The notes beneath the pieces were generated by a model. The model was given only the letters and a program-made list of their open reading frames with translations. It did not search any database and was not told the DNA's origin. Below are positions 1 through 64,000 of a DNA stretch of 64,000 nt, piece by piece (the stretch's first letter is position 1; every line of letters begins with the position of its first letter). The position numbers and the translations under genes were made by a program. Where the stretch lies: assembly GCA_019096065.1 (NCBI GenBank), contig JAGUCH010000001.1, forward strand, positions 2,790,001 to 2,854,000, read 5' to 3'. This stretch comes from Paracyclopina nana. Its lineage: Eukaryota > Arthropoda > Copepoda > Cyclopoida > Cyclopettidae.

Positions 1-70
1 CCCACCACAGTCAGTTGTGCTTCGAGTCTGGTGGAAGTCGCCAGACCGAAAATGTAGCTGGAAGCCAAAC

Positions 71-404
71 ATGCCATCGTCCTCTGCTGCGAGTGCTGAG
101 CCGAACTTGGGCTCTTCTTGTGAAATTGCCGCCAACAGTCGTGGATCCAGCATCGAAAACTCGTCGAGCTGCAGCAGCTCGGAAACGCCAAGCTTCGAGC
201 TTACCACGACGACGACGAGGACGTCTAAGGTTTCAAGCGATAAAGTAGAGGAAGAGCTGTCTCAGCTTTGGGACTCTGGCCAAGAGTGGATTCTGATTTT
301 CGACAATCTGCTCAAGCATCCTGGCGGAAAAGCGAGGAAAGGATGCAAGTGTGATATTTGTACACGGAGCTTCAAGGAGCAGCCGAGTCACGATGGCGAT
401 CAGG
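71..404 (+). CDS. CLASP: CLASP alternative first exon 1
   Basis: ATG at 71 opens a 111-codon exon ending in a phase-1 donor (CAG-G, then GTAACA) that matches the phase-1 start of the exon at 2615. The N-terminus is Ser/Thr-rich. It is followed by a short motif, LWDSGQEWILIFDNLLKHP, and a Cys-containing tail (CKCDICTR). The frame is also open upstream of the ATG to near the window edge, so the true start could lie earlier. No homology to TOG1 is seen. Exon status rests on the frame, the donor and similarity to the second first exon. Confidence 0.6.
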
Positions 405-3400
405 GTAACAGTTTAGGCTTACCTTTTACAAGCTAGCATAGGTGAAATATGAACAAAACACGCCCTTGTTCAATTACAAAATTGCGTGTCCAAATCTCTA
501 TTTTGAAATCACATCGCCCGTTGCTGCTGCTGCTGCTATATAAGAGCTTTTTATTGCCCCACAAAAACGAGGCGATGGGCATGCATTTGGGAGCAAAAAT
601 ATGCTGCCGTTGAACTCTGGTTCACCTTCTCCTTTGTCTCGTTTGACGTGCCAAATTCTGCTATTTTTGATCGACTAACTTGGGCTTCACTGCGATAAAA
701 AAAACATGACGAGTCTCCTCTTGCGCTACGAATTAATTTGACTCACCTAGCTTGAGTCTTACCTCCGGCCTTATTTGCTTAGTCATATAATTCCCTCAAA
801 CATTTATGAATTGTAAAAGCTTTAAGCTTATCTAAATGCTCTTTTTTGGAGCAGCTGCCGATGTCGCACTCGAGAGGCTATTCGCGTTTAGTTTTGTGAA
901 GAAGTGCGCACAGTTATGTAAGCTTTTGTTACTTTGTGCCTTTTTGTGACAAATGTGAGAGAATCTGGCTAACAAAAGGATGTCTGTGGAGACAAAACTG
1001 TGGAACTCGGAGCACGATTGGATCTTGCAGTTTGAGCAGCTTCTGAGCAAATATCCACAGAAAAGTATTTTTAAGCATCCGATTACGCTTTTTTTTATCA
1101 TTGCTTCTGCTCCATTTTGATTTGGCTAGAGTGCACTAGAAAATGGCAGTGCCACAAAAATAGGCTGAAAGAGGTCTAGAATTCCTCACTTTCTCTCAGA
1201 GTCACGACCTCAATTTGGCATTTCATCTTGTCAACATATTTTGTTGTATTGATGCGGAAGACAATTTTATGTAGCAAATTCTTTTCGTTGCGTTGCAAAA
1301 TTGCACGCCATTCGACTGCCGAATCGTCTCGTCGGTCAAATCTTGCTTTTGATAAAAGTTTTGTGCATAAAATATATTGAGAGTTGCTGCAGATGAGCAC
1401 AATTTTCCACCGTTCAGTTAGTTCACCCTCGAGTTCTAGTGTTTATTATCATTACTTTAAAGTTGTCTTGTCGACGGAAATGCCATCAAAGAAGACTGAT
1501 CTTGTTGCTGCTTCGCCCGGACAGCTCACTCAAAACAAGGGTATATATTCTTCTTTTGAGTATTAGTCCGATTTGTTTTGGCTATGCCATTTTGAGCCAC
1601 TCCATTCCAGTCCCTTTTGCAGCTTGAGCCACTTCAGCCTAGTCCTCAAATTTAGCTCAGCTTTAATGCTTAAGACAGCTATATTAGCAGAAGCTGGAGA
1701 ATTATTTTAAATTGGGGGTGTAGCGTCGTGAATCAAACTATCAGTCAAGCGAGTGTCCAAGCTGAACAAATGGTTTTTGTGAGGAAGAAAGTGCAGCAGA
1801 AGCAACAGCGACAACATCCGCTTTTCTACAAACAACCACAAAGCTCTCTTGATAGCAAGTTTTAGACTAATCTGAGGAAGTCAAGCTGTATGAATCTGAG
1901 CAGCAGCAAAGTGCACGTGTGCATTGCTACTAGAATGTTTTCGTCTTCTTCCACCCCCTCTAGCCTAAAAAGTAGCTCTGTATTGTGCTAGTTAGCGTGC
2001 TATTATTATTATTGCCTCGACGTTCTATTTCATCGCAAGCACCTGCAAAAAACCAAGCCTTTATTCGAGGGCGATGATTATGTTCTGTGGGTGGAATTTT
2101 TCTCTCAGGTGTTGGTTGTATCATTGTCCTAATCATAGGGCTTTTCACATGGTGCACAACATTAGCGATCACGAGTTTTGAGGCTACGTCACTTTGCATT
2201 GTGTTTTCTATATCCATGAGTCGTGTCATGTGCAGAGTACATAACTCTCTTAGGACCCTGAAAAGTGACTCTCAGACGCTGTTGCAAAACTTTCTTGGCA
2301 AATTTTCAAAAGCTGCTTAAAAATTCCTCGTAGTCATGGGTTAGCTTTTTTGCAAACAATTGAATGCTACGTTACGTTGGTAGCTTGCGGAATTGCGGCT
2401 TAAATCATGCGCGGGATGTCATATTCTGGAGGAAGCCACATATGGTAATTACATGTCACGTTTTTATGCTCAATTTTGACATCGTTCCTGGTGAATTTGC
2501 AGGTCGCATAATTATTTGGGAAAACAGATGTGCACTGCGCGTTTTCTCTTTGTTTCTGATTAAGCGGAGTGAAGAATCGTTAGCTAACGTGGTGATTTAT
2601 GTTAATTTTTTCAGGCTACGGGGCTGCCGCTGAGGATGAAACAGACAGACTCTCGGTAAGAAATTTGCAATTTTTCACCTTTTCTAGAGCATGCCTCTAT
2701 AACCCAGACCATTTATCAACAGGCCAAGTCCAAGTCTCGATCGTCCAGCGTTCCAGCTGGAGCCAGGAAGCCGACCTTCCAAGTTCCAAAGCCACCTTCA
2801 GGTATTATTGAATTTTTTGTGTGCCTCCATGTAATATCGAGCAAAGAGTTTTTCTCGTGTTTCGTGCATGCAATATCCTATTGTACCACCCGTACTTTGT
2901 AGCTATATAATGCCATGCATATAGCATACGCTCCTAGATCATTATCATTGTAATCTAAATTGCCTTTTCATTTGCTTACCCCCTAAATAGCAGCTTGTGC
3001 AAATAATTCTGCGTGCATTAATAGCCTTTTCTCCATTATTTTCACAATATCGGCATTCTTTTTGCTACATTAGGTTAGAAGAAGGGCTTTTTGCACAATA
3101 TTGATTTTGTACGCTGATACTGCTTTGAGTGTGTTTGTACCTGTGTGGGGCAAATTATTCAACAGCTTATTAACAACCCTTGTAGTGCTTTTTACTAACT
3201 CGCATTCATGTTTTTAGACGGTAGAGCCTCCGTAGCTTCCACAGCGAGCGCTGGGGTGCGTCGAAACCCCTCCATGAGGCTCAATTCAGCAAGTGAGTTC
3301 GGCTTAACTTTTTATTTTGCTCTGGTAGACTCGCATTATGGTAAATTGTTCCGTTTTTAGGCAGCGTCAGTGGACAAGCAGGAGCCATCGACGAGGACTC

Positions 3401-6400
3401 TTTCATCCAGGCCTTTGAAGACGTTAGAAAGATCACCATCTTCAATGGGCGCGGCGTCACTGAGGAACTCAACAAAATCAAGGAGACCTTGACCAAAACC
3501 TCCAATGACTGGAAAGTCCGCATGGAGGCGCTGCAAACCATGCGCTCCGTGATCTTGGCTGGTGCTGGTCAGTATGAAGAGCTATTCATGGGCCTGAAAA
3601 CGCTTGAAGTGGCATTCCAAGTGAGCGTCAAGGATTTGAGGTCCCAAGTTGTCCGCGAAGGGTGCATCACCATAGCGTACTTGTCACAAACCTTGCGACT
3701 CAAGGTTGATCGCTTCCTGGAGTCTTTGATGCAGAACCTGATCAACTTGATACCCAATTCTGCGAAAGTGATGTCGACCTCTGGCATTGTGGCCATGCGA
3801 TTCATCATTCAAAACACTCACTCACAGCGGTTCGTGCCCATCATTTGCTTGAACATCAGCTCCAAGTCGAGAGACATTCGGAGGCATTGTTGCGAGTTTC
3901 TCGACCAGCTCTTGCATACTTGGCCCACTCAGACTTTGGAGCGTCACGTGACGACGCTGCAAGAAGCAATTAAGCGAGGCGTGTCAGATGCCGACCCTGA
4001 TGCAAGAACCTGCGCTAGAAAAGCTTACTGGGGCTTTGCTGACCACTTCAAAGATCACGCCGAAGTCCTATTAAACTCACTTGAGCGTAAGGATTCCCTT
4101 TGCACATCATGCCATCAAAAAGTCACGTGGTGTTTTTCTCCTTTCAGTCGTTCATAGGCGCATGCTGCAAGCCGGTGAAATGTCAAATTCGTCGTCGTCC
4201 AACAGCCTCAACATGTCGGCGGCTCCGAGGCCGTTGACCTTTTCCAAGCCCAGGTCTAGGCAGTCGTCAGTGACTTCCTCGCAGGAAAATCTGCTCGACC
4301 GAAAGTTCACGTTGACCCGGAAGAACAGCTCGGGGATTCCCTCGTTGTTCGCGTCGCCTCCCAAAACTGCAGATGGTAAGCCTCCGATATCTTCTTCAAT
4401 TAGTGGCTTTATTGGAATATTCGTTTCAGGCTTGGTATCGAATGGCTCTCCGCTTCACAGCCAGTCCCCAATGACAGCCAGGTCCAATAGTGCCATAGAC
4501 GCGTCAGCAGTGCGAAGGGCCAATGTCAGGGCTCAGTATGCCCAACGAAGTCGCATGGGCATTGCTGGAGCCTCTCTTCGTAAGCTCCCCGTTTTTCTGC
4601 CGCATTAATGCTCTGTTGTGGTGCATAACAGTTAATTTCCATTTTCTAGCCCGTCCCGGAAGAAAAAGCTCTGACAGGGGCCCTGGAGCCATCACCACGC
4701 CGGACAGTGCGAGGTCAGGCCGGTCAAGGTCACGAATTGGTTCGATGGGAGGCAGCGGAGCAGTTTCCCAGCCAGGCTCTCGATCGACCTCGCCTTCCTC
4801 AATCAAGTCCTATCACACTTACTTTGAAGAGGCCGGACAGATTCCAATTTCCGTAAGTTCAAACAACCAAGTCTGCATAGCATGCCGACAATTTACCTGA
4901 TTTTGCGACGGCTAGTACAGTTCTTCTCAGTTACTACGTGTCAATTTTTTTATTATTCATGGCTCAGGTTGGACGGCCTCGGAGACCGTCTGGAATTCCA
5001 AGAAGTCGAGGCTCATCACGAGATGCCTCGCCTTGCCGCTTTGGTCCAACTGCGTCTTCGTCGAGGTACCTTAAGGTCTCCTCGGTGGAGAAGGCAGTTG
5101 TTCCAAAACGAACCTATAGAGCGGAGAATATTCTCAAGCAGTCCAGAGAGGCCGAGAGTGCATTAGCTGATGCTCTGGTTAGTTCAATATCATGGCCTCT
5201 TTCACTTTGCTGCAGCTTTTGAATTTTCATATGGCACTTATGCACACACACAGTGGTAGTAGCACTCTTACACTGTTTGTGAACACACCCTGAATTTGTT
5301 GCAGACAAGAGACACTTTTTACGGGAGATACTTTGGTGATGGTGATTTGAATTATTATGGTGGTTTAGGGGCAGCCTATGGGTTCGTAGTAAGTCCGTTT
5401 TGTGGTGTTAATTTTGTATGCCTCGCATGACCCCTGTTTGCTTGCTTGTCATGTCCTTCTGCTGATATGCGCTGTGGACGACAAATCTTGTGTAACACCT
5501 TTTGGATGCAGCATCATTTCTGGTCAACTTCTTGGTTGTGTCAAATAATTAACGAGCGTCCATTTTTGCCAAATTCCTGTTACTTAAAATTACTGTCTTC
5601 CTTTGCAGAAAAGTTCCCCCAGAAAACGAAGCGTCAACGGGGCCTTTGAGGATGGTTCCGATGAGAGCGAGACATCCAGCATTTGTTCAGAAAAGTCGTT
5701 CGACTATGCGAGGAGAACCAGCGATGTAAGGCTTAGAGATGTTTTTTGTAAAGACAATCTCAAGCCATATTTGTTAATGTTTCAGTATGGAGTTTGGAAC
5801 GACTCGCGCGAAAGACTTCATTGGGATCCGACAGCTCAAGACATTGGGGAAATCATTGCGAATTGCGCCAGCACACATTGGGCTGACAGAAAAGATGGGC
5901 TCATCGGCCTTCAAATGTATTTCCGGGACGCGAGGCTGCTCAGCGCCACTGAGCTTCGTCGCGTCACCGAAATTTTCACTCGCATGTTCAGTGATGCGCA
6001 CACAAAGATTTTCGCACTCTTCCTCGAGACCCTGACCGAGTTGGTGATCACTCACAAGGCCGACCTGGGCGAGTGGCTGTACATCTTGTTGACGAGGCTT
6101 TTGAACAAACTGGGTGCTGACTTGCTCGGCTCGATTATCCAGAAGGTGAACAAAACCCTGGACATTGTCAGAGACTCGTTCACCTACGCAGAGCAGCTCA
6201 ATTGCATCTTCAAGTTCCTCGTCGACCAGACGCAAACGCCAAACTCGAAGGTGAAAGTCAACACGATGAACTACATGAGGACACTCACCCAGCTGATGGA
6301 GCCAAGTGAGGTGAGGACAATGACCCTGACCTCAGCCGAGCAGGAAATGGGCCTGGGCAAAATCATCACGTGGACTTGCGACAAATCACTTGACGTGAGA

Positions 6401-8269
6401 AAGGCATCCATAGCCTCGCTGGTCTCACTGTTCCGGCTCAATGCGAACTACTTCTCTACGGTGCTCTCAAAGCTACCCAAAGTGCACCAAGACAATGCAA
6501 GTGATCTGATCCCCGAGTTCATCATGTCCGCCTCTTCCACAACTCTGACGGATTCCATGACGAGGTCAACCGACCTCGGGTCCGCCATGAAACCCATCAA
6601 CCCCGCCAATGAAGCGAACAACTTGGCCAACATGAGGCGTGACAGCCGTGACAACAACAACAAGGATCCTGTCGACGATTCGGAGAACTTGAACCCGGAG
6701 GAAGTTCACAAGAGCCTTCGTTCAACCGCCAATGCCATTCAAAATTATTCTTTTGAAGCCAAATCGCTTGGGTCAGCTGCCGTCGAGGAACTTGTGGAGA
6801 AAATGCCCTTGTTGGACGTAGGGACGACCACAAGAAATGGAAGTAGCCTGGTTACAAAAATCAACATTGAAAACACCTCCAAAGGTGAGCTTTTCTTTTT
6901 GCCCTTTTTGCCAAACAACTTGCTTACAGAAGCTGCAAACTGGACGAATTTTGAGAACTTTTTCTGCTAAATAGCCCTGGGGTATCATTCATTGCCGCGA
7001 AACATCAAAGTAAATGGGGCCGCAGTGGTTCATCGAAATAAAGCTGTTAGCCGCGCTGCTGATCCGCCAGATCTACAGAGAAAATCTCGGAAAAGCATGT
7101 CGCCTTCCTTGTTGCTGGGTCGGGCCTCGCCAGGCAAGAGCGTGTCTCTAAGAACTAAAAATAACCTTCGTTTTTCATGGCATTTCACTAATATTGTTCA
7201 TGTTTCCGCTATAAATTAACCATTTACTTGCTTCAGGTGACGCAGAAATCCGGAGCCAGATGCAAGCTATCGTGGAAGAGCTACAAAATGTCAAAACTCA
7301 AACAAGGTCTACCGAACGGAGGGCTTGCATGACTCAACTTATCAGATTGACCAGGGAGGGCAATTCCTCTGCAATTATTAAGGAGAAATTCAGGTACTTC
7401 ATAAATATCTTGGACTGACGCAAATTACCATGTGAAACCTACTTCAAGGGATGTGTTGAGGCTACTCTTAGAAAATCTCTCGGACAATGTCGGAGCCACT
7501 CGGGCCATGGTATTTGGTGTTCTTACTGAAATGCTTAAGCAGGAGCCTTTGATCTCGAGCTTCCAAGGATTCACTGAACTTATCATCCTCAAAGTCTTAG
7601 AGGCCCACCGTGATGACGAAAAAGACGTGAGTTGGTTTCGTGCTGTGCGAAAGACAGTTTTTGAAATTATTTCTCCGTAGGTTGAACGAGCTGCCGAGGC
7701 CTGTGCTGCGGCAATGGCCGGAGTTCTTCCAGCTGACGTGGTTATTCGGGTTCTTAATCCGATTGTCAAAACGGGCGAGTATCCGGTTAACCAGGCAGCC
7801 GTCAAGATGCTGACTAAAGTGGCGGAGCACGAGGGCAGCAAGGAGGTGGTGATAGCCCACTTGGGCGACATAATGCCGGGCTTGCTTAGAGTAAGTTCAT
7901 TCAATAGGAATATTGATCCTACTTCTACTTTTCATTATATCTCCATCAGTCGAGATCTTATGATTGATAGGCATGCTAGATATACTGAGCTATGCGTGAT
8001 AAACCACTCTGCATATCTACGAATGCCCTTTTTCGGAGAGCACAGATTATTTGTATTTTTGCCCTTTTCAGGCATATGACAACGTGGAATCCAGTGTGCG
8101 CAAGGCCTCTGTGTTTTGTATGGTGGCCTTGCACCAATTGGTGGGTGAACAATTGCAGCCCCACTTGAAGTCGTTGAATGGAAGCAAATTGAAGCTGCTC
8201 AACCTGTACATCAGGAGGGCGGAGGCGCAGTCCATGCCCTCGAGCCCGAGACTCAACACCCCGTCTTAG
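71..8269 (+). CDS. CLASP: CLASP, CLIP-associating microtubule plus-end protein
   Basis: Microtubule plus-end stabiliser of the CLASP/Orbit family. Exons: an alternative first exon, then 2615-2655, 2723-2801, 3218-3292, 3361-4086, 4148-4375, 4430-4579, 4650-4852, 4968-5177, 5305-5388, 5609-5725, 5786-6884, 6975-7133, 7237-7393, 7449-7626, 7681-7890 and 8072-8269. All three first exons give an open frame (about 1,415, 1,353 or 1,332 aa). The first large exon is TOG2 (KDLRSQVVREGCITIAYLSQ). Ser/Arg-rich exons follow with two SxIP-type EB1-binding motifs, SGIP near 4331 and again near 4990 (SGIPRSRGSSRDASP). The 5786-6884 exon carries TOG3 (KLGADLLGSIIQKVNKTLD), and the last three exons carry the C-terminal CLIP/kinetochore-binding TOG-like domain ending KLLNLYIRRA. 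A TOG1 domain is not visible, so these look like short (beta/gamma-type) isoforms; longer ones could start upstream of the window. The 5726-5785 intron is 60 bases, has no stop and is a multiple of three, so it may be retained. Family assignment is firm; small exons are inferred from splice sites. Confidence 0.93.
980..1064 (+). CDS. CLASP: CLASP alternative first exon 2
   Basis: A short exon begins at ATG 980 and encodes about 28 residues containing LWNSEHDWILQFEQLLSKYP. It ends at a phase-1 donor (AAAA, then GTATTT), the same phase as first exon 1, and so joins the 2615 exon in frame. The core is clearly related to the LWDSGQEWILIFDNLLKHP segment of first exon 1, which indicates an exon duplication. 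Being too short for ordinary ORF calling, it rests on that similarity and on the phase match. Confidence 0.6.
1393..1540 (+). CDS. CLASP: CLASP alternative first exon 3
   Basis: An open stretch with ATGs at 1393 and 1480 ends at a third phase-1 donor (AACAAGG, then GTATAT) and splices in frame to 2615. The predicted N-terminus from 1480 is MPSKKTDLVAASPGQLTQNK. It lacks the LW-SxxxWIL motif of the other two first exons. Which ATG is used cannot be decided from sequence. This is the weakest of the three first exons. Confidence 0.45.
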
Positions 8270-8452
8270 AACTGCATTCCTTTACATTGAATCAATCTAG
8301 CTTTTAAAATGACTCTACTAACTGCGAGGGGGAGCTTTGTAATCAACCACACTTGGAAAAAGACGCGAGCCTCTGTGATGACTTGACGGAACAAATGGAC
8401 TCTTTTACTAAATATTAGTGCTTCCCACCACAATTCATCAACATCACCAATT

Positions 8453-8458
8453 AATAAA
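8453..8458 (+). other. Polyadenylation signal of CLASP
   Basis: AATAAA lies 184 bases after the CLASP stop codon and is the first canonical signal downstream. Confidence 0.6.
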
Positions 8459-8459
8459 C

Positions 8460-9090
8460 AACTACTAAAAAGCCTCTAAAAACATAATATTCATGCTTCT
8501 TTTCTTCTGTTCTTACTACGTTTCCTTCTTCGTATTGACTGTTGTGCCATTATTTAAAAAAATTAATGTTTACTTTAAGAAGTAGTTGCATATATTAGAA
8601 ATAACGCCCTTTCTTTTCCCCTACCATAATGATTCCTGAGCATTCTACGCTTTCTAGAATGTGCTAAGAAGAAAACTGAAAAATAAAACAGAGAGTTGGG
8701 AAATTGTTTCGCTATTTTCGCTGTGCCTCATTCGGAATTCCCTTATGGCACCCAAGCTCTTATGCAGAGCTGATCAAAGAAAATCTCCAACCTGTGCATG
8801 TTCAAGCAAAGAAATTGATCCAGTTTCTCGCTTGATGTGCAAGAGAAAGTAATCATTTGCAGGGCTTTCATTAGAGCTATTTTTACTGCTCTCATTTAGC
8901 CAAAGGCGACCGGTCGTGTCTCGATCTAAAAAACCAATCAACTTAAGCTCCGTATCCTTTTAAAAGCGAACGGCTTCACCCGTTCGAGAGAGGGAGGCTG
9001 AAGCATTATGCTCGCAATTTCTTAGCATAGTACATTGCTTTTTCCATAAAGGGCCTAGTTAAAGAAGGCATGAAAAAGGGCATTTGATCG
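8460..9090 (+). other. Intergenic, no gene seen
   Basis: AT-rich spacer between the convergent 3' ends of CLASP and the claudin-like gene. A 63-codon open frame near 8661 has no start-codon context, splice signals or recognisable similarity and is treated as noise. Confidence 0.6.
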
Positions 9091-9097
9091 AGGTTTT

Positions 9098-9103
9098 TTT
9101 ATT
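9098..9103 (-). other. Polyadenylation signal of claudin-like gene
   Basis: TTTATT on the plus strand reads AATAAA on the minus strand, about 55 bases past the stop codon of the minus-strand gene. Confidence 0.55.
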
Positions 9104-9157
9104 AAGCTCAAGGCTTTCAGAATGTATGCATACATATTAAAGAAATGTGAGAGTCAT

Positions 9158-9841
9158 CTATTTTAGTTGCGTCTCGAGGTCATAATTGAGATGCTTCCTC
9201 TTTTTTGACAACGAAAAAAAGGCCAAAGCCGCCAGAACGTCAATGGTGAAAACGATCCATGCCATTAAGTAGGAGTAGCCGTAGTAAAAGCGAACGTCCC
9301 CTTCCTTTAGTGGGCTGCTGTCAAAGTTGTCATGGTGGAAAAGCACGTGATTCTCCGATTTGACCATTTCTATGATGACGACGAGCATGCACGAGGTCAG
9401 AAGGTGAAGGCTGCCAGCTACTCGCTTGTAGACGTATTTTGGGTGGAAGAGGCTGTACGTGCTGAATCCAAAGGACAGTCCAGTCAAACAGAGGACGATT
9501 GCGATTGACACAAGCTCTGCCACGATGACTTCCTCGTGGTAGTCGCATTTCGTGACGTGAACCTGGGGCTCTTCCGCTTCGTAGAAGATGTCACACTTTC
9601 TCCACAGGCCCGAGTAGCTCCAAAGATAAACTTTGCTTCCAATCGCTATTCCGCCATTGTTGGCAATCACAATCACCCAGTAGTCTGTTGCCACTGAAGC
9701 GAGCCACACTATTATGCCCAGCAATAAAAGGCCTGTCACAAAAGTGAGCACTTTTTTCTCAAATAGTATGGCTGGAGCTCCATAAGTCGATGTGCCCGGT
9801 CCTTTGTCCTTCTTTTGGGACTTGTAATTCAATCTTCCCAT
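9158..9841 (-). CDS. Claudin/PMP22-family tetraspan membrane protein
   Basis: A single-exon gene encoding 227 aa. Four hydrophobic segments are visible at roughly residues 29-57, 105-130, 142-160 and 188-210. The first extracellular loop carries the claudin signature W-x(n)-GLW-x(2)-C (YSGLWRKC near residue 78) with a second Cys about 20 residues later. Known family members form septate or tight junctions, or act as calcium-channel gamma-like or PMP22/LHFPL-type membrane proteins. Which insect claudin this equals (sinuous, megatrachea, kune-kune or a CG6398-like member) cannot be decided. The C-terminus is short and cytoplasmic, with no obvious PDZ ligand. ATG 9841 is the first in frame. An intronless claudin is somewhat unusual here, since most neighbours are multi-exon. 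Confidence 0.8.
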   Translation of the reverse strand: MGRLNYKSQKKDKGPGTSTYGAPAILFEKKVLTFVTGLLLLGIIVWLASVATDYWVIVIANNGGIAIGSKVYLWSYSGLWRKCDIFYEAEEPQVHVTKCDYHEEVIVAELVSIAIVLCLTGLSFGFSTYSLFHPKYVYKRVAGSLHLLTSCMLVVIIEMVKSENHVLFHHDNFDSSPLKEGDVRFYYGYSYLMAWIVFTIDVLAALAFFSLSKKRKHLNYDLETQLK

Positions 9842-10061
9842 TTTGACCTTCAGCAGTCAGAATCAGCAGTGTGCTACAGCATAATATGGCTTGCAGTATA
9901 TTTGACGGCAGCGGAGTTCAGGTAGAAATGATCTTCCTGCTACGAGGAGGGCTCGCAAGCCCCCGACATATCATCGCGTATAATATTGAAGTCAACATGA
10001 AGTACATGGTGGCTTTGTAAACTTGTTTCTCGGCCTGTTTTCCATCTTGTTTCAAAGCATA

Positions 10062-10218
10062 AGCCCGGTTCCAACAATGAAAATCAGTATAGTATGGACA
10101 CCATACTTATACTTATAAGTATAGTATGGTCCGGGCTAGCTCGCGCGCTCAGCTGCACCATACTATACTGGTTAATCGTACTATATACTATACTTATTTT
10201 ATTGTTTGGAACCGGGCT
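10062..10218. mobile_element. Fold-back (MITE-like) element A
   Basis: About 157 bp bounded by near-identical inverted ends: AGCCCGGTTCCAACAAT at 10062 and its complement ATTGTTTGGAACCGGGCT ending at 10218. The interior is rich in CATACTATAC/GTATAGTATG inverted motifs and has no coding capacity. This fits a non-autonomous terminal-inverted-repeat element. The superfamily and target-site duplication are not determined. Confidence 0.7.
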
Positions 10219-10430
10219 ATAGAGAAAAGTTGTCGAGGATGCAAGCTCGCTTTTTTTGGTGGGCCATGGTTGTGACCCTTTCCAAAGATGGCGCTACAAA
10301 CTCATGAGAAAAATAGTTTTTTATACATAGTAACTTTTATGTAAGGCATGCCCATGTGTATTGGCTTTCCTTTGACTTCCTTCCTCACATTATTTCTATA
10401 GTTTATTTGAGAATCGAGTATGTTTCTTTT

Positions 10431-10721
10431 ATATACTGTAATACGATTTCCTCGTGTTATAATTCAGTTTACCGATCCGACTCAGCTCTTTTATATCACA
10501 GTTCTTTCTAAGCAATTTGGGGGATTTTAAATACTTAATGGCCCTGGAATCAAATTTGAGGGATTTTAAGTAATTTATATACTGTAATACGATTTCCTCG
10601 TGTTATAATTCAGTTTACCGATCCGACTCAGCTCTTTTATATCACAGTTCTTTCTAAGCAATTTGGGGGATATTAAATACTTAACAGCCCTTGAATCAAA
10701 TTTGAGGGATTTTAAGTAATT
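10431..10721. repeat. Direct tandem duplication, period 146 bp
   Basis: Two adjacent copies, 10431-10576 and 10577-10721, share almost the whole sequence beginning ATATACTGTAATACGATTTC; differences are limited to a few positions (for example GGCCCTGG versus AGCCCTTG). The start motif CTGTAATACGAT recurs inverted near 11153 (ATCGTATTACAG), suggesting the duplication lies inside a larger repeat unit. Confidence 0.85.
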
Positions 10722-10775
10722 TAATGCCCCTTATAGTCCCTGGAAGTAATCCAAATTCAAAGAAGTTGGAAAAGA

Positions 10776-10850
10776 GAGGATCATCCAAGATTCGAACCTC
10801 AGACAGTTAGATTAGCATCCCAAAGCTCTAACCACTGAGCTATGGAAACA
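10776..10850 (-). other. tRNA-like sequence 1 (degenerate)
   Basis: Reading the minus strand, an A-box-like TAGCTCAGTGGTTAGAGC and a B-box GGTTCGAATC are spaced as in a tRNA. A plausible anticodon stem-loop would carry GCT. The acceptor ends do not pair, the T stem has mismatches and there is no long variable arm as serine would need. This looks like a tRNA pseudogene or the head of a tRNA-derived SINE. Confidence 0.5.
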
Positions 10851-10923
10851 TCATGAAAATTGCATGCTATGTATAGGACTTTAACCATAATTTAAGCCAG
10901 ATAAAGAAATAAAAAAAGTTAAG

Positions 10924-10995
10924 GAATGACCGGGGTTTGAACCCTAGACTCCTGAATCAAGAGCCTAGCACTCTAACCATTGTGCCACAGGAACA
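10924..10995 (-). other. tRNA-like sequence 2 (degenerate)
   Basis: Minus strand: the A-box-like TGGCACAATGGTTAGAGTGC and B-box GGTTCAAACCC are tRNA-like. The region between them forms an 8-bp near-perfect hairpin (CTAGGCTC with GAGTCTAG) instead of a standard anticodon arm, and the acceptor ends do not pair. It lies about 75 bases from tRNA-like sequence 1 in the same orientation, pointing to a tandem tRNA-derived repeat. Confidence 0.5.
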
Positions 10996-11176
10996 CATCT
11001 GAAGAAATGGATTTTAAAAGTCTATTTAATTGCTCCCAACCCTCTGGATGCTAGCTAATGAGAGCCAGTGATATTCACATAGCAACTAAAAACCGAGTAG
11101 TATTTTCTAGGGCACGGGGCAGCCCGGTAACTTCATTAAAACACTCATAAATCGTATTACAGAATATAAAATTGTA

Positions 11177-11363
11177 TATTCCGAGCTGGGGCACGTAAAA
11201 TAGGGTCATTAAATAGCTGACCTCGGATTTTAAAATGGAAAAACACTCGTACAATTACAGCCCTCGCAGGCTCGGGCTAGTAAAGCTGTACTCGAGTTTT
11301 CCCATTTTAAAATCCTCGCTCAGCTATTTAATGACCCTACTTTACGTGCCCCAGCTCGAAATA
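11177..11363. mobile_element. Fold-back (MITE-like) element B
   Basis: Long inverted arms of about 70 bases with only a few mismatches. The left arm starts TATTCCGAGCTGGGGCACGT and the right arm ends ACGTGCCCCAGCTCGAAATA, with matching GGGTCATTAAATAGCTGA / TCAGCTATTTAATGACCC inside. The roughly 40-base centre is non-coding. It would form a very stable hairpin in RNA. Confidence 0.8.
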
Positions 11364-12549
11364 AATAACTATAAAGCTACACAGTTATGAAAAGCAAATA
11401 CGCAATTCAAGTATAGTTACTTAATTCCACTTGTAGGTTGTAGGTATTTACTCCTTAAGTTGTAATTAGTTTACTTTAAATAGATGTTTTGCAAGTTACG
11501 CTGATAAATCACATCAGATTAATTGACTCAGCTGTACCAAATTGAATAAGGCGCTAATTTCAGGTATATGTACTTTTTTCATCGGAGATGAGCAATTCGT
11601 CAAAGTGCGTATACATGGCTGACACTCTCGAATGTCTATACGTAGGAGCTGAAGTAGAAATCACGAGGATTGCAACATTTCCAGGGTGGCCTTGATTTCC
11701 TAGAAGGTTGGCTATGGCTATTAGCAATAATCGATGGCTGCCATCGAATGAAGCCTAAAAAGAGGAGCTTTGAATTATTCACCATGACCAAGAGTTCGCC
11801 ATCTTCCGCTTAAAACGACCAAAGACTTTGTAGCGACGCAAGTAGCTCCAAGTATACATAGCTTTATACTTCCATGCTTGCTTCAGTCACGAGGTTTTCC
11901 AACCGTGCAACATACAGAGTGTCCCATACAAATTGATTCTCAAACATCTGCTACTGAGGTCGACCGTGGAAAAAAAGTAAATGCTTTCTAATGACTTTGA
12001 AAGCTTTCACTTTTGCAGTGCAGATAGACGTTCTGGTAGAGAATTGGCTGATTATGTCGGGACTTTAGTAAACGCCATGTAGAATCCTCTTGCTTTTGAG
12101 CGAGTGCGCTCACCCAGACCTCGAAGGCCGCGCGGTGGAGAAAGAAAGGCCAGCAGTATAGTAGTAGTGCGTGGTAGTGCACAGCCGGAGCACACAGTGC
12201 GGCCTTGTTGGAGATTTCTGGTTGAAGCTGCTACACAAGTCAAGCTGGCGAGTGTGGTGTGCAAACCTTAATTTGATTGCAGTAGCATCAGCCAAGGAAT
12301 GAAAAAAAGGACCAGTTTGGTATCATAGTGAATGCGTTGCATCATTGTTACTCCCAAGGGAGTTGGTTGCTCGAATGTCCGACGCACCAGTACATGTGTG
12401 TCTGGACGTCCAAACATGTCTCATGCAATGCTCATACGCTGCACAATGTATCGTAACTGTTTCAGTAGACGGTGGAGAGCTGTTGTGAACGCGGACAAGT
12501 TACTCTAAAAAGCAAAAATTATATTGCCTTGTTTGTATTCAAGTCGCAG

Positions 12550-12733
12550 CTACGACCTCACAACTGCAGCAGTAAAGCAAGCAGCTGATTTAGATCCCAC
12601 CACAAAACATGCACTGACGATTCAGGCAAAAGAGGTTTTGCCAAAACTGCGAACTGGAACACCACAAAGAGTTTTTATAATTAGTGCACTCTCCCTTGAG
12701 GCACATGATGTATCAAAGAACAAAGTGTTGCTG
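12550..12733 (+). CDS. Possible orphan exon or gene fragment, function unknown
   Basis: A 184-base open segment preceded by a usable acceptor (GTCGCAG) and ended by a strong donor (CTG then GTAAGT). Its translation looks protein-like (AADLDPTTKHALTIQAKEVL, then LPKLRTGTPQRVF). No start codon or partner exon is evident nearby, and no family is recognised. It may be an exon of an unseen gene, a distant 5' exon of MCTP, or a decayed retrocopy or transposon fragment. Confidence 0.35.
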
Positions 12734-13730
12734 GTAAGTTAGTATATCCTCACTTAATATATAAAGTACTTCTTAGATCATTTGCATAATATGTTTTCTA
12801 CTCATGATTTCGTCCGCTGTTGCTTTTTAAAGTGTTGAAAGCATGTTGTACTTTATCATCCTCAGAGCTACAATTATTTACCTCCTGCTTTCCAAATTTG
12901 TCTAGTTAGAGGAGGATTTTCAGTTTTCAAAGTTCTTCTCAGCTGTTGATTCATTTCAATTTGAGTGAGCAGGTGCATGGCAATTGTAGCTGTCAATTCA
13001 AAAGCAAATTTGAGGGTCTAGTCAAGATGAGCGCAACAAAACTTTTTTTGCGTAAGAAAGCTCATGCAAGGGCGGGAGCTTTTAAATATTCATTACGTAT
13101 TGATTTTATGCACAGTTGTAACTGATAACTATCAACGTAGTATATGTAGACCAAAGAAAAGGTGCCTTCTACAATAAGTCAGTTGTCATGCAGACGCAGT
13201 CATTTTTCCAAAGTCATTACTCTTACAAGGTCGTTGCCATTTCTGAGGAGGAACAAAAAGAGCAGAGTTTTTAGCCACCTTCTCTAAAACAGACGCTACA
13301 CTATGCATCTCTAGAATATAGACCTTTGCCACTATTTTTTGTGGGCAAAAGCAGAAAGTGCAGGAGAGACGCGACGCTAAATGTGATGAGAAAAGTGAGG
13401 CTCTTGACGCTATTTTTTCTTCCCTTAATATTGCAGCAGCACGATGTATCAAAATATCAGGGCAGAAGCTCTGCTGTCCTACTTGAGCTCAAATTACGAC
13501 ATTGTAGCGCCACCACTCACGCACGACAACAACTTCATCCCAGAAGACATGTGAGAATTTTGTGAGGCCACTCATGAATGGAGCCCGCGAACGACCACCC
13601 AGCGGCCTCAAGAGGCCGACGAGCAGCAGCAACAAAAAGAGGATAAAGTTTCCTCCCTACGTTTGCTCCATGGCCTTGAGGAAGCCTTGCGAAACAAAGA
13701 AGGAGGAGGCCGCCACTCGACCTGACAACA
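12734..13730 (+). other. Upstream region of MCTP
   Basis: About 1 kb without a supported gene. The last 200 bases before ATG 13731 are GC-richer and open in several frames, which fits a 5' UTR. No clear TATA box was seen. Confidence 0.5.
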
Positions 13731-16700
13731 ATGTTGCGCAAAAATTTCATGAAGCGGCTTTCGAAATCGGCCTCGGACATTTCCGGGTGCAAGAAAAAGT
13801 CCCATTCCACCAGCCCAGAGGAGGAGGAGAAGCACTTTCACGACTATGAGGAGCATGATGACCGTGCGAGGCCGGCCTCCGCGGCCTCCTGTCGATCGGT
13901 GCCAGAGTTTTCAGACCAAGACGGGATTAGATCGAGTGGCAGGAGCACAAAGTCTGCAGCATCTGGCACGCTCGCAAGAACGGCCAGAAGGCTGATGAAT
14001 TCGAGGCAGCAGCCTTCTGAAGTGGGAATTAGGAATGTGGCTGTGTACGGCAAAGGCCATCAGGTAAATCACACTTTTAAAAGTTTCAACCTAGCCAATT
14101 TTCACTAATATCCTTGTTTCATGATTAGGGCTTCCTGAGCCTGCTGAAAGAGCGCTTTTCAAGGAGCTCCTCGCGACCTCGACATCAGCAGCAGGAGCAA
14201 CCTCAGCAGCAGCTAATGCAAAGTGACGTGATGGTCACTTCCAGTGCCAATGTTACACCCGAGATGGTGCGGAGGCGGATAGAAGCTTCCGCTGACGAGA
14301 GCCTGCATTGCCAAAGTAGGCGGACTTCGACCCCAGAAGTCGTTCGGATTCGCACCACTGCGACGCCTTGTGAGGCCTCCACTGCGGCCTCTGAAGAGGC
14401 TGCCAGAGGCGAAAGCCACAACGAAACGCGACGGCAGGGGCTCACCAAAAACGCACCCAAGAACGTCACCGCCAAAGCCTGTGATCATGAGGTCGGAAAA
14501 CCCATTCCACCATCTGAGGCCGAGCCCATCAAATGTCTACAACGCAAGGCCTCCGAGGCCGCCACGACAGAAGTTGTCCGAATGCCGCAGCTGCACCAAC
14601 AACAGCAGATAAGACAGGTACCGTTTTTATCTTATCAGCAACGTTATATATCAGAATCCCAATTTAGTTGTAGTGCTTCGTAGCTTTTTGGGGTCACCAT
14701 GTCGGACCTCCAACACAAAAGTAGTGCTTCTCAATCAATTAGGAAAGTGGCTTTTGTGCGACTAATCAGCCAAAAACTGAGCAACGCCAAGCGGATCAGG
14801 GAGTCCATCTCCATTGTACGCACATCGTTTTTTGTAATATATGTGTATGGTACATTAGCAGCAAAGCTTTTACTTTTTCCAAATGACTCTCACGCTCAAT
14901 TACCTCAGAGTCTGGGAAGTCTCAAGGGACGGCATATACTGTTTATAGGAGAAGCCTGCATTATGCGAAACTTTTAATCCAGCATTTTGCCAGCATAATT
15001 ATTATTTCCCAAATGAGGAATATAGTTGATGTTTGTATTTTTGCAGGAGTCCTTGTCGTCGTCGAATTGCGACGGGCCCTCTGAGGATATGGTTTCCTAT
15101 GAGGATCCTCATGTTGCAGAGCTGAAGTCGTACAATTTGTACCATCTCCATGTTTGCTTGCGAAATGGCCGCGAATTGATTGCCAGAGACTCTGGTGGGA
15201 CTTCGGACCCTTACGTGAAGTTCTACTGGAAGGCCAAGCAGGTCTATAAGAGCAAGACCATTGACAAAGACCTCAATCCTGTGTGGGACGAGTCTTTCAT
15301 CCTGGCCATTGATGATCCTTTTGTGCCCCTGGAGATAAAGGTATTTTTCCCCCTTTAACTTTTGCAAAACATACCAGCACAACTGTCGACTTTTAGTGCA
15401 GACTGTGCAGTTTCCTCCCTTTGGAAACTGCGAAGAAGTAATAGATGCATCAAATTATACTGCACGCGCTGCGGCTCACAGTTTGGTTTGCAATTTCAAT
15501 GCGGGCATAAATTCTCTTGTTCGAATAGAGCTCTATAACAAAAAGCCTACATTAATTGTAATTCGGGAATCCGTTTTTTCTAACCGTAAGCCGATTATAA
15601 CCTGATGATGGTGAATGTCGGAAAGCTTAGCCATTCTGAGAAATTTGGTACAATACTCAGCTATGAAAAGAGCATTTCAACGTACATTTTGGCTGGTTCT
15701 TTATGCAACCTTTCTATCGTTACCTGGTAACGGTGTTTAAATACCCTTATGTAGTGAAAAGCCAGGTGTTTAAATACCTCTCCACTACATAAGGGTATTT
15801 AAATACCGTTACCTGGTAACGATCAAAAGGTTGCATAAAGAACCAGCCTAAATGTGACTTTCTCCCGTTTCAGCTCATATATGAATTGAGATTGGAGAGC
15901 AGTGCATATAGTATATCTTCTTCATATGCGGAGAATACCAATCACATGCTCAAATATAGTAGCAAGGAAGCATATATGCACAAAGTGTACACAATAAACG
16001 AATGCTTATTGCTTTTAGGTATACGACCACGACTGGGCCTTTCGAGATGATTTCATGGGAGAAGGGAAAGTTCCGCTCTCTGAGCTGAGTTTGGACAAGC
16101 TCACTGAGCATGTGGTGACCCTGAAAGAAGAAGGCAGTACCGAGTATCTCGGTCAAGTTGTGCTAGGCCTCAGGCTGGTGCCAAAACCCTCCTCGTCTGA
16201 CCACCACCACCATTCAAATGTTGATACGGGCTCACTTCTGACTCATTTCCGCTCTGGCTCAATTGAGTCCACAGCTCATCCTCTCAAGGACACATCAGCT
16301 CATCAATTATTTCACGGTGCAACTTCCAAGAAGCTATCGTGGTCGGCTGTAGTCAACGTTGTTCTAATTGAAGGAGTTGGGCTAAAAGCCATGGATCTGG
16401 AAGGTACAAGCGATCCCTATTGCAAAGTCAGGTAAGTGCATTTTCCTGGATATCTTGGGATTAGCACAAATCCTCGTGGAGCGCAATTAATTGCACTCTA
16501 GAAGTCGAAGGGGGAAAAATACCAGAATTCTTAACTATTTATGCTTTTGGCATTTTTGTCGCTGAAATGGTGAAAATAGTTTTGCCACGTTCCCCATTTC
16601 TAATGAAGCATATTGATGCTCCATCTTGCGGACAGTTGCTGCTCATGTTTTCTTATCAGCTTTTTTTGCTCAGCAACCTGCGCATTAAAATTGACATGTG

Positions 16701-18711
16701 TACTAGAGCACTGTACAGCTGCACTGGAAAGCAAAACTGCAAAACCACAAGAGTAAGAAGACTAATAGAAGACCGGTCAAACAAAAATGATGGGTCAGCA
16801 AAAGCTCAATACCGATACGCGTCATGGGCATTTTTTGTCCTGAACTAAAACTTACTTTATTAAATATGATTACGATGACATTAAAATTATTCCGGCCTTG
16901 TTGGTACTTTCAAGGAACATTCTACACGGCCTCCTGAATTTCTCTATTCAGGAGCCATGCATCTTTTTAATGCCATAATTGCAAGAATTGCCTCTAAAAA
17001 ATCGGCTCGTGTCAAAACGCTATTTTGTCAGTTTTCAGCTTGCTAATCAATTGCAACATAAACCAGCTATGAGAGGTACTCATTTTTATTTTTTGATTAT
17101 TTTTCCAGGTTAGGAAACGACAGGTACAAGACTAAAGTGATATACGAAACTTTAAACCCCAAGTGGCTTGAGCAATTTGACCTGAGCCTGTTCGAGGACA
17201 ACAGCCAGGAACTGGAGATTACCGTATGGGACAAGGACCAACGAAGCAAAGACGATTTCATGGGCAGATGCTCTGTGGACTTATCTAAGCTGGAGCACGA
17301 GAAAACTCACCAGTTGTGGGCCAAGTTGGAGGAAGGCACTGGGAAATTGTTCCTACTTCTCACCATCTCTGGGAGGACCAATTTCGAGCCTCCCATTGTT
17401 GATCTAGACAAATACAGAGAGGACGAGGCAGTTATTGAATCTCGCATGCGGAGCTTCTCGCTAAGGAGCACATTCAACGATCTGAACACAATAGGCTTTT
17501 TACAAGTGAAAATCTTCAGTGCCAAAGGCCTGTACGCGGCAGACTTGGGGGGCAAGAGCGACCCTTTTGTCGTCCTCGAATTGGACAATACGAGGCTGCA
17601 AACTCACACGGAGTACAAAACCATCACTCCCACCTGGAACAGGGTGCTCAATTTGTCCGTTGGAGACATCCATTCAGTGCTCCACGTCTCTGTGTACGAC
17701 GAGGACCGCAACCACAAAAGCGAGTTCCTCGGCAAAATTGCCATCCAACTCATCCGGATCGAATCCGGAAGGAAGAGATGGTTCGCGCTCAAGGATAAAA
17801 AGCTGCGCATGCGAGCCAAGGGGAACAACCCACAAATATTGCTCCAATTAGACCTGCACTACAACACAGTGAGAGCCGCCATACGTACACTCAACCCAAA
17901 GGAGGAGAAGTTCATGTCCACTGTGGAGAAGTTCAAAAGGCAAGTGTTCCTTAACAATGTGATGCGGATCAAAGCCATTATCATGGACTTTGTGGATCTT
18001 GGCAAGTTCGTCGAGAGCTGCCTTGAATGGGAGTCACCCGTGAGGAGCATCGTGACCTTTGTGGCATATCTAGTCACATGCTACTACTGCGAGCCGTTCT
18101 GGTTTCCAATTTTCCTATTGCTCGTATTTGTCCGCAACTACATTGTCATCTCCTACCTGAGCACCAAGAGTGGACCCAGGCATGCCATGCATCACCTGGG
18201 CAGTGATGAAGATTTTGCCAACTTTGAGCTGGAGGATGACGATGAGTGCTTGATGGACAAAGATGGTGGTGGTGACAAGTCTGAGGAGAAGAAGACGTTG
18301 AAGGAAAAGCTGCAAGCCGTCCAAGATGTGACAGCCACGGTGCAGAATGCCCTTGGATATGTGGCTCATTTGGCTGAGGGCGTGAAAAACACATTCAACT
18401 TTTCCGTGCCGTTCCTCTCTTGGCTGGCAATCGTCTCCCTGATTGCCATAGCAGCATTTCTCTACTACACAAACTTGCGGTATCTCCTGATGGCTTGGGG
18501 CGTTAATAAATTCAGCAAGAAGCTGATAAGACCCAATTATGTGCCAAATAACGAGCTTCTGGATTTCTTATCAAGGGTTCCGGATGACGAGGAGCTGAAG
18601 GACTACAGAGAGCTCAAATTGACTTCCGACGAAAGCAGCCCGCATCACCATCAAACGCCAACCAAGTCAGCTGCGACAGGTGTGAGTGACAAGAAAAAGA
18701 AGAAAGCTTGA
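13731..18711 (+). CDS. Mctp: MCTP, multiple C2 and transmembrane domain protein
   Basis: Calcium-sensing ER/synaptic membrane protein. Long-form exons: 13731-14063, 14129-14617, 15047-15340, 16019-16431 and 17109-18711, giving 1,043 aa in frame. The N-terminal 270 residues are basic, Ser/Gln-rich and disordered. Three C2 domains follow, each with the Ca-binding loop: DSGGTSDPYVKF (C2A), DLEGTSDPYCKV (C2B, split by an intron) and DLGGKSDPFVVL (C2C), plus second-loop acidic residues such as VYDHDWAFRDDF and VWDKDQRSKDDF. Two C-terminal hydrophobic segments (near SIVTFVAYLVTCYY and FLSWLAIVSLIAIAAFLYYT) form the re-entrant or transmembrane anchor. Domain order matches the family, and in Drosophila Mctp supports presynaptic homeostatic plasticity. 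The tail is Lys-rich (DKKKKKA). An alternative first exon is listed separately. The intron 15341-16018 contains fold-back element C. Confidence 0.95.
14699..14815 (+). CDS. Mctp: MCTP alternative first exon (short isoform)
   Basis: ATG 14699 in a CACC context begins a 39-codon exon (MSDLQHKSSASQSIRKVAFV) ending in a phase-0 donor GTACGC. It joins the C2A exon at 15047 in frame and yields an 808-aa protein. An in-frame TAG just upstream (near 14681) shows that it is a start exon and not an extension of the 14129-14617 exon. It would replace the 274-residue disordered N-terminus with a short basic one. Confidence 0.6.
15684..15855. mobile_element. Fold-back (MITE-like) element C in MCTP intron
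   Basis: About 172 bp, nearly perfectly palindromic. The left arm reads GGCTGGTTCTTTATGCAACC then CGTTACCTGGTAACGGTG, and the right arm is its complement ending CCAGCCTAAATGTG. The centre is a short GCCAGGTG spacer. No coding potential. It sits between the C2A exon and the next MCTP exon. The high arm identity suggests a recent insertion. Confidence 0.85.
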
Positions 18712-19400
18712 GCGTGTGCTTCATATCATCGCGGTTGTGATATGATCTTTTTCCCCCAGATCTTTATTAACTCATTCAATCTAGCATCTTTTACAATACT
18801 CTATTGTTGTTGTATTACAAGTTGTCTCATATTGGAAAAACTCCAAAAAAGGTGAATACCATTTGCGCTCATCAGTCCTGCCAGCCGCATTTCAAATTGT
18901 CGTCGAAATTTCAAGATGCAGCACCAATTTACTTCATTCATAGATAAACGTAAATTTCTGGTCCATTAATTATATTAGGTATGAAATTATCAAAGTGCAC
19001 AAAAAATCCTTTTAATAACGACGATTATGTGTACCACACAATTGTGCTATTTCACATTCAACTCTCAAAAATTTGCTCAATATAAGTTTTTACCTCCTGT
19101 TCCTCATGCAGCCATCTGAGTAGTGGTATTTCGATCAATATTTTTTCCATATCTATTTCCTCTCTGTGTAAACTCTTATCATGCTATATAGGGCATATCT
19201 GATGTCATACTTTATGCCAAATATGAAATGGTGATTAACAACTACTTCGAAATAGTCAATATTATCTTGTTATGATCAATTTTCTCATTGTCATTGCCGT
19301 TATCATTATTATATTTTTTATATAAACTGCTCGAGTTAAAAGTCGTTCTTCTACGATACAAATATACGTAGATGTTATGTAGAAATAAAGGATTATATCA
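18712..19400 (+). other. Intergenic spacer, MCTP 3' side
   Basis: AT-rich, containing the 3' UTR of MCTP and, on the other strand, the 3' region of the small membrane protein gene. No canonical AATAAA close to the MCTP stop was found, and no other gene is supported. Confidence 0.5.
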
Positions 19401-19791
19401 TCACTTCTTCGTTTGAATTGTACCCGCAACTGCTTCTTCGTACGTCGGCAATGACTTGTCACTGATCACAGTCACTAAAGCATCGTCCAGGCCTAAATCA
19501 CTGTACTTTGGCAAGGCAGCAGAGCTGAATTCCACATGAGAAGGTTGAGCAGTGGGGATATTAGAAGTTGCGCTAGAAACAATTATTACAGACGAACGCA
19601 ATGGCGGAGGAGCTGGCTCGTGTCTCTATAATGAAAAATATTTTTACTAGATAAATACGAGAGCGTAAAAAAGGCTTATTTATGCGTACCCATAGTGATG
19701 CTCGGTAATACTTCAAGTATTGGCCAGCGCAACATACTATCACAAGCAGAAGTGCGTGGGCTGTCAGCAGGAATACGTAAAACTCATCCAT
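19401..19791 (-). CDS. Small single-pass PY-motif membrane protein B
   Basis: Exons 19690-19791 and 19401-19625 (minus strand) give 108 aa. The N-terminal exon is essentially one transmembrane segment (FLLTAHALLLVIVCCAG) followed by YLKYYR, so topology is probably N-out, C-in. The C-terminal exon has two LPxY motifs, LPKY and LPTYEEAV, the type bound by WW domains of Nedd4-family ubiquitin ligases. The 64-base intron is phase 0. Its ATG is only 17 bases after the stop codon of protein A, with which it shares layout and the xPxYEEAV motif, so the two look like tandem duplicates. The motif pair recalls Commissureless (PPCY / LPSYDEAL), which sorts Robo to endosomes, but the protein is far shorter. 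Function is inferred from motifs only. Confidence 0.65.
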
Positions 19792-19808
19792 TCTTATTGC
19801 TTTTTTCT

Positions 19809-20173
19809 CTATGCAGGATTGTGCCGTACAGCTTCTTCATAACAGGGTGGTGGTAATTCGGCAAGATCTGTTGTAGTAACAACGCTACTTGGCGGTTTCG
19901 CAACTTCTGCGTAATCAGGAGGCTGCTATACAAAAAAATTAAAGTTGAAGTTTTGGTTGGAAAGGCTGTTTCTCTTACTTGGTTGAATTGCTCGGATGTG
20001 GGGGATATTGTGAATATCACAGGCACAGCAGCACTGCCAGGACTTCTCTCAGAATTGACAGGAGTTGCAAGTCTGGGATAGTAAAACGAGTTGATCAATT
20101 TGCGAAGAAACCAGCGGAGAACCAGAACTAAAATGGCAGTGATGATCACTATGATTGCTGTCACCAAGTCCAT
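19809..20173 (-). CDS. Small single-pass PY-motif membrane protein A
   Basis: Exons 19979-20173 and 19809-19925 (minus strand) give 103 aa. A very hydrophobic N-terminus (LVTAIIVIITAILVLVLRW) is followed by the basic FLRKL, indicating N-out, C-in insertion without a cleaved signal. The cytoplasmic tail has two PPxY motifs, PPDY at the exon 2 start and PPPCYEEAV near the end. The acceptor is a TAGCAG (NAGNAG) site, so one Gln may be optional. The intron is about 53 bases and phase 0, placed between the membrane and PY parts as in protein B. Likely role, by analogy with Commissureless, NDFIP or PRRG proteins: a membrane adaptor recruiting a HECT ubiquitin ligase. This is an inference from motifs; overall sequence is not recognised. 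Confidence 0.65.
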
Positions 20174-20492
20174 CCTAATGACATTGCAACTTTCATAACT
20201 TATTGGTCTATGCCCTTATCTTATCTTACGCATTGCAGAAGAAGCGGTAAACAACGTTTCCCTACGTTTATAGTAGGCCTCCTGCATTTACTAGATTTTC
20301 TACCTAGGTGTAACAAAGTTTAACAAGAATGCGATTAGTAGGGCTATGTTAAAACGAAGATTTCAGCCGTTTGCATGCAAATCATTTATTTTTCTTAGAT
20401 GGAATAAAGTATATATTATTGTACATTAGTGCATATGATATGGTGTATTTTTGAGGGGATGATTTCGATGTCATATTTACAGATTAGATGAT

Positions 20493-22185
20493 TCACTCTG
20501 CCTGAAAAAAGGTTGGTAATGAGTATCTTCATTAGCGTCTTGTGACAACGACGCATTTTCAAACCTGCGTTACCTCTAAATTGCCAATTAGGCCGCCACA
20601 AATCAATTCCATAGCTTTGGCCATGCACATGCTGTCATCTTTCCCAACCGCCACAGATCGTTTTCCACTGGTCAGCCAATCGCGTGAGAAGTGTACCTTT
20701 TAAAAAGATGAATCAATCCTTGCAAGCTTTCAAGCACTTATTTCATAAGTCTAAACAGTCTAAACACTGCTTATGACTGCTCACACTGCTTATGACTGCT
20801 TATGACTGCTTATGACAGCTTACGAGTGCTTATGACTGCTTATGACTGCTTATGACTGCTCACACTGCTTGTAGTTGCTCACACTGCTTATGACTGCTCA
20901 CACTGCTTATGTCTGCTCACACTGTACTGCTTATGGCTGACTGCTCATGACTACTCATGACTACTAATGAAAGACAACAACAAAAAGTCTACAACAAAAT
21001 CATTTTGCTCAATTTTGTTTATTTTAGGGGAAATTGGACTTAATTGATCCGGTGTACTTTGTAAGTGGACTATATGCATTGCGGCAATTTTAAAAGGCAC
21101 AGTCAATCTCTTCAATACAGGAAGGCTTTCTTAAATTAAATTATTTGGGTGTGTTGCGCTGAAAGGTCACTTTGTGATATTTAACATGTTTTGCATCAAT
21201 TATGCTTAGAGAAACTTTCCTGTTATATTGCATTTTTGTGTCCTATATTGAGCTTAGTGGATTCATAATTTTTCATTAGTGACATTTTAAAGGCTGAACT
21301 CGATTTTGATTGCTACAATTCTCCTTTTAGAATCAAATCGAAATTTGGGAAGCAGTCATGATTGATCAGAAACTGAATGTGTGCAGCTATGCAGGGGGCT
21401 GCTCTGAAGAAGTAAATAAATGGACCTAACCAGCTGTAGCCCGGATGCAATTTCAGGGCTACACCCCATATACATCTTGAAATTTAGATTTTTTATAATG
21501 AAAAATTTAATTATGCTGCTAATGTGAGTGATTCAAATTGTATGCAATTATATTTCTGCTCTTATGAGCCATATAATCAGTCACAGTTTGTTATAAGCAG
21601 CCACGAGTTAGATTTTCATAAGTTTAGTCATAAGCAGTCATGAGCAATAAATGAGCAGTCATGAGTAGCCATAAGCAGTCATAACCAGTCATAAACAGTC
21701 ATAAGCAGTCATAAGCAGTCATAAGCAGTCATAAGCAGTCATAAGCAGTCACAAGCAGTCATAAGCAGTCATAAGCAGTCATAAGCAGTCATAAGCAGTC
21801 ATAAGCAGTCATAAGCAGTCATAAGCAGTCATAAGCAGTGAGAGCAGTCATAAGCAGTGTTTAGACACGGCCCTTATGAAAAGCAGCAAAATATTGTTTC
21901 ATATCATCTAAGCTTTTATCCAAGAATCTGGATAGAGCTAGTGAACGTGCCCTTGTCTCAATACTTTAAACCACTTACATTCTTGTTCTCAAGGGATCGC
22001 TTTCCGCTCCCTGCAAGCCAGTCTCTTGAAAAGGTTATCTGTGGGAACCCAACAGGAATTTTTAACAGCCTTTTAGGGGCTACAAATACGTTTACCTGAC
22101 TGTCAGCGCCCGATGAGACCACCACAAGAATGAAAACCACCATGAAGGCAAGAACAGTCGCATTACTGGGCCTCGTAAAGTTCAT
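20493..22185 (-). CDS. ACP/AKH-like neuropeptide precursor with two candidate peptide exons
   Basis: Signal exon 22096-22185 (30 codons, ending ...SSGADSQ with the donor directly after the Gln codon). Candidate exon 2a (21979-22038) begins ITFSRDWLAGSGKR. Candidate exon 2b (20574-20696) begins VHFSRDWLTSGKR and has a tail with two Cys (MCMAKAMELIC), then a tiny last exon 20493-20501 with a stop. All junctions are phase 0, so either exon restores an N-terminal Gln and predicts an amidated peptide: pQITFSRDWLAGS-amide or pQVHFSRDWLTS-amide. The SP-Q-(V/I)-x-F-S-R-D-W-GKR plan is that of the AKH/corazonin-related peptide family (insect ACP: pQVTFSRDW...). The spliced 2b form is 73 aa; the 2a form reads to a stop at 21958 (56 aa) or uses an unseen further exon. 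Between them lies an inverted satellite element. Whether 2a and 2b are mutually exclusive exons or two genes is open. Confidence 0.75.
20740..21885. mobile_element. Element with inverted decamer-satellite ends
   Basis: The left flank (about 20756-20960) is a degenerate array of ACTGCTTATG/TATGACTGCT units. The right flank (about 21606-21860) is a long, very regular array of the reverse complement CATAAGCAGT, with some 20 nearly perfect copies. The outer edges also match inverted (CATAAG...TCTAAACACTGCTTATGACT against the complement at the right end). The roughly 600-base centre is AT-rich without an ORF. This resembles fold-back elements with satellite-type inverted repeats. It lies between the two neuropeptide exons. 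Confidence 0.8.
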
Positions 22186-22492
22186 CTCTTTGCTTGTTGG
22201 CTGGGATATGGCTCAAATCGAATTGAAGTATGAATGCGTCTTGCCCACTGGCTTTATATAGCCGGGCAGAAATTGGAAGGAAGAAAATGTGGCAAAGGTG
22301 GTGCTTTTTTAATAATAGTGGGCATATACCTATAGTACTATAGTACTATATGTCCATAATTCATACTTGCTCTGTATCACAGCAAGCGCCGCCCAGCCCC
22401 CTCGTGTGAGATTGAAACTCATACCTCAAAGACCACTCGCGTTAAGGACGCCAGTTCCATTAGAGAGCTTTTTGAGGCCTAACGAAAGCGTG
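22186..22492. promoter_or_regulatory. Divergent promoter region
   Basis: Just 307 bases separate the start codons of the minus-strand neuropeptide gene and the plus-strand secreted-protein gene. The region holds the minus-strand TATA box and, at 22331-22350, a perfect 20-base palindrome built from TATAGTAC units. A splice acceptor-like CTGTATCACAG near 22381 may mark a 5' UTR intron of the plus-strand gene. Confidence 0.5.
22252..22260 (-). promoter_or_regulatory. TATA box of the ACP/AKH-like gene
   Basis: TATATAAAG on the minus strand, 67 bases upstream of the ATG at 22185, with a TTCAAT initiator-like sequence about 25-30 bases downstream. The same TATATAAAG core precedes the neuropeptide F gene in this window. 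Confidence 0.7.
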
Positions 22493-23031
22493 ATGAGGGT
22501 TTGCTTTGTGATCGTGGCTATGATGGCAACGCTCGTAGCTCTATCAACTGGCTCATTTCTACCACTACGAGTGCAAAGAAACTCTCGCGCATTGTTTGCA
22601 GAAAAGTGCATCAATGCTATGAAGAAGGGCTTGATCACTCCCCAAGAGGCGTTCGTGTGTGGAGTAATGAATACCTTGGTAAATGTACAAGCCAGCGAGC
22701 CAATACCCGATATGGAGGTGAGAGTCTCTTTTCGAGGGGAGAATACGTTTCATAATTGCTGTCATTATCATTATAGGGCAATCTGGACCAGGTATTGGCC
22801 AGCCAGCTCGAAAAGGCTGACCCCGACACCATTGGCCTCTCCATGATCAATGACCGGGCTCCCGAGGACGGCCTGTACGAGCCTGAGGCTGAGAATGCTT
22901 CTGCACTTGCTGTTGATGGCCGTTCCGAGCCGATGATGACTGAAGGCCAAAATGGAAGCAAGCCAAAGCTCCCGAAAGGACCCTACTTTTACTCCCCGAA
23001 TACGAGAACATGGACAAAGATTCGATTTTAA
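22493..23031 (+). CDS. Secreted protein of unknown family
   Basis: Exons 22493-22717 and 22777-23031 give 159 aa; the 59-base intron is phase 0. A clear signal peptide (MRVCFVIVAMMATLVALSTG) is followed by a mature region with two Cys near residues 39 and 57, then an acidic, Glu/Asp/Ala-rich middle and a basic end (NTRTWTKIRF). There is no transmembrane segment after the signal and no dibasic-amide processing site. The family is not recognised. It is transcribed divergently from the neuropeptide gene. An AATAAA at 23085-23090 lies 54 bases after the stop and abuts the 3' end of the convergent ANKRD26-like gene. Confidence 0.75.
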
Positions 23032-23084
23032 TACTTGCAAAAGAAACAACAAAAAGATTATAACATACTGTGTAACGTTTGGTA

Positions 23085-23090
23085 AATAAA
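23085..23090 (+). other. Polyadenylation signal of the secreted-protein gene
   Basis: AATAAA 54 bases past the stop codon at 23031 and immediately next to the stop codon (23091-23093) of the convergent minus-strand gene, so the two transcripts probably overlap at their 3' ends. Confidence 0.6.
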
Positions 23091-26000
23091 TTAAAAATAT
23101 GCTGCCCTCGGTTTCTTAACGAGATCATGTAGCAGCCTTTTCTCAGTTTTCACTTCAAAATGCCTTTGAAGAGCTCGTCGTTTGGTCCGTTCTTCAACCA
23201 GCTCACGCTCCCTCATTTCTAGCTGGCGAGTCAATCCTTGGATGCCCCTTTCAGTATCTGAAATATTTTTTGTCAACACGAATACGATTGGGAAATAGGC
23301 TATAGATACCTTTCATTTGGGTTTTTATGCTGTTCAGCTCATCTCGCGATTGCTGCAGTCTTGAGGCGAGATCGTGTTGTATTTTTTCAGAGATTCTCTC
23401 TCGTTCCTGATCGTTGGAAGTTTTTTCTTGGGCTCTCTTATCAAGAAATGCATTGATTTCGGCAAGCCACGAGTTGACCTCCATGCGAGCCATGGCCTCA
23501 TACTTGAGCTTGCATCGCTTAATTTCTTTTTCACGTCGCAATGCTTCCGACTCAATGACGTTGACTAGGTTTTCTTCGAGCTTTCTAATTATCTGAAATT
23601 ACCAATATATGATTCATGATAGTCAATGAATATTGAAATTACTCTGAACCTAATTCACCAAGAGCAACTTCGTTAAACGCCACGTTTAACTGGAACGAGG
23701 CATGAATTTTTGCTGCTAATGGCCAATTACGAGATGACGTACACATCACGCCTCGCGCTGTTTAAAAAAGTATCTTACGTGATCTTTGGCCTCGATGACT
23801 TCCTCAAGGGCCTGCTCTTTTTGTGCTTGTGTCGTTGGAGGATTTGAAGTGGCATCGGGAACATATGATTGCTAGAATCATCATTCAACTTGAAAAGCTG
23901 AGCATACTTACTATTAAAATAACGAGACTCACCCATGCTTGCTTTCGGGAATGATTACGCAAGGTACCTAGCTGACGTTGCAATCTTTCATGTCGAAGCT
24001 CATCCTCTAGGGTACTTGCTTTGACTTTCATTGTCTCATAGTCAGACGTGGCTGCCATGAACTTTTTCATCAAATCATCCAGCTCTATTTGGAGAGACGC
24101 CTTCTCTTGCTCCAACGCAAATAATTTGCTTTGGGCAGCTTTCAATTTTTCCTGCTCGTTCCGCAGCTGCTCTTTCAGTTCTTTTACTAATTCCATGTTG
24201 ATGTCACTGGTAGCCTTATTGGAGTCAATCATGTTGCGTTGAATGCGAGCCACAAATGCAGATTTGTCCTGCAAAGAAAGTATTATTTTGAGCGAATTGA
24301 TCAGGATTCTTTTTTACGTCATACCTTAGTTGCTGCAATAACCTGATTTTGAAGGTCTCGTAACTGGTTCTTGAGGAGATCAATATGCTCCTCGTAGGCA
24401 GTTATCTTATGCCTTTCCATCTCCAACGTGAGCTCAACCTCTTGGATTTTCGTCTCCTTGTCAATGACGTCTGACTTGAGCCGCCCCATTTCCACATTGT
24501 TGGTTGATGTACTTTCGTGGCAACTAAATTTGGCGGTCAGCAATTCGCGCTCTTTCTCCTCCAGGATTTGATGCAATAGCTTCAACTCAGCTTTGACTGA
24601 AGCCAACTCTTGAGCAACTTCCGCAGCTAATGGAGGATTCTGATTTGCAATAGTACGCTTTAGCTCTTCATCTATGCTCTTTTTCTTGAGCAACAAGTTT
24701 GCATGCTTTGCGCTCAGACTTTCGTAAGCTTCAGATTTTGACTTGAGTAGCGCTTTCAAGTCGCCCACTGCTTTTTCGTAGTAGGACAGCATTTCTTGCG
24801 TTTTAGTCTGCTCATGATCGTCCTCAGACTCTTGCTTTTGAAAGTTCCTAGATATGTCGACTTCGTCACCTGCATTTTTCGTCAACATCTCATTCCTTGA
24901 AAGCAGCAAATTGGCATGCTTCGTACTTAGGCATTCCAACTCATCTGTTTTAGATTTAAGCTGACACCTTAGATCCTTAATGAGTTCTTCGCTATTTAAG
25001 CTCCTTAAATGTGAGGCATTCATAGTTTCTCTCAAGGCAACCAGCTCTTTTTCTTTTTCCTTTTCCCTTCGCAGGCAATCTTCAATTTCAGCTTTCAAAG
25101 ACTTAGCTTCATCAGATAAGCTCTCAATAGTGGCTTCACACTTTTTATTTATGACGCTAAGCTCTTGGATCTGACTTTTGAGGTTCCCGTTTTCATTGTT
25201 ACTCTCGTTTTCTTTGGCATTTGAAAGACTAGTTAGAGTTAAAAGCTCTTGTACCCTTTGCTCCAAATTTGCTTTTTCCGATGAAACATGACGCATTTTC
25301 TTGCTGCTCTCCAGCAACTGCGCCTCAATCAATTCTTTCGACGCACTGAGCGAGCTCAATTCCTGCCTCAAATTTCCAATTATTATTTGATATTCTTCTT
25401 GTCCTTTGATAGCGCAAGCTCTTTCAGATTCCATCTTAGTGTTAGCATCTTGGACGGCTGTCAGTTGCTCTTTATATAGGGTCAGCTCCTTTTGTAGTGC
25501 TTGACATCTGGTTTCGAGCTCTGATGTCATAGTATTTAGTTTTTCTTCCCTGGTTTGTGATAGCTCGGTAATCCTGAAAATATAAAAAATTGATCAATTA
25601 AGGTTGCTCTTCTCATGCTACTAGGTTTGCGAAGCAAGGTATTTCAGAAAATCTTGTTATTAATCAAGTCGAGATTTTGAAAATAAATTCCCATAATAAA
25701 GTAATTACTTACTTCCGATCTTTGCTAGAGCGTAATTCCTCCATGCTTGAAGTAAGTTCTATAATGGTGGCTTTTGCTTGAGCCAATTCTTCATTTGTGG
25801 AAGAAGTCATGCTTTTCATTTTTAATAATTCTCCCTGGAGTTCTTCAATATGGATATCCTAAACATGAGATTAATAAGAAATTGATAGTTTGTCGCTGTT
25901 GACTAAACGCTTACAAAGTTTTAAAATAAACTCAAGTAAAAAAGTTTATTAAGTAGCTTCGCTCACCTGAGTTCTCTTTTCGGCAAGCAATTTTGATTCA

Positions 26001-28787
26001 CGTTGGCTAACAATTTGAATTGTTTCATCGTTGATTTTCCTCTGACGTTTCTCTCGTTCCAATTCAGCGTTTAGATCCTCTATTGTCTGATTTTTAGCAG
26101 TCAAATCATTGGCCAAATCATTGGCTTGCTCAATTTTAGCAATCCATTTTCTGCATTCAACATCCTTTTCAGCTAAATCTTGCTTTAATTTCAGAATCAA
26201 CTCATTATTTTTCTCCACTTCTGCCACTGACCCCTTTTGTGTTTTTGACTTTTCTTGGTCTAATTCTAATTGAATTTTCTGTATGTGCACCAAAAGATCC
26301 GTTTTCTCCATATCTGCAATGAGTTCAAAGCCATTTTGAAAACTCTGTAAAGCATAATTATTTTTTTTAAGGTTTGATCATGCTTAATGTTTTTGAAACC
26401 GCGTGTGATGTTCCAAATATGAAATTCTGAGCCCTTACCTCAAAATAACCCTCCTTGAAACTTACACGTTTTATGAAAATGAGTTTGCGACATTAACAGC
26501 CGGCCACCTAAGTAAAATCAAGCAAGGGGTAAAGGCCGAATGGGACCTTTGACTTATTTTACATATAGGTGGCGAGGCAATTAATGTTCGAACGTTGATA
26601 AAACGAATGAATTTTAAGATGTACAGTTAATGTTCAGAAAACTTGGGATAATTTCTGGTTGTGTTGGCGGTAGAAGGTAAATTGATTGACAGAACAAAAG
26701 CTCACTTTTTCCTTATTATTTTGCCTTTGTACTTACTCATTAGTTCGGCATCAAGCATCACAAAGCTGGGCACTGAATCTTCATTAGAATTATCAATTGA
26801 CAAGGATTGGTGCTGCAGCTTAGTTAAAAATTCGTGCTTCATGGCATCTACGCTGCCCCGCTTTTGTAATGACTTTAATGATCTTAACGATGTTCTTGAT
26901 TCCCGTCGCCTCGATGCATTTTCTATCAGTTAAGGATAAAATCAGCACATGTCACTCACACCAACCTAACTCAATAGAAAACATACCATTTTTGGAAAAG
27001 GAGGGAGAGCTATCTGAACTTTGAACATCAGCCTTTTGATCGGCATTGATTTCAATTGTGGCCACAATGGGTTGACTCATCATGGCAAGATGAGTTGACC
27101 TGAGTGACCTTGACTTGCGAGATCCGCGCCTTTTCGGAGTTGCCTTTGACAAGTCCAGGCTGCCAGGTTGCTCATCTGAAGGATTTCTCTTTAAGTTCGG
27201 CTCAGGCTTTTCTGGAGGACTCATTTTCACCTTTGGGCTTGGCAAAGGCGGAAGAGGCTTCGGCATTATGACAGCAGGTCGAATATTCTCTGACAAAGGA
27301 GGGCTATCCCAACTTGATCCACCGCTGTCATCCGGGGCAGAATCATAGTCGGCAACAGCTTCAAGAATTCTATCGGGCTCAGATGGTATTTCACCATCAG
27401 ATTCAATCAACTCGATTTTGTTCGCTTCTCTTACTTTTGGCTGAGTCGGCAAACTTTCAATAGGGGAAGTTTTTTCAGAGATGTGGGCAGCCTTTGGGTC
27501 ATCTTTTTCATCATCCGATGGTGGTAGAAATTTGGAAAGGTCCATGATTCCAGGCGAAGGCTTCATTAGGCTCGCTGCTCCCTTATTTTGCACTTGTAAA
27601 TCTTCATCCTCAGAGGACTCCCATGAGCTTAGATCGCTGACCGGAACTGCGGCAGCCATTTCAGTATAGACTGGTTGATCATCTGACATGCCAAAAGGCA
27701 TGGAATACGGATTGTCGGCTTTCGCCAATCCATTGTTGTGCTCATCTGCGTCATCATCAAAGTCATTGTCACTGCTCTTGTATCCATGTCCTCGTTGCCT
27801 GGATTCTTCAGCAAAGCTTTCAAGCATTCGTCGAATGTCTTCGTCTGCAGCAAAGTCAATTGCATTTCTACCCTCCTGGTCGTTTTGAAGAGGGTCTGCC
27901 TCGTAGTTCAAGAGGCTGTCTACCACTGCTTTCATTTCAGGCTGGGAAGCTGCAATCATGAGCGGGGTGCGACCACCGGGTCCTGCCGTATTTACCTCAC
28001 TTCCTCCTCTCAAAAGCAATTGTGCTGTAGCAGCAAGCCCCAATCTGCAAGCCTCGTGCAGAGGACATTCTCCACTCGCGTTTTTGATGTCGGGATTCGC
28101 CCCCTTGCGAAGCAGAACAGCCACTATTTCATTGTTGCCCCTCCGAACACCAATATGGGTAGCTGTGTCTCCGTCAACATCAGCGACATCCAAAGAGCAT
28201 CCTCTATCAAGAATCATCCTGGCGATGTCATCATGCCCCGAGTCCACGGCTCGGTGAAGAGGTGTTGCTCCGTCACTGTCTTTGGCATGAACGTCAGCTC
28301 CGTGGCTTAATAGAGCCCAGAGAATGGCCTCGTTGCCCAATGAAGCGCATAAATGTAACGGAGTGCGAGCAAATCGATCTCTACTATTGACTAGATTTTC
28401 TTCCTTCCGAAGAAGGCTTTTCAGCTTCTTCTGAGGCTGAGGGTTGTTGGCCGACAAATTTTCTTCAGACTGGAATCCTTGTTTGATGTACTTCTTCGCC
28501 TTTTCCACGTCCTCGTTGAGCACAGCTAAATGAAGCTTCGACAGGGACTTGTCTTTGCCTCCTTTCGTGCCAATTGTGTACTTGAGATTGAGAAATTGAG
28601 AGGCTGTGGAAGGGGACCGGTGACTCTTTCGGAATTGCAGCACAGATGACGTGGCTGTTGAGGACGCAATTGACGACCTCCCAATGGAAATGGTGTCGCT
28701 GCGGGCTCTCCCGCCTCCCGTCGACCTGTCATCACTGGACTGACTAGAAGATTTGCGCTTTTTGACTAGATTCATCATTTTCTTCAT
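23091..28787 (-). CDS. Ankyrin-repeat plus long coiled-coil protein, ANKRD26-like
   Basis: Nine exons (minus): 26987-28787, 26737-26922, 25967-26313, 25713-25858, 24325-25573, 23933-24268, 23779-23871, 23310-23592 and 23091-23257. They join in frame to 1,535 aa. Residues 1-80 are basic and Ser-rich. About six ankyrin repeats span roughly residues 83-335 (RTPLHLCASLGNEAILWALL, TPLHRAVDSGHDDIARMIL and so on). A Pro/Ser/Asp-rich linker with an SH3-type segment (PKPLPPLPSPKVKMSPP) runs to about 600. The remaining 900 residues are Glu/Lys/Leu-rich heptads, a continuous coiled coil. Ankyrin N-terminus plus very long coiled coil is the architecture of ANKRD26 and its relatives; vertebrate ANKRD26 acts at centriole distal appendages. 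Orthology is inferred from architecture, not from a diagnostic motif. All splice sites are GT-AG. Confidence 0.8.
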
Positions 28788-29487
28788 TTTGGTTGCTTGC
28801 CGCGACCAATCGCGATCGATCGGCCTGTTTGTTGTGAGTCACCGAAGGCACAACCGTGTAGCAAAATTGCAGGCATTTTAAATTGAGAGATCTCCTCTGA
28901 AAAGTGATTCTGATGATTCATCAAAGTATCTACATCAAAATGCAGACATATTAAGATAGTATTTTCAATCGCAAGTCATTGATTAATTTATCAAAAAGCC
29001 GCTAAATTGCCTTGTTTAATTATCAGTGGGTTAAAAATCGATCTGTGAGCAGGTACTGTGAAACGAACAACAAAAAGTAGTGCATGTTAGCCGTCCCTTT
29101 TTTGGCTACAACTTCCCCAACTATTTTGTAACAGAAGCAAGTATTCACAGGGAAATATCTGTATTTCATTAAAAATAGTTGAATTATAAGCAATGCTCAG
29201 CCGTATACTGTCAAAGTGTTCAAATGGAGACACAAAAAAGTTGAGCTCGAGTTTTGTCTCGGTCTGGCATTTTGAACAATAAGTTTGTTTTGCTTGACAA
29301 CAACTGTTTTGTTCAGCCGGTGACCGAATTTTCTACTTGTTGGCGCTACGTGATTGGCTGACTTGACTCACAACAGGGCCTGAGCCGAGCTCTCTCAGCA
29401 GCAGCAATCGTGGCGAAGCTCACAGTCAGGCAGGACTTTTTTTCCTCGTCAGGTGGTAGAATTCCGTACTCCATTGCCAAGATCGCC
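28788..29487. other. Divergent intergenic region
   Basis: About 700 bases between the start codons of the ANKRD26-like gene (minus) and cyclophilin B (plus). It presumably contains both promoters. No TATA box or additional ORF stands out. Confidence 0.5.
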
Positions 29488-30172
29488 ATGAAGGTGTTCA
29501 TCGGTTGTGCCGTCGTTTTTCTCATCTTCTCCCTCTTGCCGTTCGAAACCGAGTCGGCTTCAGGGGATGGACCCAAAGTCACTCACAAGGTGACTTTTAC
29601 CATCAGCATCGGAGACGAGGAAGTTGGAGATGTGGAAATTGGACTCTTCGGAAAAACTGTGCCCAAGACTGTAAAGAACTTTTATGAGCTTGCCCAAAAG
29701 CCCGAGGGTGAGGGCTACTTGGGGTCCAAGTTCCACAGAGTCATCCGCGACTTCATGATCCAGGGTGGAGACTTCACCCGAGGAGATGGTAATGATACTA
29801 TAATTTTCATTTCATTCCGAGGCTAACCGAGTTTGATCGATAGGAACCGGCGGTCGGTCCATTTATGGAGAGAGGTTCGCTGATGAGAACTTCAAGCTGA
29901 AGCATTACGGAGCTGGATGGCTGTCAATGGCCAATGCTGGCAAGGACACCAATGGATCGCAATTTTTCATCACTGTCAAGAAGACGCCTTGGTTGGACGG
30001 TCGCCATGTTGTTTTTGGCAAGGTCGTGAAAGGCATGGATGTGATCAGGAAGGTTGAGAGCAACCCTACTGCTTCTGGAGATAGGCCCATCAAAGAGGTC
30101 AAGATTTCTGCCACCAAAGCCGAAGAAGTTGCTGAACCCTTTGCAGTTGACAAGGCTGATGCCACCGAATAA
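29488..30172 (+). CDS. PPIB: Cyclophilin B, ER peptidyl-prolyl cis-trans isomerase
   Basis: Exons 29488-29788 and 29844-30172 give 209 aa; the intron is 55 bases and phase 1. The protein catalyses prolyl isomerisation during folding in the ER. A signal peptide ([16 protein letters not shown]) precedes the cyclophilin fold. Active-site residues are present: [15 protein letters not shown] (Arg, Phe, Met, Gln), [14 protein letters not shown] and the Trp in [13 protein letters not shown]. The N-terminal [20 protein letters not shown] strand is typical of the secretory cyclophilin B/C group. There is no KDEL, as in vertebrate PPIB. ATG 29488 is used because the upstream open frame has only a GTG. 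AATAAA follows at 30291. Confidence 0.95.
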
Positions 30173-30290
30173 ATTTGCTCATTCCTTATGAAAACAATTT
30201 ACGTTGATTGCATTTTGTATGTAGTACACTCTTTCCAAAAAGACCCTTCTTTGTAGCAGGCATCCTATATGCCTTTGTGTTCACCAAACG

Positions 30291-30296
30291 AATAAA
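30291..30296 (+). other. Polyadenylation signal of cyclophilin B
   Basis: AATAAA about 120 bases beyond the stop codon. Confidence 0.6.
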
Positions 30297-30526
30297 TTGG
30301 CGATTTTTTTACAAGTGACAACTCCTCCTTTTGCCACAAAATCAATTTCAGCTAACTTATCACTGAAGTCTGTTTGATCTGGTGGCTTTTAGATGTGGTT
30401 TGACGAAATGTTGCTAGAATGGAATCTGGTAACGCCTTCACTCGCTTGATGAACTAATCAAAACAAAACATGTAAACAAACTGGAATATTTCTTGTCTCT
30501 CATTGTTCAAGGAATTTTCCGTCAAA

Positions 30527-32410
30527 ATGAGCGGACCTAAGCCAATCAAGCTGGCAATCAAAGCTAATAAGAAACGGTGGGACGTAACAGATTGCTCTGT
30601 TTATCTCCGCTATTTTTGTCCCGAAACTGACTGTCATTTTAACTGCCCCGATGAGCAAGCTTTTCGCTCACACATGCAAGAAAACCACTCGGTCATCTCC
30701 TCCTGTGAAATTAAAGCCGAGACTAATCCTCATGAAAGTGAGAAGGCCAAGTCTGAACTAGTTGATGCGCCGAAGAAATCCGGAATTGTCGTTGAGTGCA
30801 TGAGCTGTGGATTTGCCTTCAATTCAGTGCCTGACCTAAGGCAGCACGTTCAGGCTGAACACGCTAATATCGCCAATGCTCCAAAGCGAATAGTAGAACC
30901 AAAGAAGGAAAGTATCACCATTACCGAAGAAATCGTTCCTGATGACAATGACGACGACGAGATTGGCAACAATGATGCATCATTTGACGATGTTAATATT
31001 GACGATGATGGAGAAGATGATCACATTAGTCCAACTCAAGAGGATGACGATTTCGTTCCGGATGATGACAGCAACGATGACGATTTCGTTCTTCGAGAAA
31101 AGCCAAAAACATGCAAAAGAAAACGAAACACTAACGATGTGCCCATTATTAATTTCAAGGGCGTAGTGACCGACCCACCGAAAGGGCCCGTCACCAAACT
31201 GAGATGCAATCACTGTGGCCAGGATTACAGAAGTTACTTCTTCTTAAAAAGCCACCATGAAAAGGAGCATCCTAAGGAGCCGATTAAGTTCACCAAACGT
31301 ATTGTCAATGTCCTCAATGAAATGACGGGAGAAGAAGAGTTAATACGAGAAGTAAGTGGCGAAGAGACGACTTTCAAGTGCACTCATTGCGACTATGTAA
31401 CCACTCATCAGCACATGCGTGGTGTGCATATGCAGAAAGAGCATGGTGACTCTTCGAAAATTGTCATGTACAAATGTGATCAATGCAATTTCAAGTGTAA
31501 GCAAAAGCGATCACTCACACACCATATGGAAGCTCATAAGAGCGGAAAGCTAGCAAGTCAACGAATGGTGTTTAAGTTCGTCGAGGGGCCTCCACCTCCG
31601 GGACCTATCAAGGTGAAATTCAAAGATGTGAATCCTGCCGAAGAAAAAGACCTTATTATCACTCCCACGATTGTTGTGTTGACTTGCTTGGTGTGCACCG
31701 ACGACAAGGAATTCCGCAACTTTCATTCCATGAAGGTTCATTTTGAAAGAATACATCCCGGCCATGAATTAAAGTTCAAGAAGAGGGTCATAAAAGGAAA
31801 TGACGGCCTCGAGGACGCTGTGGCTGGAGACACCAATTCGGCTGATGGAGAAGCTAGTGAGATCTACAAATGTGATCATTGTGACTACATTACCCACATG
31901 GCGGACTTGCGAGGCCTTCACATGGAAAAGGAACACAAAGACTCGTCCAAATTGGTATTTTTCAATTGCGATAAGTGTAAATACCGCACCAAAAGTCGCG
32001 GTAATTTGGTCAATCACAAGCGCATTGTCCACGAAAACTACAGGCCGAAGAAGTGCGAGCAGTGCGACAGGCGCTTTGCAACCAAAGCCCTTCTTGATGA
32101 TCATGTAATGCGAGCTCACACTTCTAATGAAATATTGTGCAACGATTGTGGAAAGCTCTTTGCTAGTCCCTCGATGCTGAAAAGGCATGAGCTGTGGCAT
32201 CACAATCCGGAAAAGGCGGGAGGTCCCGTTCCTTGCGACATCTGTGGCAAAATCTCAATTCATCGTTTCGCTTTGCAAAAGCACATCAACCGTGTGCATC
32301 GAAAGCACGAGCGAGATGGGTCTGATATAGTTTGCTATGTATGTGGCAAAGGTTATTCGGAACGAAGGACGTTGCAGAAACACATTACAAAAGCTCATGG
32401 CATATTATAA
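30527..32410 (+). CDS. Twelve-finger C2H2 zinc finger protein
   Basis: Intronless, 627 aa from ATG 30527 (the frame extends a little upstream but only via non-ATG codons). Twelve C2H2-type fingers are visible: one near residue 30 (an irregular CPETDCHFNC), one near 90, one near 225, then clusters in the middle and at the end (CNDCGKLF, CDICGKIS, CYVCGKGYSERRTLQKHITKAH). Several are CxxCxY/F fingers in paired repeats (CTHCDYVTTHQHMRGVHMQKEH resembles CDHCDYITHMADLRGLHMEKEH), indicating internal duplication. Residues about 150-205 are strongly acidic (DDDDDD-like), followed by a basic KRKRN stretch, a possible nuclear signal. Linkers are not the TGEKP type except near the end. Likely DNA-binding nuclear protein; targets unknown. 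AATAAA occurs 3 bases after the stop. Confidence 0.9.
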   Translation: MSGPKPIKLAIKANKKRWDVTDCSVYLRYFCPETDCHFNCPDEQAFRSHMQENHSVISSCEIKAETNPHESEKAKSELVDAPKKSGIVVECMSCGFAFNSVPDLRQHVQAEHANIANAPKRIVEPKKESITITEEIVPDDNDDDEIGNNDASFDDVNIDDDGEDDHISPTQEDDDFVPDDDSNDDDFVLREKPKTCKRKRNTNDVPIINFKGVVTDPPKGPVTKLRCNHCGQDYRSYFFLKSHHEKEHPKEPIKFTKRIVNVLNEMTGEEELIREVSGEETTFKCTHCDYVTTHQHMRGVHMQKEHGDSSKIVMYKCDQCNFKCKQKRSLTHHMEAHKSGKLASQRMVFKFVEGPPPPGPIKVKFKDVNPAEEKDLIITPTIVVLTCLVCTDDKEFRNFHSMKVHFERIHPGHELKFKKRVIKGNDGLEDAVAGDTNSADGEASEIYKCDHCDYITHMADLRGLHMEKEHKDSSKLVFFNCDKCKYRTKSRGNLVNHKRIVHENYRPKKCEQCDRRFATKALLDDHVMRAHTSNEILCNDCGKLFASPSMLKRHELWHHNPEKAGGPVPCDICGKISIHRFALQKHINRVHRKHERDGSDIVCYVCGKGYSERRTLQKHITKAHGIL

Positions 32411-32412
32411 CA

Positions 32413-32418
32413 AATAAA
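32413..32418 (+). other. Polyadenylation signal of zinc finger gene
   Basis: AATAAA begins only three bases after the TAA stop codon, implying a very short 3' UTR if used. Confidence 0.55.
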
Positions 32419-34647
32419 AGTGTGAAGCTATCAGTGAATTAACCAAATGTTGTTTTCCATTAGAGCAAATGAGTAACCGCGGAGAGCCTAAATAGTCACG
32501 GGTGGTCTTCCATCAGGACGCAAAATAGAAATAACGTTTTTCTTTTACTTTTGCCTAAGGAAAAAAAAACAGTTGGCCAAGCTGCCTTTTCTTTGCTTTG
32601 TCCTTATTTTTAGACTTGAGTCTCGAAATTTGGTTGCTATTTTCGAACACTATTTTGCAGTTAGAGTTCTCGGTTTGAATAATTTTTGCTATTGCCAAGC
32701 TGATGCTTCAAGCTTCATTTTCACAAGTACCCATGAAAGATGAAACAAAATGTGGGCCCAGCCTGTCAAGATCTCGCCAGGCGAAAAGAGTAATTACTTC
32801 ATCACCTCAAGCAAATTAACAAATGCTGCGAAACTCGTAATGCGCCCTTTTGGTCATTTTTAAAGGTCCTAATTTCAAGATTGCATGTGTCAGGGGATTC
32901 ATCTCCTAAAAATTATTTTTACAGGACTTTTCTCGTGTATTTGGAGGATTTACCACTCCAGATTTGCATCTTAACAAGATGACCAAACATTCGCCTCTTT
33001 TAGATTTTTCTTTTGCTTGATATAGCATATCTCACAATTTTCTTTCTTCAATCTCACTTCTTCTCATTGTAGAGTAAAGCAATGAATACGAATCCCTTCC
33101 AAGGGAAAAGAAGTTAACAAAGTCCTCCCGCCCATTTATATACCCTTGCTACAATAAATGAAACACATAATGTCTTTAGAAATGAATGTCGACGAGATGT
33201 TTGCCTGGTTTCCCCTAATTATACTTCTGCTCACATACTTTATTTACTTTGCAAACAAAAAGCAAACCCAATGAAATACTCGCTGCTACGGCTTTTAATA
33301 TCATAATGTCGATTATATTAGTGACCATGAATGACTCATAGCGAAATATTCGATGAGAGAGTATTCTAACCTTTGAGTAGAAAATGGATTGTCCAACTCA
33401 CAATGCCGAATGACTTAATGAATGTTTTCCCTTCGTTAAAGAAATCCAATTTTTTGGAACTTGAGCACAGGACATATTTCATGAAAATAGTCAAATGTGG
33501 CCTCTATTATTTTCCATTGTGGAATGTTTTCAAAAGTCTTTGGTATTTTTGTATCTTGGTCCACCAATACGCACATGTACATTTATGGATTATATTGACA
33601 ACCCAGAAATCATTAAAAGTAGAGCCTGAAAATTGGACTTAAAATAGCACACCCCTCAGGTGGCTATCAGAAAGTCAAGAGGGTTTTAAAAGGGGAATAC
33701 CATTTTTGAAGAGGACATTTCTCTTTGGGTATACAGAATGTGCAAAAGAAAAAAAGATCTAGCTAATTGGAAATATTTACAGTACTCGCTCAAAATGCCC
33801 TCTTAAGAATAAAGCCGGTTGAAATTATGACCTATATTTTGTCTCAACACGAAATGGAAATGGTTGGTCAAAGTGCAAAGCATAAATTATCAATAATCAT
33901 CGCTAATTTTGGTGCAGCTAAACTTCGCCCAAGTCTACTGAATACATTATCAGAGCCCAATAGACCATAATCATTCTACTTTTGTCAGACAATTCCAGCA
34001 AACTGGGGGTGCCTCTCATACATTCTAATCTAGAGCTATTGTTGCACACAACAGAGTCATTACATATTTCAGATGGCTTTCTTCTTCCAATAGTTCGTGT
34101 GAAATAATTTCGCCATGCCCATTTTAAATACGTAGTCTCAAAAAATGGATCACTTTGCTCAGTGCCTTTTCTATGAATTTTTCAAGGTCTGTAACTGAGG
34201 AGTGTGCATTTTAGAGACTGTTTATGTAAGCATAGGTTCATTATTTACGCACAAACCAAGCCGGCTTTTCAATTCATTTTTCATCCTAGCATGCTTGATC
34301 GATTGTCAATGCAAAACTGCAGCGATAAAAAATTGTTGACTCTTTTTCTCTTTCTCATAAGAACTCTTTCAAGAATGACTCAAGGAAGCTAAAAGCCTTT
34401 GGATATTTTTTGAATGATTGTCTGAAAGCATACGTTATTTAGAATATACTACTTTGAAATATCATTTTTATCAAAATTTTATCTGCTCCCATATACTAAA
34501 TAAATTATCCAAAAGTCTAGTTCAAGTAGTGCGTATTAGGCAGTTTTAGTAACATTTAATGTTAGCATGCTCTTGGGCGAAATCGTCATACCCCAACGTG
34601 TCAAGGGCTGCTCTTATTTCGTTCCTGTGCTCCGTATTTCCAGTTGG
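32419..34647 (+). other. Intergenic, no gene seen
   Basis: About 2.2 kb of AT-rich sequence. Open frames of 60-90 codons (33373, 33767, 34204) lack splice context, signal peptides or recognisable motifs. It probably contains the upstream control region of neuropeptide F. Confidence 0.6.
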
Positions 34648-34656
34648 TATATAAAG
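34648..34656 (+). promoter_or_regulatory. TATA box and initiator of neuropeptide F
   Basis: TATATAAAG lies 44 bases before the ATG at 34700, and an arthropod-type initiator TCAGT sits at 34681-34685, about 30 bases downstream. Together they define a textbook focused promoter with an approximately 17-base 5' UTR. Confidence 0.8.
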
Positions 34657-34699
34657 TGCGAGGCGACCTAGTTGGTGGATTCAGTGTTCGTCTGGCTTC

Positions 34700-35657
34700 A
34701 TGGAGGCCAAGATCTGGAGCAGAGGCGGTGGGCTCACTAAGGCGATACTTGTCTTTGCTGTGCTCAGTGTATGCATCAGCATTTCGCAAGCGGCCGCAAT
34801 GCCATTTTCCTCTGGAGGGGGGCTGGGGGACATGAAATCGGCGTTGAAATTCCTCCAGGATATGGACAACTACTATGCAAACATCGCTAGACCTCGGTAA
34901 TTATAAACTAATCACCCTTGCTTTTCTTGATACAATTGGCCCCATGAGTGTAGAAATAACCATTCTTCCAATTAATCATGCTTAGCCGCTCGAACGACGA
35001 AACAGAGTCGTCGTCAGTCGATGCCACGGCCTCACCATCCTCAACAGCTTGGCCTCATCAGCGAGTGCCACTCAAATTCGTGATCGGAAGGAAAAGGTTT
35101 GGCAAAAGCGTAAAAAGTCTCGCTCTAAGGACAATTCTATAATTTTTTGTCCTGTTTTTAAAGAAGAAGTCCGGGAGCCTGTTCCGAAGATTCCTACTGC
35201 GCAAGTTGGGTGCGATTTTTGCAGTTGCAAAATGCGGATAATTCGTTCACTCGATTATCCAGGCCTAGGTTAGAGTGTACCCACGGCTGCTAAATAATGC
35301 ACTAGCTTGATTGATGTATCATATAGTACGCACTTAAATGGAATAATATGGTGTCACAGCACTCATTAAGCTTAGATACATACGCTATTATGCACTCATA
35401 ACAAATGACCTATTCACCTTTGGTGCTATGCAAGTTTCTATTTATAATCGTTCATGAATAGTAGTGACATGTGACGCACCACGCACTCTTAAACAAACAG
35501 CTTTCCAAATTGTCATAAATTACAATGTAATTGCACATTTGATGTAGCGCTCGCGCAAAACGGCACAATTAAAATTTCGTTTCGTTCTCTCAACAGGTTC
35601 GGTAAACGAAGCATGGACCAAGAGAAAGTCCCATCTGACGAGTACTTCTCAGTATGA
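34700..35657 (+). CDS. NPF: Neuropeptide F precursor
   Basis: Exons 34700-34896 and 35597-35657 give an 85-aa prepropeptide. The signal peptide covers LTKAILVFAVLSVCISISQA. The mature peptide ends ALKFLQDMDNYYANIARPRF, followed by the GKR amidation/cleavage site and a short tail ending YFSV. The F-L-Q-x-(L/M)-D-x-Y-Y...RPRF-amide pattern is diagnostic of insect and crustacean long neuropeptide F, the NPY homologue regulating feeding and reward. The intron splits the Arg codon of RPRF (phase 2, CG then G), the position conserved in NPY/NPF genes. An alternative terminal exon lies inside this intron and is listed separately. Promoter elements upstream are strong. Confidence in identity is high. 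Confidence 0.93.
34986..35142 (+). CDS. NPF: NPF alternative terminal exon
   Basis: Within the NPF intron, an acceptor (CATGCTTAG) at 34985 joins phase 2 and encodes a Ser/Thr-rich insert followed by VIGRKRFGKS and a stop at 35140-35142 (117-aa precursor). A second possible acceptor at 35096 (GGAAAAG) in the same frame gives ARPR directly joined to FGKSVKS, an 80-aa precursor with the normal RPRF ending. Both options therefore supply an Arg-Phe-Gly-Lys amidation motif. The second acceptor lacks a pyrimidine tract. In penaeid shrimp and several insects, NPF transcripts with an insert of about 37 residues before RPRF are known; here the insert would be 36 residues but ends in its own stop. Confidence 0.45.
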
Positions 35658-35955
35658 CACTTATAAATATCCACGTTAAGGTGAGAGAGGTGATCCCAAT
35701 GATGAGATTACGTCTGAATTGGTCCTTTTCCTTTTCAGTTTGCCAGTATTCATCGTTCCTCATTGATACATACATGTGCAACACCTCAAAATGGAGATGA
35801 AGCCTGAACCATCAGTTGTGTCCTGGTTTTTTCACTCATGAACAGAATGTGGTTTTCATTAGTCGCAGTCAAAGTCAGGAGGCCAAACTCTTTGTTACTA
35901 TTTTAATCTATGAAATTAAACGGCATTATAGCTTAGGAGGAAATAGGCTTTTTAA

Positions 35956-35961
35956 TTTATT
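35956..35961 (-). other. Polyadenylation signal of WDR86-like gene
   Basis: TTTATT on the plus strand, AATAAA on the minus strand, about 30 bases past the stop codon at 35992. Confidence 0.6.
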
Positions 35962-35991
35962 ATTCGATGTATACATCTCATATTTATCAGA

Positions 35992-38125
35992 TCAAACTAT
36001 AGTTTCATCTTTGTCATCTTCATCTTCGTCGTCACTTTCGTCTTCTTTGTCATCATCCTTCTCCTCATCAGATTCCTCATCAGATTCCTCGTCTTCGTCA
36101 TCATCCGAGTCCTCTTCTTCGTCGCTCTTTTCTTCCTTAGCTTCGTCTTCACCATTTTCAGCTTCTTCATTCGTTTCTTCAATGGCAACCTCCACAACCT
36201 CCTCTTTAATCTCCTCTTCTTTTACTTCAGCTACTGGCTCTTCTTTGACGTCCTCCACTGGCTCCTCCTCGCCCAACGTGTGCTCAACATCACCAGCCAA
36301 AACGCGCAAATACTCCCTAAAAAAAGATTATTGCCAAACGCAAGCTCTATCTTGTGATGATTCTTGAATATACTTGACAAATTCCCAGTCGATCCTGAAG
36401 ATCCGGATTGTTCCGTCCGTGGTTGCGGAGTAGATTTTTTCCCCAGACATTTGAAAGGCCATGATGCTGCCCTCGTGGCCGCTAAAAGTCCTCAGCAAAT
36501 GTCCCGACTTTGCCTCATAGCAACGGATTACTCCATCCCCGCACCCAGTTATAACTAGAGTGCATATTTTCATCTCTTAATTCTATTTAGGAGGCTTTAT
36601 GACGTTACCTAACCCCTTGTAAAATTTAACCTGTGTCACGGATAGCGTGTGACCTTTGTAGACCACAGTGTTGTCGCCGTGCTCAGTCACCCAGCATTTG
36701 GCTGTCCCGTCCACCGAAGCTGTATACATGAGCCTCCGATTGACAGACATCGCCAGAATAGCTGATCTGTGGGCTGTAAAAAATTTCAGAGCTTTGCCAG
36801 TCCGGATGTCCCAGAATCGGATTGTTGCATCAGATCCGGCAGTGTAGAGTTTCTTCCCACTCGGATCAGTAGCCATGGCCGTTATTGTACCCGTGTGGCC
36901 TTTGAGGGTCTAGAAAAGATACCTTTGTCTTCATAGCTAATGGGCTGTTTTGTTCTACATACATGCAAGCATTCCCCGGAATACAAAGACCACACTTTTG
37001 CCGTAGTATCTGCTGAGGCAGTGACAACAGCATCACCTTGAGCAATCAGCAGATTTTCCTCACCAGTTTGTTTAGACTCGGTCGCTGGTCTGGGTCTACT
37101 GCTTTCCGGATCAAAGTCATCCTCGTCCTCACTGTCCGGATCAAGGCCACCCGGCAAAAATATCAAAGGGTAGACTCCACTAGAGTGTCCCTAATTTAAA
37201 TGCATTTTACTTCACCCTTATGGAAGGCAATTTTAATTTCAGAATGACAGCTCAGATAGTTTCGCTTTTTTCAACTCCATTGCTATACCTACCTTGAATG
37301 TTCGAATCAATGGCCTATCCTTGTTAGCTTTGGTGATTTTTGAGTGCCACACTCGCCCAGTTTTGTCGTGAGACGTGGAAAAGAGCAACTCCTTCGTGAC
37401 CAGAATCTTGTGAATCTTCGAGTTGTGTCCAGTGAAGGTGAACATGCATTTGTTGGATGTCAGGTCCCACTTTTTAATTGTCGCATCTGCAGATCCAGTG
37501 TAGACACTCGTATCCATGACAACCGCGCAAGTGATGTAAGCCTTGTGACCCTGAAGCATTCAAGCATTTAAGATTCATTCGCAAAAATAAGAGCCTATCC
37601 TAGGATTTACTTAAGCACGCCGATACACTTCGAGGCCACTTCCTCCTCGTCTTCTTCTCCCTTTGGAGATGGAGGAATTGGCTGTCCGAAGGCATTTAGA
37701 ACTGGAGCCGGCTGGTCTTCCAGATCCCATATTCTGGCCGTGCAATCTTCGGAGCCAGACACAAGGACCGACTCATCACTAGCTAAAGCCAAGCAGTTGA
37801 TCCCGTCTTCGTGGCCTTCAAAAGTTCCAATAAGTTCGCCCTCTCTGAGTTTTTTCATCTTCCGAGCTAGGGAGTTGTTAATAATTGAATTATCACAGAA
37901 AAACACTTTTGGAAACTTTTTAGCCGGAATGCATTCATGAAGAGGCTTTTCCAGAAGCTGGCTGCATGCCCTCAAAAGAATCATATAGAAGGCATATACT
38001 TCATTTAAGTGCGCAAACGAGCAAGACGTACTTAAGGAATACTGAATGGTGAGTCGTTTGAAGAAACTCAATTTCTTCTCCTTGGTCTTCTTCCTCCTCT
38101 TCTGCTTATTATCATCAGCCGCCAT
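35992..38125 (-). CDS. WDR86: WD-repeat protein, WDR86-like
   Basis: Exons (minus): 38032-38125, 37611-37866, 37293-37550, 36963-37190, 36631-36909, 36374-36573 and 35992-36316, about 545 aa. The N-terminus is short and Lys-rich (KQKRRKKTKEKK). At least seven WD40 units follow: GHEDGINCLALASDESVLVS, GHKAYITCAVV, GHNSKIHKILV, GHSSGVYPLIF, GHTGTITAMATD, HRSAILAMSV and GHEGSIMAFQM, each ending with a V/I-W or equivalent. Blade order and sequences resemble WDR86. Blade 4 carries an acidic insertion (DPDSEDEDDFDPESS), and the last exon adds a roughly 108-residue very acidic Glu/Asp tail ending DETIV, not typical of vertebrate WDR86. The junction between exons 2 and 3 is one base short of a frame-preserving GT-AG splice. 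The family is firm, the exact orthologue moderately so. Confidence 0.85.
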
Positions 38126-39004
38126 TTTTAAGCAAGTTTTGCGCAACCACTGTTGTACTTTAACTAAATCTCCACGACGAGAGGTGTTTGTTGGTGGCAA
38201 CGAAAAGGTCACAAAGCGACAAGAAAAAGTGGAATCTTCATGAAAAATTAATCCCGAGGAGCTAAGACAACGGCAAAGTAGCAATCTCATATTGTAGTAT
38301 ATTTCTCGTTGTAAGTTAAACTGTGAATTTTCACATATAGCTGTTGGGTAGCACAAACGGTACTTTAGAATATAGTTATGGTATAGTTAGTATGTGTGTT
38401 ATAAGCAGCATGCAATTAAGTGGTCCATTTACGCAGGACAAATCATGACCACGAACATAGTGATAATTAACTCGGCAAGTCCTTTCGGAGCTGGGAAAGC
38501 TTCGTCGAGAGCGAAAAATATGCCTGAATAAAAATGGGAACAAAGATGCATCATGAAATGATGCCAAAAATGCAAATGAGACTCAAGAGATAACTAGCAG
38601 GCAGTAGCCATCATATCAAGATGATGAAGAAGAATCATAATTGAGCCTGTAATGTGGATGTTGCTACACGACAAGCATACAATTTTGTAGGTTCTTTCGC
38701 AAGCTAATTATTTTTGAGCTTTCATATTCCTGTAAGAAAGCTTTGTTTGCACGTTCACCGCCATTATATCGAGCAAAAATTAATTAGTACAATAAGCATG
38801 CTTCTTATATAGCATCAGCCAGATTGTAGTGCATTTAGTGTTACAAATGGGGTTAGCGCACCACCCTCCTGCTGCAGGGGGTAGGTGGTACTTGGTGGTT
38901 TGTGGTGGTGTTGACACAAAATATTTTGACAACAGTGAGCAATTAATTTAGTAGCAGCTTTTCTAAATCATGAGATTTGTGGACAAGGCGAGGTCGAACT
39001 AGAA
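38126..39004. other. Intergenic, no gene seen
   Basis: Upstream region of the WDR86-like gene and 3' region of the phosphodiesterase gene. It contains a GT/GGT-rich stretch near 38860-38910 and no supported ORF. Confidence 0.5.
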
Positions 39005-42000
39005 CTACTTGAAGGCATTCACTACTCGGTTGCGGGTGCGGCGAAACAGGCCCGCACCCCCGAGATCCTCGGAGCTATGGACCACAATGCCGGGAGCGTG
39101 CGAGGGCCGCGGATTATCCTCTACGCTGAAGCTGGCCGAAAGCCTCTTTCGGCCTCCCATTATCGAGGAAGGCGGCGAGGCTGCGGAATGAGGAGAGTTT
39201 GAGCGGCGGCCCTCAGGACCCGAGGGCGATCGAGGAATGTTCATCGTGGATGACCTCGACCGTGTTACCTTGTGAGAGGAGGAGCCGTTGTTGCTGTTCG
39301 ACGACTCCTCATTGCTTATGCCGGAGTCGATGCTCGAATCAACATTCAAATGAGGTCCATGATGGCACTGGTCTACTTGGATCTCCGTGGTGAGATTGGT
39401 CGTGGCCGTCCGGCTCGGGCTTTTGCTACTCAGGCGCCGGTGAAAGAAAGACGACCCCGATGCTTTGTTGCTTTTTGCGGGATGGTGGCCCCGAAACGAC
39501 CGCTACAAAAGACCAGCCACATATAAATCATGACCGCCTGCAGAAAGCTAAATCTTGAGAGCCATACACAGCATGGAAAGGCTGTTTCTTTTTCTCGCGC
39601 CTATCGCTCCTTTGTTCACGAAACGTGATACGTACTGACGTGAATGGGATTGGAAGTGTCGAAAATGTCACATTGCCAGGCATTACTTTGAGACTGACGC
39701 TTTTTCAATGGGGGATATGGCGGAGGAGGTGGCAAATTAGTTATTGGAGGCGATTGTTCACTCTAAAAGGGAGGCGAATCGAAAAACTGACCTTTTTGGA
39801 AATGGCCGATTTCTTGGCCTCCAATGCGGCGGCGGCCGCGTTGGCTGACTTCAGGGTCTCTACCGTGAACTCGATATCGACAGCCTCGTCAGTGCCGAGC
39901 GTAATCTCCTCAATGGGCTTTTCTATTGTGTCATGATCGATCCACGTTAAGCCCATTTCCACCTGGAATTGTATTCGTAAAATGAGCTGTTGGCACGCGT
40001 CGATTAATGGTGTTTGGGAAGGACTCACTTTTTCCGCGAGGTCCGTCCATTTCTCTCGGTTGGACAAGCATCCGTCCAGGAGGGGCTTAATCCAGGGGAA
40101 CGACTCGGACAGAGATGTGTAGAGAGGCCGGCAAACCACGTCGATGAACTCCACTTGCATTTTGGGCAGTTCGTCTTTCCTGTCTCTATCCATCATTGCC
40201 TATGCGCGAGAGAGAAGCAGATGCAGCCTTGAAAAGTTTGCATCTCCCAAGTTGAGCTAGCATATATTGCTACGCGCATTGTAGCGGAGAAAAAGGTAGC
40301 AGCAGCAACACCCGGAACTGTCACATATTTGATGGCCTGGAAATTACTTTTGTTTCCACTGCACAGCAGCTCACATTTTGTGCGTTGCTGCACTCTTGCG
40401 CAGCTTGCCATTTTCTCTCCTTTGATCTGCCATAATATAGAAAATCCTGCTCTGATAGCTTTTCCTCCGCCAATTTTCTTTGACTTCTTCGCCAACAGTA
40501 ATTGGGCGCGATGTAAGGAAATGAACGAGTGAAAGAAATGCAGCAAAATCTTTCCCCAGTACTTCCAATTTCGCCTAGATGCTATCAGCACTCTTGGGAC
40601 TTGGCAAAAAAACTGCAGACACAGAAAGTTAACTCGGTACACACATGATACCATTCTCCCAGCAGCGAAGAGCAAAAAAAAGAAGGCCGAGAAAAAGAAC
40701 CGCACCATAAACTTCATTTATCAATGCAAGTTGTCAGAGGAATAACTTGAAATGGCTGTTTCAACTTGGCAGTGAGTACTCACAATAGGCTGAGTATTGA
40801 GCCTCAGCTTTTCCAAGTCGCCTTGGTCGAAGAACTCATCAGCAACTCGTTTGGCTAGGAGATGCTGCTGCTCCCAAGGCTTGGCAATCGCACTAACATC
40901 ACAGGCCGTCATAAGCATACCACAGAGCACTGAAAAGCAGCATCGAACCTTTTTAGCATTAATTACAGAGCAAAGAAGCTTTACTGCATGCAGCGAGGTC
41001 ATTTTCCAAATGGCACTAAAGAGAGCCCCCCCAAAAGTGTATAGCCACAAATTGTGCCCACTTTTACATTATTATAGCTATGGGCTACCACTGGCACTGA
41101 AACGGTGGTACTTACTATGACATGACCAGCCAGCCAGCCTTAATTAGATGGCTTTTCGTAATAAAGTTAACGTGGTGCATTTTGCAGCAGGCTTGGAATT
41201 GCGCGCAAATTCTGGCTCACGGAAAATGAAATCCATTTCGCGACGTAATGCAAAAGGCACCAGCAGCGAAGGTCGTTAAATGCAAAATGCCCGATATGCT
41301 CCGACTTACATTCTTTTTTCTCCTGCTCCTGCCAGTCAATTTCTCCACAGTTTGCAGTCTCTAGGAAGCGATCCTTCTTTCGAAAGTAGAGTGCCAAGTC
41401 CGTGGATAGAATTGCTTGCTCCACGACCTTCATCACTCGACGATAATCTTCAGTGTTAAGACCCTGAAAGAAGAAAAGATGGATTAAGTGGAGGGCTCAA
41501 CTTATGCCACTTCTCCTCAGCATGAAACCCTATCTTCCTTAATCGCTCGACACGTCAGTGTGGGAGCATAAAAGGGCGCATTATATGCGTAATTAGCTTG
41601 CCTGAAATATGTTGTTGCCCTCCGAGCTGAGAATCATGACGCATTGGTCAAAATGGTGGTGCTCCATGGTTGACGTAGAGTACAGGATGGCCAAGGGTGA
41701 TTCCACCTTGGACTGGAAAGCATTGTTGGTGCCTCTGTGGTCCAAGTCATGACACAGACAGGCTACGAGCAAACCCAGGATCTGGAACATTGGTTAGTGT
41801 ATGCACCATTTCTGGAAACGCGCAAGGCTTTCTAACCTCAAGGTCGTCCATGAAACGATCCATTTTACCGGTCCGCAAGACGGTGAACATGGTTTGACAA
41901 ACGTTGAGTGCGTGCCTCCAATTATGATAGCTGACAGGCCTATAGTTCTTCTTCACGCTGAGGACCCATCGACAGAGAACCTGGGGAGGCAGCAAGTTTT

Positions 42001-45000
42001 CCTCGTTAGCAAAATTGATGAAAAAAACTTGGCACTTTCAAAGGCCGGAGGGAGCTTCAAAATGTGACACCAGAAAGAGTGATTGACAAGAACTCGACCC
42101 GAGTGCAAGGAAAGTTTTGCCTGCATGTGGGAATAAGTCTAAGGAGGATGTGTATCTGCTGCAGAATGCTATTAACATTTCCACCGACGAAGGAAAAACG
42201 GATCCCCGACTAATGATGTATGCGGTGGAGATAGATATAAATCAACTTGGTATACAGAGCGTACCCAGTGCACAAAGAAAGACCTCCTCTTCTGCACTCT
42301 TTGGTTTCGTACTCATCAATTATTGACCGCACATACAGATCTAGACGTGAGCTTCCTATATGCTGTGCTCGAAACGCGTATCATCGTCAGAATATTCTTC
42401 TGTGGTTTGTTTTCAGGCCAAATGATGGTAATTGAGGCACATTAAGCAAACGAACCACCACTCTCGATGTTTGCATGTTTAGTTTCATTGTCAATCTAGG
42501 CGCAATCATTCAGGGCGCGCTCTGTTTACATTTGTTGCCATTCGCTGTTGACACTTCCGTATCTTCTCTCTGGGGCATTATTGCTAGTTTTAGGGTTGCC
42601 TGCGAGCCGCATTATTCAGACTGTATCATAATTCCTCTTATCTAGCAAAATCCGTATCATAAGATCCCTATACGAGCCCCCAACCAAGAAGCGAAATTGC
42701 TTCAAAGCTACGCAGAGTCAATTTTTCTATTATTGTCAGCTAGCTTTCTAAAATGTCATTGTTCAATTACCTTATATGGTATGTGGAACTGATTGACGAG
42801 GCCGAAATCCAGAAACATCCTCACCGTCACTTTGTAGGTCTCCTCGTCGGAAAGAGTCATATCATTGAACTTATAGCTGCAATGCAATTATACGAGACAT
42901 AACATATTAATTTTCCCCGAATCTGGGTATTTCAGCTGAGATGAGATTACATCCGCTGCTGTAATGTGCTGCAATGCAAAGTACAGCACTTGTAAGAAGC
43001 TAGCAAAGGAGTGCATCATCATTACATTGCCAGGGTTTTATCGATTTTGCTGTCAAACACTACAGCAGCAGCAGCACATCTTTATTTGGGCTAAACAGCT
43101 GGAACTTTCTCAGCAAAATATCATTGCACCGAGCAGAAGTTTGAAGATGATAGACACTTGTTGCAGAAGAAAAACTTTGAAAGTTTCGCCAACTGGCATG
43201 CAAGTGAAAGTGGGAACAAACATTTACCTATAAAGGGAAAACGTATCAGACGTCGGAATGACGGCCTTTGCCAACTCTTCTGTGTCTTCCACAGTTGCAG
43301 AGGCGTGATAGCTAAGGCAGTCCAAGGCCACCTTTTGCTTGGCCATCAACTTGATTGCACCTTCGTACATCTTCGTATTGTGAATTCCAATCCCGCAGAA
43401 AATGGCGAAGGCCTCAAACAAAGCGATATCCGACTCCTCAAACGCTGATCCATTGTTCTGAAAAGAAAATCGATTATTGAAAAAAATTGACCTGCGTGGA
43501 TCATTTTTCGTCTTTGGCAAAATATACAACCAAACAACTTTCCATTAGCCTCTGTCCTATTATAGCTTCCAAGGCATGTGTACCAAATTCTTGCAAATTA
43601 GTTTTTCCTACAGCAGTCAACTAACTAATGCTTGGAAGTATAGGGAAGAAGAAGAAGGTACTTGAGCTATTGTCTACTTGGCAACAAGTTCTGACAGCAA
43701 TTACAGTAAAAGATAAATGCATACTTTGTTGATAAGTTGGGCCACGCCAATAACATCTCTTTGCCCGTTGTATATCGGCAAACAAAGCATGGTGCGTGGA
43801 ACAAATCCATCTTTGTCCTCCAATTTGTCTCCAAGCCATTTTGCCACCGAGCTCAAATTCAACACCTATTATTGAGGAAAAGGGCAGGGAAGAGAGCTTC
43901 AGCACCAGGGGGAATTGGAAGAATAAAAGTGCTCACCTCCGCAGTTGCTGCCACATATTTGGCGATTTTAGCCCTGGGAGACTGGTGAAGGCTTACATCG
44001 GAGGGGCCATAGGCTTTGACCTCTCTCGACTCCGATGTCAATTCCCAGACGCGCTGAAATCGAATGTTGGTTTCTTCGAGGAAAGTGCTCAGATTAGTAC
44101 CGGGCATCATGATGGCATTTTTGAGGCTAGCAGCACTGCAAGTGCTTTGCGAGTCCTGAAAAAAAGTAAAATTCAATGAGAGAGTGCATAGTTGACTTTA
44201 GAAATATCAATCTGGGAGTAGAACTTTCACAATTCCTTTCAATTTCTGGCTCTAAACATGCACAAAAAGCCTCATTTAAAACTAGTCTGAATCAGAACGA
44301 AACGTAAAAGTATCGTCAGAATTCTATGCAGCGCCGAAAAGCTCACTAAAAGCTTCCTTTCTCCTCCGAGCCTTGGCATTTTGGATATAATGCAATATCA
44401 AGCTCTAATGAGATGACGTTTTGGAATGTAGGAAAGGAAGGTTACATTGTGGCTAATCATGAGCTGTATAACAAAATAATAACAAAAGGCCCTCTGCCAA
44501 CAAATAAGCGAACAAATGTTACATAAGAAGCAGCAAGCAATCTTCTTGCTTCTTCCACGCCATAGCCCAACTTCAATGATTTATGTCACTTGTGTACGCT
44601 ATAACCGAGAAAGAACAGCATTTCACGTCACAAGTACTTTTGATCACAAGCCATAAACTTCAAGCTTTCCTCGCTTAAGATAACAGACTGAGGATACAGA
44701 CTCTCCAGCTTATTAAAGAGTCTCTTGTATTTTTTTGCACTAACTTACCTCAGCAGGAGGAAATACAAATTCTGAAGACTCTATTGGAGCGGGTCCGTGA
44801 GCTCCCCCGACAACTGCTGCTGCACTCGTTATAGACGAGGGACTACGGCAGGTTCCTGTAGCTGAGGCTCCTGATGTCGATCCGGTGTTGACGAAAAAAT
44901 TTGCGTCTTCCATCTAAAAGATGAAATAAAAGTTGCTATTTTGCCGATGCTATCACCTGTCGAACAGGCAGACAGCCTCCATGTTTTGCTTTTTTTTCGT

Positions 45001-47896
45001 ATCCTTTTTTTAAATGAAAAGCATCACGTTTTACCATCTATTAATAGAAGCTTTTGTAAATACTATAGCTTTTGTTCGAGCAAACAATGTGTGTGACATT
45101 TATCTTTCCTTCCTACAGCGCTCGTTGGTTTTTATTAGACATTTGGTGGCTCGCAATACTTTTTTCAATGCGCTTGAAACTTTTGTTTCATCTTCGTTGG
45201 AGTTTGAGCCTGCTGCAAAACGCCTGCTTCCCAGGACAGTATGGGAGAAAAGCCCTCAAAATGAGGCTTTCTATTTCACAATTTCTGACTAAGTGGGACT
45301 GCTCCTTAGATTTGTAGCTTCAAAAGCATGATACTACACCCCAAGAGGATGACGTGACGAAATTCACCAAATCAAAGGCAATTTGGATCGTACTAAGAGC
45401 AGTAAAGAGAAAGCTTTCATCGCCAGCACTCTTGGCTTATAAAGTTAACCAAGCTTAAATAAAAATTAGCCAAGATCACCAAAGCTAAGTGGGATATTTT
45501 TAAATGTAAATTTTTAGTTTTGATAGCCTTAACTATATTGCTTTCAAGTTCATGCAAATATTGAAAAGATGTCAGTTTGTTCTTCTGGGTACTAACCAAG
45601 TCTTGCTCCAATTTCTGAAAGAAATAAGTGCAAGCGTTTAAAAATAGTAATCCTAGATGAAACCATTTAATTTCATGCTCTGTCGAAAATGACTCCTTTC
45701 AAAAGCTTTCTCAGAGAAAAAGCTTTTGGAGCAGACGGGTTTCAAATAGAGGCTAATCCCCAGAAATACTTACTGCGTCGTACATCCTGAGGTCTAGCAA
45801 ATAAACAGTGCATCTCTCGCACTTTAAAAGAGATTTTGCTTCGGTAATAATGGTGGAAACCAGTCGCTCCAGGCTCATTTGCTCCTCGAAGAGATTCTTG
45901 GCCAATGAAAGCAAGAGCTGAAAATGAAAGGGTTAGGTAAACGAATGAACTGTACACTGCGTAGATTTGTGTAAGCACTAACCTTATTCTTTTTGTACTC
46001 GAGAATCGACACCTCAAAGAGCTGGGCATTTTGAATTCCAATTCCGCAAAAAGTTAAGTAACGTTGAAAGGCTTTAAGGTCGACATCGTTGAATTCATAG
46101 CTTCCAGATGGGTCTTTTTTGTTCATTATCTGGGCAACTCCAATCACCTCCCCGTCAAAGTTGCAGACTGGCATGCTCACTAATGAGTAAGTACTGTGCC
46201 CAGTTTTGGCATCCACATCTTTGTTGAACCTCGAATCCTGAAAATTATAAATCAAATATAATATGCCGCTGCTCAGTACTTCGATAGTTGCTATGCCAAT
46301 ATTACATCGGGCCGGAAGAGAGAGCCTAAGGCAAAGTTTTCCGAATACACAGATATTTCCCGGGCATCTTTAGTGCAATCAAATTAGTAAGGTAGAAAGC
46401 CACCGAGATTTTTCAGCATGTGACTGCAATGCAGTCGTCTTCGTGTAACAACCGTTTTCGTTTGGTTGAATTCAGAGTATTCTCAAATTAAGGCCATGAT
46501 AATACAATTACTGGGAGGTAACTATCCATCATACTTCATTGGGAACCCGAGCAAAAGTAATGTAGCAGAAAAAAGGTACTCAGAAATTGGATGGCTTGAC
46601 AGATGCAAAATAAATTACAGGATACAGAGGAGGCTTACTACGAAGTGGTGTATTTAGTTCGATCCTTGAACAAACTGTAATTTAACTAGCACAACAACAA
46701 ATGCCTCGCACCTTAATCTAGCACCTTTTTGTCACGCTATTCACGTAAATCCGACTACTTATCCCTTGCTTCCGAAGACATCAAAACGAATCTTTTAATG
46801 CTATTTAACAGCGACGTATAGGCATTTGAAATGCAAACCCTTTGGCTGCTAACCGAGACTCATCATCCCACGGGGGTGATTTTTTCTACCTCCCAACGAA
46901 AATGAAGTTTGCCTCAAAAATAGACTGGAGCACTGCCTTTTCTCACCTTGGAAGCATCTTTTATGTAGATTGTCTCTTTTGTCTCCGCCACGTGGCCGCA
47001 AATGCCCACGCCGAAAGGGATCGAGATGGATTCTTTGTTGGCGCAAGCCATTGCCTCGTCCAAACCTGCACGTAGCAGCAAAACATGATTATGACAGATA
47101 ATAGGAGCTCACGATGACTTCGTTACTCTTTAGCATGCAGCCAACCACGTTCAATCAGACTTCAGGGAAAGCTACACACGAATATTATGAGCTTACTTGT
47201 ATCAGGGGTAACGTCGAATAGTTTGGCCTCAAGATAGCGCTTTCCTCGCGGTCCTCTTGCCAAAAAAAGGCTGCTTCTATCAGCCTTCGTGAGTCTGCAA
47301 ACATTTACCAAGATCTTATGGCAAAGCACATTGATATCCAGCTCGTTGCTAATGTCGAGAATAAGCTCCATAAGCTTGTCGTTGTTCTGCGGCACTGTGT
47401 CCGAGTCGGATTCTTCCTCGGGTGTAGTCGAAGACATCATCATCACCGAGGCTGGAAGCAAGGGACGGCCAGGGTTCGAGGACGAGGTCGAAGTCGAGGT
47501 CCCCGAGGCCAGCCACTGATGAAACAAATCCGAGGTCACCGATTTTCGACCAGTCCTCGGCACCACGCTGGGGGGCTCATCGAGGATGTCACTGTCATCT
47601 TCATTTTCGCCTTGATCTTCATCACCATTCCGACCTAGGCCAGCCCTCTCGACCTCAAGGTCAGACATCAAAGTCAAGTCATGCTCTAAATCAGCAACAC
47701 CCGACTCGGTTTGATTAGCTAACTGGTCCTCTTCCTCGGGAGCTTGCTTTCCCTCCTCGGCCACTACGTGCAGTTTGGTCCTAATTTTTTGAATAGCCCC
47801 AAACAGGGCAGGGTCTGCATTTCGCTCCAGCCATTCCTCAAGGAATACAGGGTGGCTGCGAAGGTACGCAGCCACTTGTACCTCTTCTAGGTCCAT
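39005..47896 (-). CDS. Dual-GAF cyclic nucleotide phosphodiesterase (PDE5/6/11 type)
   Basis: Seventeen exons (minus): 47197-47896, 46947-47065, 45983-46237, 45774-45917, 45597-45614, 44749-44913, 43937-44155, 43725-43865, 43228-43457, 42771-42876, 41837-41980, 41602-41781, 41310-41463, 40784-40929, 40029-40199, 39792-39962 and 39005-39502. The sum is 3,561 bases, 1,186 aa. GAF-A has [13 protein letters not shown] and [21 protein letters not shown] has [20 protein letters not shown] and the usual [13 protein letters not shown]. The HD-type catalytic domain has [37 protein letters not shown] and the invariant Gln in KMQVEFID. It hydrolyses cGMP and possibly cAMP. Catalytic residues look most like PDE5, the [11 protein letters not shown] segment like PDE6/PDE11. 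The N-terminus (about 170 aa) and the 250-residue Ser-rich C-terminus are disordered; the C-terminus ends NAFK, with no CaaX box. An 18-base microexon and one GC-AG intron are present. Assignment to insect Pde6 or Pde11 is not settled. Confidence 0.92.
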
Positions 47897-50800
47897 TCTG
47901 GAAGTTGGTGTTCCATGCCCTAGAGACAGAGAGATAAGACAACAATGGCATTAAAAACCTCTTCCGCGCTAATTTCATTTAGTATCACCATCCAGCCCTG
48001 ATGAATAGATTGCCTTCATTCATCAATTAAGTGGGAAAGGAACACGAGGGAACAGAAAAAGCGGATCCACTACTGCTACTGTAGCGTGGCCCAAAAGGAA
48101 TGTTCTCTTGCAAGTATATGCCAAGAAAATTGAGAGCTTTGACTTAAGATAGGAAACTTTTTTCAACTATTGTTCGCACTAAGGCCCTTATGCGACCTTG
48201 CGTTCAACAAAGCTGATCGCAATCAGCTAAGCTGGATTAGTCCCTATATTATGCCAAATAAAGCGAAAGGAGGAGCTTTTTAAGCCAAGCCGCGCGCGGA
48301 TCGAGCTACGCGCTTCGTCTCACCTTTTCAGAAAAACATTCCCTCTGTTTTTGAGTGGGAGCAGCAGTATTAAAAGTCTCCTTGTTGTTTTTCTCTCTAT
48401 AGTGATGAGCTGAAGTGATGCCGTCGTCGCTTTGGTGATCACTTAGGAGGCTCTCCACAAGTAAAAGCCCACGACTACTGACAATGCGATCTATGTACTA
48501 CAGACGTCGTCGACGATCTAGAAACAGCGCGGCCGTCGAGATCGAGAGTACTACTACTACAGGGCCTTTCTGACTCAAAAGAGAAAGAAAGGGGGAGGGG
48601 GAGCTAGCAGCGAGGAGACTTCATTGCAGCTGGCCCTTGTCACCTAAAGACAAAAAAGTAGCCCGAGCATGCAGCTGCGAGTAGAGGAGGCAATTCCAAG
48701 AGGCGGGACACTTTGGCATAAGAATGATCCCAGCACGTAGCTAAAGGAAGAAGACCAGAGGGATTTGCGGGGGTCGTTCTTGCCATATTAGCTTCAGGAT
48801 AAGATCAGCTGCGCTGGGATGCATTTTGCGGCTTAGGAAGCCTCAAGTCTGCGGAGAAGTTTTTCTGACAAAAATCCTTAGTATTGCTCCCAGCGTGCTG
48901 TACGAACGCTGTTGTGCCAGCCTGGAGTCCTCTACCAGCAGCAGCAGCTGAAGCTCCATCCACGACGGCCAGACAGCCTCGGTTGGCCTCCTCGAAAGCT
49001 TAGAAGACATAAGATGGCTTTCCACTACTGTGCTATGCCCAACGAAGAAATCGAGATTGCCCATTGATTTTGAGTTGCCCATTTCTCCCTCAGAATTTCG
49101 GAAAAACACGCGAGCCTCGAATCAAACTCAACAATACTGCATACAAGCCGAAAATACTCATTCATCAAATCAGTAATGAATAATCACTAGCTAAAAAAAG
49201 TACGACTACGGTAGTACTAATAATTACCATGATTAAGCACGAGTGCTTTTCTGTGTTCACTTCAGTAAGAAATGTCAGGGGGAGCGTAACACCCAAATCA
49301 TCGTTTGTAAGATTGGAGAACAAATTAGCTCATATATTACTGTACGTGACGTGGACCACGTGAAAGGCTATATCGTAGGACTTTTCTACTATATTGGCTT
49401 TTCAAAAAAAAGGCAAAAAGAAAAGTTACAACTTCATGCATTCTCATGATGAGATCGAGGACGCGCTCATAAAAAAGTAATCCATAAATTGAGTAAACTT
49501 TAGGCTACATGACCAATCTGGAATTCTCGATGGACCCACGACTCCCAAGAGAGGAGAAAAGTTGTAGCTGATGGAATTTGTTCCCTGAGCTGCTGTCATT
49601 GAACCTTTTAAGGTAAATGGACGCGTCATTGGGCAAATGAAAGCCAATAAGGTCGATGGGTGCTTTTGGTGGTCAAAAGTAGAAGAGCAACAGTATGGGA
49701 TATTAATAGCCCGCGTACGTTAGTGCACTATCATAATAAAAGCTTTTGAGGAAAAGAAAGCAGTGTCAAAGCCAATTTTCTAATTCAAAAAGCGTGCCCT
49801 TCCATTACAGTTTTAATTAAATAAACGTTACATTATCATAGTGGCATCATTTGGCACACAAACAATCTATTGATCTCAGATTTAGCGAAGCTATATAGGG
49901 AGCAATCTGTTGCAACTCTCAAGGATTAGTTGAATCCGTCATCACTTACCTAGCGAAGGTCGCAGACAACTCATGGATTAAAATCGCCATCGATGTTTCG
50001 ATATTTTGATTTATTGCCTTTGACTACGCATTCAGGATTCCATGCGATATCTTGGAAGAGTTTTTGGTGAGATACGTCACTATTATGTAGCCGAAGCTGT
50101 TCCTGAAAGCACAACAAATAATAGATGACGATAAAGAGAATCTGATTTCTCCTATTGCTCACCCAAATGAGGGGAAATGCAAGGGCGAAGGAAATGAGCT
50201 GATGAAGCTCGACAATTTGACGGGCAAATTAACTTGCAACTTGGCTAAGAAAAAGAATTAAAAATAACCCAAGCTCAACACGCACCTCTTCCGCTAGTAT
50301 CGATCGCAATTTGGAACTCGGCGAACTCGATCGAGCTCTTCCGCTCTTGAAATAATCAATTTTGGTAGTAGCTGCATGTCAGAACTTGCTTTTCCTAATT
50401 GCTTCTGCTGTTGCTGGCTGCGAAGTTGTGGCTGGAGTCGACCTCTCGAGCGGTCAGCTGCATGTTTTCCGACCAGCTGAGCTGTCAGGCAGAGCTACCA
50501 GATGATCTAAGCTTCTTTGCTCAATACCAACTCGGTGTTCATGTTAAACTGTGATCCAAAATAGATATATGATATTCCAATTGCTGCAAAGCGTACTTTT
50601 TAGGATGATCCACCCATTTTTTACGCGCTACAGAAATTTGGCGTCATGGTGCTTTTCTGCAAGATTTGGCAACGATGGAACGAGTTCAGCTTAGGCGAGC
50701 TTTCGCGGCAGAGCTGCCAGATGCGGCGATTTCAACTATGACGATCCCGGCCATTTTTGCCAAAAGTATTGCGTCTTTTCATGAAAAAAATCTGGCAGCA

Positions 50801-51619
50801 CTGTTTCGCAGTGATGTCATCGATTTTGAAGCGCACGCGCTGACTGCTGAGTCCCATTAGCTTGCATACTGAAATAACTGAATAAGTAGAAAACAAGTGT
50901 TCCCGATTTAGCAAATATTCAGATTCATGTGATTTTTCGTCAAACGAAGGTGCGCTACAGCGTTAGATTGTCGGAAGTCATTATTTACCAAAGTGTGCTT
51001 GTGATTCCCGTGCTTAGTAGTGTGAGTGAAAAAAGCCCCAGGAAGATGAGGTCGTGGCGCAGAAAATTCAAATGGTTGCAAAGGCCATAAAGTGTAATGA
51101 ACCAAGTCACTGTTTTTTTGGTGCTGTGGCAAAGAAGGAAGCAGGAGAGAGAAATGTTGCCTCTGTCCCCCAAGGGACTCGCTGGTAAGTGGAATTTCCT
51201 TGAGTGAAAGCCGTCGACTTCTACTAGTTTGATGCACTTATCAAATGAGCAAAGCTATATCAATTTTGTGGCGAGAGTGGCAGCAGTATTTGTGCCACTT
51301 ACAATTTTTCAAAAAAGGCCAAACTATTATGCATGTAGCCGAACATTGCTTTTTGCTTGCATATGTCATGTGCTTGTCTTGCTGACCTTTAATGAATTAA
51401 GCAGAATTCCAGCATGGGCTATTGATGTAGGAATGCAATTCAACAAAACGTGCTTGTCTGATGTAATTCCTTTATTGTCAGCATTCTTTCCTCATGGATC
51501 ATGGTTTTTTGACAGCTCAGCATCTCAGAGTTTTGGGGCTCTTCGGTTGGCCCACCGTTTTTTGCATAGCACCTCCGCACATGCGTAGCGAGAAAGATAA
51601 GGCAAAAAGTAGTTGTTTA
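47897..51619. other. Upstream region of the phosphodiesterase, no gene seen
   Basis: A strong acceptor (CTCTCTGTCTCTAG, minus) at 47920 suggests that the first coding exon is preceded by a spliced 5' UTR. It also brings in a 9-codon upstream ORF (ATG at 47916) overlapping the main start. Further out, short open frames, including a minus-strand one starting MGNSKSMGNL at 49082, have no supporting splice phase. The 3' side borders the tetraspan gene. Otherwise nothing is recognised. Confidence 0.45.
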
Positions 51620-54600
51620 TTACAGCCTAACGTCACTGACTGAATAATACAAATCAACGAAATGGTCTTCATCGCTTGATTTATGTTTCGACTTGATTGG
51701 TGACAGTCTTGACAGCCAGGATTTGTTGCCCTGCAGGTTCTCCGGAGGGGGAGGAGGTGTGGGTGGGGAAGGTGTGGTTTGGAAGGCGTGTAAATCATCT
51801 GATGGAAAAGGTGGCGGAGGTGGCGACTCTGAGGGTTGATGCTGGGGGTAGACGGGCTCCGGGACCCAGTCTGTCCTTTTCTGCCTCCTTAGCGTAGATC
51901 CGGATGGTAAATCATCCTCTACATTGGCAAATTATTTCAGTTTATACTAGAATGATTGCCATTTTAAATTACCTGAGTAATGAAACTCCGTCACCTGATT
52001 GGCGATTGTGACGGATTTCGCACTGTGATTGCTTCTTATAGTGTCTGTGTTGTACCCATTTCGATGTCTGGGCCCAGCTCTCCTGGCGTTGTGGTGATAC
52101 CCTCGAATCATCGCTTCTTGCGGCACCATCTGCGACTCCAGTGGCAGCATGTTGAGGTCCAGATCCAGCATGGAGCTCTGCAAGGAGCTGTCAGCTTCCT
52201 CACCCTCATTAAATCGGGTGACTCCATGGTTTTCCACGTCGTCGTCGTAGTGGATCATGACTTGATTGCTAGACGCGTTGTTGCCCACGGTGCAGTTCTT
52301 GAGAATTGGCTCGTCTGCTAGAATTAGCTCGACGGAGCTATGTGGGCCTAAAGGCCTTTGCTGCTGCAGCAGCTGATGTTGCTGGAAGCTATTAACTTTG
52401 TATATTCTCCTTGGAGGTCGTCCGTCACTGGAGTCATCAGATGAGATCGGAAGCCGCGGAGGTTTAATTGGCGCCACTGGCCTCCTTGCGTGGCGACGGT
52501 CCACGGTACAATAGCTTGGAATGGAGGTGGAATTGGTCTCTAGAGACGACTCGTCTAACATGTTATCATCGGATTGGTGGTGGACGACATTTTTTCTGCG
52601 ACTGATGAGACGAGCTCCGTCGGCTATCCAGTAGTTAGGAAGGCCAGATGATCCGGATCCATCAAGGATGTGCTCAAGACTTTTGGCTCGTTGATGCCTT
52701 CTTCGTTCATTAGAGGAGTCCGGTTTTAGTTGGCTCTGAGCAGACTTCTGCTGGCGAGGCAGAGTGCTGTAGAGAGGAAGGAAAAATTAAGATTACCACC
52801 TATCGTTTGCATGTTTTCTATGATTTACTTTTGCCGCTGCAGTGTGAATAAATCTTGTGTGTCGAAAAAAATAGGAAGAAAAGAATTAAGGCTGTTGTTG
52901 TTCTGCAGCGAGGAACATTAAAGCAAGCCCAATATTATTGACATTATTATTATGCTCTGCGTATATACCTAGTGCTTCACTTTTATGAGTACTAGCTTGG
53001 CTATTTTAGGCGCACTAAATACTAGAAGAATGTCTTACTAGAGAGAGGCAGCCGTGGAATTCATAGATTTTGTCCTTGCCACCTTGTTATTGCTTGAATG
53101 ATGCCTAGGCCTCCTTGTGGGCGTGGCCAGGGCGTGGTGTCTCCTCTCTAGCTCACCTACGCCTAGGACTTTTCTTGGTAAAGTCGCATAGCTCATGGTA
53201 GAATAGCTTGAATGATCGATCACCATCACATTTGGATTTTTGCGCGTTGATACTGAACTCCCTGGAGCAGACAATGCCCCTCCCTGGTGAGGAATATCGT
53301 TTTTCTTCTGTCCCATTTGAATATACAGCTGGTCGACAAAAATCCAGAGAAAAATCAAAAAAATGCCTCCAACCTAAAAAAAATCACGAAATGACCTTGC
53401 CAGTCAATCACAAATACTTATAAGAGAGAAATACTCTCATATTTCACTTACAAAAGGAAACAGGGCCAAGACCGACAGGAACTTATCTTCGGGGTTCTTG
53501 GACGAAGTCTGCAACACAGTGAACCAAAGGGCCAAGTAGACGCCCCCAGCAAAACAGGCTAGAAAATTAGTTAACGTTTATTAATTCGAGGGGGAACGCC
53601 TTCAATAAACTAAACTAGATGTGAGTCGGAGATTGTTTGGCTGGCAACACTTTTAATTTTTTTAACATTATGAGTCATCTCTCTCTTCTTTTCTCTGATG
53701 GCATGCTAGACTAATATGGCAGCTTTAAATCCTGATAAAGTTATATGTCCAGTAAGCAGAAAAAAACTAGTTTGCCCTGATCTACTTTGTTATGGGTTCA
53801 CGTTCATCCCTCCACGTCCATTAATTTGGATAGATCAGAATTTCTATCAAGATTCCTGGAAGAAGCCTCAAGAAAAAACTTTGAGCGCTTGCCTTGCAAA
53901 AGATCATTGTCTGAGGCCAAAAAAAGCCTAATGGCAAAAGTTTTAGCGTGCGTCGGTTGACGCCCTCTTTGTAACGAGCATTTTTCTCAATGTAATTTGC
54001 ACTGTTGAGTTCAACTCTTTTTCATAAAGGTTCTAAAATGCCCCCTGAAATGTGCAACTATTGTCTTTGCTTCATTAGATAAGAGGCACGCTACACATAA
54101 AAAACCATATCATTTGAATTTAGATCGCAACTATAATAAAATCCTAGCATGATTAACTTCCTTGTTGAACAAGCCCAAAGTGCAATTTTAGGCAAATAAA
54201 TGCCCAGATTGCTCCACCTTCACGGTTCAATCTTGATGGCTGCACGCCTAATTCTGACGCTTAACGGTTGTTATTTCCTTTTTACTATTCAACGCAAGGA
54301 TTTTTGGCAAGCCTTGATAAGAGGACTTTCTAGCTGTGATGTTATTGTCTATTTGACATCTTTGGCCGAAAAAAGCGAGCCCCTAATCTTGGTGCAAAGT
54401 TGAGAAAAAAGGGATCACGATGGGCTTTTTTTGCTGTCACAGATAATCTAAATCACTGCAGGCTACCCACCTAAAATAGTGATGAAATGAAACACAAGCC
54501 ACGGCAAAAAAAGTGATCTTGAGTGCATCTTGATGCCAAGCATGAGCAACAGGTTGAAAAGGATGCCAATGGCTGCAAAGACCTCGAGTAGCACGACAAA

Positions 54601-54873
54601 CAGGAGGTCCAGTTGGCTCCCATGGTTGCTGTCATCATTGTTTTCCTGAGGCTCTGTTTTCTTCGAGAGAAAAGTATCGAACGTTTTATCGTTCACTTCT
54701 CCACTAGCACGTTCTAAATTGCTTTGAGTGCCACTGGATTTATTTGTGGCAAACAAAGTGTACCAGATGGCCACACAGAGAGCCAGGAGTAGATGAAAAA
54801 CCAAGAAAAACACGGCCACGAGCCTGACAAAGGTCGTCAAGGCACAGCAGCACTGGCGGATTCGCACTATCAT
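51620..54873 (-). CDS. Four-pass membrane protein with long Pro-rich cytoplasmic tail
   Basis: Exons (minus): 54471-54873, 53452-53558, 53039-53373, 51973-52766 and 51620-51918, giving 645 aa in frame. ATG 54873 is the first true start after an in-frame stop. Four hydrophobic segments: about residues 15-40 (LVAVFFLVFHLLLALCVAIW), 85-112 (LLFVVLLEVFAAIGILFNLL), 120-150 (WLVFHFITILGACFAGG, crossing the first splice) and 163-188 (ALFPFVGGIFLIFLWIFVDQ). The loop between 1 and 2 is hydrophilic. The remaining 450 residues are cytoplasmic, basic and Ser-rich, with a YTLPRQQKS-type region, poly-Gln and a C-terminal Pro-rich block (SPPPPPFP, SPPTPPPPPE) that could bind SH3 or EVH1 domains. The tetraspan part resembles arthropod DUF4728/pasiflora-type proteins only in general layout; the family is not firmly recognised. 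Confidence 0.75.
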
Positions 54874-57800
54874 CACTAACTTTGTCACTCAAAGTGGCGA
54901 TTGCCAAGGACCATTTTAAACCACGCGAATTCTCGTGCTGGACGTCTGAGCCTGACTAAGCTGAGGTGCTTTGACTTCTTCGATCATTTGGAGCCGCCGC
55001 GCTGCTTGCTTGCGGCACTTTGCCTCATTGCGACGGGACGTAGCAAAGCGGCTGATCATCAGCGTGATATTTACATCACCTTAAATTGCTTCTGAAAGTT
55101 GGGGTTTGCGTGCGAGATTAGAAAGAGGAGGAGAAAATCCTTGGAAATCTCGGGGTAATTTCTGATTAAGCCTTTCTTTGTGCGCCGACTCAAAGATCCA
55201 GTGTCGTTGGGTGGGGTGTTTTTCTCTTGCTAATTGAGCACTTACATTTTGGTGGACGTCGGTAAATAGGAGATTCATTATGGGATTTTCTGAATGTCCT
55301 AAAAGGAAGGTCAGGATGTGTAAGCGAAATCTGGTTGGCGGGCAAGAGTGTCTACATCAATCAAATTAGTGGTCTCATGGCAAGTTTTGAGCACATCTGT
55401 TGGATTATCAAGAGCTAAATGGCCCCTTAAAAGAAATTCCTTAGCCAGAACTTAAAGTAGCCTCTCCTTGTAGTAACCTCTGAGGGCCTGAGGTGTCGAA
55501 TTTTGAGCTTTGGAGTTTCCAAGATTTACAAATGCAATATAAAGCTTCTTCGAGTTCAAAGAACCTGTAAAACAAACACCTGTCAAAGACCAGGAAGAGC
55601 ACACTGTTGACCATTTTGCCCACCAGGTATGGCTTGGAAGTTTTGTAAAAATCTGACTCATCTCCCTTATCAAGAATTTGATGACACAGACGCCAACTTA
55701 CCAAGCTTCTTTTTCAGAATGCACATCTGGCCGAAAAATTTTTCATAGAGGAAAAAATGGTTCGCAGCACCTTTACTCTTTTTAAAATGATGAATCCCGA
55801 AACGCATACACCTTAAACATTTTAAAATGCCTTTTCGCTGCATTTCCCCCGGTTTTGGAGCTTTTAGCAGTTTCTGCTTGAAACGCATCGGTCCAATCGT
55901 TAATGGAAGTGACAAGACAAATTCCTTGGACCAAACGTGAGCAAAGGTCATTTTTGCAATAATACTATCATAACAAATGGCGTTGGCCAATTGAGCATGT
56001 AATTAATGGATTTTCCTAGTATCTGTGACCTCACCTATTGATCATCATCAAAAGTTTTCCGAGATTGTTATTTGCGATTTTGGGGGTCACGACTCCATCT
56101 TTCTGGTAGGCTGGAAATGATGGACTTTCGACATCATCATCAAGGGGGATTCATCCGTGATTCTTTAGTCGATTTTGGATCACGCCAGCACCACTCACTC
56201 GCGGAAGGCCGCGATTTTGCTCCATCCAGTATCGAAGGCAACAAAAGATGCCTTATTGGCAGGTCCAAGTGGGCTATCAATATGTGGTCACGAGATCCAT
56301 TTTGCTGGCCAAGTCGTGCATTTTGCATCAGTTCGAGCGTCATTCCAGCATGCAACCACACAATAGCAAGCTGTTGTCAGGTCATTATGAGAATTGCAAA
56401 ACTTTCAACACGTCTCCATTTTCAGTTTGTTTTTGCTTTACCGCAACATAGTAGTAGTAGCACTCCTTTTGCCTGAAATGAAGCCAGATGTGTGAGATAC
56501 TTTTAAGTAGAACCCTCTTTTGTGCGAAGACAAAAATTGCCTAGGGGATGAAGGAAAATTCTCAGCAAGACACTTCGAGCTCCTTATGGGGGGTTTCTGA
56601 GACAACTATAATTATATAGAAGTATTGCCTAACCTATTCGGCTAAGTGTGCAGTCCTTGAGTCATTTCTGCAGTAAATAAGATTTACTGCCTCTAAGTGA
56701 TCAGCGACAGGCGGAGAAAATGATAATTGAAAAGTACGCTAAAAATGTATCCTGCAAGGAATATAAATAGCTTTACTATACTGAGCCTGGTTTACGAGAA
56801 CTAATAGTGTGGGCATACAGGAATCCTAGCTTCCGAGCCAGGTGCGGTATTATTCGAATTTTTATTAATTATAGACAATTAATCAGCCTTTTCCCCATGG
56901 CCGCAGTTTCTTCACCGAGGTCCTCCAATCTGCACCTACTCATCAATATTTTACTGAATTGCGTTGTTATGAAAACTGCACAAGACTTGCAAAATTGAAA
57001 TTGATCGTTTTCACGCCGCTGCTGCTGAAATGCATATGTACCTGCACGAGGAAAAATTGGATCATTTGCTCTTCCCAACTTTTCGAGATGAGATAATCAT
57101 TTGGCCTAAGTTTTGTAACACATGGTTTGCATAATATGCAAATTGGTTCATGAGGTGGAAAGTTTAACCGAGGCTATACTCTGTCATTTATCAAAGGACC
57201 ATTTTATCCCGGAAAAAAATCGAGTCGTCCCCTGATTGTGCTTAGTCGTCGCATTCGCAGCAAGTTTGAATCAGTATGTTTATTATGTTGTAAGTATCCC
57301 GAGCCCAATGGAATGCTTGAAATGCTATTGTTGTTTGTTCAAGGCCCATTTATTCATTCAAGCTCTATATTTTACACAGTGTCGTGTGCCCAATGCCATA
57401 TAATGATTGCTGCCATTTAGGGCCCGAGTCAAGACGACGATCTGCTGCATTCCTCAGCCTACTAATTTTGTCAATTCCATTTGATCGCACGATAGTAGAT
57501 GAAAAATAGTGCCTTTAAGTGCTGTAGTCGAGGTGAAGATGCTACCTTTTGCCTTTTCTGCACGTTTCGACCTTTACTGGCAGTCCAAGTACCTCCATGC
57601 TTCTTTTTACTGCACGTTACAAAATGCTAAGAAAAGTGGCTTGAATGACACTTAAAAAGATTGTTGTGTCTTGTCTGAATACTATCCCTAGCCCTGCCAG
57701 AGATTATGTTTGATGCAATGGCTTAAGGTCATATGCTCTAAAAGAAGTGCCCGAGCCCTCGTTAGGAAACTCTGCGTAAAAGCAAGTGCTATGTGTTATC

Positions 57801-59961
57801 TTTGAATCAGGCCGACTGACTAATAAAGTTCACGAGTTGGTCACATGGCTGTAAAAATGACAGTTTGAGTGCTCATTCGGCTATCAAGGAAATCCTTGAC
57901 TTTACCGCTAAAAAGCCTCCAAACCAATTTGATTACCATCATCAAATTCGAGGATATTGAGACACCTGTGTACTCCTGGACCTGTTCTTGGATTATTATA
58001 TACTTGAGAATCTGTTTGCCAAGCCAACGGCAACTCAACCTACGCATTTTTTACCCTCCTGAAGCACAACCAATCTTGGGTGCGTCGTTTACTTTATTAA
58101 ATCCTGCTAACCTATGTGGGATATTTAACTACCAAAAATCGACAACACGTGAACAGCGTCATTCCCAGTATGAAGACTTAGGACTTTTGAAAATGACACA
58201 AGAATAGGAAAAAGAGGACATTGAGGCAATCAAACGTAATAAGCCTCATTTTTAACCTCTCTATTGAGCCTTGATCTTTTTATCCCAGCAAAATCTTGTG
58301 TTGTATCAGTAGCGCTCATTTAGCTCATCTTTTTTTTCTTCCTTGTCTAGTCTCGAGGAGTGATAAAATATCCGCAATATTTTTCCTGCCACCCGCCAGA
58401 ATTTACTCCACCTTCAACTGTGCGCTTTGAATAAGAAGGAAATGAAACTGACGTCACCTGTTGACCCAAGGTGTCATCGTCGAGTGTCATCGTAAATCCT
58501 CGGAAGACGCCACGCCAAAAAAAAATAAAAATGCGTAAAGCTGCCGTGTAATGAATACGCGTCGCCATTTTAGAAATTATTCCAGGCGGAAGCACAATTA
58601 ATCATTTAATCCGTGATGATTTTTTGCCCCTTCACCCACCGTGCGAAAAGCATTATGTTCCTGCAGAAACGTATTCAAGGTCGCGATTTTCAAGTTAGGT
58701 AGCAGCTTTATGCATCTTGGGGAACTTCAATTTCACCATCCATCTTAAAGTGGAACAATATGTATGGCCTGGCTCAGGGCAAATTCTTACATATTAGAGC
58801 GGTCGGTCCAAAAAATAATTGAGGGGCCTACATTTACGCATATCAGGCTTAATTCATGAGTACAAAGTGTCTCCTTTCAATTTATGGCTTGGAAAGGATG
58901 CTTCAATTTTGATATAAAGCACCTTGGAAAAAGGCGAAAATCAAGATCAGGAAATGTCCTTGGCAATGGGAGTTTCTTTGTGTATATGATTGGGTGGTCA
59001 TTTGTCATTGTCACTTCCGCACCCTTTAAATTGGCGTTATGGCTAAAAAAGGAGCAGAGTTTGGGGGTAGTGTGGGATAAAAAAAACCAGAAGTCGACCG
59101 TGTTAATTTTGTTTTGTATTGCGTTCGTGAGTAGCTTTTAAGATAAAGACCTACTGCACCGCCTCCATACATCTGCGTAGGAGCGAGAAATAAATACCAT
59201 GCTTTATAGGAGGAGGTGAGGTTTGGTGATTTTCAAAAAAATATTCCGATGTCAAATCTTTACGTTACCAACTTTTTGCTCAACTTTTGCTATTCTTTTA
59301 TGTCCTCTTCATGTACGAACTCCTTGGGAAAATGCACAAAAAACACCTTTTATTAAGGAAAGGAGAAAAATTGTTTTAAGACAAGCGCGCTTTTAAAAGG
59401 CCTAGCTGATGCAAAAAAAAAACCCAGATCGACTTCAAACCAACTTGAAATTAAACAAATCTAATTTTGGCTTTTAAGTGCTCCGCATTTTAGATATTTG
59501 AAGCAAAATCTCTCGTTGAATTTTATCTTTTAGCAAAGAAATGTGAAGGAAGCTAGTTTGCTTTGCAAAACGCTGCAAAACCGAGAGACAAATTAGCAAA
59601 ATTGCCATTAAAAATGCTGCTCGGCTCAAAGCTGAACTAGTAAGGACATAGATTCACTTTTCCCGTAGATAGTTTTTCCATGCATTAATCCTGTAGCGAA
59701 ATCATTTTGTGGGTCCGAAAAGAAAATACGAAGTATATGAATCCTTTCACCCCATTCTTTACAATTAGCATTCTTACTCATCAAGCCTCAGTCGTAAAGC
59801 TTCAATTTGGGGAAAAAAGGCTAAAATACCCCATAAGTTTGGATCCATACCGCGATGCATTTAACGCACATGCAGAAAGAAATGATCTGATTTTTATTTG
59901 TGCTGCAGTGACATTTGGTCTTAAAATGGAATAAAAAGTAATTAAGCTACAATTGTGACTA
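54874..59961. other. Gene-poor intergenic region
   Basis: About 5 kb. Open frames up to 134 codons (55670-55990 minus, 56072-56476 plus, 57869-58207 plus) overlap in opposite frames, mostly start at non-ATG codons and show no motif. A minus-strand frame near 58347-58595 begins MATRIHYTAALRIF and meets a GT donor (CAACAG then GTGACG), but no partner exon was found. No gene is supported. Confidence 0.5.
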
Positions 59962-60471
59962 TCAAACAAAGTTGTGGGAAGGATGGTCCAAGTGATTTAA
60001 TGAACTATCAAACCAAGTCAGAGGACTATACGGAGCTTGAAAATTATACAGCTTCTTTGGCATGCCATTCATCAGGAATTTGCCCAACCAAGTTATCTCA
60101 GAAGACACTTTCTTGATGGGAGTAGCTGTGGTAGTGGTTGTTGTCATTGGTGTTGGAGCTCTAGTGGTCTTCAGTCTATAAACGTTGAAGGGCCGACCGT
60201 TAGAGAAGAACGAGGTTGATTTTACCACTTTCGAGGGTTGAAAAATGGAGTTGTCATAATAGTTTGACCTTTCGGTTAGCGAGGGGGTTGAAGCGAAAAG
60301 ATTCAAAAAACCTCGACTTGGCTGAACATAAGTGATGGGGGATGAGTTGCCAGTGAACCATAAAGGTTGAAATTTTTCATTTCTCTGGTTCATTTGGCTA
60401 TTTTTATGTCCATAATATAATGAGGTGCTTTGTGCCTCACAGAGCAAGACAATGATGAGAATTAGTTTCAT
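59962..60471 (-). CDS. Small secreted Thr-rich protein, unknown family
   Basis: An uninterrupted 169-codon frame from ATG 60471. The N-terminus MKLILIIVLLCEAQSTS is a convincing signal peptide. The mature part is basic and aromatic-rich (SLYYGHKN, NYYDNSIFQ, FFSNGRPFNVYRLKTTRA), with a short Thr run (PMTTTTTTATP) and no Cys after the signal. The minus-strand sequence just upstream has an acceptor-like TTCTTTTTAG near 60491, so the exon may be the second of the gene. Secretion is inferred. It could be a cuticular, salivary or structural secreted protein; no family is recognised. Confidence 0.55.
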   Translation of the reverse strand: MKLILIIVLLCEAQSTSLYYGHKNSQMNQRNEKFQPLWFTGNSSPITYVQPSRGFLNLFASTPSLTERSNYYDNSIFQPSKVVKSTSFFSNGRPFNVYRLKTTRAPTPMTTTTTTATPIKKVSSEITWLGKFLMNGMPKKLYNFQAPYSPLTWFDSSLNHLDHPSHNFV

Positions 60472-63400
60472 TGTCGCCGAATGGTCTTAGATGCTAAAAA
60501 GAAGTATATATGAATTATTAGGCTGACCCTGAAATTAGGAATTTTCCACTTGTCATTGTCCCCTTCAAGCAGAAGGCTAATGATAAGAAGTCTGTATTCA
60601 AACTAATTTTTTGGCCCCCTCCTGCTAATGGATTTATATTGCTGATAATTAAAACCCTTTTAAAAAAGCTTTACACAGTTGTAAAAAAATTCTTCCAACA
60701 CAATTACTTTCGTCAAGGCGATTCACGTCAGTTGGACTTGTTACTGGCATTCATTAGCGCCTTTGAGTGTATCGATTCTCGGTATTTTTCAGCCAAAAAA
60801 TCTCTTGTCACCGCAAAGAGTTTTGGATTTCGTTGTTTTGTCTCGTACGTTTCAAAAATAGAAGGTCCTTTAAAAGTAGCGGTTGTCAATTCCTTCAACG
60901 TTTTGGCTTCAGATATGAATGACGTGAGAATCTGGATGTCTTTTCAGGTTCATCTTACTCAAGATCGATCGCTATACTGCGATATGGTTAAGACAAATAA
61001 ACACTTTTCACAACAATTAAAGTGGCTTGGATTTCCTCTAATTTAAATGGCAGCTTGTTTCAAAATCGAAATAATATATTGTAAGAACTCACGCAAGCAC
61101 TGCAATGTGGGGAACTGAAGCCATTTCTAATTTTGTCATGAATCATTAGTTTAGACGATGCTCTTGAATCTGCTTGGTTTGAACTTGAAAAAAGGGCAAA
61201 ATTGTACGTATTTGCTTGCCTAACAATTTGCTTGAATATGCATCTTATAGCTAGCACAAGTTCATGATCTCAATCAAGCTTGCAGTATGGATTTATTTAT
61301 TGTATTGGGCAAAAATAGAAATAAAGGCAAAAACTTTTTTACCTCTATGAATGATTGTTGTTCTATAAAAAATGTTCGAAGAAACTTCCCATACCTTGTC
61401 AAGCGATGTTCGTAGATCCCAACCGCTTGAATAACTGGAGGACATGATCCAAACCTTCAATCTGCACGACATAGTGCCAGCGACGCGACGCAAAAAATTG
61501 CGTATTGCTCCCTCGCTGTGATTGAGCAAGCAAAAGCTTTTCTGCGGTGAAAAATGGGTCGGCGAACGATTGTCAAGACACTTTTGCATCATGCTCATTG
61601 ATATCATGATTTTCATCAATTGCGAATTGAGATATGTTGCCTTTTTTAAATTGCTGCAATCATTATGATCTATATTAACTACAATATGTAACTCATTAAA
61701 ATAACGCGCTTTATTGTATCTTAGCAATACGATTCTTAAGATTAGCCTTTTTTGGCTGAAAAAGCTAAGCAAAGAGCTTAGATTAAGCTAAGCAAAGCAA
61801 ACTAATATATCGCTCAAGATTCAATTGGTGAAGCTGCTTTGCTCAAAATGTTGACCTTTTTAAAGCTTTTTTTGGCGTTGCTTAGCTGTTGCGGCAACTG
61901 TATGGATTAATTGGCAGATTGCTATTTGCTTTTTAAATCCAGAGAAGTGTCAGCTTTGTTTTATCATTAGAAATAGTACAATTCGTTCAATTTTAAGCCC
62001 TAGCTTGCCCTTGCAATATTTGCTTGCCAATTATTACAAAAGAAATTATTGAAGACTCACAGTGGTGACATTCGTGAACAAGTGGTAAAAATTCTTTCGT
62101 AAATGTAAAAATGACTGTTCGTGGAAGCAGAGAGGAGAAATATGAGGGTAATTAGAGAAGGTGAAGTGGCTCATTATTGGTTTGGTGCATCTAGGCACAA
62201 AAACTCAGGCTCCCTCTTGGCACAAAAACTTAGGCTCACAGTTTTTTCACTCATTGCTGCAAGCCAGTGGTTTACTCTGAATGCTAGAAAGAACAGCTCT
62301 TTGGGTCGAATACCATCTTTATTAGTGCTTTTCTCCCACAGTGTATGAATTTTTGGTAAACGTTCCTAATTGTTACTCGAAAGGAAACAGGGGCAGAAAA
62401 AATAATGACTTTCCACCCGTTCTCTTTGATCTGAGAAATTTGCATTCTTTCGTTCATCACGATTGACGGGATAATTAGGAGTTCAGTGTGCATTTATTCG
62501 CGATGCGGATGCGTTAGGGGTTAATTGATGAACACACCATCATGATAATTTTGTAAAAGGTAAATAACAAGATATAGCCTTGGCAGTGCATGTTTCGTTT
62601 CCATTACTACGCTGTTTCCAACAATAACTCTTTCGTGACTTTTTCAATGCTACTTGAAGAAAACATCCATCTTTGCAGTGCAACTTATTTTGAGATAGTT
62701 ACGGGTCGAAACGCTTTTTGATGCATCTCGCTCGTTGCAATTGTAACGCGACGACGCGTGCTATTATTATTGTCAGGAGCACAAAGAAAAGGAGAAAATT
62801 CAAACCAGTCGAGCTCATTGAGCAGGGTAGCGACGATTTTCTCGGGTGGGCAAAATGTAATTTGGCATTTGCATATTTAAAATTGCAGCAAAAAATGCAT
62901 TTTTCCTACCAGCCATGCCCAGAGCAAAAACTGCAGTATAAAGAGACTTTAAGCAGCTTTATGGGAATCATTAAGAGCAAATTGTGGCCGGCATAATGCC
63001 TACACTAATCTATTTGAAGATTCTGTGAAAATGAGAGTTTAACCAGCTCATTGAAAATTGAAATACGTAAGTGCATCCCAGGAAAACAGCTAGTTTCTAT
63101 CCTCGAGGCAAAACTGCTACAGAATTACAAGTTTGACCTTTAAATTCTGCTGGTCAAGTTCAAAGTAATTTTTTTGGAGGAAGCAGCCATTTAAAAAAAA
63201 ACCATAAAGAAAAGGTAAAGTTTGCAATTGTTTATCGAAGAATTGAATGGTAAAAGATAAATAGACGGAATTAAGCACCAGAACTAGGAAAACATCACCA
63301 GCCGTCAGATGCTAAGAAGCCAGTCAGACGAAGAAAGCATATGGTGATTTTTATCAATATTTTAGGCCTGCACTCAGGCACAAAAGCACTTAAAATAATT

Positions 63401-64000
63401 GCCGTTACATCAACGCATTAGAGCTTTTGTACTTCTGCTTTGATCTGCCATCTTATCAACTCGAGAGCGAAAGCAAAAAGAGACGAGATAAATGCACGCT
63501 TAAAATGCTGTGGATCACTGCGCAACCTCAACGTTTATTATCACGCAACCTTTGCTGCAAGTGATATGTTTTTTGTCCCACTCGCGCAGCATTCCTAGTA
63601 GCAAGTGACCCCTGCATTCCATAGTGTCACAAGACGAATTACGATTCTGAACAACTCTCTCCTCAACACCATGGCTTAAAACAACTGAATTAATTGAATG
63701 ATGAAATGTTGCCCCTGAAATCCTTTTAAATATCCTATTTTCTAGCTGGGAAATGTTCACAATGCATAAATCGACTTGTGTTCTGACATAAGCCAGCCAA
63801 GCCTCATTGACATCAATTACAATGAGTCAGCTGACCGAAAATCTAGAGCGCTTTATGCTGCATATATAAATCATGCTGCAGTTTCTTCGATGTGAGTGTA
63901 TCTCTGTTGCATTTGCATAAAACATGCTTCTATTGAGTAATTATGTAGGTCACCTAAGGTTACTTTGCTCACGCCATACTTTTCCAGGGAGACTCTAAAA
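60472..64000. other. Intergenic, no gene supported
   Basis: AT-rich. Frames at 60639-61046 (plus, from TTG) and 61293-61772 (minus) are long for chance but have no recognisable domain, and the latter shows no coding-like composition in its first half. Small direct repeats occur near 61758-61796 (AAGCTAAGCAAAG twice) and 62195-62235 (GGCACAAAAACT twice). The window ends without a further gene. Confidence 0.5.

Follow-up and report, generated by a model that had tools for sequence, protein, structure and literature searches.

A putative cassette exon and duplicated peptide module in an ACP-family neuropeptide gene of a copepod

Two ACP-type peptide exons lie behind one signal exon

The 64,000-nucleotide stretch of Paracyclopina nana DNA analysed here (the window) carries on its minus strand one compact four-exon gene (22185-20493; coordinates checked by script), in which a single signal exon is followed by two peptide exons, here called 2a and 2b. 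We interpret it as one ACP-family gene with a duplicated peptide module, in which exon 2a is a cassette and the choice of isoform is made by splicing, a reading to which we give somewhat more than an even chance. An earlier note on this DNA had proposed that one gene makes two peptides by mutually exclusive splicing. Our analysis supports one gene with one signal exon and two ACP-type peptide exons in frame with a common Gln; strict exclusion is not supported, as a transcript joining exons 1, 2a, 2b and 3 is open over 93 amino acids.

Organisation of the gene

Exon 1 (22096-22185, 90 nt) opens with the ATG at 22185 and encodes MNFTRPSNATVLAFMVVFILVVVSSGADSQ, that is, the signal peptide MNFTRPSNATVLAFMVVFILVVVSSGADS followed by the Gln that would become pyroglutamate, whose codon CAG is the last of the exon and stands at the donor CAG/GTAAAC. 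Read by eye, a hydrophobic core is followed by Ala-Asp-Ser/Gln at the predicted end of the signal peptide, a site that suits signal peptidase with Ala in position -3 and Ser in position -1 relative to the Gln. A TATA-box-like sequence, GGCTATATAAAGCC, located by script on the minus strand at 22250-22263, 65-78 nt upstream of the ATG, may serve as a promoter element. Behind the 57-nt intron 1 (22039-22095), which has no in-frame stop, exon 2a (21979-22038, 60 nt) encodes ITFSRDWLAGSGKRSLENKN, read as ITFSRDWLAGS-GKR-SLENKN, and has a donor of its own, AAT/GTAAGT. The 1282-nt intron 2 (20697-21978), most of it a transposable element, separates exon 2a from exon 2b (20574-20696, 123 nt), which encodes VHFSRDWLTSGKRSVAVGKDDSMCMAKAMELICGGLIGNLE, read as VHFSRDWLTS-GKR-SVAVGKDDSMCMAKAMELICGGLIGNLE, and so carries both a peptide and a Cys..Cys tail behind the acceptor TTTTTAAAAG/GTA. 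The 72-nt intron 3 (20502-20573) leads to exon 3 (20493-20501), whose 9 nt form the three codons Ala-Glu-stop, the stop codon ending at 20493. Downstream of the gene, an AATAAA located by script on the same strand (20385-20390) is likely the polyadenylation signal.

These coordinates agree exactly with the earlier proposal that the signal exon ends on Gln (the CAG ends at 22096) and that the acceptors at 22038 and 20696 each open a phase-0 exon of the form (I/V)xFSRDWL...GKR; what it had missed is that exon 2a has its own donor, that intron 2 is mostly transposable element and that intron 1 is free of stops. The four coding exons (90, 60, 123 and 9 nt) are each divisible by three and all three introns (57, 1282 and 72 nt) are in phase 0, exon 2a thus being in phase 0 at both ends, so that either its inclusion or its skipping keeps the frame. 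The separate donor of exon 2a makes it a putative internal cassette, which must join 2b or exon 3, or else run into intron 2.

Two other features of the window were recorded. Head-to-head with the ACP gene, on the plus strand, lies an open frame (22319-22846) with MRVCFVIVAMMATLVALSTGS..., whose product is likely a small secreted protein; its 22319-22738 part gave no Pfam match. At 10428-10723, a 146-bp unit is present in two tandem copies with 97% matches.

Open isoforms and the strength of the splice sites

By script, three joins of the exons are open: inclusion of 2a (E1-2a-2b-E3), a two-peptide precursor of 93 amino acids; skipping of 2a (E1-2b-E3), a 2b-only precursor of 73; and E1-2a-E3, a form of 52 amino acids that lacks the Cys..Cys tail. 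Gln comes to stand directly before the 2b core only when 2a is skipped, and the 2b copy of the inclusion form lacks both an N-terminal Gln and a dibasic site directly before VHFSRDWL.

Splice sites were scored with generic consensus matrices, whose values were not trained on this genome, and ranked against the 3064 GT and 4158 AG on the gene's strand. By this generic measure the exon 1 donor falls within the top 2.1% of GT; exon 2a has an acceptor in the top 2.1% of AG and a donor in the top 1.0% of GT, exon 2b an acceptor in the top 6.9% and a donor in the top 3.2%, and the acceptor of exon 3 is in the top 0.4%. The 2b acceptor ends in AAG, not YAG, and scores below that of 2a. Because intron 1 is only 57 nt long and the 2a sites outscore the 2b acceptor, inclusion of 2a is probably the default. 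Exons of a mutually exclusive pair are expected to be homologous neighbours, as 2a and 2b are (11 of 14 aligned residues identical), and to break the frame when joined to each other; joining 2a to 2b leaves it unbroken. A cassette exon 2a therefore fits better than strict mutual exclusion, which is not supported given that the two exons are phase-compatible and the 93-amino-acid transcript is open.

Identity of the encoded peptides

The published ACP pattern is an amidated QXTFSRXW, with examples such as pQVTFSRDWNA-amide of mosquito and Rhodnius and pQITFSRSWVPQ-amide of a prawn (PMC5592718, available part). The predicted mature N-terminus of the 2a peptide, QITFSRDW, matches this pattern, and the GKR behind LAGS supplies an amidation signal and a dibasic site. 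That of the 2b peptide, QVHFSRDW, departs from it, having His for Thr at position 3, for which reason we call it ACP-like rather than ACP. The predicted products are pQITFSRDWLAGS-amide, with 12 residues, and pQVHFSRDWLTS-amide, with 11.

Profile searches gave a graded picture. Against the PF06377 (Adipokin_hormo) cut-off of 22.9 bits, exon 2a alone reached 24.2 bits in the genome search and the E1-2a-E3 isoform 24.9 bits; the inclusion isoform reached 39.1 bits in two stretches, and the skip isoform, with 20.4 bits and an E value of 7.1e-4, fell just under the cut-off. Across the genome at E<=10 the profile gave two matches, of which exon 2a was the only one over the cut-off, and exon 2b was not listed; this search is not exhaustive, as an AKH-like gene found by pattern (below) was likewise unlisted. 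The second match (18.8 bits, under the cut-off) lies in repetitive sequence and was rejected as unrelated. No other place in the 92-Mb genome thus passed the Adipokin_hormo cut-off in this search.

A search for the F-S-R-D-W-L pattern, with Ser written only as TCN and Leu only as CTN, returned four matches in the 91,952,342-base genome, and the reversed control 0 and 0. Two of the four are exons 2a and 2b themselves, 1.3 kb apart on one strand; the others (L003 and L004) have no GKR behind them and surroundings that are not ACP-like, and were discarded as chance. The corazonin pattern FQYS..GW had no match in the genome, a search that a split or variant corazonin could escape.

Exons 2a and 2b differ mostly by silent changes

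Over 14 aligned codons, 2a and 2b have 11 residues in common, and 7 of these 11 codons differ silently. The corresponding pS and pN are 0.77 and 0.16; placing the gap in the other position gives 0.75 and 0.20. When the 13 differences were placed at random, 13 of 55,770 stop-free trials kept at least 11 residues, and with the other gap placement, which has 14 differences, 4 of 54,706 random trials kept as many residues as observed; these figures refer to 14 codons of one sequence pair from one genome, aligned because they are alike, and do not date the constraint on 2b. They suggest that both 2a and 2b have been selected as peptides, and 2b probably encodes an independent peptide.

Data on the Aedes ACP receptor bear on how 2b would be used. 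In the available part of that work, replacing pGlu by Ala costs 411-fold and Thr3 by Ala 551-fold in activity, and the non-amidated peptide is more than 1000-fold weaker (PMC6838013). As loss of pGlu costs 411-fold in Aedes, a conserved 2b core makes most sense if 2b is sometimes joined to the Gln of exon 1. An occasional direct join to exon 1 would be the simplest reason for the kept 2b core, an argument rather than a demonstration, and we regard the junction of exon 1 to 2b as likely to be used.

No separate signal exon for 2b was found

The earlier note had named discovery of a separate signal exon for 2b as grounds for giving up its proposal; such an exon was sought in intron 2 and, by similarity, in the whole genome, and none was found. 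Searched at E<=10, the 93-amino-acid precursor had three matches in the genome, all three at this locus, so that no second signal exon for 2b appeared elsewhere by similarity, a search that a dissimilar one would escape. Intron 2 contains seven candidate frames that open with ATG, run for 15 codons or more and close at a GT in phase 0, none of them a convincing signal exon. Two candidates share the highest hydrophobicity (1.92) and belong to a single frame, with alternative ATGs, that lies within the transposable element; judged by eye, this frame is not a typical signal peptide.

A Foldback-like element occupies intron 2

The element within intron 2 extends over about 20758-21872, its ends being approximate and set by eye from the flanks. 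Its arms are inverted and built of tandem units of about 10 bp, (ACTGCTTATG)n, the best pair of arms reaching 96% complementarity over 103 nt. Long inverted arms of short tandem repeats, which we take to define Foldback-type transposable elements, are thus present here; target duplications of such elements are about 9 bp long. Compared with the genome, the element has at least 65 matches (40 of 81 candidates scored). Among the matches listed are two near-full-length copies elsewhere that are 98% identical, on account of which the insertion looks young, and most of the others listed are short matches to the inner stretch. By eye, two of the three copies appear to be flanked by 9-bp duplications, L008 by CTTTGTATC and L009 by CAATTTCCG. 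In the gene's own copy CTTATGAAA stands on one flank and its reverse complement, TTTCATAAG, on the other, with no direct repeat, which suggests a rearranged end.

Without the element, intron 2 would measure about 160-170 nt. A fold of the complete intron, computed without a shuffle control, predicted 205 pairs more than 700 nt apart, and the foldback arms could in this way draw the two peptide exons towards each other in the pre-mRNA. That predicted fold also pairs the 2a donor, namely the six bases with which the intron begins, so that splicing could be either helped or hindered.

Weighing the explanations

Cassette splicing of 2a is favoured by the open isoforms, by the finding of a single signal exon, by the silent divergence of the two exons, by the 411-fold cost of losing pGlu in Aedes and by a GnRH-superfamily receptor encoded in the genome (below); against it stand the weaker 2b acceptor, the small basis of the selection test, the off-pattern His3, at a position where Ala for Thr costs 551-fold in Aedes, and the absence of 2b from the PF06377 genome search. 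A somewhat unlikely alternative is that exons 1, 2a, 2b and 3 are always joined, giving pQITFSRDWLAGS-amide, with the 2b copy either released as SLENKNVHFSRDWLTS-amide or serving as a linker, and no regulated splicing. The frame runs open across all four exons as such a precursor would have it, the short intron 1 together with the better 2a sites makes skipping unlikely as the default, and the foldback arms could draw 2a towards 2b in the predicted fold, where the paired 2a donor could oppose this. What a constitutive precursor leaves without a reason is that 2b has kept FSRDWL and GKR while its codons diverged; moreover, the dibasic site that would free the peptide directly before VHFSRDWL is absent, and an ACP with Ala in place of pGlu is 411-fold weaker in the mosquito. 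That 2a and 2b are never used together, 2a being spliced to exon 3 or ending within intron 2, seems improbable: although E1-2a-E3 is open and passes PF06377, its 52 amino acids are without the Cys..Cys tail, the two peptide exons are compatible in phase, an element-free intron 2 is short, and nothing in the sequence forbids joining them.

We consider it very improbable that 2b is the remnant of a tandem duplicate whose signal exon was lost and whose peptide fell into disuse. Shrimp do have ACP genes in tandem (PMC11673531, available part) and the His3 of 2b is off consensus, but 2b retains an intact core, amidation site, KR and reading frame as well as intact splice sites, silent changes are in excess, and the Cys..Cys tail is encoded in 2b, from which the frame continues to the stop codon. 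Hardly credible, finally, is that intron 1 is read through, which would place a KR-containing spacer before a longer, unblocked peptide; its 57 nt are indeed in frame and stop-free, yet both of its sites rank in the top 2.1% by the generic matrix, splicing puts the Ser/Gln cleavage right before the peptide, and in the polyneopteran precursors covered by the available part of PMC7179676 ACP directly follows the signal peptide.

A possible mechanism and its meaning

Under the cassette reading, the position of an intron just after the Gln codon would allow two peptide exons to share a single signal exon and a single pyroglutamate. With 2a included, probably the default, the 93-amino-acid precursor would yield pQITFSRDWLAGS-amide, and the 2b copy would be released only in N-extended form, as SLENKNVHFSRDWLTS-amide, which by analogy with published structure-activity data is expected to be a poor agonist. 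With 2a skipped, the 73-amino-acid precursor would yield pQVHFSRDWLTS-amide, the C-terminal tail remaining unchanged. The partner chosen at the exon 1 donor would then act as a switch, deciding whether a canonical ACP or its His3 variant is made.

As a tentative extension, which we think possible rather than probable, skipping of the 60-nt cassette may act as a ligand switch, in which the mature peptide is exchanged after residue 1, a Thr3 ACP giving way to a His3 form that prefers a different receptor. Splicing in the secreting neuron would then decide which receptor is addressed, and the ratio of the two peptides may have been shifted by the recent insertion of the foldback element. If true, an ACP-type ligand would have diversified without gene duplication, with one pyroglutamate common to two peptide exons, and the receptor loci described below permit a direct test of joint ligand and receptor diversification. 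For annotation, the lesson would be to seek a cassette and not just an either/or pair.

Comparison with known ACP genes and similar systems

Like other arthropod ACP genes, this one encodes, in 2a, a QXTFSRXW peptide followed by an amidation signal and KR, which in a short precursor would stand immediately after the predicted signal peptide; unlike them, it has two different ACP-type cores in one gene and an intron between Gln1 and residue 2. That intron is missing from the only other ACP gene structure compared, that of Litopenaeus vannamei, in which, according to the available part of the source, the first exon holds the signal peptide, the mature ACP and part of the tail, and which has 10 ACP genes (PMC11673531). 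Polyneoptera as a rule have one ACP precursor, in which ACP immediately follows the signal peptide (PMC7179676), one proturan has two ACP precursors (PMC4770511), and in Daphnia pulex ACP had not been identified (PMC5537346), each as given in the portion of the source at hand. As far as these partial sources go, the literature describes one mature ACP per ACP gene, with diversity arising from gene copies. ACP from alternative exons is not described in the accessible portions of PMC4237046, PMC4888303, PMC6585902, PMC4696782 and PMC11672810, and in the part of the open-licence literature covered we found no comparable two-exon ACP gene.

His3 and an FS..W core are features that the 2b peptide has in common with molluscan AKHs, for example pQIHFSPDWGT-amide of Aplysia and pQIHFSPTWGS-amide of Lottia (PMC5592718, available part), but 2b differs from these in its ACP-like Arg6-Asp7 and in its place within an ACP gene; the likeness is probably convergence at position 3.

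Alternative splicing between two versions of one neuropeptide has precedents, known to us from partial texts. The locust myosuppressin gene gives two mRNAs, each with a different myosuppressin (PMC4237046); there, in another peptide family, both mRNAs are supported by reads, whereas here the use of both forms is deduced. DH37 and DH47 offer a further case (PMC6585902). The closest known architecture has one first exon and two peptide exons thought to have arisen by exon duplication; in the present gene, by comparison, the join of both exons is also in frame and the shared exon contributes residue 1 of the mature peptide.

Related genes and candidate receptors elsewhere in the genome

A pattern search identified an AKH-like gene on the same contig, outside the window (L017, G000:C1:4559572), in which a signal peptide is followed by SRSKR-SVNFTPSW-GKR. 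The usual N-terminal Gln/pGlu of AKH is seemingly absent from it, Ser standing in its place, and no suitable splice site was seen by eye; its PF06377 score, 17.3 bits, is under the cut-off. A second match to the AKH pattern (L018) lies in repetitive sequence and was set aside.

Receptors were sought with sequence motifs at 30 loci of the 155 PF00001 matches, so that the count of receptors is a lower bound. One of the 30 scanned loci, L046, is GnRH-superfamily receptor-like, its three best solved relatives being GnRH receptors; at least one receptor of this superfamily is thus encoded, judged by sequence. Seventy residues of L046 had six matches in the genome, namely itself and then others at 74, 42, 37, 29 and 33% identity. 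The 74% match, L062 (C1:3874452), shows this identity to L046/L061 (C1:9136807) over 54 residues of the TM2-TM3 region, and L046/L061 and L062 are candidate AKH and ACP receptors.

Two further observations concern the genome at large. PF00379 (Chitin_bind_4), a cuticle-protein family typical of arthropods, has 80 matches in it, which points to an arthropod. An arginine kinase fragment (L023, G000:C8:2693723-2694419) looks unusual: among solved structures its best relative is a two-domain arginine kinase, and its scores against creatine kinases and against single-domain arginine kinases, some of which are from arthropods, are about equal. Genes similar to it lie at C8:2696007 and C3:8268781.
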